Assembly (NCBI GenBank): GCA_030248195.1
Contig: JASAND010024079.1
Location: 1-64,000 of the forward strand
Direction of reading: 5' to 3'
Length of the DNA stretch: 64,000 nucleotides
Source: Trissonchulus latispiculum
Lineage: Eukaryota; Nematoda; Enoplea; Enoplida; Ironidae
Positions within the stretch are counted from its first letter, which is position 1. Each line of letters opens with the position of its first letter. Below the pieces are notes generated by a model, which was not told the origin of the DNA, did not search any database, and was given only the letters and a program-made list of their open reading frames with translations. The position numbers were made by a program, and so were the translations under genes. Shown here piece after piece: positions 1 through 64,000 of this stretch.

Positions 1-62
1 TTCCATATTTTCAGTATTGAGTATTCCATCTTTACTATTTTGCTCACCAGTGTCAGTTTTTA

Positions 63-401
63 TTATCTTATGAGATTTCCGAGTAGTCCACTGACAATAC
101 CTACAATAGGTCCCAGGAGAGCTGGTAAAAATCCTCCGTGCTGAATGAATAGTTTCTTCTTCTTCTTCTTAAGACTGACTCGTTTCTTTCTTAGGGCTCT
201 TAGGGCGTGTTTGTATCTTGCTAATCTCTTCTTGTCTTTCTGGGAAATCTTTACGTTGCCAGACAGGATATTTTCTGCACAGTCACATATAGCTTTAATG
301 AGGTCGGAACTTCCATGAAGAACAATTGCCTCTCTTTGCTTACGACTTTTGCAACGACACAATAGTCGCAGTGTGTCAATATTTCTTTCAAAACGATCCA
401 T
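63..401 (-). CDS. Small basic pX/mu-like core protein of a Polinton/adintovirus-type element
   Basis: An intact 112-codon ORF. The N-terminal half (about residues 5-50) is a small helical domain with LRLLCRCKSRKQRE and LIKAICDCAENILSGN. Residues 58-83 are very basic, ending in a run of lysines. Residues 89-110 start with GG and continue as a hydrophobic Gly/Leu/Ile segment. Basic stretch, then GG, then hydrophobic tail is the layout of pX/mu-type condensing or core proteins found in Maverick/Polinton and adintovirus elements; the GG step resembles a maturation-protease site. It lies 5 bp downstream of the packaging ATPase on the same strand, which supports co-expression. The probable role is genome condensation or virion maturation, inferred from family and context. 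The ORF looks intact, unlike the neighbouring gene upstream of the ATPase. Confidence 0.72.
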   Translation of the reverse strand: MDRFERNIDTLRLLCRCKSRKQREAIVLHGSSDLIKAICDCAENILSGNVKISQKDKKRLARYKHALRALRKKRVSLKKKKKKLFIQHGGFLPALLGPIVGIVSGLLGNLIR

Positions 402-406
402 GATTA

Positions 407-1054
407 CTATTTCTTGATATTGTCAGTTTTTATGGAATATACGTCGGTATAAGGATCATCTGGGAAAATATGCCCTCTGAGACGGAGTTTTTCTGGTGTG
501 TTCTGGTCTAGGTCTATCAGTAGGTATCCATGTGGTCTACTGGTGGCATGCTCAAAAGCTTCCATAAATCCTTTCACTCTACCTGGATACATTTGTCTTA
601 CCAAGTTCATCGGGGTTAGTTTATCTGCTGGATTCTTCATGAGGACAATATACTGACTATTTATCCTATTAGTCCGCTGCCTATCGTAGAAGATGTCTTG
701 AGTGATATTGATGACACTGCAGGACCAATGGTGGCAACCGCGGGTGAATAGTTGAACAAGGTTAGGTTGCTGCTTAATTTCGCTCATCAGATCATCAAGT
801 ACTACCAATTTTGCGTCAGGAGTTTTCAGTTTCTCTAGATCTGGTAGACCTTTGATAAATTCTACCTGGGGAAGTCTATCATTTGCATCTTGCCACTCAG
901 TATAACACCAAATAATCTTCTCTGGCGGTTTGGAGATCATTTCGTCTGCATGTTCCACCAGTCGAGACACAAAGGTGGTCTTTCCTGCCTTTGTTGGAGC
1001 CGCCACGATACAAGTGAACGGATGCTGAAACTTTGGTGTCCTAACTCTCTCCAT
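407..1054 (-). CDS. A32/FtsK-HerA-type packaging ATPase of a Polinton-like element
   Basis: An intact 215-codon ORF. Residues 19-27 (APTKAGKTT) form a P-loop, with Lys25 and Thr26 as the expected nucleotide-binding residues. LVVLDD at 83-88 is a Walker B strand with the acidic pair. NITQD at 116-120 fits the polar sensor motif after it. A Trp/Tyr-rich stretch around 49-55 (WCYTEWQ) is typical of the Maverick/Polinton and adintovirus branch of the A32-like ATPases, which pump DNA into virion capsids. Length is on the short side of normal but nothing appears missing. The start is the ATG at 1054. The small core-like protein follows after 5 bp; a broken gene lies 230 bp upstream. The two short direct repeats in that gap may carry the promoter. 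No capsid gene is visible; it may lie left of the window. Confidence 0.85.
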   Translation of the reverse strand: MERVRTPKFQHPFTCIVAAPTKAGKTTFVSRLVEHADEMISKPPEKIIWCYTEWQDANDRLPQVEFIKGLPDLEKLKTPDAKLVVLDDLMSEIKQQPNLVQLFTRGCHHWSCSVINITQDIFYDRQRTNRINSQYIVLMKNPADKLTPMNLVRQMYPGRVKGFMEAFEHATSRPHGYLLIDLDQNTPEKLRLRGHIFPDDPYTDVYSIKTDNIKK

Positions 1055-1284
1055 ACTTACTATGAAAACACCAACGTTGTTTATATGACTTTATTGTACA
1101 TACAGTACAAAACACAATGCAATATTACATACACAATAGTCACTATAGTGTCTAATTTGTTCATACAGTACAAAACACAATATTACATATATTACACAAT
1201 AACGATTAGTCACTATAGTGTCAAATTTGTTCATATGACTCTTTGTTATCTTTCTTCATATCATTCTTCGTGGATAGTTCATCA
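1055..1284. repeat. AT-rich intergenic spacer with two direct repeats of about 65 bp
   Basis: Two imperfect copies (about 1098-1160 and 1161-1234) share CATACAGTACAAAACACAAT, then TAGTCACTATAGTG, then AATTTGTTCAT. They sit immediately upstream of the ATPase start, between it and the end of the broken upstream gene. They could hold promoter or terminator elements of the mobile element; nothing in the sequence proves this. Confidence 0.5.
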
Positions 1285-1368
1285 TCATTTCGTAGTATCC
1301 ATAATATCTTCATCATCGAGAACACGCATGGGCAATGCCTGCACAACTCCTGCACATGTGCAGGCTAG

Positions 1369-1860
1369 GAAAATTTACCCCCGCGCAGTGCGCAGCAAAA
1401 ATTTTACCCCCGCGCAGTAAAAGTTTTACCCCGCGCAGGAAAGCGTCTCAAGATTTTACCCCGCGCAACAAATTTTTTACCCCCGCGCACCAAATCGCAT
1501 CAAACTTTTGTCCCGCGCAAAAAATCTTTATCACCGGCCCCGCGCAGCAAACTTTTACCCCCGCGCAACAAAGCACGTTAGAACTATCCCGTACAACGAA
1601 AGTTCTAACTCTCGCAGTAAATTTTACCCCCGCGCAGTAAAATTTTTACCCCGAGCAGGAAAGTGTCTCAATATTTTGTCCCGCGCAGCAAATTTTTATC
1701 GCTGCGCAACAAAATTTTACCCCCGCGCAGCAAAGCGCATGGAGGTTTTGTCCCGCACAACAAAATTTTCACCCCCCGCGCAACAGAGTGCATTAACATT
1801 TTTTTCCCGCGCAACTAAATTTTTACCCCGCGCAACAAAGTGCAAGTTTTAAACCATGCA
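1369..1860 (+). repeat. Minisatellite of about 25-50 bp built on TTTTACCCCCGCGCAACAAA
   Basis: More than a dozen imperfect repeats of a unit running AAATTTTTAC, CCCCGCGCAG/A, then CAAA. Some are spaced by short linkers such as GTGTCTCAA or GCGCAT. Open frames crossing it are a by-product of the repeat and are not treated as genes. Confidence 0.85.
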
Positions 1861-3018
1861 TCCAATTTTTACCCCAAAAATTTTATCTCCTGCAACAAAA
1901 TGGTCTGAAAATTTCTTGGTCGGCTTCGCTCTTGGCGAAATTTCCATTACTTTTTTAAACGTTTAAACGTTGACCATTACATTCCTTTAAAAATTTTGCA
2001 CCATCAGCGTGTTTTCGTTTATTTTTGCTTTAAATTTTCGCGCCTCCGGTGCGTTTTCCATCGCATTTCCTTTAAAAACAGCTGTTTCTTTCATTACATA
2101 TATATTTATTCCAAAATTTTTAGACTGGTGGTGTTTTCTTTTTCATTTCCTTTGAATGTTTCCATGCCATGGATGCTTTTTGCTTCACATTTCTTTCAAA
2201 TAATTTTGTACCTTCGGAGCATTTGTAGCTTAAACGTTGAGTTGAGTTGGCAGTCAAACGCTTAAAAGATACGCTGCCAAAAACCAAAATACTAGGCAAT
2301 TGCCATTCCAAGGCTTCTCTCAATTAATTTCTTGAAACAATTTACCGTAATTCGTGGTCCTTCAAAGTGAAAAGAATTTTAGTTCCGAAGACGGGGTTTA
2401 TTGCAAAATCCAAAAATTTCTTCAACTTCAAGGGGGCTCTACCCCCAGATACCACGTTGCAAAGATTTTATCGCTACCCCCTTTTTAATTTTTAACTTCC
2501 CTTTTTACGGCACCCCCTCTTAATTGTTCCATTCTACATTGGTCGGCTAACCTGCAGTTGATTACATATTTTGCTTATATACATGCTATATCTGCTCTTG
2601 ATTATACGTTCTTCCTTAAAACGGAGGAAACGGGTACTATCAGGGAAAGAAGATTTTTGTGTTCATTGTCGGGGAATGCCCCCATTCCGCTTCTAAGAAA
2701 CACCGTTTTGCTAAACTAGCAAAATTAGCGAAAAAATTGCAAAAAGTTTCTGACATGACGGCTAAATACAGACCAAACGTTTTTGAACATCGATTTCTCA
2801 AAACTGCAGAATCGGCCAAAAGTTCTTTTTTTGCTATGATATAAAGGACATGTGGGCCGAGGGGCGTAATTTGGATTTGGCTCAGCAGGTCCTAACTACA
2901 AGTTTGGTTGAAATTCCAACTGTATGCCAAACATTTCCACTAAGGATTTTCCCAGCGTTTTGATGGTGGTATCAAACCCCCGCGACTTTCTATATATACT
3001 GTTAAAATTACTTGTCAC
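1861..3018. other. AT-rich non-coding stretch with a partial TTAA-family copy
   Basis: About 1861-2689 holds no gene or clear repeat that I recognise. About 2690-2885 resembles, in inverted orientation, 3720-3930 of the adjacent TTAA element, sharing CTAGCAAAATTAGC, GACCAAACGTTTTTGAACAT and GGACATGTGGGCCGAGG. It also resembles about 51020-51190 in direct orientation. It is a truncated member of that family. Confidence 0.5.
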
Positions 3019-4053
3019 TTAAGGTGCTGGTATCGCTTTGTGTAAATTCGACCCTACAAGCTTCAATTCTTTATGAAAGTGGATGAAACTTTCCAAATAC
3101 ATTATTTTCGTGCTCTTTGACATTCTGGAACCAGTCGCGGGTTTTTAGGTGCAAAGATAGGAATGTTTTGGTTTTTGCCATGATTCTCTCAGTACGTAGT
3201 CGATACACCGGATTGGTTGTTATAGCTGAAAACAGGGCTCCAGAGCGAACATTTACAACTTTTGAGCTATCTCTAGTGGTTAAGGCAGTAAAACCCAAAA
3301 ACGATTTTTGGGGTCATAAATGGCCATTTCTGAAGAAATCAGTTTTCAAAATTACTGCCAAATCTTACAGACAATTTTAACTTATTTATCGATACATTGA
3401 AAAATCGATACATCGTCCAATTGCACATTTTATCAAAGCCTGTTCGTTGGAGTTCGTTGCTTTATGCTAGAGAATTCACCGAAAAACCATTTTAGCAAAA
3501 CTGCGATTATTTTGTTTTGAACATTGATTTCACAAAAACTACTCAATGGATTCGCTTGATTTTTGGCAGAAAGAAACTTCGCACTATTGCGGAGGGACAT
3601 TTTTCTCGGTTTAAGCTAAATGTTACCAGTTACGAGAAAACTGAATACAAAGTTGCGAAATTTCGTGTCATCTTACATTTCCGCATTTTCTGGAGTATTG
3701 AGACTCGTTGAGCGAAATCCAAAAAATATCCCTCGGCTCACATGTCCTTGATATCAGGGCACAAGAAGAAATTTTGTCCGATTCTACAGTTTTGAGAAAT
3801 CGATGTTCAAAAATTTTTGGTCCATATTCCGCCTGTCACATTTAAGCATGTGAGAAAATTTTTCTATTCTTTTTGCTAATTTTGCTAGTTTCGTGAGCTC
3901 GTGTAAGTGTACAGATTGTAAGCTTTAAAACGATGTATATATAAAGTAACGTCTAACGTTAAAACGATCTTTCCGACTCCCAAAATTGCGAAAGTTATAG
4001 CGTTTCGAAAAATCACCACAAAAGCACTGCACAAAAGGATACCAGCACCTTAA
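3019..4053. mobile_element. TTAA-flanked MITE, copy 1
   Basis: The ends are TTAAGGTGCTGGTATC (3019-3034) and its exact inverse complement (4038-4053). TTAA at both ends would be the target duplication, as for piggyBac- or Kolobok-type transposons. The element is 1035 bp with no transposase ORF. Related TTAA copies with divergent ends lie at 10694-11682 and 50894-54841. Confidence 0.8.
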
Positions 4054-4746
4054 ATTAGTTTCGACTTTTTATATTACTTGATTAATAATGCTTAATGCTA
4101 ATTGAATTTTAAAACCCGAATGAAATATAGCTACATTCATAAAATTCCCTAGCTATTTAGTAAAACCAGAGAATGAAAATTTCCGCATTTTGTGAGAGAT
4201 TCATCAAAATCTTAAAGAATTGCGTAAGTTCGCAAATCTTTCCGACAAAGGGACAAAAACAGAACTTTGTAAAAACCACAGCCCACACATATCGTGAAAA
4301 TTTAGAAATTTGACCCCCCCCCGCGCAGTGAGCTCGAAGCCTGTGCAGGCTAGAGCCAAGTTCATTGCCCATGTATGATCGAGAATAAGTTCTTCGACTA
4401 CTTCATCTTCATTGATCAGTTGCTTCATATCGACATGTAGAATTCGTCGCCATCCAATGCCAGGAATAGAAATGATTATCTTCTGCCTCGGATATCGTCT
4501 GCATTTATTCTTGTGGTAGCGGCTGAGGCGGATCAGGCTTTGGAGTGCCTTATAGATGCCCATGGTGCAATATATGGAATAAATGTGGCATTTACACCAG
4601 TATCGTATGCCTACTTATTGACTATAGAGCTGGTATATCTGGTCTGCTGTAAAACTGACAGGACCAACAAAGCCACAAAGGACACGCTTATCTTGATCCA
4701 GGCAAAGAGTTGTCTCGTTATATGTGGATGTGTAAGGACATGGAAT

Positions 4747-4858
4747 AGATCCGTTGATATAGACAGGGCACTGGAAGTTTAGACAGTTGTATATGAAGTG
4801 GCAGATCCGTTGATATAGACAGGGCACTGGAAGTTTAGACAGTTGTATATGAAGTGGC
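4747..4858. repeat. 56-bp tandem duplication inside the broken viral-type gene
   Basis: A 56-bp unit beginning GATCCGTTGATATAGACAGG is present twice with one visible difference near its end (GGCA versus GGCG). Because 56 is not a multiple of three, it shifts the reading frame of the minus-strand gene. Confidence 0.9.
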
Positions 4859-5205
4859 GGATCTCGTGAAAACTATCAAGTGATACAAGGTGCTCGGTCC
4901 AACCATTATGAATAAAGATGGCATTGTCTATCGTGACGGAGTCTTTCAATGGTGGTAACTTACACTGGGTATGTTGTGACAACAAAAGGCATGTAACTCC
5001 TTTGACCAATTGGAGTTTCGTAAAGTTTAAAAAGGAATGCCCTTCTTGGGAATTTGCACCAGTAGCCATAGTCAGGATCTTGTACGGCACACTTTAACAG
5101 TACCTCTATTCGCTTCTTATTACCATAGAACTTAGATGCCGTCTTTGTATTAGCCCTACTACCATGCTTTTTATAGACGTGGGGTGATACCTTAGTGTTC
5201 CACAT

Positions 5206-5243
5206 TAATAAGTGAGGGAGATAAGTGAGTATAAATAGTAACA
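5206..5243. promoter_or_regulatory. 38-bp divergent intergenic region with a TATA box
   Basis: Only 38 bp separate the minus-strand ATG at 5205 from the plus-strand ATG at 5244. TATAAATA lies at 5230-5237. On the minus strand it reads TATTTATA, 25-32 nt before that gene's ATG. It is too close to the plus-strand ATG (6 bp) for an ordinary start site about 30 nt downstream to precede that ATG, so it more likely serves the minus-strand gene, or the plus-strand message starts elsewhere. Confidence 0.4.
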
Positions 5244-5738
5244 ATGATTGTTAATGTTGTTCTCAGTGGACGCTTTGACAAGACACTTCACCTAACGAAC
5301 ATTCCTAACATTAGACTCTATCGAGGATTTATTGGCGGTAGTCTGAAGCACGAAGGGGCAACTTTCCAATTATTCACTAGTGGTAGTTGTGTTTGCCTCG
5401 GATGTAAATCAATCGAACGAGCTAATCAGTGTATTCGCCAACTAGCAGGCGCTCTTAATGTCGGTATTCTTAGCAAAGGCGAAGTGGTGAACCTGGTGGG
5501 ATCCTTCCCAGTTGGCAGGTATATAGACCAAAGGGATTTATATGAAAGTATCCGGCATACCCATCAAGTTTGCTATGAACCGGAGCTATTTAACGGTCTC
5601 ACCTGCAAGATTGCCAAAGTTACTGCACTTATCTTCCACACTGGCAAGGTCATATTAACTGGTGCTCGGAGTGAGTCTGTCCTATCAGATGCAAGGTCTT
5701 TAGTTAATAAGAAGGTGATAAGGTTTAAACTTCATTAG
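5244..5738 (+). CDS. TATA-binding-protein homologue carried by a Polinton-like element
   Basis: A 164-codon ORF with the two-lobed (pseudo-symmetric) TBP core and almost nothing outside it; the cellular core is about 180 residues. Lobe 1 is about 3-75, with LFTSGSCVCLGCKS (43-56) at the place of the IFSSGK-TGAKS strand. Lobe 2 is about 80-155, with YEPELFNGL (111-119) and LIFHTGKVILTGARSE (129-144), both near-signature TBP motifs. Phe116 and Phe131 match the lobe-2 phenylalanines that wedge into TATA DNA; Phe44 matches one of the lobe-1 pair. The family binds TATA promoters and recruits TFIIB/TFIIA and Pol II. The frame is intact, intronless and highly diverged from cellular TBP. A dsRBD-like ORF follows after 6 bp. 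It could direct transcription of the element's own late or early genes (inference). A host retrocopy is less likely given the divergence and tight viral-style spacing. Confidence 0.8.
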   Translation: MIVNVVLSGRFDKTLHLTNIPNIRLYRGFIGGSLKHEGATFQLFTSGSCVCLGCKSIERANQCIRQLAGALNVGILSKGEVVNLVGSFPVGRYIDQRDLYESIRHTHQVCYEPELFNGLTCKIAKVTALIFHTGKVILTGARSESVLSDARSLVNKKVIRFKLH

Positions 5739-5744
5739 TGCATC

Positions 5745-5996
5745 ATGTCTGCCCGAAGCCTGTTGAACGAACTGTTACAAAAGGCCCTGCGCCAAAGTCC
5801 ACCTATTCGCATTGAGATTACCGGTCATTATGTTGCAGTCATGACTATAGGCAGTAAGACATGGACAAGCTCACAATGCCCTGACCCACGTACTGCCATT
5901 GAGGAAGTTTCTCGTAAAGCCTACGGAACGTTATGTCATGGGAACGAACACTTGATCAGACGTGAATGCGGACTACCACCAAGACCTCAGGGATAA
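5745..5996 (+). CDS. Small dsRBD-like protein
   Basis: An 83-codon ORF starting 6 bp after the TBP-like stop, an arrangement unusual for cellular eukaryotic genes and common in viral elements. Residues 5-15 suggest helix 1 (SLLNELLQKAL). Residues 20-43 look like strands (PIRIEITGHYVAVMTIGSKT). Residues 47-63 form a helix with the DPRTAIEEVSRKAYGTL pattern. This fits an abbreviated double-stranded-RNA-binding fold, in which a Gly-containing beta hairpin precedes a helix with small residues; the usual KKxAK basic cluster is not seen. If real, it could bind dsRNA. This is a fold guess from pattern, not a firm family match; an unrelated alpha-beta protein is possible. Confidence 0.5.
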   Translation: MSARSLLNELLQKALRQSPPIRIEITGHYVAVMTIGSKTWTSSQCPDPRTAIEEVSRKAYGTLCHGNEHLIRRECGLPPRPQG

Positions 5997-5997
5997 G

Positions 5998-6108
5998 ATG
6001 AGGGACCTACGTGAATACAAAAGATATCGCAGAAGTATTCAACCTATCTACAATATGCTAGACAGGCTAGAAGCAGAAATGCTCAAAAATCCGTTTTTTC
6101 ATGGCTAA
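5998..6108 (+). CDS. Possible 36-codon basic peptide ORF
   Basis: The ATG at 5998 begins 1 bp after the preceding stop, in the +1 frame, and runs to TAA at 6106-6108. The product is short, charged and probably helical: RDLREYKRYRR near the start and MLDRLEAEMLK further on. It is not recognised. Tight spacing to the preceding ORF is the main support; it might instead be the end of the 83-codon protein reached by a frameshift. Confidence 0.3.
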   Translation: MRDLREYKRYRRSIQPIYNMLDRLEAEMLKNPFFHG

Positions 6109-6352
6109 CTGACTACCTGCCAACAGTGCAACTAATGTTATCCGTAACATTTCGTTTACTGTATGCAATGACTTACAGTGATTATGAAATACTACACTGT
6201 TATTCAATAATAATGGCTTACAGTGTTATGCAATAATGATAATAGTCAATGGTTTAGTGTACATCAGTAATACCATGTAAGTCAATAATAATAGTAATAA
6301 TAATAGTCAATGGTTTACTGTATATTAGTAATGCCATGCAAGTCAATAATTG
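6109..6352. repeat. AT-rich spacer between convergent genes with two direct repeats
   Basis: Two imperfect copies of about 48 bp (about 6246-6293 and 6306-6349) share AGTCAATGGTTTA, TAGTAAT and CCATG-AAGTCAATAAT. They lie between the 3' ends of the plus-strand strip and the CARD gene, so a role in 3'-end formation is possible but unproven. Confidence 0.45.
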
Positions 6353-7063
6353 TTAGTGTGCTTTACATTCCTGGTGATTCCATGGGGATACGAACCATTC
6401 CGGCACATTCCACTGTTTCACCATAGAATTTCCAATCCACTCGATGAATACGACGGCACGGTTGTCACATCCCAAGGGTCCAAGGGCCATCGCTGCGTCC
6501 AGTCTCGCTGCTTGTACCGTAGGGAAGGTGTCCTGGCTTTCTCTTAGCAAATATTTGCTGTTTGTGTAAATCTTCCACGTGACTCCTTTCTCCTTCGTTC
6601 CTCCTTCGAATAGTTTGGCCAAGTTGTACTGCTTCGACTTCACCAAGGCCTCGTGGAGCAGGGGTATTATATCTTTGCTCCGCTTTAGTCGCAGTAGGAG
6701 ATCAAACACTCCATCGTATCTTGTTTCGGACTTGATGATATCTCGATAATCCGGGGTTATGCGCCGATGTTCAACCATGTAGTCTGCCACTGGAGCGGGA
6801 TCCATTTCATCACAAAGAATAACCAAATTATCAATGATTTTCTCCACAGATGGTGAACCTGAAACATAAGTAATAATTTTTACACAACAAGTAATGCTAA
6901 TCTAAAAACTATGAAATGTTCAAACTGTAAAATGTAATGTTGAAAATAGTAATATACAAGAATTCAAAAATGTGAATGACTGAAAAATGCAACGGATAAA
7001 AATACAACTTTTAAAAATGCTACAATTAAAAATCTTACCGGTTTCAACGGAATTCATTGACAT
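6353..7063 (-). CDS. Two-exon CARD protein with a possible dsRBD-like tail
   Basis: Exon 1 is 7063-7039 (ATG plus 8 codons and 1 nt), the intron 7038-6859 (GTAAGA donor, TTTCAG acceptor, 180 nt) and exon 2 6858-6353. Splicing gives an open 176-codon frame; without it exon 2 lacks an ATG near its start. Residues about 14-92 fit a caspase-recruitment domain: helices separated by DPAPVADYM, then RRITPDYRDII, SETRYDGVFDLLLRLKRS and LLHEALVKSKQYNLAKLF, at the spacing of that six-helix fold. CARDs assemble innate-immune and apoptotic complexes. Residues about 101-137 (VTWKIYTNSKYLL, then PTVQAARLDAAMALGPL) resemble the last strands and second helix of a dsRBD. The end is Trp-rich and unrecognised. 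The gene converges on the TBP-like strip and probably belongs to the same element; host capture is likely given the intron. It might modulate host CARD signalling (inference). Confidence 0.6.
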
Positions 7064-7279
7064 GGCGATGTAAAATCTGGTGATTCAAATGTCAATAAAG
7101 GTTAATTATCCTGGCAAAACTCACAATATATGTCTAAACTTTGCAGCATTCTTGTGCTAGGTTTCATAAAATACCTTTCATACCCTTGTTCATTTACTAG
7201 TTAATTATTGAGCCGATGTTGTATTGTCCTTTTCTTTCAACCTTTAGCCTGTTCCCAATTTCACGTAATTGTTATCATA

Positions 7280-7640
7280 TTCATTACACACAAATTTTTA
7301 TAGTCACCTTTAATTAATTATTATTAACTAATTAGTTAACCTATAATTATCAACAGGTGACCGAAGTTAGTTCATTATTACTTTATTACACAGGCACCAT
7401 AATTAACCCAATAGGTGTCAACAATCTTACGTAATTGGAGACATAAAATTATAATCACCCATTTTCAGCCAATTTTCATAGTCCACTTTAACAAATTATT
7501 ACTAACTAATTAGTTAACAACTAAACAAAATTAGTTGACGGAAGTTAGTTCAACACATGGTCTTTAAGTTGACACCAAAATTAGTGTGATAAGTGTTGCC
7601 AACATTACGTAATTGGAGACATAAAATTTTCATTTTCAAC
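7280..7640. repeat. Two tandem copies of a 178-bp AT-rich repeat
   Basis: ACGTAATTGGAGACATAAAA recurs at about 7429 and 7607, and TAACTAATTAGTTAAC and GAAGTTAGTTCA also occur in each copy. The region is upstream of the CARD gene start; its relation to the Polinton-like element's terminus is unknown. Confidence 0.7.
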
Positions 7641-7714
7641 CAATGATTATTAACCCTTGTTTACGTCTTTAATTTCAATGAGACAGGTGCAATCAAGGTG
7701 AATTGGTAAGCTTT

Positions 7715-8200
7715 GGGAGACAGGTTAAAGTCCTCAGTATGCTAAAGATATTAGCCTGCTAGAAGGCAAGGAAGAGAAAAAGTAGTGACAGGTTTGAGTC
7801 CTCAGTGTGTTATTCATATGAGCCTGCTAGAAGGCTGCTAATAGGGAGAAAGACTTTTGACAGCTTTGAGTCCTCAGTGTGTTATTCATATGAGCCTGCT
7901 AGAAGGCTGCTAATAGGGAGAGAAAGACTTTTGACAGCTTTGAGTCCTCAGTGTGTTATTCATATGAGCCTGCTAGTAGGGAGAGAAATACTTTTAAAGC
8001 AAGCAGGCAAGTAATAGGGAGAAAGACTTTTGACAGCTTTGAGTCCTCAGTGTGTTATTCATATGAGCCTGCTAGAAGGCAAGGAAGAGAAAAAATTTTA
8101 AAGCAAGCAGGCAGCTAATAGGGAGAAAGACTTTTGACAGCTTTGAGTCCTCAGTGTGTTATTACTATGAGCCTGCTAGAAGGCTGCTAACAGGAGACTC
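7715..8200 (+). repeat. Tandem array of a 73-bp unit (about six copies, some longer)
   Basis: Units share GAGTCCTCAGTGTGTTATTC, ATATGAGCCTGCTAGAAGGC and GGGAGAAAGACTTTTGACAG. Starts are near 7729 (degenerate), 7794, 7867, 7942, 8038 and 8143. Some units carry an extra AAGCAAGCAGGC stretch. It is a minisatellite, and open frames across it are incidental. Confidence 0.9.
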
Positions 8201-9299
8201 ATGTCATCTGAAGTACGTAGCTACAAATTTTGGATTCCTTAAGTGTTTATTTTCTTCCTTCCATTTCAAGGTTAGTATAAAGGTCCAGATGTCATATAGA
8301 AGGATAAAGGCAAGAAAAATTCAGTTATTTAAGGATATTGGAAAAAAATTTGTAGAAATATAGTTGGCCTTTACAACTCTGAAGCAAGTAGGTAACAGAA
8401 GCGTCATTGGCAAACAGTCAGGTAAATAAAAAGTTTGAAAATGTTACTTAATTGTTACTTAATTAATTTATGTACTTAATTAGGCATATAATTAAAACAC
8501 TAATTAGGCAGGTAACCTAACTATAGTCTAGCAAACTTAAAGTTAAATATGGAGACAAAGTAAATAACACTGTTACAAATTTAGTACAATGTTAGAAAGC
8601 TAAGCTAAGCTAAGAAAATTGGCCAACAGTGACCTTGAGAACATCTGCCTCCATGATTAATGACCTTACCTGTATGATTAATTAGCTCCCATTTGACTCC
8701 AGCACTCCTGTACAAAGAGCTCCCATTTGTCCTCTCCTATACTACTTAAATACTTATATTTGTAATGAGTTCCAGCACGCAAAGAGGATGGTGGTGCAGA
8801 TAAGCTTTATTTAGAATGTTTTACTAAATTTCTGATAAAGAGTTGATATTAGGGGTAGACTACAGTTAACCGTCGGATGGTACTTGACGAACACTAGATG
8901 CAGCGAAATCACTGCCATACGCTATAATTTGCAACCTCTCCCAGCCAGAATAGCAGCTGCTAACATGAACGAAGTGAATCGAAGAACGCAGTTATGATTT
9001 GAGGCGTACAATTTGTTTAAATTTGCTCAACTAATTAGAACAGTTAATAGTATAGGTTTGCAGTATCAGGTTAATTCTCTAATGCTAAACACAGTCAAGT
9101 TGTTTGTTTAATTCACTACGGTACGGTTTCTAGCTCAAATCTATTCTTAATCTTCTAGACAAGAAGTAATAGTGGAACAATAAAGCAGCTTGTGGATAGC
9201 ATGAGTCAAACAAAATGTGGAATAAATATGAAGGATTTTCACGGATCACAAATATGGAGTAGTACGGTCGGTAAATTAATCCAAGGGGAATCCAGATAA
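8201..9299. other. AT-rich stretch with no recognised gene
   Basis: No ORF with family features, no RNA gene and no clear repeat ends were seen. Short TTACTTAATT-type repetitions occur near 8450-8520. Confidence 0.5.
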
Positions 9300-10154
9300 G
9301 TTACGTTAATTTATAATTTGCAATAATTATAGCGTCTGGCCCCTCCGTGGGGGCTCTCAGGGGTTAAACTGTAGTCTGGTACATTTATGCCACCCGAAGT
9401 CCCGAACCCCCTGAGCGATTTTTGGACTCAAAAAGTTAGCTAAATTTAGCTAAAAATGGTCAATTTTTTGAAAAGTTTTCTCAAATTTAGGCTTAAAATC
9501 GCTTTAAAACGGTGCAAAAACGCCTAAAACGTTAAAAACAAGCCTTCTTTTGATGAAAAAAGGATTAAATCACAGAAATGTTTCCATTTTTTGTCCATTT
9601 TTGGAATTTCTGAGGTCCGAATTCTGGGGGAGGGTTGGGAGGTACCCCATCACATTTTGGGTTGGACCACCAAACTCCCAAGATTTACCCACCCTTCGAG
9701 ATCCAAAGTACCAGGGAAACTATGGTGGAGGGTGGAGTGGAGTAGAACTGGCTTTCTCCTTTGCCAAAATTTAGGGGGGGGAGGCGGAGGCGGAGGGCTG
9801 GAAAAAGTTCCCCTAGCCCTAGGTCCCATCAATGAGAGAGGGCCCGCCGAAAATATGAGACATATTTTTAAAAAATTTAGGGAATTTGTAGTTGTTTTGT
9901 AACCGCTAAAAATTGCTAAAAATATATAGTTATTTTCAGGTGTTTTTAAGCTAAAATAGCAAAAATGTTAAAAATCCTGCGAAGTACTAAGAATAGTAAA
10001 ATTTGGCATTTTTTCTGCTTACGTATTGGGGAGGTCGAAATCTATGGGGGACTTTCTTTAAGTCTGAATGGGGCCCCCACCGCCACGGCGCCACCTCCCC
10101 CCATAGATGTAGCTTGGGGCAGTAGCAGCGCCAGGATTTTTTGAAGGGGGGTAG
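9300..10154. mobile_element. C/G-tract repeat debris
   Basis: AT-rich pieces (AAAATTTT, TTTTTAGC) alternate with runs of G or C. GGGAAACTATG near 9716 is the end motif of the CATAGTTTCC MITE family seen complete at 13626 and 17033; the matching other end was not found here. There are no genes. Confidence 0.5.
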
Positions 10155-10215
10155 GCCCGACCCAAGGTTTTTAGGCCATCGCCTAACTTTATGAGGCGAT
10201 GGCCTAAGGAATTTA

Positions 10216-11730
10216 AGAAAAAGAAGAAGAAGAATTTTATTACTCAAATGCGCCGGCTTTACAATGCTACGACAAATTACGTTACAGCAACATCCTACAA
10301 GATCCGGCGTTCCGGCTTACAAAAACCAGCAAGTTTGCGCATTTATATACAATTCCAGAAACAATAAACATTTGTAGCATCTACAAACACTCAGAGTATT
10401 AGGGTGAGGAAGGACACAGTGGTCACCTAACACCTCGCCCTTTAATGAATGCATCTTAACGTACTTTGTCTAGTTCTGCTGTGAACATTATAAGATTATT
10501 TTGGTTAACAACATGTTGAGGTAAAAAGTTCCATAGTTTTGGTAGGCGAAAGAAGTATGACTTTTGCACCACATCTAACATTGACCTCGGTTCATACAGT
10601 TTCAGGGAATGATGTCGATAGCTAATGTTATCATAGGTAAAGCAATATTCAAATGGCAAATCCACATTGCCTTTTATGGTCTGAAACCCCATTTTAAGGT
10701 GGTGATTCCCTTTGGTCACAAAAGTTTGCACCATTGTTACTCGTTCATTACTTGGAGTTAAGAAGCCATTTTTATATCAAAATGTAGCTTGACATTTTCT
10801 CTTTTTCATGCATACCATGAAACTAATGTAGCTGTATTAAAATATTTTGGACACATTTTAGAAGAAGTATAATTTTCCAGACTTTTTGCAGACTCAAGTA
10901 AATTTCTTCGCGAGACATCGGTTATAGCTTTCGATACCTCCATCAAATAGCTGGAGACGATTTTTTATTTATTGTGAAATCGCTCTTCGTTATAGAGAAA
11001 TAAGCTGAAATGTGTGCGTAACCTGTATTTTGCCTACTTTTTCCAAATTTGTCAAGCGATTACTTTAGCTAGAAAGCAGCAATCGGGGCAACTAAAAAAT
11101 CGTCCCTGGGTATATTTGTGCAGAACTCATTTGTTAAGTAGCAGCCCTCCAACTTGCATGGTGAATGCTCCACAATCTTTGGAAAAAAATTGGTCGTGTT
11201 TTTGCAAAAACTACATTTTTCATGATAGCAGCCTACGGGATAGCTGTTGGTAGACGATCATCCATCGGATAATTTGCTCCTGTGAGACCTTCAGATCGAC
11301 GCCCTTAGTTTGATTTTCCGGCTTGTGTAGTTCAAGAAATGATGGATTATTTGATTTCTGCAAAAATGACAAGTTTTCGACGCAAAAACAAGAAAATCGG
11401 CAATATCGCACGCTAGAGAAAAGATAGAAAGTTGCTTTAAAAAGCAAAAATGTGAAGCTCAATGATATCTTTCAAATGAGCATAGTCATAGCTGTATAGC
11501 TGCCGCCAAACTTTCAGAAATTGGGAAAAACCGCCCTGATCGGAAATCTCAAATTTTTGAACCGGGATTGCGCGGAGGGTGTTAGAACGCTAAAAGAATG
11601 AATTTAGGAAAGTTTCGCCAAATTTCATCCTGAATGGCGCCACCAACCAACAATTTGTGCCCAAAAGGAATCACCACCTTAAATGTCGTTCAATGCGTTC
11701 AATAACGCGCAACCTAAAAATTAACAAAGT
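10216..11730 (-). pseudogene. 5'-truncated non-LTR retrotransposon, C-terminal reverse transcriptase end
   Basis: The minus-strand frame from about 11720 to 10456 (after discounting the TTAA element at 10694-11682) ends in KSYFFRLPKLWNFLPQHV. This is the basic-aromatic WNxLP motif found after the polymerase domain in many LINE and related reverse transcriptases. The 3' tail runs into a pyrimidine-rich TTCTTCTTC tract near 10216-10235. It is a dead-on-arrival copy. GATGGCCTAA near 10198 and 11733 may be its target duplication, though that word also recurs within the host element. Confidence 0.6.
10694..11682. mobile_element. TTAA-flanked MITE, copy 2
   Basis: The ends TTAAGGTGGTGATTCC (10694-10709) and the exact inverse (11667-11682) bound 989 bp with no transposase. 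It lies inside the LINE fragment, whose reading frame resumes beyond it. The ends resemble copy 1 (TTAAGGTGCTGGTATC). Confidence 0.85.
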
Positions 11731-11826
11731 TTGGATGGCCTAAATTTTTTGGGTGATGGCCTAAAAAATTTGAGTCGCTGAGCCATTTGGCCTAAAGTTC
11801 GGCGACCAAAAAACCCTGGCCCGACC

Positions 11827-12055
11827 CAAGCATCCGGCGATCTTTTTTTTTGGGAAATCCAACATTTTGGCCAAATTTTAGCCAATTTTTATCTTTTTCG
11901 ATTTTTAGCAAAAATGTGCCGATTTTTTAAAAAATTCTTAAAACACTCAAACCATGCATATTATGCACCTAGCTGAAAAAATTTTCTGGGGTGGGCGACA
12001 TCTCAAAGGGAGGGACCCCAATCATAGGTGTAAGGTGGGGCGGGGGGTTGGGGGG
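11827..12055. other. C/G-tract repeat debris
   Basis: AT-rich words (TTTTTAGC, AAAATTTT) and short G tracts. No gene or complete element. Confidence 0.4.
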
Positions 12056-12063
12056 GGTAGCCC

Positions 12064-12445
12064 TGGGCTTATTCTAGTGGGGGGGGCCCCCCCATAAACA
12101 CCCTTCCCCCCCCAAAAATCGTACCCCCCCAAAAAAATCGCCCCCCCCCCCCAAAAAAAGTTGGTGCCCCTTTTGGTACTCTGAGAAAATCGCTGAGAAG
12201 GCCAAATTTTCAAAAATTTTCCGGCTTCGCCGGTGATTTTTAGTCGATTTTTGCCTATTTAAGCACTATTTTTGCACTAAAAACGAACTTTTTTGGCGAT
12301 TATTATAAAAATAGCGCTATTTTTAGCATGTTTTTAGAAAAATTTTGAAAAATTTTCGCCCCCCCCCCCAAGAATGAGTCGCCCCCCCGAGGGGCCTCCC
12401 CCAAAGAGCCCCCCCCCCCAAGAAAAATTCCCTAGAATAAGCCCG
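12064..12445. mobile_element. C-tract MITE with TGGGCTTATTC ends, copy 1
   Basis: The ends TGGGCTTATTCTAG and CTAGAATAAGCCCG are inverted repeats. GGTAGCCC at 12056-12063 and 12446-12453 is an 8-bp direct repeat. The interior is mostly runs of C separated by AAAAAT-like words. Copy 2 is at 16336-16713. Confidence 0.8.
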
Positions 12446-12453
12446 GGTAGCCC

Positions 12454-13552
12454 CCCCCAAGCCTTTTGTCAACCCTCCCCCCAAAAAATTTTTTTGGGGG
12501 GGACGCCCCCCCCCCCCCCCCCCCAACTGGGTGGGGGGGGGGGTAGTCGCACCGAAGGCGCAAAAAAATGACCAAAACTAGGGTATTTTTAGGGTAAATG
12601 TTGAAAAATTTTCAAAAATGTCCAAATTTTCGGCTTAAACTGTTTATTAATATGAGAAATACACGTTTTTAACTGTATTATGGATCTTATGACTCAATAT
12701 AGACCTTATTTTGGACTTGGAAACATGTTGGCAATCAAGTTTTTGAGTTTAAAACCACTGTCTAATGATAAAATTACTTTATGGTTAGATGTTTTTTATC
12801 ATTAGAAACGGCTGAAAATGCAATTTTTGGCATAAAAAATGAAAAATTTTTTTTTGGGGGAGGGGGTGGGGGGGGTCCTGGGGTGGGGGGGGGCGGGGGC
12901 GCCCGCCAGAGGGGGCCCCCCCCAGAAAATGTTGGGGGGGAGCCTCCCCCACCCCAAATCTCCGTTACACCTGTGACCCCAATCACAAAGGAGGGCCCAG
13001 GGCCATGGGCATAGGTGTGGCTGGGCAAAAAACCTGGGGGGGGTGGGGGGTTCCGACGGTGGGTGGCCCCCCCCCCTAGATTTTCGATTTTATGCCATTT
13101 TTTGGCCACTTTGGCCAAAAATCTGGGGGGGGGTAGCAAAAATCTGAAAATTTGGGGGGGGGGGTCGCCACAATTTGTCATTTTGGTGGGGGGCGGTCGG
13201 TCGGTCCCCCCACTCCCCCCCCCCCTTGTAACACACCTATGGCCATAGGTGTGGCTAGCGAAAATGGGGGGGGTTGGGGTTTGCAAAAAGTAGGGAGGAG
13301 GGGGTCTGGCAAAAAAAGGGGGAGGGGGGGGGTCGAAAAATTCGATTTGGGCCGAGGGGTAAAAAATTTTCGAGGGGGGATCGGCGAAATTTGGGTTTTC
13401 GCTAAAAAACTGAAAAGTGTTCTTAATTTTCAGCTCTATTTAGCGACCTTTAAGGTAATTAAGTGAATTTTATCAATTTTTTGAAAATTTTTAAATTTTA
13501 GGCTAAAAATTGCAAAAATTCAGATAGGGGGTTGAAAAGTTTGCAGGGGGCA
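12454..13552. mobile_element. C/G homopolymer-rich repeat debris
   Basis: Repeated G and C runs of 7 to about 20 bases alternate with TTTTTGGC-like and CATAGGTGT words. All long frames here encode only Gly/Pro/Arg runs and are artefacts of the tracts. Element ends are hard to place by eye. Confidence 0.5.
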
Positions 13553-13553
13553 C

Positions 13554-14859
13554 TGGCGGATCCAGGATATCGTGACGGGGGGGGCGGTAAAACTTTTCCA
13601 GCGGGGGGGTCTGGGGGGCGGAGCCCATAGTTTCCCTGGAACTTTGGGTCTGGGGGGGGGGTAAATCTTGGCCGACCTACGAAATGTGATGGGGGTACCC
13701 CCCACCAACCCCCCCCCCATAGGTGTACCTGGGGGGGGGGGTGGGGGGGAACCCCTCCCCCCAAATGGAAAAGTGCCGACCCCACCCTCGAAATTTTGGA
13801 GGCAGACCCCACCCCCAAATGGCCAAATCCCAGACCCCACCCACCCAAATTTGCCAGACCCCACCCACCCAAATTTGCCAGACCCCACCCTCAAAATTTT
13901 GAAAATTTTGCCTCAAAATTAGTAAAAATTCGAAATTTTTCGGAAAAATTCGAAATTTTTGCAAAAAATTTAGGTTTTTTTGAGTAAATGAGCAAAAATG
14001 AAGAAATATTTTTGATTTTTAGTTGGAAATAACGCTTTTTTAGCAAATTTGCGAATTTTTTCTAAATTTTTGACCTAAAAATTTTTTACCCCCCCCCCAA
14101 ATTCGATTTTTCCGAACCCCACCCCACCTCAAAACGGCTGACCCCACCCACCCTAATTTCGGCTACCCCCTCCCCCAACGATTTCTCAAGGTACACCTAT
14201 GCCCCCCCCCCAGAATTCGGACCTCAGAAATTTCGAAAAATGGCCAAAAAATGCAAAATTTTCCGTAATTTAGCCCTTTTTTCTTCAAAATAAGGCTTGT
14301 TCTTAACGTTTTAGGCGCTTTTGCACCGTTTTAAAGCGATTTTAGGTCAAAATTTTAGGAAAATTTTTCAAAAATGACCATTTTTCGACCAAATTTAGCT
14401 AAGTTTTTGGGTCCAAAAATCGTTGGGGGGGTTCGGGGGGGGGGGTAGGGGGAGGGTAAGTCAAAAAATCTGGGGGGGGGGGTAAATTTGGTCAAAAATT
14501 TTGGGGGGGATACCCCCCCCAAAGGAAACTATGGCGGAGCCCCCGCCAGAAGTTGAAGAAATTTTGTTTTTGAAATGAAATCGGTCTTCGGATCTTTAAT
14601 TCTTTTTATACTGAAGAACTGAACAAATTTTTTAAAATTCTTGACATTTGTAGGCAAAAATGGTAATTTTCTCCTAAAAATCGGATGCATTTCAAGATTT
14701 TTGTTCACAAATGCAATAAATATGCGGTTAAGAAGTAGAAAATTCGCGCCGACGGCGCGAAATTTTTTGATTTTTTGCCCTTTTTCCTCTTTCTCTCCTT
14801 AATTTCCCTACCTTCGAATCGTGACGGGGGGGCGGCCGCCCCCCCTCCTGGATCCGCCT
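13554..14859. mobile_element. C/G-tract element with GGCGGATCCAGG ends, hosting a nested MITE
   Basis: TGGCGGATCCAGGA at the left and TCCTGGATCCGCC at the right are inverted, each next to TCGTGACGGGGG. The inner part 13626-14533 is a separate later insertion. No coding capacity. Confidence 0.6.
13626..14533. mobile_element. CATAGTTTCC MITE, copy 1, with 8-bp target duplication
   Basis: It starts CATAGTTTCCCTGGAACTTT and ends with the inverse of CATAGTTTCCTTTGGGGGG. GCGGAGCC at 13618-13625 and 14534-14541 is an 8-bp direct repeat. The family resembles hAT-type MITEs by target size. A shorter copy in opposite orientation is at 17033-17439. Confidence 0.75.
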
Positions 14860-16303
14860 TGGGGGGGGGGGGGGTCGGCCGAAGGCCGATTTGGGGGGAG
14901 GGGCACAGGTGGACAAGAGGGGAATTTCCCCCACCCCCTCGGCGAAGTTGTCCAGAAGGGGTCGCAAAATTGCTCCCACAACCACAAAGGGGCCGAAAAA
15001 TAGGTTTACGACTAGATTTTCCAAAACTTTTCCGGCGTTGCCGGAATTTTTCATTAAAAATCACTATATATATATTTTTTGCTAAAAAACGTCCGAAACG
15101 TTGTTTTATCGAAAAAATAGCTGTTTCTCATTAAAAAACGAGAACAAACGCTTAAAATTCGCTTTTAAAAGTAAGCTTAAAAAAATCGCTCTCACAAGGG
15201 GTACCCAAATTAGCTTTTCCACAAGGGTCAGTGAAATTGGACCTCCCGTTCAGGTATGGGAGGGGTAGAAAATTTTTTAGGGGGAGGGTCGGCGACCCCT
15301 CCATTTGAAGGGAGGGGTCCCCCCACCCCCAACACACCGATGTCCAGGGCCCCCCCCTGTCGCCGCCACTGCCTGGGGGGAACCCCTCTCGCAAATGGAA
15401 AAGTCTTGACCATAGGTGTAATGGAGATTGTGGGTGGGGGGTTCCCCCCAGCGTTTTTTCAAAATCGGATTTCATCAAATTTTCGTCATTTTTAGTTTCT
15501 GAGCGTCATTTTTATTTGTCCAACGTCAAAAATAAAGTTTTGCAGAAATGCAGTTTTGTTCTGATTTTAGGCTATATTCGTAATTTTGGTTGAATTTTTA
15601 CCTTGTTGGCGTGTGTTGCTTCATATTTCGCATTGTCCTGCAAATATACGTATATATATATTCTAACTTACGTACTCATATAATACAAATATCTGGTGTC
15701 TATGTATGTATCATGTCTTTGAGCATTAACAATGACGAGAACAACCCGATAAAATGTGGGGGGGTCTGGGGGGCGGAGCCCCCCACAAGTTGAAGAAATT
15801 TTTTGCCTTTTAGATGAAATATTTAAATCTTTAATTCTTTTCATTTTGCAGAAACAAGAAAATTTTTAAAAGTTTACCCTTTTTGAAGGGAAAAATAAGA
15901 ATTTTTTGCTAAACTCGCACGACATTTTAAGCTTTTTCTAGCCAAAAATCTGGTAAAAACGTTGGAAATATACGTATATAAACGCTCACGAAATTTTGTT
16001 GACATGCCTTTTTTCTGTTTTTCCTGTTTGCTTTTACTTACCTTCAAATCGCAACGACAGGGCTGCCCTCCAGATCCATCCCTAGTAGTTATAACATTTA
16101 TGCAATAAACGTTCTTAAACATCCTATCCTGGTACATACGTATATATAAGCTCTCATTCCATTCTAGCTGAGATAATCCGAAGAGAAAGTTTTTAAGGAA
16201 AATATTCAGCGAAATTGGTATACATGAGAAACTTCCAGCAAAAAATGCAATTGAAGTATGTAGCATAAAGACTCGTAGCCTGTGGCTTCGTATATGTATA
16301 TAT

Positions 16304-16335
<32 letters not shown>
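14860..16335. other. Repeat debris: C/G tracts, then AT-rich sequence
   Basis: About 15240-15440 holds further C/G-tract sequence. About 15760-16075 resembles parts of the element at 13554-14859 (GGGGTCTGGGGGGCGGAGCC, then AAGTTGAAGAAATTTT, ending in CCAGATCCATCCC). A TA microsatellite lies at about 16301-16334. No gene recognised. Confidence 0.45.
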
Positions 16336-16713
16336 CTGGGCTTATTCTACTGGGGGGGGGGGCGGGGGGCCCCCCATAAACACCCTTCCCCCCCAAAAAA
16401 CGTACCCCCCCACAAATCGCCCCCCCCCCCCAAAAAAGTGGGTGCCCCTTTTGGTACCAACTTTTGCCCTGAAAAAATCGCTCTGAAGGCCAAATTTTCA
16501 AAAATTTTCCGGCTTCGCCGGAGATTTTTAGTCGATTTTTGCCTATTTAAGCACTAAATCCGCTTAGTTTTGGCAATTGCTATAAAAATAGCGCAATTTT
16601 TAGCATGTTTTTAGAAAAATTTTGAAAAATTTTCGCCCCCCCCCAAAATGACTCGCCCCCGAGGCCCCCCCCAAAGAGCCCCCCCCAAGAAAAAATCCCG
16701 AGAATAAGCCCAG
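16336..16713. mobile_element. C-tract MITE with TGGGCTTATTC ends, copy 2
   Basis: CTGGGCTTATTCTA and GAATAAGCCCAG are the inverted ends, inserted in a TA repeat so the target duplication cannot be resolved. The interior matches copy 1 closely, for example CCATAAACACCCTTCCCCCC and GTGCCCCTTTTGGTAC. Confidence 0.8.
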
Positions 16714-17032
16714 ATATATATATAATACTATACTGATTGACCGTTCAAACATCGTCGAAGCTTAACATCACTCAGACAATAAATATATATATATAGAGCG
16801 GGAGTTTGGGGGCGGCAGCCCCCAAAATTTGAGAATTTTTTGAAAAATCACTGTTAAAACGTAATAGATACTTTGCATTCTTGTTAAATTTGAGTGCTAC
16901 TTCCACATTTTGGCTTGGTCATTCTGTCGTCATTTTTATTTTGGCGTCGTCAAAACTATTGTTCGTTTCTGCAAACGAAAATTTTGACCAAAAAACCTAG
17001 GTTCCCCCTAAAATTTTGGGGGGTCCTCTGGG

Positions 17033-17439
17033 CATAGTTTCCTTTGGGGGGATAACCCCCCCAATTTTTTTTACCAAATTTACCCTCCCAGATTTTTTAC
17101 TTACCCTCCCCCAACTTTTGGCTACCCCGAACCCCCCCAACAATTTTTGGACCCAAAAAGTTAGCTAAATTTGGTCGAAAATGGTAATTTTTTCAAAAGT
17201 TTTTCTAAAATTTTGACCAAAAACCGCTTTAAAACGGTGCAAAAACGCCGAAAACGTTAGGAACAAGCCTTATTTTGATGAAAAAAGGGCTAAATTACAG
17301 AAACTTTTGCATTTTATGGCCATTTTTCGAAATTTCTGAGGTCCGAATTCTGGGGGGGGGTTGGGGGGGTACCCCCATCACATTTTGGAGGTCGGCCAAG
17401 ATTTATCCCCCCCAGACCCAAAGTTTCAGGGAAACTATG
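17033..17439. mobile_element. CATAGTTTCC MITE, copy 2, with 8-bp target duplication
   Basis: CCTCTGGG at 17025-17032 and 17440-17447 flanks a 407-bp element with ends CATAGTTTCC and GGAAACTATG. The order of the inner words is reversed relative to copy 1, so it is inserted in the opposite orientation. Confidence 0.85.
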
Positions 17440-17447
17440 CCTCTGGG

Positions 17448-18064
17448 TATATAGCAAATATATAGGAAGTATATAGGAAAAAACCCAAATTTTCGAATTT
17501 TGGCTGAACTTTTTTATTAAGCGACAAATCGAAAATCTAATGATAACTGCCATGAGGCCTTGCGAAGAGCTTCAAAATGAGCCATAAAACGTCTCTCTAG
17601 CTCTTACGGTTGGTGAGAAATTTTCTACCAAACTGATGGGAGAAAACCCAATGCGGGAAAAAACCCATGGGCGGGAAAAAAGCCCAGCCGAATTTTTTGC
17701 TGCAAGCATGCCAGAACGGTTTTGACTATACCATTCGAAAGAGCGGGGTCATTTTTAGTACATCTGAATCATAAAATATCAATATTTTTGCAAAAAATCA
17801 TGTCAAATTGACTTTTCAAAATTTCGTATGTTTAACACGTAAACAGGCAAATTTTGGAAATTTTTGAAATTTGCTTAATTTCGGCAGTTTAAGCATCCTA
17901 TATATCACATAGAAAACGTGTTATTATTGCATTTAAAGCCAAACCCGACCTATATTAGTGAAAAATTAGCGGTTTTTGGCGAAATTTGAAAATTTGGCTT
18001 GAAATGGCGCCATCTCAGATTTTGGCCACCTGGACCTCACATAGAAGGTCGAACCTAGGTAAAA

Positions 18065-18106
<42 letters not shown>

Positions 18107-19028
18107 AAATTAATCAGGAGGCTCCACTGAGCTAAGAAATGCATGAATTGTTCCTTTGCTGCTAATGGTTAGAAAAAAATTTTATTTTGAAATTTGGGTT
18201 TTTTCCCGCAAATGGGTTTTTTCCCCGCACATGGGTTTTTTCCCGCCGAGTCTACGACACCCCCAGGTCGCACCACAGGTACTAGAGCCAAATTGCATAC
18301 ACCATCGTGAAGTTCGAGACATATCCTATGTGAAACTGTAATCCGTTTTGGGCTAAGTCTTTCCAGTAGTTCAGGGTGACTCCCCAAAGTTGACCCTGCC
18401 TGACCCCCATCTTGGGACCAAAAATTCCAAAATTTTCAAAGTCCCAAAAAATTTGCTGAGAGGCAGCGGGAGCTACAATAATACATCCTCTAGGGTAGTT
18501 TTGGACGCTCTTTATGATAGGTTATTAAAATCCGATATAGCTCATATGGGTGACTTACACTGGCTCGTATTGTGTTTTTCCCGCCGCGCTATTACCTTCC
18601 CCCGCCCTCCCCCCAAATGGACAGAACAAGGTCGACCAGGACAGGACTGGACTGGCATTTTTTGGTTCGTCCCCATTGCCCAAACGGGGGGTTGGTTTTT
18701 TCCTCACCACTTGCGGGTAGGTTTTTTCCTCGACCTCTATACGTACGGAAACAATTGCGTCTTTTCAAATGTTCGCTCCCCCACGCTGCGCGACTACCCC
18801 CCCCCCCGCTGGGCCTTCGGCTCCCCGTCAACCCGTTTTCCAAAATGCTCCAAAATTTTCCAACAGGTAATGCTCCGTACAAATGACAAAAAATGCCCTA
18901 ACGTGCTTACAATACATATATATATGTACAATACGTCCTATCTGGGTTTTTCAAATCATTTTTACGGCAGTTTATTCATTTTATTTGTTAAGCCTGCGAA
19001 GAAAAGCTCTACAGCGGAAAAATGCAAG
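17448..19028. other. Non-coding repeat sequence with GGGTTTTTTCCC motifs and a TA microsatellite
   Basis: GGGAAAAAACCC-type words near 17640-17690 are inverted relative to GGGTTTTTTCCCGC words near 18200-18250. A TA microsatellite lies at about 18066-18103. No gene is recognised; the longer frames around 18390-19050 show no family features. Confidence 0.4.
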
Positions 19029-21270
19029 AAACTAGAGGGAAAAATGCCCTAGTTGGGCATGCAGTGGCTAGAATAGGGAAAGAAGGAAGGACGGAAAAAT
19101 GCCAATATAATTGACAGTCGGCGCTGAAAATGATAGAAACTAGATTCAGCGACGAATAGAATGATAGAAACTAGATTCAGCGACGAATAGTGAAAATGTA
19201 TAGTCGGCGCTGAAAATGATAGAAACTAGATTCAGCGCCGAATAGGGAAAGCAGTCGGCGCTGAAAATGATATAGAAACTAGATTCAGCGCCGAATAGGG
19301 AAAGCAGTCGGCGCTGAAAATTATAGAATCTAGATTCAGCGCCGAATAGGGAAAGCAGTCGGCGCTGAAAATGATAGAAACTAGATTCAGTGCCGAATAA
19401 GGAATGCAGTCGGGGGTATCCATCCTGTTCGCGTGAACTGCTCTGCACTACCCGAGAACGTGGTATATACTGCACAGGGATGCACCGGGGCCTGGTCCCG
19501 GCTCCGGTAGTCAGGCCCCGGCCCCGTCCCCGGTGGTCAGGCCACGGTCCCGACCGTTGCCAAAAATTAGCAAAATTTTAGAAATTTGACATTTTTGACC
19601 AAAATTTTGATGTTGATGTTGATATGAGCGTCTGCTTTCTCGTACAATTTTATCTTATACAGCAATCTAGAAACTGTCCCTGGGTTGTCTACTTTTAGAC
19701 TTACTTGAGCCTCGCGACTGTAGAATATCTACTGACATCGCGTTTTAATGTCCTAGGACAGGATTAAGATTTCATTTTGGCACATACTTTTATCGGCTTT
19801 TCCAACACAACATTTTTAACGATCAATGACACTTTTAATTTGTTTTAGACTACTATTAAGAACGAAATTATTAAAAGTCCAAATGCGTAACAGAGTATTT
19901 CCAGTTGGAACTACTAATACTAATAGCCAATTTTGCAGAAGACAGCAGCTCCGGCTTTAACTTTATGTTAAAGAACAAAGCTAGCTAGCTACAGTACATT
20001 TCGTTCACATAATGACACCTACGTAATGTTAACTGCGTTATATAGTTCATGATCCACAATCAACAACGAACTTTGTGCTCTTCAAAAGCAGACTTTGCTT
20101 ACACAAACGATATGACTGTATGCCTATGCATATGCCTGCCTCATTTCAAACGCAGTATTAGAGATGCACCGGGACCACCACTACCGGGGCCGGGGCCGGG
20201 ACCTCATCATGGCACCGGCAGGGGCCGGGGCCACCTTGGCCCCGGGGCCGGCTGGCTTTTTCCTAGGCAAAAATTTCTGGGGGGGGGGGGGGCGAAGTCT
20301 GGGGGGGTCCCCCCCCCCCAGGTCTGGGGGGGGCTCGGATTTCTGGGGGGGATGAAAAATTTTTAGAAAAATGTCTAAAATAGCTATTTTTTGCTGCTGA
20401 GCTAAAATATTCACTATTTTTAACTTAAATTTAAGCTTAAAATAGCTAAAAAATGCTTAAAAGTCGGTAAAAATCCGGCGAAGCCGGAAAAAATTTTCAA
20501 AATTTGTCCTCAGAACCCTATTTTTCCGGGCACTTTAGGGTAGGGGGGGGGGGTTCTGGGGGGGGGGGAAGGCCCGAATCCTGGGGGGGGGCGATTCTGG
20601 GGGGGGGCGACCCAAGTCTGGGGGGGGGCCCACCCCCCTGTAGGAAAAAGCCAGGCCGGGGACTGGAAATTGGGGGTATATACAAATAGAAAACTTATAA
20701 AAATTTTCTTGAAAATTCAAATTTTGCAATACTTTCTTATATGCAAACGTTACTATCATTGTTTTCATTTAAATCGGTGGGGAAAAAATAATTTGCAACA
20801 CTTCTTGGCTTTCGAAATTTCAAAACTTTGGTAAAAAAATGTCAGAAATTTACAAAATTTAGCTAATTTTTGGCCCCGGTCGGGACCGGGGCCTGACCAC
20901 CGGGGCCGGGGCCAGTGCAGAGCAGTTCACGCGAATAGGATGGACGGAGGAATTGCCTGTTCCACGCTACCCGACTGCATTCCCTATTCGGCGCTGAATC
21001 TAGTTTCTATAATTATCAGCGCCGACTGCTTTCCCTATTCGGCGCTGAATCTAGTTTCTATCATTTTCATCGCCGACTGCTTTCCCTATTCGGCGCTGAA
21101 TCTAGTTTCTATCATTTTCAGCGCCGACTGTTTTCCCTATTCGGCGCTGAATCTAGTTTCTATCATTTTCAGAGCCTACTGTCAATTATATTGGCATTTT
21201 TCCGCCCTTCCTTCTTTCCCTATTCTAGCCACTGCATGCCCGTCTTCTAGGGCATTTTTCCCTCTAGTTT
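19029..21270. mobile_element. 2.2-kb foldback element with 51-bp repeats in its arms
   Basis: The ends are AAACTAGAGGGAAAAATGCC and its inverse. Each arm (about 19029-19560 and 20870-21270) holds 4-5 copies of a 51-bp unit containing TCGGCGCTGAAAATGATAGA and TTCAGCGCCGAATAGGGAAA. The unit itself is partly palindromic. Inward of it are GGCCCCGG-rich words. The centre includes C/G-tract repeats (about 20270-20650). No transposase is seen. Confidence 0.8.
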
Positions 21271-21716
21271 TACGCAGCTTTAAACCAAAATACACACTGA
21301 AATTTAAATTTACACAAGATTTACACAGGTCCGATTTTGAAAAAACCCTGACGTAAGCTAACCATGGCTATTTTTACGAAAAGAGCTGCGGCGCAGCCGG
21401 AAAATTTTAAAATTTGCTTATTTTTGGCAAATATATATTTGTGCCCCAAAACAATCCCGGGAGGAGCAAAGATCCCGGGTGGGGGCGATTTTGGGCTCCC
21501 CTTAAAATTGTCCTGTTTTAAATGCTGTTTTAAACGCGTTTAGCTGTTTTTCCGAAATTTTTAAAAAATTGCAAAAAAACTCCAAAATCTTTGCATTATT
21601 TTCAGTTCAGTCTCATTTTAGGGGGCGGTCTGAGCTCGGCTTGGGGGAGTAGGAGTGGTAGAGTGGAGTTGGTGACATTTTTTAGAGTTTTGAAAGTGTG
21701 GGAGGCACACCCTATC

Positions 21717-22077
21717 AGGGTTGGGAGTCTCGGTCTCGGTCTCGCCCAAAAGCCGAGACTTGGCCAGTCTCGGTCTCGCTTACCCAAAAGTCGCGGTCTC
21801 GGACCGAGATCGGAAATTTTTTGAAAACATTAAATTTCAGCGAATTTTTTATATCAGTGTAACGAAATTTAACTGGCGAGGTGCGGCAACCGTATGTTTA
21901 TGTGTTAAAGCCCCTAATACTGGGTCTAAGCCTCAAAAACTGGAAGAAATTAAGTTTAAGCTTAAAATTGCTAGTCTCGGTCTCGCCCAAAAGCCGAGAC
22001 TTGGCCAGTCTCGGTCTCGGTACCCTGGTCTCGGTCTCGTTCTCGGTCTCGGTGAAATCTCGGTCTCGCCCAACCCT
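21717..22077. mobile_element. Small MITE built on TCTCGGTCTCG repeats
   Basis: AGGGTTGGGAGTCTCGGTCTCGG-like sequence at the left and CTCGGTCTCGCCCAACCCT at the right give outer inverted ends AGGGTTGGG/CCCAACCCT. The arms consist of repeated TCTCGG words, and GCCGAGACTTGGCCAGTCTC occurs in both halves. Confidence 0.6.
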
Positions 22078-22435
22078 ATGTTGGCAAACCCATATAAATA
22101 TGCCTAGATTTTTAGGAAAAATAAAAACGCAAAAATCGCTGTTCTCAAGCTTTAACATGAGCTTGTTTTCTGTTTTCTTTTTTGAGCGTTTTTGATGCTT
22201 GTATACCTGTGATGCCTTTTTTGTGTTTTGTGCACTCTGCCTCACTTTTTCATTATTTTGAACTTAGAATGCGAAATGCTGGCCAGTGCGATAACTGTAC
22301 TTTGGAAGAAAATAGCTGGTCTTGTTCACTTTATACTTGGTTCGTTTCGTCGACTGCTGTGTTGTGTTCGCCGAAATCCGGATTCAGGACTGCCATTCAC
22401 TGTTTCTGACGATGACAGAAAGATAACATATCATC

Positions 22436-24300
22436 AAATGGTATCATAGGGGTCGCGGCAACCACCCCTATAATATAGTAAAGGTTCGAAAAAATACACC
22501 GGCCGCTCCGAAAAATACACCCACCCTTAATCGGGGCTAGTAGCTAGGGAGCCCAGCCAAACTGTGCCCCATAAAAGCGCAAGCTTATTTATATCCAGCC
22601 TTGGTATGATGACCGCTTCCCCAAGTGCCCGCACCCACGCAGGCAGAGGACTCAAAAATGGTGTATCATAGGGGTCGCGGCAGCGACCCCTATAATATGT
22701 GTGAAAAGTGGCTGGAGACAGTGTAAAATAAGCTGCGCAGAAGCTGCGCAAAATCCTGCGCAGATCCTGCGCTGATGTCATGCGCAAATTGTAGAGCACA
22801 TCGAGTTTAGTATGTCTGTGAAGTTTCAGCCCCGTATCACTTACCGTTAAAAAGTTGTGCCCCGGACCGGTTATGGCGGCGATGTTTTTTTTCCGGTTTC
22901 TCCTATTTGATGGTTGTATTGTACATAATGTTCGCCGCTTTCACGTGATCTGCAGCGGTGGGCCAACCTAAAGGGCTATGGGGTCTAGTAGTACCCTCTA
23001 AAGAATTTAAGAATCACAACTTTTTTGCGCCGCAGCTGCGCCACACCGCCGCAGTGGCGCCGCAAAGTCGGCTCATAGCGAAAAGTGACCATTTTTGTGG
23101 TCGTCGCTCAGGTCGAGCATTACGAGCTGGAGCTGATTTCTTTTTATATTCAGAAATTACATATATTGAACTAACTAACGGTCCAGGTTGCGTTTCTCTA
23201 TCACTTCCTTAGCGACCACAGTGGCCCGCCAAAAATGGCGAAAATTCGAAAAATGAAAAATCGAAATTTCTCGCTATCTATTTAACTTTGAAAGCTCAAA
23301 TCTTCCATACAATGGTTTTCTGGCACGGAGAATCGATTCCCGCAGTCAGTTTTACCGTCAGACCCACCCATCTTGCTGGACTGGTTCCACTTTGCCGTCA
23401 GGAGGGTCAAGTCGGAAACCGCTTCCTGGAGGTCCATAGTATGCTTTACCTGGCCTCTCAAAACTTTGTCTATAGGTGTTTTCTGGTGCGCCCAGCTCAT
23501 TCCCGGTGTCCTTTTTGCCGTAGGACTCATCCATCTTGCTGTGCTGGTTCCACTTTGCCGTCTGGAGGGTCATGTCGGCAACCGCTTCCTGGAGGTCCAT
23601 ACTAGGCTCTACTTGGCGTCTCAAAACTTTGTCCATAGGGGTTTTCTGGTGCGCCCAGCTCATTCCCGGTATCTGTTTTGCCGTCCGACGCACCTATTTT
23701 GCTGGGCTGGTTCCACTTTGCCGTCGGGAGGGTCAAGTCGGAAACCGCTTCCTGGAGGTCCATAGTAGGCTTTACCTGGCCTCCGAAAACTTTGTCTATA
23801 GGGGTTTTCTGGTGCGCCCAGCTCATTCCCGGTATCCGTTTTGCCGTTCGACGTACCTATTTTGCTGTGCTAGTTCCACTAGGGTCACTCGGGTGGAGGG
23901 GGTCAAGTGGTCGAAATTAAAATTTTTCAAAAGTGGTCAAATTTGGTTTCAAACGAAAGCTCTAAGTGAGCTGAGCAACTTTTGTCATAGAACTGCGTAC
24001 CCAAAATGGCTGTAGAGTGCTGTCGTGGGGTGGGGTGGGTACTTAGGCGATTTTGGGTCAAAACTAAAATTTTTCAAAAGTGGTCAAACTTGGTATCAAA
24101 TGAAAGCCCTAAGTGAGCTGAGCAACTTTTGTCATAGAACTGCGTACCCAAAGTGGCTGTAGAGTGCTGTGGTGGGGTGGGGACTTAAACGATTTTGGGT
24201 CAAAAATAAAATTTTTCAAAAGTGGTCAAATTTGGTATCAAATGAAAGCCCTAAGTGAACTGAGCAACTTTTGACATGGAACCATCCACCAATATTTGCT
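22436..24300. repeat. Hairpin-headed dispersed repeat, copy A, with internal 163-bp tandem units
   Basis: It starts at about 22664 with ATCATAGGGGTCGCGGCAGC, a 10-bp stem and 4-nt loop, after a shorter degenerate head at 22447-22470. About 23360-23880 holds just over three tandem units of about 163 bp (GGAGGTCCATAGTAGGCTTT, GGGGTTTTCTGGTGCGCCCA, TTTGCCGTC). About 23900-24290 has three copies of a GTGGTCAAATTTGGTATCAAA block. Long frames across the units are repeat by-products. Copies B and C are at 34165-34860 and 36554-37840. Confidence 0.75.
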
Positions 24301-27045
24301 GTGCCAAATATCGTCACGTGCCTATGAAACTTTTGTCTTTACTTCTTCAATCGGAATTTAAGGATATACCTATTTACATTTATTATATATATATATTTAA
24401 AGGATATTTGAAGGATATATATACGATACAGCCAACACACACACACATATTATCCTCTTTTGTGCGGAGCACTTTTGTTACTTGTATATATATCTATATA
24501 CAATGAAAAAGTTGGTTTTCAACTTTTGGATCAGTTGGCAACTTTTTGGCTCTTGTTCTCTACACTAAAGCTATAGTAGCACCTATTGTTTTAACATAAT
24601 ACACATTGCTTCTAGTTTTTTGGCAATAGGTTCGGGCGCCCCTGCGCCACACAGTTGCGCAGCAGCGGGAGCAGTTTTTTCGGACCTGCTGCGCACTTGG
24701 GTCCGAAATAAAAATACACATAAAAATTCTTATTTTAGCTGCTAAAAATCGAACAGGTGTCGAGTTTCCGCGTTTTTTGCGGTATTTATGGCTGTAGCAT
24801 GCACTGACTGTCTCCTGGGTTGGTCCAAGGGGTCAGTCAACCTTTCCTTTACTACAGTGGCGTATGAAAATTTGTCATCCACTCTGAGCAGAACTTTACT
24901 GGAATGACTTTTAGCGCTGTTTTATGCCAGCATTACCGACTATAGTAGTGATTCCATTAATGTTGAGTCAATTTTAGAAGCGAATAGCCAGTCGCTACTG
25001 CATTTTCAGGATCTCAAGCCGCTGTAAATTGCTTGCGACAGTCTCGGTAACAAAAGCCGACGATATTCCGGGTAGTTAGAGCATTGAAATGAGTTGAAAA
25101 CGCTCAGGAAAATTACGAATCTAGAGTCAACTTAATAAATATATATATAATACCATATGGTAAACTTTTGCTACGTTCACATGCTCAGATTGGGCTGCCA
25201 GGTTCCTCAGCAGACAAGCTTTCAGCGCTGAACTGAAAACTCAATTTTTTTTACTTTGAATGAGCTAAATGATGGTTTACAATCAATGTGCCCATGGCTA
25301 GAGAATTAATAACAACGTAGACGACCCTTCCGGTAGGCATCGGGATTCCAGAACTCATGTTAACAGCAATGACCATCTATGACGATTTTCAGAAGGTCTT
25401 ATAGATGTCTGCTGGATATTTATTCTTTGTCGTTATGTTTGTTCAGAATTAAAAACAGTATATGGTCAGATGAAACATTTTTCGGGCCATATGCGGTAGG
25501 CGGCCTATCTAATGAAAATTAACCACCATAGACTGGAAAGATAGGTCAGTAGTCAACGGAAAATGCATGAGCAGCATCTGTATATACGATTTGTATGGTC
25601 ATTTTGGCGCTAGATAATGGAAACGCGAATTTTGGTCCTGTAATTTTTTTCGACCCCGCGTATTTTTTCGATTTGTGTCCGAAAAAATACAGTCAATTTT
25701 CAAAATTTCTCTGAAAGCGCAGCCCTAGCCCGGGAACTTTGGGCATGGGAAGAAACTAGACCCCACCCCACACATGTTGGGCCATATCCGGGATCTCTAC
25801 CGCAATAATATAAAAAGTTATCCAAAAAGTTGCCAAGTCGTATTTTTTCGAACCTTTATATATATAATGTATGAACAGTCCCTCTGGAGACAATGTACAA
25901 TAAGCTGCGCAGATTTTATGCGCAAATTTTAGGTTCAAAAATAAGTTATATTGCGTGCGACAAAGCTAAGCGTATGGGATCAAATCGCATATCCGGTTTA
26001 ACAATTACACAAAACAAGCAAAATCAGCACGTTTTTAAAACGCTATCATTCAAAAATTACAGCAGATATGAAGTAATTTGAGGTTGATGCTTGTTAGGGA
26101 TAGACAAAATGTCATTTTAATGAAATAATTTGACTTCCGGACCAACCGGATACTGAGATAATAGCCCATGAAATCTCAAATTTCAAAGCTCAGAACCTGA
26201 AATCGACCGGATATTCGATTACTTTGACACCGGTAAAATGAAAGTAGCCTCCCAAATATTCATTGTGCCAAAAACTAACATTTTTTATCCGCGATTCCGA
26301 GCACCAGACCGGAAAAACCGATTTCTCCGGTTTTTTCGCACCGGATACGATCATAAATCACGCAATTTTGGTCCAAATTGAACAAAACTTCGTATATAGA
26401 CTAATTTCGACCCGCTGAATCTAAAAATTCAATCAGCGAAAATGTACGACCTACCCATCTTACTATACAGTTTTTGTGACCTAGACATCCGGTTACCGGA
26501 CATAGACCGGATGTGACCGGATTTCCGGAGATGTCTTGCGCCAAGGACCAATATGCTAGAGTATGAATTAATTAGCATTCTCTTTCCGAATCTGAAGCGT
26601 TTTTATCGATTTGGCATGCGGTAACCGGATATAGACCGGATATAATGGTTTTACCGGATTCTCTTCCTCCTGAGGTTTCTAGAAATATATACTTTATATA
26701 GACTAACTTCAAAGGTTAACTCAGGACAAGCGCTCACAGTTCGGTTCCAAGAATTTTTGGTCAGACTTTAGTTAATGGTTTAAATTGTCGCACCTTGTTT
26801 ATGAGTTTACAGAAGTTTTAAAATAACCTACTTTAACCTATTCATTCATAAAAGTATAATTATAAATAGAAATTAATTCAACATAAAATATATACGTACA
26901 TAAAATATTCGTGTATGTAATAAAATATCAAAGTCTACTGAAAAACATTAGTTTAAACTGAATACAAAGAAGACAAAAGGGGATCTGGTCTAAGCCAGAC
27001 TCTTAACACAACAAAATTGCTTCTAGAAATTAATTTAGAGCAATC
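24301..27045. other. Non-coding stretch without recognised genes
   Basis: About 25859-25935 is a fragment of the hairpin-headed repeat (GGAGACAATGTACAATAAGC, TGCGCAGA). About 26140-26660 is rich in ACCGGAT/CCGGAT words of unknown origin. No ORF with family features was found on either strand. Confidence 0.45.
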
Positions 27046-27420
27046 TTGCCATTTATTTCTTAGGGCCATTTCATAAAAAGCGCTTAAACGGCTTAGCTTA
27101 AAAGTGAATTTATTTATGAAAAGGGACGTCGGCTTAAACGGCTTAAATGGCTTAAACGGCTTAAATTTAAGCCCTTTAAGCCGACCCTTTTCATAAATAA
27201 CCATCGGCTTAAACTTTAAGCCGAATCCTTTTCATAAAAAGCACACCGGCTTAAAAATGCAGTGGCTTAAAATTAAGCCGTTTAAGCCGATCCCCTTTTC
27301 ATAAATAGTTTTAGTTTAAGCCGTTTAAGCCGATGGCTTAAAATTCAGTTCAAATTGTCTGATTTTTAAGCCGCGTAAAACCACGCGCTTAAACGGCTTA
27401 AACCATGGTAGTAGTAATAT
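27046..27420. repeat. Palindromic block of GGCTTAAAC repeats, block 1
   Basis: Many copies of CGGCTTAAA are followed by the inverse TTTAAGCCG, with centres near 27170 and 27280. TTTCATAAA/TTTATGAAA words mark the edges of sub-blocks. Related blocks are at 28140-28390, 29945-30300 and 33000-33235. Confidence 0.85.
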
Positions 27421-28130
27421 TAAAACGTTCATAACTTCCTCAATATTTGGAGTAGGCCAATGATATTTATATCAAAATGAAGCTCATAGTGTGAAGAATT
27501 CAATGGCGTTATTGGCATGCTTTTTACTACGGGTAAATATTTTAAAAACAAGCCTCTACTTGAAGAGTAACCTTCTATTTATTAGATTAACAGTTATACA
27601 GTTTATTCAAGTCAAAAAATACTTTTTGTTGACTTAAGGGGGGGGGGTCGCTTTGGGTCAAAATCGATAGGCACGGATTTCGCTCATTTTCACACACAAT
27701 ACAGGTACATATGTTCTCAAAAACAAGACAAAACATTAGAGTTCGAAATCAAACTGTGGCAGAGATATACAGCTATAAAGTTGGAAAACTTGAAAATTAC
27801 TGTGATTTGCCCTCCAAGGTCATGTTGAGACAGAACGGCAGCGAAATTTGGGTCAACTAATATTGCAAATTAATTTTTTAGGTTGGCTAATATTTTAATG
27901 CTAAAACAACTCCGGGATATCCATCCAGTCGTTCACAGTACATTCTTCAATTGTAATCTGAGCCTTTTTCATCTAATTGTGCCCTGAAAGTTTAACTTGC
28001 TCTAACTTTCAGATACTACATTTCTGACACATAGTTCTATTAGAAAAGTTATTCAGCTCGTCAGTAGCTATCGAATGATACGCAATTTGTCTATATTTTG
28101 GGAATTTCAAAAATTGACTTTTATGACCTA

Positions 28131-28395
28131 TAAGGGTATGTTCACAAAAAACTTAAACTACTTAACTTAAACGACTTAACTTAAACTACTTAAACTTCTT
28201 AAAAAATTCGATTCATAAATAAACGGCTTAAACTACTTAAACGACTTAAACGACTTAATGGCTTAAACGGCTTAACTTAAACTACTTAATTTAAGTAGTT
28301 TAAGTAGTTTAAGTAATTTTTTTATGAAACGAATTTTTAAGAAGTTTAAGTTAAGTAGTTTAAGTTAAGTCGTTTAAGCCGAATCTTAATGAAAC
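28131..28395. repeat. Palindromic block of ACTTAAAC repeats, block 2
   Basis: Left arm words ACTACTTAAACGACTTAA are mirrored on the right as TTAAGTAGTTTAAGTAG, centred near 28290. The outer edge GGTATGTTCACAAAAAACTT resembles the inverse of the right edge of block 3 near 30280-30300, so blocks 2 and 3 may be the two ends of one element. Confidence 0.75.
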
Positions 28396-29944
28396 TAATT
28401 TAATTTTGCCATCAAACAAGGGCTGTGCCAGGTTAGTGAAGCGGGCTTCAAATTCGGGCCTGCCCGAGTTTTGATCGAGTTAAAATTTATTGTTGTGCTG
28501 GTTCGGGTTCGCGTATTTTTGGCTTGAAAAGGTAATTTATCATTGAAATTCAGTCCAATTTGCTGCAGTAACTTCATTTAGGCTGCAAAACATTTCAGAA
28601 AAGTCGAGGCTTGAGAATATGTGTATTGTAGAAATTAGCGTTTATCCACCATAACTGGCGCTGTGATCACTATACAGGACAAATTTGTAGTTATGAAAAC
28701 CTATAACTACTCTTCAGAGTAAATCCTTACGGTTTAGGAGATAACAGCGAAAATTAATTTTACTCTGTCTAAAACTGACCTTTCGAAAAGTCAAGTAGTG
28801 CAAGATGTCGACAGGTTCATCAGCACTGGTCCGTCGGTCAAGCATTGTCTACATTTGTAGTCCTGTAGGACGTGTTATGCCCAAGGGAGAGCTCTCTGCG
28901 CCGCGGCATCTCTGCATAGGCACAGCTCCAAAAATATGAGATTTGGAAAATCAAAGCCAGATTCTTTTGAACACAGATTTCTAACAACTCATTCAAACAA
29001 TTCGAAAGTTGCTTTTACACACTCATTTTGGAAAAATGCCTGTGGCTATTTTTCAGGGTTTTGCGCTTCGATTTTCTGTTCAAGAAAAAACGCCCAAACT
29101 TAAAACAACCCAAACGCTACACTACTGAACTACACTTCAACGCCGCAAACAGAAAATTTTGAGAAAAATCAGACATTTACATTTTTCTCTTAAAATGCTG
29201 GAGTAAAATGCTGGAGATGGATGACAACTAAGATTCAATATTAAACTTTAATCACCGACTGGAGCATTAAATAGATAAATATACTTTCTTTGCCCGTCTG
29301 CCATGAGAGTGGAAGGAATGTAGTTAGAATTGTTTACATGGGTCATCGGTCATCGATGAGACTAGATAGTAGCTATAACTTAGGTTTTGATAGCCTAAAG
29401 AAAACTTGAAGTTTTTTGACTCGAAGACTCGAAGTCTTCTAGCAAGCTGCTATATTTACTTTAAATTTCTTTATTTCAACAACTATTTTGCAGTACTTGA
29501 TCATGCAACCAATTCTTTTCAGCTACAGAGGAAACTCTTGCAAGCGCCAGTACTGAAATTTACAAGATGGTTTATGATAACATGCGATAATCTATAGGTA
29601 TTTGACGTAATAATGTGCTGGCGTAAAAGGATTATATGCCCAAATTTTCGACAGTTTTCCCAGCCAACGGAAAATTACTTATTTAAAGTTAAAATCGTCA
29701 AAAGTGTTACCATATTAATGTAAAATTGCTAATTTTAATTTAGAATCTCCAAAAGAGTCGCTATCTCATGTCAGTAGCTGAAGCGTCATACCATTGTTAG
29801 ACATTATCTATTTTTCAAAAACAAATACAGTTGTTTTGACATGTTAGCATTAATGTGCTCCTTATGAGCTTTCGAATGATATATAAATGGCCTATTAACT
29901 CCCAAAATTGCAGAAGTTATGAAGCTTTTAAAATGGCCAGTCAT

Positions 29945-30303
29945 ACGTGCATTCTTTCGTTTAAGTCGTTTAAGCTCCGTAAATCACGCGGCTTAAAAAT
30001 CGCTGTTTTTGAACTGCGTTTCAGCTGTCTACTTAAACTACTTAAACTAAGTAGTTTTTATGAAAGCAGTTTTACTTAAACGGCTTAAAGTTTAAGTCGC
30101 TGAATCATTAAGTAGTCCTGTATTTGTGAAACGCCACTTTACTTAAAGTTTAAGTAGCTAGTTTTTTGTGAAAGGGGGGCTACTTAAACAACTTAAGTTA
30201 AGTCGTTTAAGTCGTTTAAGTCGTTTAAGTAGAAGTTGGTTTCACAAAAACCACTTCGTTTAAGTTAAGCCGTTTAAGTACTTTTTGTGAACAAACCCTA
30301 AGA
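29945..30303. repeat. Palindromic block of TTTAAG(T/C)CG repeats, block 3
   Basis: Repeats of GTCGTTTAAG and ACTTAAACGGCTTAA surround a short centre. The right edge CTTTTTGTGAACAAACCCTA is the inverse of the left edge of block 2. Confidence 0.75.
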
Positions 30304-31023
30304 GATCAAAGGAACCGACACGACAGAAAAGTTCTACCTTGAAGCATTTGCCTTTACCATAATGTCCGGCAGGTATTGACAGTTTTAAGTGCCAATTTTG
30401 GTGACTTTCGAGTGGGTAATGAGTGAGAAATTATTAAAAGAACGTGAAAATTGATAAAAATGATGATTTTCGGCAAAATTAGCAGATTTTGTGGCAAGTT
30501 TTTTGAGAGCACCACAAACGGTAGAAATTTGCAACTACTGTCATAAGTATTCTGTGTATGCATAGAGTGCAACTATCTATAAGCGATTTCTGTAGCTTTT
30601 GCCAATCGTGCAGGAGAGGCGAAAATGTTTTGCTGGTCCTGTTTTTCGTGGTACAAAAAGCACCAATTTTTCGAAATTTTGACTTTGAAAAATCGCCAAA
30701 AATCCGACACTCAACAGAATTGTTCCAAAAGGGCTATTTGCACTCTCTAATATGTCCTTAACATGTACAACAAGGTTGCAGCTCTGTATCTTTCATACAG
30801 CGAAAAATTTTTCTGCCACAAACTTTTTAACCTGACTTTTTCATTTTCCTATGTTTAACACATGTCGAGGTCACCTTTGAAGGGCTCTACAGAACGATTG
30901 AAGCAATATTACGCAAAACGCACCTGTTTTGTTTTGAGGACCCATTAGGACTACAAAGTATGTGAAAATGAGCAAAATCGGAGATAGTCGAAAAATCGGC
31001 CAAAAAGCGACCCCCCCCCTTAA

Positions 31024-31525
31024 CTCGACTTTTTGTTGTATTTTATGCTTATACAAGTTATACATAAATTCTCCAGCTTACAGCTTTGCTAATAGTGCAT
31101 TACAAGTGCATTGCAATGCTGTCCCCTGAGCACACCCACTTTTTGCGTCAGACCCGAAATCTTTTGAGTCATGATCGTTGGGCGGAGTACTCTCATCCGT
31201 CCCTTACTCTTCTTTGGTCCTCTCTCGATTATTTCCGATAGCCAATTATAAAGTGATGTGCGCGAGGGTAGCGCTGCACCCAATTTTTGAGTCACGGAAC
31301 GATATTCTGCTGAAAGTTTGTAAATTTATTTATTTTCATGATTCACCCATTAAAAACAATCCAGATTCGTTCTGTTGTAATAAATTTAACAATCAGGACC
31401 CTAAAGGCGGCATTATTCCGCAGTTGAACCTCAGCTTTTCCGGGGTAGTTACATATGATATGTCTTGGAAATCCTCTTTGAGCTTTTGCTGCTAAGGCAT
31501 ATTTTAAATTTTAAATTTAAAATTT
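31024..31525. other. AT-rich non-coding stretch
   Basis: No recognised gene or repeat ends. Confidence 0.4.
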
Positions 31526-31534
31526 TCAAAATGA

Positions 31535-31757
31535 AGCAAACGAGCAGGCCCCAAACAAGGCACTGGCAAGGCAGAGCCTAGTTCTTCCAGTGGGCATGGT
31601 TACATGAGATACCAGTAAGGTCCCCAATTTCAGGTTGTGGTGCCCGAGGTTATACCAATAAGAAGTCATAACAATAAAAATTCGGACCTGCGGTGGGACT
31701 CGAACCCACGACTCTTTGCGCACTAGACAAAGCCTCTGCCGACTGAGCTAGGAAGGC
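31535..31757 (-). mobile_element. tRNA-derived SINE (Thr-like head)
   Basis: The head at 31757-31685 has a perfect T arm (GTGGG, loop TTCGAGT, CCCAC) and D-arm-like sequence, with a 7-nt anticodon loop reading AGT (Thr). The acceptor stem has two mismatches, so a working tRNA is unlikely. A roughly 150-bp tail follows toward 31535 and ends in AT-rich sequence. Confidence 0.6.
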
Positions 31758-31925
31758 ATAGTCTCATCAAGCTTTGTCGGAATTCGTGTAGGACTACTTT
31801 ATACTTTACTGTATATATACTTTCATACTTTTACTTTCACTTTTACGTGTTACTTTCACAACGTGAACCCACGTAAAGCAGAAACGTAGAAGTAGAGGAA
31901 CAATTTTGTAGCGTCAACCACATTT

Positions 31926-32345
31926 TAATTTACGCAGAACTACAACGAATTAGACATTATAGCAGAATCCTACCAAACAACTATCAGAATTTCCACTTAA
32001 TTTTTGAATTTTTACTATACAAGAACCCAAACACAGTATATACGTCCCGTCTGCTCACCCAAAATGGGCCGGTGTTAACGTAAGAGCTTCAATGCCATTA
32101 AATTTCTTTCTAATGCAATACTTTATCCAGGATAAACAGTTGCATTCTAAACAGTATAAAATTTTAAAAAATTAAACCAATTTTCCTCAAGTTTTTTATT
32201 TTAACTCAAACCCATTTTGGGTGACCAGACTGTACTGAGACCGTACCGTACTGTATTTGGATTCTGGTATATTAAAAATTCAAAAATTTAGTGGAATTTC
32301 TGACAGTTGTTTGGTAGGATTCTGCTCTTAGTTCTGCGTAAATTA
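31926..32345. mobile_element. 420-bp MITE with TAATTTACGCAGAAC ends
   Basis: The left end TAATTTACGCAGAAC is matched by its inverse at 32331-32345. Inverted similarity extends about 75 bp inward (GCAGAATCCTACCAAACAAC versus its inverse). Non-coding. Confidence 0.75.
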
Positions 32346-32999
32346 TGACGTAATTGACGCAGGGAAATTGTATATACTTTTACTCATACTAGAATCCGCT
32401 AAACTTCGGCAAGCGAACGGGCAAGCGGACGGGCCATTATATACAAGTATTAATAAGCTTCATTAAATAGATAAGCATATGATTTTCTTTCTCAATGTTT
32501 CAATGTAATTGTAACTTGTAATCCCTGGCCATTATATACAAGTATTCTACATATTAACGAAAACGTGAGTCAATTTTTCAATTTTTGTTTTTAAAATTCC
32601 GTACAATACAAAGTATTTGGATTGAGTTAGATCAGTGGATCATGAAGACGAGTAAATTTGCAGACTTTTCGAAAGACGTTTCTTTTGAACCCAGAAGTGA
32701 TAGCTTTTCTTTAGCTTTCCCACACTCAGAGAAGTCCATGTTCAAAAATTACTTTTGTGTAATCACATGTCCAATTCAAACAGTAAAATTACATCAGAAA
32801 TACTTTATTTTGTTGTAATGAATACATTCCTAGCTTTAAAATAATTCCTTTGCAAATCATTGTTGAACTCCAAGAACTGAATAAATTACAGACTTTCAAA
32901 GTTTGGTGCACATACCCGCACCAGTACCTTAAATGGCGCAGAATATAAGCTACGATGAAGCAGGAAGTTCATTTGCTTTTATATATTAATAGTCAAAAG
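32346..32999. other. AT-rich non-coding stretch
   Basis: ACCAGTACCTTAA near 32920 resembles the right end of the TTAA family (inverse TTAAGGTACTGGT) but no partner end was found. No gene. Confidence 0.4.
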
Positions 33000-33235
33000 A
33001 CTTTCATAAATAATAGGCTTAAACGGCTTAAAAATCCTTTTCATGAATAATCTACTTAATCGGCTTAAACGGCTTAATCGGTTTAATCGGCTTAAATTAA
33101 GCCGTTTAAGCTAAGCCGTTTAAGCCGTTTAAGCCATTTAAGCCGATTATTTATGAAAAGGAATTTTTAAGCCATTTAAGCCTTTTAAGCTAAGCCGTTT
33201 AAGCTAAGCCGTTTAAGCTTTTTATGAAAATGTAG
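33000..33235. repeat. Near-perfect palindrome of TTTAAGCCG repeats, block 4
   Basis: CGGCTTAAATTAAGCCG forms the centre near 33083-33099. Arms of GGCTTAAACGGCTTAA are mirrored outward, including TCCTTTTCATGAATAATC against GATTATTTATGAAAAGGA. The whole block could fold into one long hairpin. Confidence 0.85.
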
Positions 33236-34012
33236 CGCTTCTACCAGGGCTGGCGGATCAGGAAGAAACCAAGGACAAGCCCAAACGGGAGGCGTCAGGC
33301 ACCTTCGTACCCACGAAACCAGGACCTAGAAGAGAGAAGGGAAGAGGGAGGTTCAGCTTTTCACTCACCATTGAAAGTAAAGAATTGGTCCCGCCGGGGA
33401 TCGAACCACGGCCCTTCTGCTCTAGAGTCAGACATGCTAAACCACTACACCACGGGACCATCAGCTGAACTCCCATTGCAGGCTTATCAATCTTTCCTAT
33501 GCCTGCTTCCCTTACATCTCCCCCGGGTTTCCTTTAAGACGCGTCCCGCGGCTTACTCAACTCGGAATCGAACCGAGAGCGCATCCAGCGCAGGGCATTC
33601 TGAGCCCAAGGGATCCGTGCTCCCCCGACACACGTTCCAGACCCCTTTAGATCCAACCAACCAGAAACAACTACTGGGGGACCGGAGACAGGAGTCCAAT
33701 CCGGGTCCTGAGGCAGCCTCGACACATGTAGCGCTTCTACCAGGGCTGGCGGATCAGGAAGAAACCAAGGACAAGCCCAAACGGGAGGCGTCAGGCACCC
33801 TCGTACCCACGAAACCAGGACCTAGAAGAGAGAAGGGAAGAGGGAGGTACAGCTTTTCACTCACCATTGAAAGTAAAGAATTGGTCCCGCCGGGGATCGA
33901 ACCACGGCCCTTCTGCTCTAGAGTCAGACATGCTAAACCACTACACCACGGGACCATCAGCTGAACTCCCATTGCAGGCTTATCAATCTTTCCTATGCCT
34001 GCTTCCCTTACA
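33231..34012 (-). mobile_element. Two copies of a tRNA-derived SINE around a 210-bp spacer
   Basis: A 286-bp sequence at 33231-33516 recurs at 33727-34012 (offset 496 bp, nearly identical). Each has a minus-strand tRNA-like head of 73 nt (33459-33387 and 33955-33883). The head has a perfect 7-bp acceptor stem (GGTCCCG/CGGGACC), a full A box (TGGTGTAGTGG) and B box (GGTTCGATCCC), and anticodon loop CTCTAGA, that is anticodon CTA. Two mismatches in the T stem argue against a working tRNA. The spacer has another B-box-like GGTTCGATTCC on the minus strand near 33560. Confidence 0.75.
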
Positions 34013-34059
34013 AAAAGGCCCTTAGTTTCACCAATAAATTTCCTTTGTTCCGTTAACTC

Positions 34060-34155
34060 AAAAAAGATCCGGATCCGGATGGTTTTGCTGCCGGATCCGG
34101 ATCTGCAATATCCGGCAGGATCCGGATCCGGATATCCGGTTGATCCCTAATATAT
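34060..34155. repeat. GGATCCGGAT-rich element end
   Basis: GGATCCGGATATCCGG-type repeats end in GGTTGATCCCTAATATAT. This is the same kind of terminus as the element at 36364-39486 (GATCCCTAA). The matching opposite end was not found. Confidence 0.4.
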
Positions 34156-34164
34156 ATATATACA

Positions 34165-34860
34165 ATATTGAACTAACTAACGGTCCAGGTTGCGTTTCTC
34201 TATTGACCGCAGTGGCCCGTCAAAAATGGCGAAAATTCGTAAAATGAAAAATCAAGATTTCTCTCAATATATATACGTATATATATATATATACGTATAT
34301 TCAACTTAGAATGCTCAAATCTTCCATAGAATGTTTTCCTTCACGGAGAATCGATTTCCGCAGTCAGTTTTATCGTCTGACCGACCCAGTCGGAAGTGTC
34401 CAGTCGACAGCCACTTCTAGGAACACTATATAAGACAGTACATAGCCTCTCAAAACTGTCTGTAGGGGTTTTCTGGTTCCCTGAACTCATTACGCCGCAC
34501 CGATTTTGCTGGGTTAGTTCCGCCTTGCTTTCCTAGGATCAGTTCTGTTAGGGGGTCAGTGGTCAAAAATAAAATTTTTCAAATTCAAATCAAATGAAAG
34601 CCCTGGGTGAGCTGAGCAACTTTTGTCAGAGAATCGCCTACTCAAAATGGATATAGACTGCTGTGGTGGGGTATGGGAGTGCGTTTTACCCGATTTTTGG
34701 TCAAAAATAAAAATTTTCAAATGTGGTCAAATTCGGTACCAAATCAAAGCCCTAGGTGAGCTGAGCCCCTTGTGTCATACAATCGTGTGCTCAAAATGGC
34801 TGTAGACTGCTGTAGTGAGGTAGAGAAGTGTCTTAGGCGAGGCGATTTTGGATTCAAAAT
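34165..34860. repeat. Hairpin-headed dispersed repeat, copy B (truncated)
   Basis: It matches copies A and C from AACTAACTAACGGTCCAGGT onward, with one degenerate 163-bp unit and the GTGGTCAAATT block. The hairpin head is missing. Confidence 0.65.
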
Positions 34861-35442
34861 TTCTGGAGAGGAAAGCCTGGATGGGCTCCTGGTTTGAAGG
34901 GGACTAAAATGCTAAAAAAGACCCAATTAGAGACCCCAAAAAAGGTCAAATTGAAAATTTTTAAAAATTTAAAAATTCAAATTTTGCAATAATTTCTAGT
35001 AAATATACAAATGTTACTATTGTTGTTTTCATTCAAATCGGCGAGAAAACAAACGATTTGCAACACTTCGACCCACTAGCGTAGATACGGGGGGCGGGGG
35101 CCTCCCCGATATAATGGCTTTGCCTTCCCGAAAAAATTGGGCAAAAGAAAAATTCTACGCGCGGGGGTTTAACTTTATTAGAAACATACGCAAATTATAC
35201 ATTAATGCTTAAATTAGTTCAATATTGATGCATTTTCTACACCATTAAAAATTTACACCAAATTTGCGATATATATATATATATAATCGCGTTCAGTTAT
35301 ACATTTTCGTTTAAACATTGTATTGGTTTACGTGCATATGCTGTAAGTTACGTCCATGATTTGTTGCTTTCGCATTTTTAGCTCGTAATCGTTAGTAGCT
35401 AATAGCTTTTATGCGACATTCAAGCTGAATTTCTTATTTCAG
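34861..35442. other. Non-coding sequence before the first recognised EBAG9 exon
   Basis: It contains a fragment like 20690-20800 (AATTTTGCAATAATTTCTAG), a short G-rich piece (35088-35110) and a TA run. The last 20 bp carry the pyrimidine-rich acceptor of the exon at 35443. Confidence 0.4.
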
Positions 35443-35631
35443 TCAGATTTAGTGGATTGGAATTCCTGGGATGGTAGTCAGCAGGCTCCTCCATCTCCCA
35501 TAGAGCAGTTTTATCAGGAGCGTCAGCAGAGATTTCGTCAGAATAGCCAAAGTCAGCAGCAACAGAGTTTAGACTCCACTGAGCCTGACTATTTCTGTGA
35601 CATGACACCTCAGACTGTAAAACAGAAAAAG
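35443..35631 (+). CDS. EBAG9: EBAG9/RCAS1 homologue, internal exon
   Basis: A 63-codon phase-0 exon (189 nt) between acceptor TTCTTATTTCAG and donor GTGATG. It encodes VDWNSWDGSQQAPPSP near the start, a Gln/Ser-rich linker, then EPDYFCDMTPQTVKQKK. The pair of W-S-W-D and EPDYF-DMTP motifs at this spacing is the signature of EBAG9 (RCAS1). In mammals this is a Golgi and vesicle-associated protein that restrains regulated secretion. Two more exons follow on the same strand in phase 0. The N-terminal exon(s), expected to carry the membrane-anchoring hydrophobic stretch, were not found; they may be a short exon hidden among repeats upstream. The Gln-rich linker is longer than in the mammalian protein. 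Confidence 0.85.
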
Positions 35632-35739
35632 GTGATGATGATGATGGTGGTGGCTATGGTGGTGCTGTTATAGTTGAGTTGTACGGTTGTCCTATAGTCG
35701 TATACGATATATGTATATATATATATATACGTATATACA

Positions 35740-36306
35740 CTAGCGTAGCCAGAAAAAATTTTCGGGGGCGGGAATACCAAAAGTGGCGGGGGGTCTGGGG
35801 GGCGGAGCCCAACTGTACGCGTAGAATACACTTTCTAGAAGACTTAAACATTTTCAATGGCCACAGTTTATATATATTGACAGTTTTCGACTTTTATTAA
35901 TGTTTATAATCACTAGCGTAGCCAGAAAAAATTTTCGGGGGGAATGCCAAAATTTGGTGAGGGTCTGGGGGGCGCAGCCCCCCAGAAGTTGAAAAATTTT
36001 TGAAATTTGTAACGTCTGAGGAATTTTTTCAAAGCATTCTTTGAATTAAAGAAGCGAAATGAGGCTCAATACGTTTTCATGCACGCAAATGATGCATAAA
36101 CTGGGCGAATCACACTCAATAAGGTATTTAGAACTCATTTTTGGCCTTCCAAACCCATATTATGATGGTAAATGTAAGTAAATACGCGCCGAAGGCGCAA
36201 AAATTTTTCGAAAAATGGGCGTTTTACACATGGCAGGAAAAAATTCCTGGGGGGCAACACAATTTCGGGGGGGGGGAATTCCCCCCCCCCCCCAGGCTAC
36301 GCGCCT
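35740..36306. mobile_element. C/G-tract element with ACTAGCGTAGCCAG end, two overlapping copies
   Basis: ACTAGCGTAGCCAGAAAAAA occurs at about 35740 and 35913, each followed by TTTTCGGGGG and a GGTCTGGGGGGCG word. The right end near 36290-36306 is CCCCAGGCTACGCGCCTG, inverted relative to the left. Non-coding, inside the EBAG9 intron. Confidence 0.6.
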
Positions 36307-36307
36307 G

Positions 36308-36363
<56 letters not shown>

Positions 36364-36367
<4 letters not shown>

Positions 36368-39300
36368 GGATCGACCGGAACTCCAAAAAACCGGAACCGG
36401 AACTGGCTTTAAAAAACCGGAACCGGAACCGGAACCAGCTCTTTAACACTACAAAAATCGAAAATTTTTTCTGACGTTTTGGACAATTTTTGTGCAATTT
36501 TTCTCTTTTTTGTAGCTACTAGAACATTGTAATAAAGTTTGAATTGTTTTTTATATCATAGGGGTCGCGGCAGCGACCCCTATTATATGTGTGAAAAGTG
36601 GCTGGAGACAGTGTAAAATAAGCTGCGCAGAAGCTGCGCAAAATCCTGCGCAGATCCTGCGCAGATTTCATGCTCAAATTGTAGAGCACATCGAGTTTAG
36701 TATGTCTGTGAAGTTTCAGCCCCGTATCACTTACCGTTAAAAAGTTGCGCCCCGGACCGGTTATGGCGGCGATGTTTTTTTTCCGGTTTCTCCTATTTGA
36801 TGGTTGTATTGTACATAATGTTCGCCGCTTTCACGTGATCTGCAGCGGTGGGCCAACCTAAAAGGCTATGGGGTCTAGTAGTACCCTCTAAAGAATTTAA
36901 GAATCACAACTTTTTTTGCGCCGCAGCTGCGCCACAGCGCCGCAGTGGTGCCGCAAAGTCGGCTCATAGCGAAAAGTGACCATTTTTGTGGTCGTCGCTC
37001 AGGTCGAACGTTACAAGCTGGAGCTGATTTCTTTTTATATTCAGAAATTACATATATTGAACTAACTAACGGTCCAGGTTGCGTTTCTCTATCACTTCCC
37101 TAGCGACCACAGTGGCCCGTCAAAAATGGCGAAAATTCGAAAAATGAAAAATCGAAATTTCTCGCTATCTATTTAACTTTAAAAGCTCAAATCTTCCATA
37201 CAATGGTTTTCTGGCACGGAGAATCGATTCCCGCAGTCAGTTTTACCGTCAGACCCACCCATCTTGCTGGGCTGGTTCCACTTTGTCGTCGGGAGGGTCA
37301 AGTCGGAAACCGCTTCCTGGAGGTCCATAGTAGGCTCTACCTGGCCTCTCAAAACTTTGTCTATAGGGGTTTTCTGGTGTGCTCAGCTCATTCCCGGTAT
37401 CCGTTTTGCCGTCCGACGTGTCTATATTGCTGGGCTGGTTCTACTTTGCCATCTGAAGGGTCAAGTCGGAAACCGATTCCTGGAGGTCCATAGTAGGCTC
37501 TACCTGGCCTCTCAAAACTTTGTCTATAGGGGTTTTCTGGTGTGCCCAGCTCATTCCCGGTATTCGTTTTGCCGTCTGACGTACCTATTTTGCTGGGCTG
37601 GTTCTACTTTGCCGTTTGAAGGGTCAGTCGGGTAGGAGGGTCAAATGGTCGAAAATAAAGTTTCTCAAAAGTGGTCAAATTTGGTGTCAAATGAAAACCC
37701 GAAGCGAACAGAAGAACTTTCGCCATGGAACCATCCACCAAAAATTGCTGTGTCGGATTTATGCCTTTACTTTCTCCTCAACCGGAATTTAAAGATAGAC
37801 ATAGGCCCAACACACATATTATCCCCTTTTGTGCGGAGCATTTTTGTTACTTGTAATAATTTCATTGCACGAATTTGACATTTGCAATTTATTTTGAGAA
37901 TTCTGTCTTTAAATTTAAATTGTATATACTAAAACTTTAATTATACACGGTATGTAATAATATATTCGAGCACGTTCTTGATACAATAAATGGCTTATTA
38001 ATCTACATTATTGCGCCGAATTTCGCTGAATAATTTGGTCGAATGCAAGTTTAATTTTTAAGGAAATTTACTGGCAAATAAAAATTAACTTTTTAAGTAC
38101 GTAGTGAGCTGAATATTAAATTAAGCAAAATAAATAGATAGAACTTGATTACAGGAAATATCTGGGAGCATCAAGCTGCTCTAAGACTTCTCGGCAAAAT
38201 ACGCCAGAAGCGTGTTTAGTGTTGACTTTTTATCTGGCTTGCCTGACAATTTTTAGTCATAATTATAAATTTAATTTAACTTTACTAAAGCAAAAGCTCC
38301 AAGAAAAGTTGCAGTTGCAATTTTGAATATTATACAAAATAAAAAAATTATCGCGAAAATAATGATGCCATCGAAATTTGGCTTATTATAATTTTAGCTT
38401 AACTTTATTCTCTTTTTTATTCAAGATAAAATTCAAATATTGTTTCTGAAGGTTGCTGTTCTTGCTTAAATTATTGTAAAATCTGGCTGTATCTGGGTGT
38501 ATATGAGCTTAGGTAATATATATAAGCTATAAAAACTGAACTTGTTTAGAACATCACTTGTTCGTCCATGTAGACCTTAGCTTGTAATTAGTTTTCTGAG
38601 TAAAATGCAAATGCAAAATGCACTTCAGATTTTTTGTCCTTGATTGTAATATATAAATTTTTATCCTTTAAGCATGCGTAATTAAGCCTGAAGTATTTTT
38701 CACGCGTTTCAAAGAAATTTGAATTAAACGCAATCTCCCTTAGTTGAATTAAAAGAAGTTTCACGTTTTTGGCTAGCTTCATCTGTTTTTTTGAATTTTA
38801 AATTATATTTATTCAAAATACTTTAAAAACCCTTGCTATTTGTTCTATCCATAATTTTTTTAATAATTCTGTTGCACTCTGCTCTGCAGTAAAGTGTGTA
38901 CGTAATTACTAAACACACAGCAAAAAGCTTATTCCATTCTATGTAAACAATTATATAAAACAATTATATACGTATACATATATTATATAGATTTGAGCTA
39001 GAACTGACATCTACACAACAGTGTACATAATATAAATCTGAAATAGCATTATATACGTAAGGTCTACGCCAAGGTTTTAATTTTTCAATTTAACAATAAG
39101 TATCTTCTACCAATATATATTAAATTTAAAAGCTTCGGCGGGGTTATGCTACCTATTCGAATTTTCTGAACTAAGTAATATTTTATTGTATAATATATTA
39201 ATATTTATAACAAAGATTATTATTATTATTACATTAGACATTCTAAGTGCGTAAATACAATAGCGCCGCAGGCGAAAATTTTTGAGAAAAATAACATTCT

Positions 39301-39482
39301 GGTTAGAAGAGAGTAGCAATATTTCCAAAAAGTTTTGAAAAATTTGGAAAAAAATTTTTGAAAATTCTAATAAATTTAGCTTTTGACAATAGGCTAAAAT
39401 TGGTTCCGGTTCCGGTACGTTTTGAAAAACCGGAACCGGAACCAAAAAGTACCGGAACCGGAACCGGAATTCCGGTCGATCC

Positions 39483-39486
<4 letters not shown>
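36364..39486. mobile_element. 3.1-kb element with TTAGGGATCGACCGGAA ends
   Basis: TTAGGGATCGACCGGAA at 36364 and its exact inverse at 39470-39486 are terminal inverted repeats. Both arms continue as GGAACCGGAACCGG repeats. Insertion is in a TA repeat, so the target site cannot be read. The interior has copy C of the hairpin-headed repeat and about 1.5 kb of AT-rich sequence (37841-39390) with no recognised transposase or other gene. Confidence 0.75.
36554..37840. repeat. Hairpin-headed dispersed repeat, copy C
   Basis: It is nearly identical to copy A from ATCATAGGGGTCGCGGCAGC, through the GCGCAGAAGCTGCGC word and the 163-bp tandem units (about 37260-37620, just over two here). Its shorter unit array shows copy-number change since the two copies separated. 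Confidence 0.8.
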
Positions 39487-39535
<49 letters not shown>

Positions 39536-40045
39536 TGAGGGTGCGCGGAGCGCCCCTCATAATATGAGCTATAAAGGCACTTTGCGGATTTGGGAAACTG
39601 TTAATTAGCCATAACTGATTAACGGTTAGGAGTTGAGAGCTAAAGTTTACATTTTTGAAATCTCCAGGCCAAGAGCTTTCGAATGATACCAAACTTGCCC
39701 GGAAAAAATGAACTTTGAAAAAATCGACTTTTTGATACAAGTTTAAAAGTGGGGGTTTTTTTTTCTCTGTATCGACCACTTTTTAAGGGCGATTTTTGCG
39801 CACACCGATTTTTCAAACGGCCCATAGGAAAAATTTTTCTATACTAATTTTTGATTATCTAGGCGATGGTCCAGATCAAGTTTATGTTTGATTTCCGAAT
39901 TTCGCTCTGGGTCGATTTTTACAGATGGTCAAAAATGGAAAAATCGACGTTTGGACTTAGAAAATTTTCGAGGTCCCAACATAGAAAATTGTCAAAAAGT
40001 CGTCTAAAATAGCGTTTTTTGGCCATTTGGTGGTGCGCATATATA
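39487..40045. repeat. TA microsatellite followed by a hairpin-headed repeat of a second type
   Basis: TA repeats run 39487-39532. At 39536-39559 is TGAGGGTGCGC, GGA, GCGCCCCTCA: a hairpin with the same framing words (ATCAT before, ATAATATG after) as the heads at 22664 and 36554 but different stem bases. The rest is AT-rich and non-coding. Confidence 0.6.
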
Positions 40046-41110
40046 GTAAATCGGGGTCGCTGGCATACTGCCGACGCCGTATCTCGCCTGGTTCATCTGG
40101 TTCAGCTGGTTCAACAGTGAACCAGCCCCAAGTTCAAGCTGTCAACAAAGAAAATGGTCTGTAAACCATATAAAACAGCGTTTTTCGGCCTTGGGATGGT
40201 ACCCATATATAGTAAATCGGGGTCGCTGAACACGATGAGCATACTGTCGACGCCGTATCTCGCCTGGTTCATCTGGTTCAGCTGGTTCAACAGTGAACCA
40301 GCCCCAAGTTCAAGCTGTCAACAAAGAAAATGGTCTGTAAACCATATAAAACAGCGTTTTTCGGCCTTGGGATGGTACCCATATATAGTAAATCGGGGTC
40401 GCTGAACACGATGAGCATACTGTCGACGCCGTATCTCGCCTGGTTCATCTGGTTCAACTGGTTCAACGTTGAACCAGTTCCTGGTTCAAGCTTCAGGAGA
40501 TAGTTGGAAGGTTGATCTTTTGCACACAAAGGTTATTGGGCATGGGGAATTCACTGGTGGTGTTATTTTGGGGATCCGAGCCAAGGCTGGCCAGATCTGG
40601 TTCAACTGGTTCAAAGTTGAACCAGTTCCTGGTTCAAGCTACTGGAGATAGCTGGAAGGCTGATATTTGGCATACAAAGGTTACTGGGCATGGGAAATCC
40701 ACCGGTGGTGTTATTTTGGGGTTCCGACCCATGGCTGGTCAGATCTGGTTCAACTGGTTCAAAGTTGAACCAGTTCCTGGTTCAAGCTACTGGAGATAGC
40801 TGGAAGGCTGATATTTGGCATACAAAGGTTATTGGGCATGGGGAATCCACTGGTGGTGGTATTTTGGGGATCCGACCCATGGCTGGCCAGATCTGGTTCA
40901 ACTGGTTCAAAGTTGAACCAGTTCCTAGTTCAAGCTACTGGAGATATCTGGAAGGCTGATATTTGGCATACAAAGGTTATTGGACAAGAGGAATTCACTG
41001 GTTGTGTTATTTCGGCGATCCGACCTATGGCTGGCCAGATCTGGTTCATCTGGTTCGAAGTTGAACCAGTTCCTGGTTCAAGCTACTGGAGATAGCTGGA
41101 ACGCTACGAT
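40046..41110 (+). repeat. Tandem repeats: three 165-177-bp units then five 148-bp units
   Basis: The first block repeats GTAAATCGGGGTCGCTG at about 40046, 40211 and 40388. The second repeats GTTGAACCAGTTCCTGGTTC at about 40468, 40616, 40764, 40912 and 41059. Both blocks contain the palindrome-rich phrase TGGTTCAACTGGTTCAA. The frames that stay open across the 148-bp units are by-products. The first-block sequence recurs inverted at 63560-63665. Confidence 0.9.
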
Positions 41111-41220
41111 TTTGTATACAAATGTTATTGGACATGCGAATTGGTCATACCACCTAAAACAGCGTTTTTCGGAGTTTCGGAGCCTTAATAAGGCGGCGCT
41201 GCCAAAAATTGGAAGAAGGA

Positions 41221-42115
41221 CAAGTAGGAAAAATGCTCCTTGCAGTCGCATGTAAAATGCAATATGAGCTATGAGGGTCAACATTTAAATGTGTCAAGGA
41301 CAAGATTTAAAACGTCTAATATGAGCCAGCATCTAAATCGGTAAAGGACAAGATGTAACTGGCTAATATGAGCCGCTACGTTTCTCTTGGGCTCATATTG
41401 ACGCGAGGATACTAAGTTGAGTTAACTCTTTTGCACTTTTCAAATTCGCATATACGTATGCATAATTGTCCTGACATAGGTACGTGTGCTCTTGATACAA
41501 TAAGTAAAGTCAATCGTACGACACCGTGGATAAGCACACATCCAATTTTTACAGATCAGTTGTGTATTTTGTTGTATAAATGCTATGTACAGTGAGCCGA
41601 TAGCGAAGACTATACCGGTTTGCAGGAGCTTTAGACATTTGTTTCTAGTATTTCAGTGTTTCAAAACTGGTATATGCCAAATATATACCACCTAATTCAA
41701 CTTTAAGGGGAGAACTTTAGCTGTATAAAGTGTTCAGATATGTACCTTAAATTCGGTGTTTGAGCTGGCAAAACTAGATTCAGGCAGGACATCTGTAACC
41801 AAACATTACATGAAGCTATTGATATTACGCAAAACGGTGAGGATTTGTTCAAAGACTTGGGAATAAAAGTAAAAAGTCTGTAGGCGAAATGGTATGATGT
41901 CGTGATGTTAAGCCGTTGAAACCACGGCAGCGAGCGTCAATATGAGCCCAAGAGAAACGTAGCGGCTCATATTAGCCAGTTACATCTTGTCCATTACCGA
42001 TTTAGATGCTGGCTCATATTAGACGTTTTAAATCTTGTCCTTGACACATTTAAATGTTGACCCTCATAGCTCATATTGCATTTTACATGCGACTGCAAGG
42101 AGCATTTTTCCTACT

Positions 42116-42117
<2 letters not shown>
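41221..42117. mobile_element. 897-bp foldback element with CAAGTAGGAAAAATGCTCC ends, copy 1
   Basis: The arms (about 41221-41405 and 41935-42117) are near-perfect inverted repeats. Each carries internal repeats of GGACAAGATTTAAAACGTCT and AATATGAGCC. The centre is unrelated AT-rich sequence with no gene. Copy 2 is at 62618-63466. Confidence 0.85.
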
Positions 42118-42160
<43 letters not shown>

Positions 42161-42462
42161 TACGTAGTGTATATAATGATTGGAACCAAGATTTGTTTCA
42201 CCTCAGGATTTGCTTCAGTATATAATTGCTTTTGTCTACTTCTGAAACGAGATTTATTAGAATTGAAAAGCATTGATTAATATATCTCAATCAGGGGCCG
42301 TATTACAGATACAATACTGGCTATCTTCAGCTACAGATAGCCCTAACTATAACTAAAATTCATTACCCACCTCCTGAAGCAAAAACCTATGGTGGGATCG
42401 TTTATATACGTAAGTTTTCCTTAGGTTTGACGAATGTTTATTTTATATTAAATCATTTCCAG
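42118..42462. other. TA microsatellite and intron sequence before the middle EBAG9 exon
   Basis: A TA run lies at about 42117-42159; nothing else is recognised. The acceptor ATCATTTCCAG precedes the exon at 42463. Confidence 0.5.
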
Positions 42463-42552
42463 GTTGTGGTTCGCCGTCCTGATCGCTCTCAAGATCACGT
42501 TGTGTCAACTTCAAATAAATTTGCTGTGAAAGCCGGTCAAGTTTTTGTTCCG
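42463..42552 (+). CDS. EBAG9: EBAG9/RCAS1 homologue, middle exon
   Basis: A 30-codon phase-0 exon with acceptor ATTTCCAG and a strong donor GTAAGT. It follows directly on the KQKK end of the previous exon, giving VVVRRPDRSQDH, and ends in KAGQVFVP. This corresponds to the KIVIKKRE segment after the DMTP motif in EBAG9. The codon phases of both neighbours fit. Introns of 6.8 kb and 2.3 kb flank it, both full of transposons. Confidence 0.78.
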
Positions 42553-42740
42553 GTAAGTATATACGTACTACAGATACTCTTCTTAAGAATTGTAGCAATT
42601 TGGATGTGCTTAGTCGTTTGCCCGGGCCGTATGCTACTGGGGTTGGGAGGTTGAGGATGCCACCACCATTTTTGGTTTTTTCCTCGAGTGCCGGGCCCGA
42701 AAACCAGATTTTTTTAAAATCTTTATACTGATATGCCGAT

Positions 42741-42920
42741 GCCCGTCATATGACGGGCAACTACTGAAAATTTTAGAATTTCATTCTCATATGCCACCTG
42801 CAAAGCTTAAGTCGTTCTATTATGCCGACTTCTTTGATAGTGCTATCTTTAACGTTAGTCTCAGCCCGTCATATGACGGGTCGGCATTATAGAAGAGATG
42901 ACTTCCCGTCATATGACGGG
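42741..42920. repeat. Three copies of the perfect 16-bp palindrome CCCGTCATATGACGGG
   Basis: Copies lie at 42742-42757 (18-bp palindrome with its flanking G/C), 42865-42880 and 42905-42920. All are exact, within 180 bp. The sequence between them is AT-rich. They sit directly before the LINE remnant. Confidence 0.95.
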
Positions 42921-43450
42921 TGAGGCAGCGAATCTCAGATCTGGACCCCTACAACCGATGTCCACCTTGGAAAGGGATATATGGACTACTCTGATGACCG
43001 TTACGACGGCCGGTACCCATATCACAATCCAATGGGTCCCCAGCCACGTCGGAGTCTGGGGAAATGAAGCTGCTGATATTGCAGCTAAAAATGCTCTCTC
43101 CCTAACCCAGAGACGGTCTGACGCCGATATGCTGACTGCCAAAGCCGCCATAAAACGCTACATCAAGGAGAAGTGTCATCAGTTGTGGGGTCGGTACGAC
43201 AGCGAAGGTATCTACCCGGAACATCTGCCGTGCCGAAATCCCAAGAAGCCGGTCTCGCCCGAAAGGAGAGCGTGATTCTGTCGCAGCTGCGTTGCAAGGG
43301 TCACTGCTCCATCCTTGCAAAACAACAATTCCGAATAGGAATTGTCCAATCCCCGGTTTGTCATTCCTGCGGGACCCATGAGGAGGACCTTGCCCACCTC
43401 CTCCTCCATTGCCCCGCCCATAGCGCCTCCTGGCGCCGTCACCTGGGGAG
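42921..43450 (+). pseudogene. LINE remnant: RNase H end and zinc-finger-like C-terminus
   Basis: The frame to about 43275 has ITIQWVPSHVGVWGNEAADI, the last RNase H motif of I/Tad/LOA-type non-LTR retrotransposons. The adjacent frame to about 43450 has CHSCGTHEEDLAHLLLHCPA, the Cys/His motif that follows it. A frameshift near 43250 separates the two, and the rest of the LINE is absent, so this is a dead 5'-truncated copy. Confidence 0.75.
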
Positions 43451-43929
43451 TAGGCCTGTAAAAACTACAGGTTTCTTTGGTATTTTCTACAGGAAACTCC
43501 TGTAATAAAAACTACAGGTTTCCTTAGTATTTAGTACAGGAAACTCCTTTAATTTTTACTATTCGAGAGGCCGGTAAAAAATACAAAAGTTACTTTTGTG
43601 GAAAATACAGGAAGCCCCGCTAGTGACTGACCGCGCAGGAGCACTTTGTAGAAAACTACAGCAATTCCTGTAATTGCTACAGGAGTCTTTTTAAGACTGC
43701 AATAAAAGTGGGTGCCCGTTTTGGTTTTTTTAACTAATATAATATACAATTTGAAAATGTTGGAAAGTTGTGGCTTTAGAATCTTTATCTGACTATTACA
43801 ATCATACCATTGCTTGTATAAACCAGTGTGCTCTGGATTAATTCCCTAAGTCTGATAACGGCCTGCCTTTGTTTGACTGCCCTCGGTGTACAGCACCAAT
43901 GATATAGAAGTTATGTGCTCTTCTCTCCT
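43451..43929. repeat. CTACAGG-rich repeat and AT-rich sequence
   Basis: About 43455-43690 has AAACTACAGGTTTC and CTACAGGAAACTCCTGTA words arranged partly as inverted repeats, probably a small MITE. No gene. Confidence 0.5.
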
Positions 43930-44000
43930 GGCTCCGTGGTGTAGTGGTTGCACGCCTAACTGCAGTTCGGGAGGTCCGTGGTTCGATTCCCGGCGGAGCC
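43930..44000 (+). mobile_element. tRNA-derived SINE head (Cys-like)
   Basis: 71 nt with a perfect acceptor stem (GGCTCCG/CGGAGCC), A box TGGTGTAGTGG, B box GGTTCGATTCC and anticodon loop CTGCAGT (GCA, Cys). The anticodon stem has one mismatch and the T stem two, the same T-stem defect as in the SINE pair at 33.2-34.0 kb. It is probably the head of a related SINE whose tail runs on to about 44150. Confidence 0.6.
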
Positions 44001-44900
44001 AAATCTTTACATCGGACCGTATCAATTTGTTTATCTTTGAGTCCTCCACCTTTCAGAATTTTGGATACTATAATCCCGTGCAGTGATCACCGCTGCCTGT
44101 TCCGAAATAGCTCCCCATTTATCAGTAGGTATATACGTGCCAGAATGAAATGTTTGCCCCGTTTACCGTTTACCCAGTCATTTAAATTTTGTTAACAACT
44201 GATATCAATTTTGTTGTAATTTTCATTCCCGCAGAATGAAGACAATGTCGGGAAAAAACTGATTTTCCGGAATATCCAGAATCGTGTGCAACGTCGTGCA
44301 ATTCCGTAAATTCTTAACAGTTTTCTCCTGGATGTTTAAAAAGCAATGTCTTTCTTTTTCCTTAGTTTTGGTTATTGAAAACTTTCAATTTGTGCAAATG
44401 CCTTTGGCACACAAAACGGTATTTTTAGGGGTGTTCCGAAAAGGGGGAGGAGTTTTTTGCAAAAATGAGCCAAACATTTTTGGCGTATTTTACACGTAGA
44501 AACGCAAGAAGTTCTCAAAAATATCAGGATTTAAGCTAAAAATAGCCATTTTTACAAAAAATCTCCGGTGAAACCGCAAAAGTTTTGAAAATTCGCCTAT
44601 TTGTGGGAAACATTTGGGCCCCTAAAAAACCCGGGGGGAGCGAAAATCCCGGGAGGGGCGATTTCGGGGAGAGGGGAGGCATTTGGTGGGGAAGTCAATT
44701 TCGGAGGAGATCCGCCCCCCCCCCGTAAAAGTACCGTGACAAATAGAGTATGTCAGGTCAAAATTAAAACTATGTTTCCTGTGTTTTATTTCTACCTTTT
44801 ATTATCTGGACGTATGTACTGCGTCAGTCCAATAGCCAAGGGCTTTCTTATAAATGCACAAAATGATAAATTCGTTTACGTTTGCCTCTATTTTGCTTAG
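44001..44900. other. Intron sequence with a C/G-tract element fragment
   Basis: About 44440-44730 has GGGGGAG/CCCGGGAGGGGC words like those at 21440-21500. No gene. It ends in the acceptor TTTTGCTTAG. Confidence 0.4.
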
Positions 44901-45131
44901 GAGACGGGCCCTGAGCTGGGAGAGTTGGAGGATGTCGGCGGCGGCTTTGATGATAACGCCTGGACTCTGGAGGCAGATGAACTGATAACAGATGATATGC
45001 TCAAGGCCTCGCGGGCCAGGGAGCGAGAACTGCGTCGACAGCGACAGCTCCAGTTGCAGCACCAACAGCAACTGCAGCACTCTCAGACTGCAGCACATTC
45101 CTCCGGTTTAGAGGCTGTGAGATTATCATGA
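44901..45131 (+). CDS. EBAG9: EBAG9/RCAS1 homologue, last exon
   Basis: A phase-0 exon of 76 codons plus TGA (45129-45131). It encodes ELGELEDVGGGFDDNAW, an acidic stretch, then a basic Arg/Gln-rich predicted coiled coil (RARERELRRQRQLQLQ), ending in EAVRLS, close to the VKLS ending of vertebrate EBAG9. The coiled coil is the segment that mediates oligomerisation and partner binding in the mammalian protein. The three exons give 169 residues against about 213 in mammals, so the missing N-terminal part is roughly 30-60 residues. Confidence 0.85.
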   Translation, partial: ETGPELGELEDVGGGFDDNAWTLEADELITDDMLKASRARERELRRQRQLQLQHQQQLQHSQTAAHSSGLEAVRLS

Positions 45132-45551
45132 TCCTTCCCGTCCTTCCTTCCTTCCTTCCTTATAGCCTCACCGATGGATGTTACTCATATCCTATTGAAG
45201 GAGATTTCCCCCCCCAACTTTTTCATTTGGAACTGGGATCGGTTTCTCCGTTTATATTCGATGCCCTTCTACCAATGTGTGAATCCCATCCAGTGGGGAC
45301 GTTGTCGAATTTGTACGAACGGCTTATATCTGCGAGCTGCGTTTCTGTAGCCCTGATTCGCCTGTCATCGTTTTGGCATTGATCTGATAATCTGTGTGCC
45401 AAAATTGGTTCAAAGATGTTGTTGGCAGTCCTTACAGTTTTTTGATGAAACGATGAAAATGATCTAAGACCTGTATCTGTGGTGTAAACATTTTATTTTG
45501 TTTTCGTGTATCATCAGTCTATACGTTTATCTATGTGTGACTGGCTGATAG
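45132..45551. other. Probable 3' UTR of the EBAG9 homologue
   Basis: Starts with a CCTTCCTTCC run. No AATAAA was seen before the foldback element; the first downstream AATAAA outside that element is at 47118-47123. The extent of the UTR is therefore unknown. Confidence 0.35.
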
Positions 45552-45558
45552 CAATTAA

Positions 45559-46651
45559 TACTATCAAGAGTGTATAATAGTAAGAGTGTGACACTCTTAC
45601 ACTAGCATGAACAAATCATGCTAGGTATGCTCGGTGCGTTAACTCGGGACCCCCCCCCCGGAACTTCCGGGGGGGGGGTCCCACTTTGCACTATCTACAC
45701 GCTTTCATATAAGCGTGTGTCTGCTCGCTGATTGGCCCATTAGCCTAAGGCTTACAGTAGGCATTTTATTAATAATTTTTAATTAATTAATAATAACTTT
45801 AATTAGGTTAATGCAATTAAAAAACTAACTCGACAACTTTGTAGTATTTTTCTGCTCTTTTCAATTATATAAAAATTGTTGCATAATACAAAAATTCGAA
45901 GGAACGTAATCTGCAACAATTTCTATATCGTTGGAAAGAGCAGAAAAAATACTACAACGTTGTCGAGTTAGTTTTTTAATTGCATTAACCTAATTAAAGT
46001 TATTATTAACAAGAGTACATAATACATAAGAGTATGACAGCAGGCATACTCTATGTATTATAGGCCTGCTACATCCTCTGCACGCTATCGGCTGACCCCC
46101 CCATAAATCAGACCCCCCTTGACCCCGCCCCTATACATGTACGGCGTCCAAACGGGGGGTCGGGGTCTATGTTAGTATATTTACACGTTAAGCTTGACAA
46201 GGGCCCAATTTGTGTACGGGGTCTAAGCTTGTATGATTTACACATATGTGTACAAAATATACAAACACGAGCCCGATCCCCCGTTTGGACCCCGTACCAG
46301 TATAGGGGCGGGGTGAGGGGGGTCTGATTTATGGGGGGGGGTCACCCGATAGCGCGCATCGGATGCAGCGAGCTCATAATACATAGCGTATGACGCTTGT
46401 CATACTCTTATGTATTATGTACTCTTGTTATTAATTAATTAAAAATTACTAATAAAATGCCTACTGTAAGCCTTAGGCTAATGGGCCAATCAGCGAGCAG
46501 ACACACGCTTATATGAAAGCGTGTAGATAGTGCAAAGTGGGACCCCCTCCGAAGTTCCGGGGGGGGCCCGAGTTAACGCACCGAGCATACCTAGCATGAT
46601 TTGTTCACGCTAGTGTAAGAGTGTCACACTCTTATCTATTATATACTCTTG
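45559..46651. mobile_element. Foldback element with two further palindromic elements inside
   Basis: Outer arms of about 240 bp (from 45559, CAAGAGTGTATAATAG, and the inverse ending near 46651) are near-perfect inverted repeats, flanked by ATACTAT. About 45790-46005 is a second palindrome (TAACTCGACAAC against its inverse). About 46012-46427 is a third, beginning CAAGAGTACATAATACATAA and ending in its inverse, flanked by TTATTAA. The outer and third elements share terminal words and so are the same family. Non-coding. Confidence 0.85.
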
Positions 46652-47405
46652 ATACTATACTTAAGTTTAGTGCATCTGGGTCATCTTGGAAAAGATTTCG
46701 CTGATTTCAGGAGCTCTCCTTATGATCTTAGCTTATTATTCCGCATAATATGGTTTCAAATGATTGGCTAATCTCCCAAGCTGGAAGTGCTGGTTGGTTG
46801 ATTATCTCCTCCCAGGTTCGGCAGCGGCTTGGCAGTTTTTACACATGCAAACGTCAAATTTGTTTCAAAAATTGCATTCCCCTCCTCATATGGGTGAGCC
46901 CTCATAAGATTTCGCCCTAAACTAAGTCAAGTGGTTGTCCATCAACAGTTTCTCATACTATCTGGATGTGTTTGGGATAGGTATAAAAAGTAACCAGTAT
47001 ATAATGGCTTTTCAGCTATGAATGCTTTCTTCTGTGTTACTGTATTTTGTGTTACGTGATGCTAGTGTTATTTATTGTTGAGTGTATTCCATGTATTCGT
47101 CTTTGCAGAATATGAAGAATAAATTTTGTTAAGTATTTATTAGTAAAGACCTCTTTGTTTGGGTTTGTTACATTATTATACTCCATATGTTAACTTTTAA
47201 GAAGGCATGCGGCAGAAGTTAAGATGTGACATACGCATGTGGACTTGCTTTTTGGATTTCTGTCACGCCTAATATCGGGTTAGGGTCATCTCCTAGTGCA
47301 TTTTCCCGAAATGGAGGAGCAAAAGCTTTGTAGCTGGACCAGCTCTATTAGATCCTAGAATCAGGTTTTATTCAGGGTGTAAATTTTGTATGAATGTATT
47401 AGTAT
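46652..47405. other. Non-coding sequence, possible polyadenylation signal
   Basis: No gene is recognised. AATAAA occurs at 47118-47123. Whether it ends the EBAG9 transcript cannot be told. Confidence 0.3.
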
Positions 47406-47766
47406 TGATGTGCACTGGATATCCGCATAATTTTCATATCTGGATAATATCCGATTTGAGAAAATATCGGGATATCCGTTTACATTTTGGACAAAGTATA
47501 TATTTATTTGAAAAATTACAATTGAATACTTTTATTATTCAATTCTTTAGAATACTTTTCTAAATTTTCTCTAATTTTAGAGTCAAAGTTGTAGCTTGGC
47601 TTTGTACTAGAAATTAACATGGCAATGAAAAATTGCCGGAAACATTGAAATTTTAAGTGTAAAATAAAAAAGTTTTGAATAGGCAGATTACCGGATATAC
47701 GGACATCCCTTTATCGCAAAATAGGCGGATATCCGAATTCGAAAAAATATCTGGTGCCCATCGCTA
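47406..47766. mobile_element. Small MITE with GGATATCCG-rich ends
   Basis: TTGATGTGCACTGGATATCC on the left and ATATCTGGTGCCCATCGC on the right are imperfect inverted ends (compare GATGGGCACCAGATAT). The inner arms carry GATATCCG words. Confidence 0.5.
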
Positions 47767-48166
47767 TGTAGTACTTTTAATAAGCTGTTGAATCCGTTCA
47801 CCAAAATCCATTGTTTGGTTTTACTCCATGAGTTATCTGCCAGTTTTGTGTAGGAACTAGGGTGTTCTTAAAAACGGGTGGGTTCAACCGGTATATCTGG
47901 TTTAGCAAAATACATTTTGAAATATCAAAAAGATTTCATTATTGATGGCATTTCGTGGTGCGTTTAAAGTATGAGGTCGGCTGGATTCATCGGCCGGTCA
48001 GTTCACTATTAGCCTGCCATCATCAATCGGCCCACTGCGCACTGGTCTGGCCGGAGGAGGCCAGTGAAAAATGCTACAAGATAGACTGCTTATGCTATAC
48101 GTCTCCGTGATTTGCACAACTATTCCAAACCTTCACATCGGCAATAAAGTATTGGTCACTAAATAC

Positions 48167-49978
48167 TAGGCATGGGCACGGGTAGTCGGGTACCCGACGG
48201 GTACCCGGGTACCCGAAAATTTTCGGGTACCCGGGTCCTGCTTCGGGTACCCGATATCCAGTTTAAACCGGAAAAAACCGGATAAAACCGGTTTAATCTG
48301 AATTTTTTTGAGAGAATTTTTTGGCTCAGAAACTTTTTAACTACCAAAATTTTTGGCTAAGAAAATTTGTACCACCGAAGATTTTCAGTTTATTATTAAA
48401 TTTAATATTATAAAAAGATACTACAACAGTAAAAGGAAGCAATGGGAAGAGGAATTCGTCCTGGTATTTTTCAAACATTTTATAATTTTCTAATTTTAGA
48501 TTTGTTTTTAAAATGTTAAATTTACCTTGCTCTAATAATTTTTTATTTCTTTAAATTCCTGTTGGAGCAATATGCGGAAGTAGAGAACTATTTAAAACTT
48601 AAAATTCACAAGATACAAACAATACTGTTTGCATCAAATTAGTGACTTTTGTCACAGCTCTTGCGTTGTCCTCTAAACTGTAAGAAACAATTTACCATTA
48701 GATGGTGTCAATAGTGACTGATATGATTTTGAAAGTTTAGTGATTCCATTGCCATGCCACATTGCCACATGGTCAACGTTGAAAACTTCCTTCACTAATG
48801 GCCAACGCTCATTAGGTTTCAAATTTGTCAACTCTAGCTGTTTCTAAACTGAATTCTGAACTAAGAAAATGCTCCCAGATTGTTTGAGCATTCATTTAAC
48901 CAAATGTTGAGCATACGAGCTTTTGGACGATTCTTTGGTATGTGCACGCCTTTTGTCACTGAGAAAGTTTATCCAAGTTGAGTGAGATAGTTACTTTGAC
49001 TTTCTTCGGATACAGTGGAATCGTAGTGATAGTAAATGAATTTTTTTCAAGGAATATTTAATAAATGTCTTGCAAACGTTTAATAAAAGTTCTAAAGGAC
49101 TTGCATCTCTCATCAGTTTACATTTAGTAAAGTTACTCCAAAAGCAAAAGGACAGAGAGAGGGAAAGGAAATTGGAAAGTAGCAATTGTTTTCAGGTAAA
49201 AAATTATAAAATTAATCTAAATGGAAAATGTAAACACTAATCTCAACACCTACGTCAATTTATTGAGTTTAAAATTTTACATTGTTGTCAATAAAGTCAG
49301 TGTAGTGTCCGATCACAAAAAATTTAGCTATTTATCCAAGACATTTTATTTTTACCTGGTTTTATTAAGAAATTAAATTACGTAAAAGGAAAAACGAAAA
49401 GAATATACGTAAAAACCTAAAACTTAGTACTTCTTGCAGGTTTTGCTTGTTTGCTCTCTTTTGTGCTGTTCCAATTTCCAGAGACAAGCAGTTGAAGTTA
49501 GCTAAATTTTGTCATTGGGATTTGCTCTTATAATCCAAATACTTTCTAAAATTTGTTAAGATTTAAAGATTAGAGGAAGCGGACAGGGCAACGGTGGTAC
49601 GAAAGTGCTGATCTGAGCGCGCAAAAACCAATGTTGTCTGTATCAGCATCAGCTTCTGATACCATGACAATTAATTGAAAGTCCCTATAAGCCATTTTAA
49701 TTCTTTAAAAATCCTTTGAAATATCTTAGGAATAAAAATCTAACCAATCTAAGCTCAATGTGAATAAAGGCCCCTGAAAAGGTTAAATTTCAAAATGGCC
49801 AAATCCGAAAAATGGGTTAAAATGTCTCGGGTACCCGAAAGTGCTCGGGTACCCGGGTACCCGGGTACCCGATTACCCGGGTACCCGGGTACCCGGGTAG
49901 TGTCGCAATTACCCGACATAGGGCTTCGGGTAGTACCGGGTACCCGGGTCCAAATTTTTGGACCCGTGCCCATGCCTA
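48167..49978. mobile_element. TAGGCATGGGCACGGG element, copy 1, with 8-bp target duplication
   Basis: TAGGCATGGGCACGGG and its inverse bound 1812 bp. CTAAATAC lies directly outside both ends (48159-48166 and 49979-49986). The arms are rich in GGGTACCCGGGTACCC. No transposase is seen. By target size it resembles hAT-type elements. Confidence 0.85.
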
Positions 49979-51742
49979 CTAAATACCATGAAGTGTAATG
50001 TTGATGTCACTGGTGGTAAGTTTGCTGCCGGAGGGGTGGAGTACTGAAATTTTAGTAGTCGATTAGGGAAAACTTTCCAAACTGTGGGTACACTTGCGTT
50101 TTCCCCCTGTTTTTCCTCCATACTTTTGATTTTTTTAACCAATAAACTTCACAGTTTATATTAGGCATGGGCACGGGTCCAAAGATTTTGACCCGGGTAG
50201 CCGGTACTACCCGAAGCCGGGTAATTGTGACACAACCCGGGTACCCGAGTATTTTCGGGTACCCGAAAAAGTTTTAACCCAATTTTCGGGGATGGCCGTT
50301 TTAAAATTTAACTGCTTTCAGGTTTCTTTATTCAAATTGAGTTTAAGTTGAATAGATTTTCAGTTTTAAGCTATTTTAAAGACGTTTTAATATTTAAAAG
50401 GGATTCTAGTGATTTCCAATTAATTGTCAGGGTGTCTCAAGTCGATGCTGATACACACAACTTTGATTTTTATTTTATAACCATGCTTAGTTGAGCAATT
50501 TTCTGAGTTTCGTACCATCGTTGTGCTGTCCGCTTCCTCTAGCCTTTAAATGTAAACAAATTTTAGAAAACTTTTGCATTATATCTAAGGGTAAATCACA
50601 TATATAACAAATTTGACTAACTTCAACTGCGTATCTCTGGAAATCGGGAACAGCACGAAAGCAAGCAAGCGAGCTAAAGCTGCACTAAGTACGAAGTTTA
50701 ACGTAGTTCTGCAGCAGAAATTTAATTTCATAGGGAAACTCTATAAAGCTTTGGATTAAAACTTTGGATTAAAAACTAAATTTTTGTGATCGCACAGTGC
50801 GCTTTACTCACAAATGTAAAATTTTAAACTCACTCAAGTGCCAGAAAAATTGATTGGATTCTTGTTTTAAGAAATAATATAAATTCACTTTTCTTAAGTT
50901 GCTGGCATCCTTTTGTGCAGTGTTTTTATGGTGATTCTTTAAAACACTATAACTTTCGCAGTTTTGGAAGTTGGAAAGAGTTTTATGCATCGTTTTAAAG
51001 CTTATAATCAGGACATTCATATGAGCTTACGAAACTAGCAAAATTATTAAAAAATAGCAAACATTTTCTGACATAACCCCAAATATAGACCAAACATTTT
51101 TGAACATTGATTTTTCAAAACTGCGGAACCAGGCAAAATTTCTTTTTGTGCTATCATACAGAGGACATATGGGCCGAGGGACGTATTTTTTGGTTTTGCT
51201 CAGTATCACTCAGCGGTTGAGAAAATTCGCAAAATGCACGGAAGCACTAAATTTTTAAACTTTGCACTAAATTTTCTCGAAACGGGGAAGTTTTAGCCAA
51301 AACCAAGAAAAACGTCCCTCCGCAATAGAACGAATTTCCATTTTCCCGAAACTCTCCGGAATCTGTAGAGTAGTTTTTAAGAAATCTATGTTTAAAACAA
51401 AATAACCGCAGTTTAGCCAAAATAGTTTTCCGGCCAAATCTCTGGCTGAAAGCAATAAAGTCCGGCTAGTAGGGCTTCATAAAATGTGCATTTGCACGCT
51501 GTATTGATTGAGTATAATGGAACAAAATTGTTCGCAAGGTTTGGCAGTAATTTTGAAAAAACTGATTTCCTCGAAATTGGCCATTTTTTGATCCTAAAAA
51601 TGGTTTTTTGCTTATACTGACTTAACCACTGGAAATAGCTCAAAGGTTGTAGAAGCAAAAATGTTCATTTTTGTGTCCTCTTTCCAGCCATAACAACCAA
51701 TTGCGTGTCTGGTCTACCTACTGGAGGAATGCCAAAAACCAA

Positions 51743-54681
51743 GTCAAGAAAATGGATTTCTGATTCCACTCTTGCTCTCGTGAAGAAAGACGCTCTACAT
51801 CCGTTCGTTGGCAACGTTCACGCCTCTCGAGACAAATCAAGCGTTCACTGAAGATTGACGAGAATAATTCGCCCTTGATCTGGCAAAAGGACCTAACTAG
51901 ACCAAACGGTTGAAATGGCGTTTTTTGCAGATTTAGGTTTCTTTATGTGCTGAGTTTAATCTGGCAAAAGGACGTATCTGTACGAGCTAAAACGAAGAAG
52001 TTAAAGCCATTTGTCATTCGGCACTATGTTCAGAAGTGGTGATAACTGGTCTCTTACAGGGACCTAAGTCACATAGGTCATTTTGACAAGCTATGATTTC
52101 TACACATTGCACACTACACATTCACTGATTTGATATTTGTTATGGCTTACTTAGGTCTTTTTGCCATCAAATTTTACATTCTTCTAATTTTTCCTGTAAA
52201 ATGTTTAACTATTAATGATCCAGCAATCAGTAACAGTTTCTTGCAAACAGCAAATGCTGCTTACTTAATTTTAAATTACTGCATTAACAGAAATGCCCTT
52301 ACTTGACAAAAAACGCTAACATTAATAACGAACGCCATGTTAGCAGCTTTTCTTGTCCGCTGTGTTTGGAATTGCATTTAATTCTCAAAAACCAGTCAAT
52401 CGAAATATTGTACCGGCTTTTTGTTTTATTTATGCGAGCTTTTTCACTATCTATGACGTACTTTATGTAGAAACATCGTGAACCTTGAATACATACCTTT
52501 CTTTCTAGAAACTGTTATATCGGACCATGGTTATGCGCACAGCAAGCTTAAATTGATAGAGGTTAGTCGAAAGAGGCAGAAGTGTGAGCTACGGCCGTCG
52601 TATTTTTTGATTTTTTGAAAAAATTGTGCAGTTAGGGCAAATAATTTTGTGTGTCAAGGAGAAAATTTTGGTATGGCAAAGAGACCTAAGTGTAAAGTAA
52701 TTAGTAAATAAATTACCAAAATAACAGAACCCAACTGCTAAGACAGAAAAACGTATTGTCCGAACCGGAGGTATCTCAGTAATAAGTATGACTAAAACGT
52801 TTGCGAAGACTAAACCTACATAAATCCAAAAACAAGTTTTTTCTTTACTGAAATTTTCAAAAGGCCATAACTTTAAATTTTAAGTTTTCAGTTAGGTCCT
52901 TTTGTCAGACCAAGGGCGAATTATTTGGCGGAGCGAGCTGCTGAAATGCAAACAGCTTCAGATACCGGAAATATAACTGTCCTCTACCGAACTATTCACG
53001 AGCTGGCGGGCCGAAAACCTCCTAGTCTCCCCTCCGTCCTAAATGATGCAAACGGGGTTCCTCTGAGAACTCCACACGACAGCGAGTCCCGTTGGGCGGA
53101 GCATTTCTCTGATCTATTCAATCGTCCTGAACCTCCCCAACGTGACCCAGATTTGAGAGGACAATTTCCTCCTACTAATGATTCAGTCAGCCTGGAGGCT
53201 CCTACTCTCGAGGAAGTGCGACGAGCCATTAAAGCCCTTAAACTGAAAAAAGCACCGGGAACCTGTGGCATCCCCGCAGAAGCTCTGAAGTCTCTGGATG
53301 ATGATAATATGATGGCTCTTGTCGACTTGCTCGGTAAAATCTGGCAGAGGAGACGGGTTCCACAGGACTTCAAGGATGGCATCATCATACCGCTTCACAA
53401 AAAGGGCAGCAAACAAGAGTGTTCCAATTACCGCGGGATAACACTACTGTCTATCGCAGGAAAAGTTCTCGCCATGATTTTGCGCTTCCGTCTGCTCGAC
53501 CTTTATGACCAGAAAATTCGAGATCAACAGGCCGGATTCAGGCCTGGCCGTGGTTGCATAGACCAGATCTTCACTCTCCGCCGCTGTATCGAACGTCGAT
53601 TACGTCATGGCCAGCCCACTGTCGTATGATTCGTAGATTTTGCAGCTGCCTTCGACAGCGTGGATAGACCTTCTATGATTTCTGTGTTGCGGAAGTGCGG
53701 GGTGCCTGAGCTGTTCACAGATATCATAAGTGACCTATACCACAATGCATCATCTTGTGTGAGAACACAAAGAGGCCTCTCCCGGAGTTTTCCTGTCACA
53801 ACTGGCGTGCGGCAAGGATGCGTGTTATCACCCATGCTGTTTAATCTAGTCTTAGATTGGATTATGTGCAAGGCTGTTGAAAACACTGACGGTGTACAGT
53901 GTAGCTGCAGCGATACCATTGCCGATCTGGATTACGCGGACGACATCGCCATCATGCAACCAGACGCTGCATCTTGCCAAAATATGCTCGACCGTATTGC
54001 TTCTATTGCGGGCATGCTTGGTCTTCGAATAAATCCTTCCAAGACCAAGGCGATCTATTTCCATCTGCCCGACCAACCTACTCTGTCGATCAATCAGGAA
54101 GATATCGAAGTTGTTAGTGAGTTCGCCTACCTCGGATCCGTTATCAGTGGTGCAAAGCTATCAGCTACAAAGGACATCGAAATGAGGATAGCAAAGGCCT
54201 CTCGCACTTTCGGTCAGTTGAAGCGACACGTCTTCTGTCGGACGGATCTGTCGACATCGCTGAAAATGCGAGTCTTCAATGCCTCCGTTATATCCAGATA
54301 TATATTGCAGAGATTCGAGACCTTTGTGAACACCAGCCGACTGTCGAATCCCTTATTCGAAAACGGCGGCTTCGTTGGTTAGGACACGTAGCTCGAATGA
54401 ACCCAATTCGAAGCTGCCATGCCATCTGGCGAAATCCCAAACCTGCGACGTGGCGTTGTGTCAGAACTGCAGAGAAATGCACGTGGGATAGCCTGGTTTC
54501 AAGAGACTTAGCCTATTTAAAACAAGGATATGGTTCCGTAAATTGGAGCAATCACTTTGTGGACATCATTATAGATCTAGCAACGGATCGGGTTCAATGG
54601 CGACGGATCGTATTGGGTCAGGCCACAGCGGATGCACGACGTCATGCTCTTGTGCTTTAAGTCAAGTAAGTCAAGTCAAGT
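51743..54681 (+). pseudogene. RTE-like non-LTR retrotransposon, 5'-truncated and inactivated
   Basis: CAAAAACCAA flanks it (51733-51742 and 54682-54691). It starts inside the linker before the reverse transcriptase (SRKWISDSTLALVKKDALH). The fingers and palm are read in 52925-53627 (KAPGTCGIPAEAL, NYRGITLLSIAGKVLA, QAGFRPGRGCIDQIFTLR), then a TGA, then 53629-54382 (DFAAAFDSVDRPSM, GVRQGCVLSPMLFNL, LDYADDIAIM). YADD is the catalytic motif. Later frames are shifted. The 3' end is GTCAAGTAAGTCAAGTCAAG, a short tandem tail as in RTE/CR1-type elements. A foldback MITE at about 51871-52917 interrupts it. Confidence 0.85.
51871..52917. mobile_element. MITE with CGCCCTTG ends inside the LINE
   Basis: CGCCCTTGATCTGGCAAAAG at the left is the near-exact inverse of the right end (CTTTTGTCAGACCAAGGGCG). 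AATT lies on both sides. Leaving the element out puts the LINE frame before it in register with the frame after it. Non-coding. Confidence 0.75.
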
Positions 54682-55573
54682 CAAAAACCAAAACTTTCTT
54701 ATCTTTTGGCCTAAAAATCCGGGACTGGTTCCAGAATGTTAAAGGGCACGGAAATAGGTTATTTAGCAAGTTTTAGCTATTTACGTAAAGGATTAAAGCC
54801 GTATGAGCAAAAAAATACCCGAAAGGAAACCAGAACCTTAAAGTAATTTAATTAATAAATTAAAATTAATCACATTTTCAGTTTACTTTAATGTTATAAT
54901 TTTATTTTACCTGAAAACACTACTAACTAACAAAACTCCTTTCCGATTTTGCTTTTGGAGTAACTTGCTAAACGTAGAACTGATGATATTAGCAACTCCG
55001 TTACAATTTTTAATAAGCTTTTGCTAGACATCTTTTGCTAGATAAATGTACACATATTACTTGAAAGAATTTCATTTAATGTTACAATCCCAATGTATCC
55101 GAATAGAGACTTGGTAACCATCCTCCTCTTTGCAACTTGAATAAATTTTCTCTAAACTCATCTACTTTGGTATATGCACAACTTACTAAAGTAGTGCGCA
55201 TACCAAAGAATCATCCAAGGCTTGTATACTCGACATTTGATCAACTGACTATTCTGGGAGAGTTTTAAAATTCACCATTCAGGAAACAGTTAAAATTGAC
55301 AAAAACTGAAATCTAATGAAAGAGTTTGAAGAATCCTGGGTCTAAATCCTCTTCCTCATATTACTTCGTTTTTCAGTTGTATTATCTTTATTAAAATTTT
55401 CTAAAATCTGAAAAAAATTTGCTGGTTAAAAAATTTCTGAGCCAAAAATTTTCACTTTGTTTGATCCAGTTATATCCGGTTTTTCCGGTTTTAACTGGAT
55501 ACCGGGTACCCGAAGCAGGACCCGGGTAACCGAAAATTTTCCGTGCTCATGCCTAGTTTATATGGGTGCATAC

Positions 55574-56713
55574 CAGGGTTTTTTGCGTCCAGAAGTGCGT
55601 CTGGACGCAAAGTTTCTTATCTTGACGGAACGAAATTTTAACGGGACGCAAGCTAGACGCAACATTATTTCGGGAGAAAATTCACTTTTGTAAGAGTGAA
55701 AACTTTAAATGTTTCCAGTACCAATTTTTCCATATTTTCCAAAAATTTTCTCGGTTTCTGGGGGGCTCCGCCCCCCAGACCCCCTGGTGTTTTCCACTAT
55801 GCCATCGAATGCCAACGCTTTGTAATGTGTCAGTACTTGTTGCGTTATTAGTTGAGTTATCTACCTGTATCGATACATAACAGGTCAAAGCCCATAATTA
55901 ATAAAATTTGTAGCCGTAGCCGAATATCCAAATTTTTGGGATCATGTAATGTAATGAGGTTCATACATACAATTGCATTAGCACAGTTTTTAAAGTCTAA
56001 ATTTTGTTCTTGACTGGATTTTCAAAACATTTTCAGCTTCTGGAGGTTAATCCCTTAATTACCAAAAGTCAACCAAATTTGTAGAGTATATATATCCAAT
56101 TTTTGGTTTGGTTCATTTAAAGCATTCAACTCGCGCTGTCATCGAAAAGCGTTTGTCCAGAAGAAATTCAGGCATTGGGTTAATCAATCGTATTCGTAAC
56201 TAACCTTAATATTTCACGGTTTTTGCCTTTGATTACTACTGCACGACGCATCGCATACACGCTCTTTGTTTATTGATACTGACTTCTCAAAATGAAAACA
56301 ACTCAAAATTCTACAATTTACAAATGTAATTTACACAAAAAATGCATTAGGTATTTTAGTTAAATGTATATAACTGATGACAAATTAATCTTTTTAATCA
56401 TTTTCATTCCGGATTTATCCGTAATTTCAAAAGATTTCTCCAACTTCTGGGGGGCTCCGCCCCACAGACCCCCCGTCGCATATTTTGTAATCGTGCATTA
56501 CTGTTCAGTAGCATCACCATTCTAAGTACTTTTTCATACGACTAAATTATGTTTCACTAAAGAAATAATCGACATTTTTATAAAGAATACAATTTTTGCA
56601 TATAAAACACGCTAAAACAATAAATTTACCTGGACGCAAAATTTCTTAACGGGACGCAACTTAAAATTAGCTGGACGCAAAGTTGAAGCAAATCCGAAAA
56701 CCAAAAAACCCTG
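55574..56713. mobile_element. hAT-like MITE with CAGGGTTTTTTG ends and 8-bp target duplication
   Basis: GTGCATAC at 55566-55573 and 56714-56721 flanks CAGGGTTTTTTGCGTCC and the inverse AAAAAACCCTG. The interior has two copies of CTGGGGGGCTCCGCCCC (about 55758 and 56448) and GGACGCAA words at both ends. 1140 bp, no transposase. Confidence 0.9.
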
Positions 56714-57095
56714 GTGCATACTGGAGGCTGAGGAACTCAAAAATTTAAAATTTTTCTAAAATTTTTAGTTGGTCAGGGTGTATCGAGGTGTAGTGTTTTA
56801 GAACGGCCGCGAAGCGGCGGCCGGCCCGGCTGAGTGTCTGGCCGTTCAGCCGGCTGCTGGCCTCCGGCCTAGCACAGATATTTGTAGTAAACACTGAAAG
56901 TTGAGCAGAGTAGAAAATTATTACAAAACACATCCAATGAACGTGAATGTGATTTCAATCAAGCTATAGAAGTTTAAAAACCGTTTCCATTGACTGTGTA
57001 ATGCATATTATAAATATTTTGCAATTTTCTAGCTCAATTTTCATTTTTTTGCATTTAGATACTGGAAAAGGCCGGCTGGTGGCCGCCGGCCAAGA

Positions 57096-57462
57096 AGGGC
57101 CAACGGCCCGTCGATGGCAGGCTGGTCGTTGCCAAGAACGGCCAACGGCCCGTCGATGGCAGGCCGGTCGTTGCCAAGAACGGCCAACGGCCCGTCGATG
57201 GCAGGCCGGTCGTTGCCAAGAACGGCCAACGGCCCGTCGATGGCAGGCCGGGCGTTGCCAAGAACGGCCAACGGCCCGTCGATGGCAGGCCGGTCGTTGC
57301 CAAGAACGGCCAACGGCCCGTCGATGGCAGGCCGGGCGTTGCCAAGAACGGCCAACGGCCCGTCGATGGCAGGCCGGTCGTTGCCAAGAACGGCCAACGG
57401 CCCGTCGATGGCAGGCCGGTCGTTGCCAAGAACGGCCAACGGCCCGTCGATGGCAGGCAGCC
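57096..57462 (+). repeat. 42-bp minisatellite, about nine units (first copy)
   Basis: The unit contains GGCCAACGGCCCGTCGATGG and CAGGCCGGTCGTTGCCAAGAA. As 42 is divisible by three and the unit has no stops in several frames, long frames stay open on both strands; these are not taken as genes. Two units carry GGGCGTT instead of GGTCGTT. Confidence 0.95.
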
Positions 57463-58715
57463 AGCCAGTGACTTTTCTGGTGGCCGGCTCAACTCGGCCG
57501 TTCTAAAACACCACTGACGGGTAGTGTGGGGCGTTGGCCGGTGCGGCCAATTGCCGGCCAATCCATTGGCCGTTGGCCGAAAATTTTCGGACCGGTCTTT
57601 GTTCGGCCGATTGGTCGTTGTCTTTTCGTTGGCCATTGGCTGTTTGTTGTCCGTTGGCCGTTTGGCCGATTATTGGCCTAGCTTAGAGGTATTGATTTTC
57701 ACATCTACACTTGCTGAGAATTGGTTTTCTTCTGTGCTCTTTCTACGGCAAGTGTGCAAGTAAAATTGTGTATGCAGAAGGGTAAACGGAACGGAATACT
57801 TGCTAAGTAATAAGATTTCGAAAACCGACTTCACGCAATTTCTTCATATTATCACCCCAACATAATGCTCATGCTCAGCATACGTGTGCCGACGCTTCAG
57901 GCTTAATTGCACCCAAGTTAGCATAATGTATCAACGAATATTATTATTCCAGAATACATACAAACAAGTGGGAATTCGTCACCGTCAGGCTTAACTGTGT
58001 CGAGAAGGACAGAGCTTTTTAGAAAATTCAAGATAGCATATTTAGACTGATATTGAAAACAAACTAAATAGTAATGCTATTGCTTATAATTATTGCAACT
58101 ATTCAATAGTTCAATAAAAGACAGCAAAACATTAGCAATGTTTCGAGGTTTGCAGGAAAAAATTATCTGGGCTTGAAAACTGCAATTGGCTTGGCCGACG
58201 AAACTTCCGGCTAACGTCCAACACTACCGAGTGGATCAAAAACGTTTTTCGCGATTTTGCTGAAAATGCATACAAGCATTTTCTGGAGCGCTGAGCACTC
58301 AGCTTTTTGTTAGCTCCGGATAAGCTTACATCTTAAGTTTACAACTTAGCAAGCACAGCTTTACAATCTTTAGTAAACTAACGAAAAGCTGAATCGAAAA
58401 ACGGATTTCAGATTCGTGTCCAGCGCCCCAGTAAACCTTGTCTGTAAGTTTTCAACAAAATCGGGGGCAAAAATGTTCCCCTCATCCCACTCCCCAACTA
58501 AAATTTTGAAATTTTTGAAAATTGTAAAATTTTTTGAACTTGAACTTGAACATCCAATGAACGTGAATGTGATTTCAATCAAGCTATAGAAGTTTAAAAA
58601 CCGTTTCCATTGACTGTGTAATGTATATTATAAATATTTTGCAATTTTCTAGCTCAATTTTCATTTTTTTGCATTTAGATACTGGAAAAGGCCGGCTGGT
58701 GGCCGCCGGCCAAGA

Positions 58716-59082
58716 AGGGCCAACGGCCCGTCGATGGCAGGCTGGTCGTTGCCAAGAACGGCCAACGGCCCGTCGATGGCAGGCCGGTCGTTGCCAAGAA
58801 CGGCCAACGGCCCGTCGATGGCAGGCCGGTCGTTGCCAAGAACGGCCAACGGCCCGTCGATGGCAGGCCGGGCGTTGCCAAGAACGGCCAACGGCCCGTC
58901 GATGGCAGGCCGGTCGTTGCCAAGAACGGCCAACGGCCCGTCGATGGCAGGCCGGGCGTTGCCAAGAACGGCCAACGGCCCGTCGATGGCAGGCCGGTCG
59001 TTGCCAAGAACGGCCAACGGCCCGTCGATGGCAGGCCGGTCGTTGCCAAGAACGGCCAACGGCCCGTCGATGGCAGGCAGCC
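58716..59082 (+). repeat. 42-bp minisatellite, about nine units (second copy)
   Basis: The same units in the same order as the first copy, including the variant units at the same positions, as expected if the array was copied as part of the 1.62-kb duplication. Confidence 0.95.
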
Positions 59083-60312
59083 AGCCAGTGACTTTTCTGG
59101 TGGCCGGCTCAACTCGGCCGTTCTAAAACACCACTGACGGGTAGTGTGGGGCGTTGGCCGGTGCGGCCAATTGCCGGCCAATCCATTGGCCGTTGGCCGA
59201 AAATTTTCGGACCGGTCTTTGTTCGGCCGATTGGTCGTTGTTGTCTTTTCGTTGGCCATTGGCTGTTTGTTGTCCGTTGGCCGTTTGGCCGATTATTGGC
59301 CTAGCTTAGAGGTATTGATTTTCACATCTACACTTGCTGAGAATTGGTTTTCTTCTGTGCTCTTTCTACGGCAAGTGTGCAAGTAAAATTGTGTATGCAG
59401 AAGGGTAAACGGAACGGAATACTTGCTAAGTAATAAGATTTCGAAAACCGACTTCACGCAATTTCTTTATATTATCACCCCAACATAATGCTCATGCTCA
59501 GCATACGTGTGCCGACGCTTCAGGCTTAATTGCACCCAAGTTAGCATAATGTATCAACGAATATTATTATTCCAGAATACATACAAACAAGTGGGAAGTC
59601 GTCACCGTCAGGCTTAACTGTGTCGAGAAGGACAGAGCTTTTTAGAAAATTCAAGATAGCATATTTAGACTGATATTGAAAACAAACTAAATAGTAATGC
59701 TATTGCTTATAATTATTGCAACTATTCAATAGTTCAATAAAAGACAGCAAAACATTAGCAATGTTTCGAGGTTTGCAGGAAAAAATTATCTGGGCTTGAA
59801 AACTGCAATTGGCTTGGCCGACGAAACTTCCGGCTAACGTCCAACACTACCGAGTGGATCAAAAACGTTTTTCGCGATTTTGCTGAAAATGCATACAAGC
59901 ATTTTCTGGAGCGCTGAGCACTCAGCTTTTTGTTAGCTCCGGATAAGCTTACATCTTAAGTTTACAACTTAGCAAGCACAGCTTTACAATCTTATAGTAA
60001 ACTAACGAAAAGCTGAATCGAAAAACGGATTTCAGATTCGTGTCCAGCGCCCCAGTAAACCTTGTCTGTAAGTTTTCAACAAAATCGGGGGCAAAAATGT
60101 TCCCCTCATCCCACTCACCAACTAAAATTTTGAAATTTTTGAAAATTGTAAAATTTTTTGAACTTGAATGCCTTAGCCCAGATGAATTGAATTCTTTTAA
60201 TCCCTCACCCCAACGGCAGGCCACCGGCTGAACGGCCATGCGCTCAGCCGGGCCGGCCGCCGGCTGCCCGGCCGTTCTAAAACACTAACCCCTCGGTACA
60301 CGCTGACCAGGC

Positions 60313-62617
60313 AAAAAACTTGCTGTCTACTCGAACTATGGAACATTTTTGTGGTTTCGTAGTTTTCAATCATTCTTGTCCTGTCTGCGTTTGGTTCAGT
60401 TCATCACAACTCTGTTCTTGCCCTGTTCTAGTTTGCATGATGGCGTAAAGAATTAAACACCCTACCCCCGAAATCCCCAGGAACTTTTGGTACCAAATTT
60501 CGGACTGAACAAATACCTCGGAAGAAGGTAATGTTTCTAAAAGGCCCATTGATTGAAGGTGATTTTTTCTTTTACGCACATCAGTGCATAACTTTCGCAA
60601 AACTTAACCGGTTGAGCACAAATTTGGTATGGGTGCAGTGATGGAACCGAGTGGATTGGGGGGGGGGTGAGCCCCTACATCCCATGTATGCGCATAGTTG
60701 TTACTCGCTCAAGAAGGTAGGTTACGGTGTTATCTTGAGTTTAGTTTAGCCAGCAAAATTTGCTTGTCTTAGACTGTTCTAATAATTAGGTCCGCGGTGT
60801 GTGGACATTTCACCAGCCAAAATTAAAAGTTTGCTTTTCGCCAACCAAAAAATGTTGACAATTTCAACAACCTTTTTAAAATTTGACTTTGAATTTAAAT
60901 TCATTCATTTTTGCGCAATGTGTGTAACAGTGTGAAGATTGGGTATTAGTTAGTAGAAATCATTGAATCATTGTGTTATTGATTTCTCCGCAGAAGTGGG
61001 GGACCTGCATAACCTGTCATAAACGAATAATGGGTTTGGGAGGAGCTAGAACAAATTTTTTTGGGGAATTGCCAAATCTTTTTCAAATTACAGACGTTAG
61101 AAACTGAGTGAAATAAGCTTAGGGCAAGTTACATAGTTTTACATACTAAGCTCATGCTATTCTTTAGACGTGGGTTTTCTATTGTGAGTCCATGTTGTGC
61201 TTGTAGTGATATTTTTATAACAGTTAAAACTAATATTTCAGAAAAAACTGTGTGTATTTACCGGATGAGAATTTTTGCCAAAAATCTTTGTTATTGTTCT
61301 GCCAACAAATTTTTCCCTTCAGTTTCTGGGGAATTTATTTAGCATTGCCCTCTGAGAGCCTGTTTTCAAACAGATATTCTGCTATCTTGACAGAAAGCTT
61401 TGAAGAGATGTGTTCCAAACATCAAAACTGTCAGTTTCACAGGCCCTTAATAAGTCTAATTAGCGCGAACTATAAGCAGGACTTGAGCTTGAGTTGGCCT
61501 GGACTGCAAACTGGCTTCATTTAAATACAGAATTAATAGAGAAGGGGGTTCAGGAATTAAAATTTTGGAATTTCTTGAGCGTAAATTTTCCAAAATATTT
61601 ATAAATATATCGACTAGATTAATGCTAACGTGTACGTAAGTAGTGGTGAGTTTTGATCATATTCTTGTCCTGAGTAAGTGTGGTAATGTTAGAATTTAGT
61701 TGGTCTCAGACTTAGCTCTCTGTGGTTTGGAAAGTGTTAGTAGTGCTGAAGATGAACGAAGAAACAGCACAGCAAGAGAGCGACCGTGTGTGTGCTTTTG
61801 AGAAGGGTTTTCTATTGTGCGAAAATAGGCAGGGAACGGAACGTGTGCAAGCAGGAATATTGTGTGTATGTGTTGACCATTAGGAAAAGAGTCGGGGAGA
61901 CATAAAGGCGCCTCTCCTTTTAATTTTAGCACATAATATAAAAGAGGGGAAGAAATATGCGAGTGTGCATTGAAGTCGGAGGGACCCCATTCTTTTGACA
62001 ATAGAATAGCATCTTTAGAATATAAGGCTGCCTTTTGTGCGTCTCCCTGTGTGAGTTCTCCTCCTTAAAATTCGCTTCTAAAGTCCCTTTTTCCCTTATC
62101 CCTTCATTAGGTCGTTTGCTGTGCTACATGTTGGCTTGTTAAGACTATCCCACCATTCCTGTTATTGCGATCGAGGCTTTAGCTTAGCCCTTGTTTGCTG
62201 TTAATTTACTGAGTAAATTATAACTAACTGAAAGTTCGGCCGGCACTGGTGTTATACCTATAGCGCTGTAGAATCGAAAATTCGTTCACGATTAGGTTTG
62301 ATGGGACTATCCGCTGGTTGAGTAGACCTTTTTCAAATAGGTGATCAGTGCTGCTCAGGTGTCGCTGCAAAAATATGCACCTCTAAGCATGAATCGTGGA
62401 AGAAGCAAGAGATGAGTTGTGTTGCAGTTTAGCTAGGAAAATCTGTTATCAACCTTTATGCGGATCTGATTTCCTGCAGTTTAGATAATTTGCACAATTT
62501 CCAGCGGTGACTAATGCAACAAAGCCTGAGCGGTTCCGTCTGCGAGTTTGCTTAGAAAATGGGAAATTGTTTATGGTTGTTAGATGTTGCCGTTTCCATG
62601 AAGCTTATATATATATA
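60313..62617. other. Non-coding stretch without recognised features
   Basis: No ORF with family features, no RNA gene and no clear repeat ends on either strand. Confidence 0.4.
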
Positions 62618-62977
62618 CGAGTAGGAAAAATGCTCCTTGCAGTCGCATGAAAAATACAATATGAGCCAGAAGGACAGCATTCAATTCGGGAAAAGACAAG
62701 ATTTAAAATGTATAATATGAGCCAGCATTTACTTATGTAAAGGACAAGATTTAAAAGTTTAATATGAGCAGCTCCCTTTCTCGGGCTCATATTGACGCCT
62801 TGGGAACGATGTTGTGTACGCAACTTAATCGATGCCAACGTACAAAATTAGAGTAAGTGTAAAAAATAGACATTGCTCAGAGCCGCCTCCCCCCCAGGAG
62901 CCTGCACAGACTAACTTAACATGCTACTTAGACTATTGATAATATCACACTATTTACGTAATTACGTATCATATATA

Positions 62978-63040
<63 letters not shown>

Positions 63041-63466
63041 ATATATATATATATATATTTACGTAACCATAATCTGGGGTATTTTTACACAACGCACTTT
63101 TCAGCAAGTCCTTTTTGTCATTGCAGCTAGCATATACCATTAGCTAGCTGTCACACCATTAGCTTCTGTCACAGATCTGGTGTATTCAATAAAGTATATG
63201 TCTGACTGAATGCTCTAATTCAGAATCATATGAGCAAAGCATGACGAAGATAGAGGGAAACCACTCCCTGCGGGCCGTCCGTGCGGCGTCAATATGAGCC
63301 CGAGAAAGGGAGCTGCTCATATTAAACTTTTAAATCTTGTCCTTTACATAAGTAAATGCTGGCTCATATTATACATTTTAAATCTTGTCTTTTCCCGAAT
63401 TGAATGCTGTCCTTCTGGCTCATATTGTATTTTTCATGCGACTGCAAGGAGCATTTCTCCTACTTG
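62618..63466. mobile_element. Foldback element with AGTAGGAAAAATGCTCC ends, copy 2
   Basis: The arms (about 62618-62800 and 63290-63466) match those of the 41221-42117 element, including GACAAGATTTAAAA and AATATGAGCC repeats. The centre is different and includes a long TA microsatellite (about 62972-63060). Confidence 0.85.
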
Positions 63467-63559
63467 TCCTATTTCATTTTTGGGAATGAGGGAATGTGTA
63501 ATGTGTTAATATGGTTTATTGACCATAACATTAACGCATACTGTTAAACTAAATGCTAC

Positions 63560-64000
63560 CCCAGCAACTTGAACCAGGAACTGGTTCACGGTTGAACCAG
63601 TTGAACCAGATGAGATACGGCGTCGACAATATGCTCATCGTGTTCAGCGACCCCGATTTACTATAATATAAGGGCAAGCTTTCAGGCAGTTCCAATTTGT
63701 CTATTTCAAGTTACAGAGCGTGCTGCGGCTGCAGCGCAGCACGATAGCAGCACCGCACAGCGACGAGGTTACTCTCACCGTGTTCAGCGACCCCGATTTA
63801 CTATATAAGGGCAAGCTTTCAGGCAGTTTCAACTTGTCTATTTCAAGTTACAGAGCGTGCTGCGGCTGCAGCGCCGCAACGCAGCACGATAGCAGCACCG
63901 CACAGTGACGAGGATACTCTCATCGTGTTCAGCGACCCCGATTTACTATATAAGGGCAAGCTTTCAGGCAGTTTCAACTTGTCCATTTCAAGTTACGGGG
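63560..64000. repeat. Inverted copy of the 40-kb repeat joined to 141-144-bp tandem units with TATA-like boxes
   Basis: 63560-63665 is the inverse of about 40388-40490 (GAACCAGTTGAACCAGATGA, GATACGGCGTCGACAATATG). Then GTTCAGCGACCCCGATTTAC starts tandem units at about 63640, 63781 and 63925. The last two units hold ACTATATAAGGGC, a TATA-box-like word. The array runs off the window. Confidence 0.85.

Follow-up and report, generated by a model that had tools for sequence, protein, structure and literature searches.

Whether a small mobile DNA element can carry a TATA-binding protein (TBP) of its own, and which transcription machinery such a protein would serve, is the question raised by an open reading frame (ORF) in a contig of the nematode Trissonchulus latispiculum (JASAND010024079.1, positions 1 to 64,000; this whole stretch of 64,000 nucleotides is called the window). 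To our knowledge, the transcription of Polintons inside a host genome is an open question. An initial annotation, made from the letters alone, had interpreted the ORF as the TBP gene of a Polinton-type element, and this interpretation is supported by the analysis described here.

The TBP gene and the element around it

The features of the element copy in the window are as follows:

63..401, minus strand: short ORF of basic composition whose C-terminus is hydrophobic; pX/core-like from its position; sub-threshold Adeno_PX match on the L029 copy
407..1054, minus strand: packaging ATPase of the Polinton/adenovirus IVa2 type; 569 homologues; adjoins TBP in 39 of 47 other copies
1077..1086, minus strand: TATA-like box ATATAAACAA, 32 nt upstream of the ATPase ATG; ATATAARCA in 36 of 36 located copies
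1323..4374, no strand: later, hAT-like insertion of ~3.05 kb that interrupts the p72 ORF; inverted CA..TG ends and an 8-bp ATCGAGAA duplication
4375..4563, minus strand: remnant of the p72 ORF (71-aa ORF, cut by the insertion, intact elsewhere); in 42 of 47 other copies
4618..5069, minus strand: p150 ORF, altered here, 149 aa elsewhere; in 45 of 47 other copies
4990..5205, minus strand: p98 ORF in divergent orientation to TBP, the two start codons being separated by 38 bases; in 46 of 47 other copies
5244..5738, plus strand: the element's TBP gene; lobe 1 at about aa 1-76, lobe 2 at about aa 77-164
5745..6105, plus strand: p128 ORF after TBP, disrupted here, 128 aa elsewhere; in 47 of 47 other copies
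6353..6805, minus strand: 150-aa ORF with sub-threshold CARD similarity; in 43 of 47 other copies
6859..7921, no strand: right terminal inverted repeat region, 75% identical, inverted, to a left end (L029:1-1084)

The TBP ORF begins with the ATG at 5244, encodes 164 amino acids and has a stop codon that ends at 5738. The Pfam TBP family (PF00352) matched it with an E value of 1.8e-26 and 92.3 bits (cut-off 22.9) in two stretches that cover both lobes, and a score of this size rules out a chance match as the source of the TBP call. The two motifs that the initial annotation had singled out, YEPELFNGL and LIFHTGKVILTGA, are both present, and the profile search and structure prediction that it had proposed as checks gave a match that is strong by sequence as well as by fold. 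The fold prediction recovered the pseudo-symmetric saddle of PF00352 with high confidence, and we regard it as near certain that the protein has the TBP fold. It is 27-29% identical to TBP structures from animals, yeast and plants, and the nearest viral model is the TBP of Heterosigma akashiwo virus 01 (TMq 0.80). A single-sequence search of the protein database gave 48 candidates, none at E<=1e-3, and an alignment-based search with the element TBPs found 139 sequences at E<=0.01 among 7,999 scored. Scans of viral contigs for TBP, the ATPase or a TBP pattern yielded no relative, and the PHROGs search returned nothing of weight.

The neighbouring Polinton-type ATPase, also proposed in the initial annotation, is real: the best of its homologues is 71% identical, the source of one labels it 'Adenovirus IVa2 protein', and some of the 120 listed carry precomputed PF04665 or PF02456 assignments; Pfam on the window ATPase itself stayed below threshold (Pox_A32, E 0.12). 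The adjoining ORF at 63..401 is a putative core-like gene by its position and by the sub-threshold Adeno_PX match (E 0.14) of the matching ORF in another copy, and this assignment is unproven. The ~3.05 kb insertion between ATPase and TBP is missing from all seven near copies, in which the ATPase side joins window position 4375. hAT transposons leave such 8-base duplications and inverted ends. Since the insertion cuts the p72 ORF, the window copy is damaged. The description of this region as a compact gene strip applies to the other copies and not to the one in the window. Stop-free TBP ORFs with intact neighbours are present in other copies. The CARD match of the ORF at 6353..6805 has an E value of 0.12, its L003 copy has no Pfam match at E<=1, and its single-sequence fold prediction (pLDDT 40) is unreliable; two rows of this CARD-like ORF and one p128 row contain stop codons. 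A second match to the CARD-like ORF lies in tandem in L013, L015, L016, L017 and L020. Furthermore, p98 and p150 share ~157 bases, which they read in different frames, and both are open in several divergent copies (L003:883-1465, minus strand, and the matching ORFs), for which overlapping genes, frameshifting and splicing are candidate explanations.

The remainder of the element was reconstructed from other copies. Left of the ATPase, contigs C15488 (L029) and C4969 (L032) contain a 175-aa ORF, an integrase, two related ORFs of ~254 aa, a 128-aa ORF, a 439-aa capsid-like ORF, a protease-like ORF and a short ORF. The integrase has an rve domain (E 5.3e-15) and a C-terminal chromodomain (E 7.2e-10), and was found again in a second copy. 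The capsid-like ORF resembles double-jelly-roll (DJR) proteins with E values of 0.013-0.019, below the cut-off, in three copies, and gave no match of weight to PDB sequences. The Peptidase_C5 match of the protease-like ORF is likewise below the cut-off (E 0.10-0.11 in two copies, not listed for the third; of the C15488 and C4969 ORFs, one has it, with E 0.11). A 1,088-aa family B DNA polymerase (PolB) ORF (DNA_pol_B_2, E 5e-16) comes next on C16237, ~8 kb from that contig's own TBP, and C2527 carries a PolB 90% identical to it in a like place, together with a TBP ~90% identical to that of the window. PolB was found in these 2 of 15 left-side pieces, which belong to different copies. C15488, C4969 and C20356 have a match to a C2H2 zinc-finger ORF beside the short ORF at the place of PolB, and thus lack PolB there. 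These three copies (L029, L032 and L064) have capsid-type genes, two of them also the integrase, and may be non-autonomous forms helped by PolB-bearing copies. C15488 carries inverted repeats at its ends that are 92% identical over 381 bases. The far-left pieces L035-L038 and the nearer L063, L066 and L067 gave no match to eight element proteins. Among the 77 of 935 candidates scored in a PolB family search, no contig was recognised as carrying the TBP family studied here, and the PolBs of C16237 and C2527 were absent from this list.

With a chromodomain-bearing rve integrase, a family B DNA polymerase, a packaging ATPase and long terminal inverted repeats, the element shares its hallmarks with Polintons/Mavericks and adintoviruses, and it is near certain that the TBP belongs to an element of this type. 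According to the accessible part of PMC11071296, adintoviruses are defined by an OTU-like domain at the PolB N-terminus. The TBP gene is what sets the element apart: in the literature searched, whose coverage is incomplete and does not include the founding adintovirus paper, no paper assigning a TBP to a Polinton, Maverick or adintovirus was found, in line with the statement in the initial annotation that none was established for Maverick/Polinton elements.

Copies, selection and the host TBP

The genome (733.8 Mb in 21,732 contigs) contains at least 150 further matches to the TBP ORF (150 of 846 candidates were scored). The 24 best are full or near-full length and stop-free, and identity among the matches listed goes down to 55%. 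We compared 47 other loci: the 7 best (L002-L008), 20 spanning the subfamilies (L009-L028) and 20 more that were high-scoring (L040-L059). Where the ATPase adjoins TBP, it always has the opposite orientation; of the eight loci without it, L017 begins at a contig end. In L043, p72 and p150 have the other orientation, possibly because this locus spans two TBP copies that face opposite ways. The idea that ATPase and TBP are only chance neighbours is contradicted by this shared adjacency and by the comparison with the near copies. In L023, L026 and L027, which look chimeric, the left flank and TBP lobe 1 are near one subfamily and lobe 2 and p128 near another; this suggests that element subfamilies have recombined inside TBP.

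Pairwise comparison of 10 stop-free TBP ORFs gave dN/dS values of 0.07-0.29 in 40 of 45 pairs, values with dS above ~2 being rough, and saturation in the other five. The element TBP is thus under purifying selection. In a 38-row TBP tree, four element rows formed a single clade (100/99) outside the cellular clade (95/87), and the deeper branching order was not recovered; the phylogeny proposed in the initial annotation therefore sets the element TBPs apart from cellular ones. The host has a TBP gene of its own, of which two pieces, 3 kb apart on C14517 and 73% and 72% identical to Artemia TBP, are read as exons; a single TAG falls within the first match.

TBP is universal in hosts and a host TBP is present here, so that a functionless retrocopy of it, caught by one element, might come to mind. 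The dN/dS values, the gene order shared across subfamilies down to ~60% identity, an identity of 27-29% to the TBP structures of animals, yeast and plants and the branch outside the cellular clade all speak against this, and we consider its probability practically negligible. A host gene or retrocopy unconnected to the Polinton genes, named in the initial annotation as the alternative, is ruled out by the same selection values and tree position, by the order in the 47 copies, which the TBP shares with element genes and not with host sequence, and by the separate host TBP.

TBP surfaces, the ATPase box and a proposed mode of action

In TBP, four phenylalanines wedge into DNA. Compared with whale, yeast and plant TBP, the element protein keeps both central asparagines (N4, N83), all four phenylalanines (F29, F44, F116, F131) and E112, E114 and L115 of the TFIIB stirrup (YEPEL). 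The initial annotation had noted the wedge phenylalanines of lobe 2 (F116, F131), to which the alignments add those of lobe 1. In an alignment of 14 out of 28 TBP-bearing loci, with the window standing for L001, N4, N83, F29, F44, F116, F131, E112, L115 and T139 were invariant in all 14 selected rows, and E114 was kept in 13, with D in the remaining one. The other 14 loci, several of them stop-free, were excluded as near-identical, chimeric, shifted, extended or without a start. In this excluded set, F44 is replaced by L in L016 and L017 and E114 by G in L025, and YEPEL is altered in L019. The database relatives keep the glutamate pair too, a count that is biased because they were picked by shared words.

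The element protein thus has the two lobes, saddle fold, wedge phenylalanines, central asparagines and TFIIB stirrup of a cellular TBP, and differs from it in being encoded by a mobile element, in its length of 164 aa without an N-terminal domain, and in a shortened H1 and stirrup in lobe 1. Position 52 is leucine in the element TBP and threonine in the whale, yeast and plant proteins, for which reason DNA preference may differ. Of the 23 residues of the N-lobe helix, 2-3 are K/R in the three element copies compared, whereas each of five cellular TBPs has 7 K/R among 27-28 residues. According to the accessible text of PMC7221094, which also describes the role of the L5.1 Phe, cellular TBPs bind TFIIB through the two glutamates. 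Pfam scans of element ORFs, covering part of the ORFs of part of the copies, gave no match to TFIIB.

A candidate target lies before the ATPase. ATATAARCA, a motif chosen after viewing these sequences, lies at most 100 bases upstream of the ATPase ATG in all 36 copies, out of 47, whose start was located, and it is kept although the flanking non-coding DNA differs between subfamilies. The 10-base ATATAARCAR is absent from both strands of window positions 9001-64000 and occurs once inside the insertion (2571-2580, minus strand), with no ORF after it; the 8-base TATAARCA occurs six times in 9001-64000. The exact 11-base form precedes 2 of 11 genes examined, the ATPase and the 128-aa ORF, where it was present in 3 of 3 pieces but within the coding sequence of another gene. 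Searches upstream of the nine other genes, including PolB, the integrase and the capsid-like ORF, did not detect it, nor was a conserved box detected upstream of TBP itself. The ATPase box has the form of a plain TATA box, which host TBP could read too, and it therefore supports a promoter, not a choice between two TBPs. That the element chooses its own promoters, as the initial annotation had put it, is something we infer.

From these sequence features, we consider it reasonably probable that the element uses a private TBP to recruit host TFIIB and RNA polymerase II (Pol II) to its promoters, escaping the control exerted on host TBP. The protein would bind and bend TATA-like DNA by means of its four phenylalanines at element promoters, e.g., at the ATATAARCA before the ATPase; host TFIIB would then dock on the C-terminal glutamates E112 and E114, and host Pol II would be recruited. 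The positively charged N-lobe helix, used by Mot1 and others, is largely lost, which might allow escape from the eviction of host TBP and from TFIID control. The likeliest time of action would be the switching-on of the virion genes. The kept glutamates, the lost N-lobe surface and the lack of a TFIIB among the ORFs scanned fit this use of host TFIIB and Pol II, and the form of the element TBP seems to be built for host TFIIB rather than for one of its own.

The same surfaces would suit a decoy that acts chiefly on the host, sequestering TFIIB or TATA boxes and lowering host transcription, with the element promoters using host TBP: the protein has retained both glutamates and lost the regulatory surface of the N-lobe, and the ATPase box is close enough to the canonical form to serve host TBP. 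Such a decoy appears unlikely, since the DNA-wedging residues are conserved to a degree beyond the needs of a TFIIB sponge and the box is conserved in every located copy. The location of TBP in a block with a packaging ATPase and a core-like ORF might also point to a DNA-bending or packaging role, in which the saddle would be used in the virion or in replication instead of transcription. We judge this quite improbable, as the TFIIB-facing glutamates that have been kept would be needless for it. Finally, TBP-Brf2 and Pol III complexes are among the PDB matches of the element TBP, and the accessible part of PMC7221094 reports that Brf1 and Brf2 use the same C-terminal surface. Recruitment of Pol III through these factors, in place of Pol II, has very little probability in our view, given that the genes of the block encode proteins and that a long ORF follows the box.

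Comparison with other viral TBPs and a second TBP family

Two-lobe TBPs encoded by viruses have been described, in the accessible parts of the respective reports, for giant viruses (PMC11464507), for 59% of mirusvirus genomes (PMC10132985), for WSSV and its relatives, the nimaviruses (PMC4506587), and, sporadically, for mirus-like insertions in an alga (PMC10675990). The genomes of giant viruses, mirusviruses and nimaviruses are large, in contrast to the small element described here, and the range of viral TBPs is thereby widened beyond large DNA viruses to include small integrating elements. As far as the text of PMC7221094 was accessible, the majority of viral TBPs no longer have the glutamates for TFIIB and are paired with a viral TFIIB; they also lack the N-lobe surface on which Mot1 and other host regulators act. 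Such an orthogonal TBP-TFIIB system is not what we found, as the element TBP keeps the glutamates and no TFIIB was seen among the ORFs scanned. A closer functional parallel is ORF24 of KSHV, described in the accessible part of PMC12529657 as a TBP mimic that serves late genes with host Pol II. Like the mechanism proposed here, it involves a viral TBP-like protein at viral late promoters, host Pol II and a requirement for TBP-like phenylalanines; it differs in its five other viral factors, in DNA contacts beyond the TBP fold and in reading TATTWAA, and it is not known to be related to the element TBP. A TBP that is under selection across long-diverged subfamilies, in an ATPase block with a conserved TATA box, makes Polinton transcription directly testable.

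A query with Artemia TBP detected many further intronless TBP-like ORFs of ~175 aa, with 28-32% identity to Artemia TBP, as well as others within frames of ~400-430 aa, all unlike the family of the window TBP. One of them, on C700 (G000:C700:12860-13369; L068:1061-1585), is a strong TBP match (E 2.1e-36) that is 31% identical to the window TBP. In 1.6 kb around it, no other element protein was matched save for a 40-residue pX match (E 0.029), which lies within the TBP ORF and is taken as chance. The ORF beside it (L068:556-1107) is presumably a NADAR/YbiA protein. The genome thus holds at least two unlike multi-copy, intronless TBP-like families beside the host gene. We tentatively propose, as a possibility that we would not yet favour, that small integrating DNA viruses have repeatedly adopted a private TBP, and that the element described here follows a half-private path in which its own TBP works with host TFIIB and Pol II, dodges Mot1 and TFIID, and reads ATATAARCA.

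The sequences P0189, P0196, P0205 and P0218 from the alignment-based search are TBP-like, 174-175 aa long, have 12 to 84 member sequences and lie on megabase contigs; they possibly represent a multi-copy TBP family in another genome. Elsewhere in the window, ORF pieces at 52877-54657 (plus strand) resemble a non-LTR reverse transcriptase by eye, and a tandem duplication of ~496 bases at 33236-34022, each unit of which has a tRNA-like gene called as tRNA-Pyl (cta), is likely a SINE or tRNA-derived repeat. A minisatellite-bearing segment is duplicated at 56953-57503 and 58573-59123, 1,620 bases apart.
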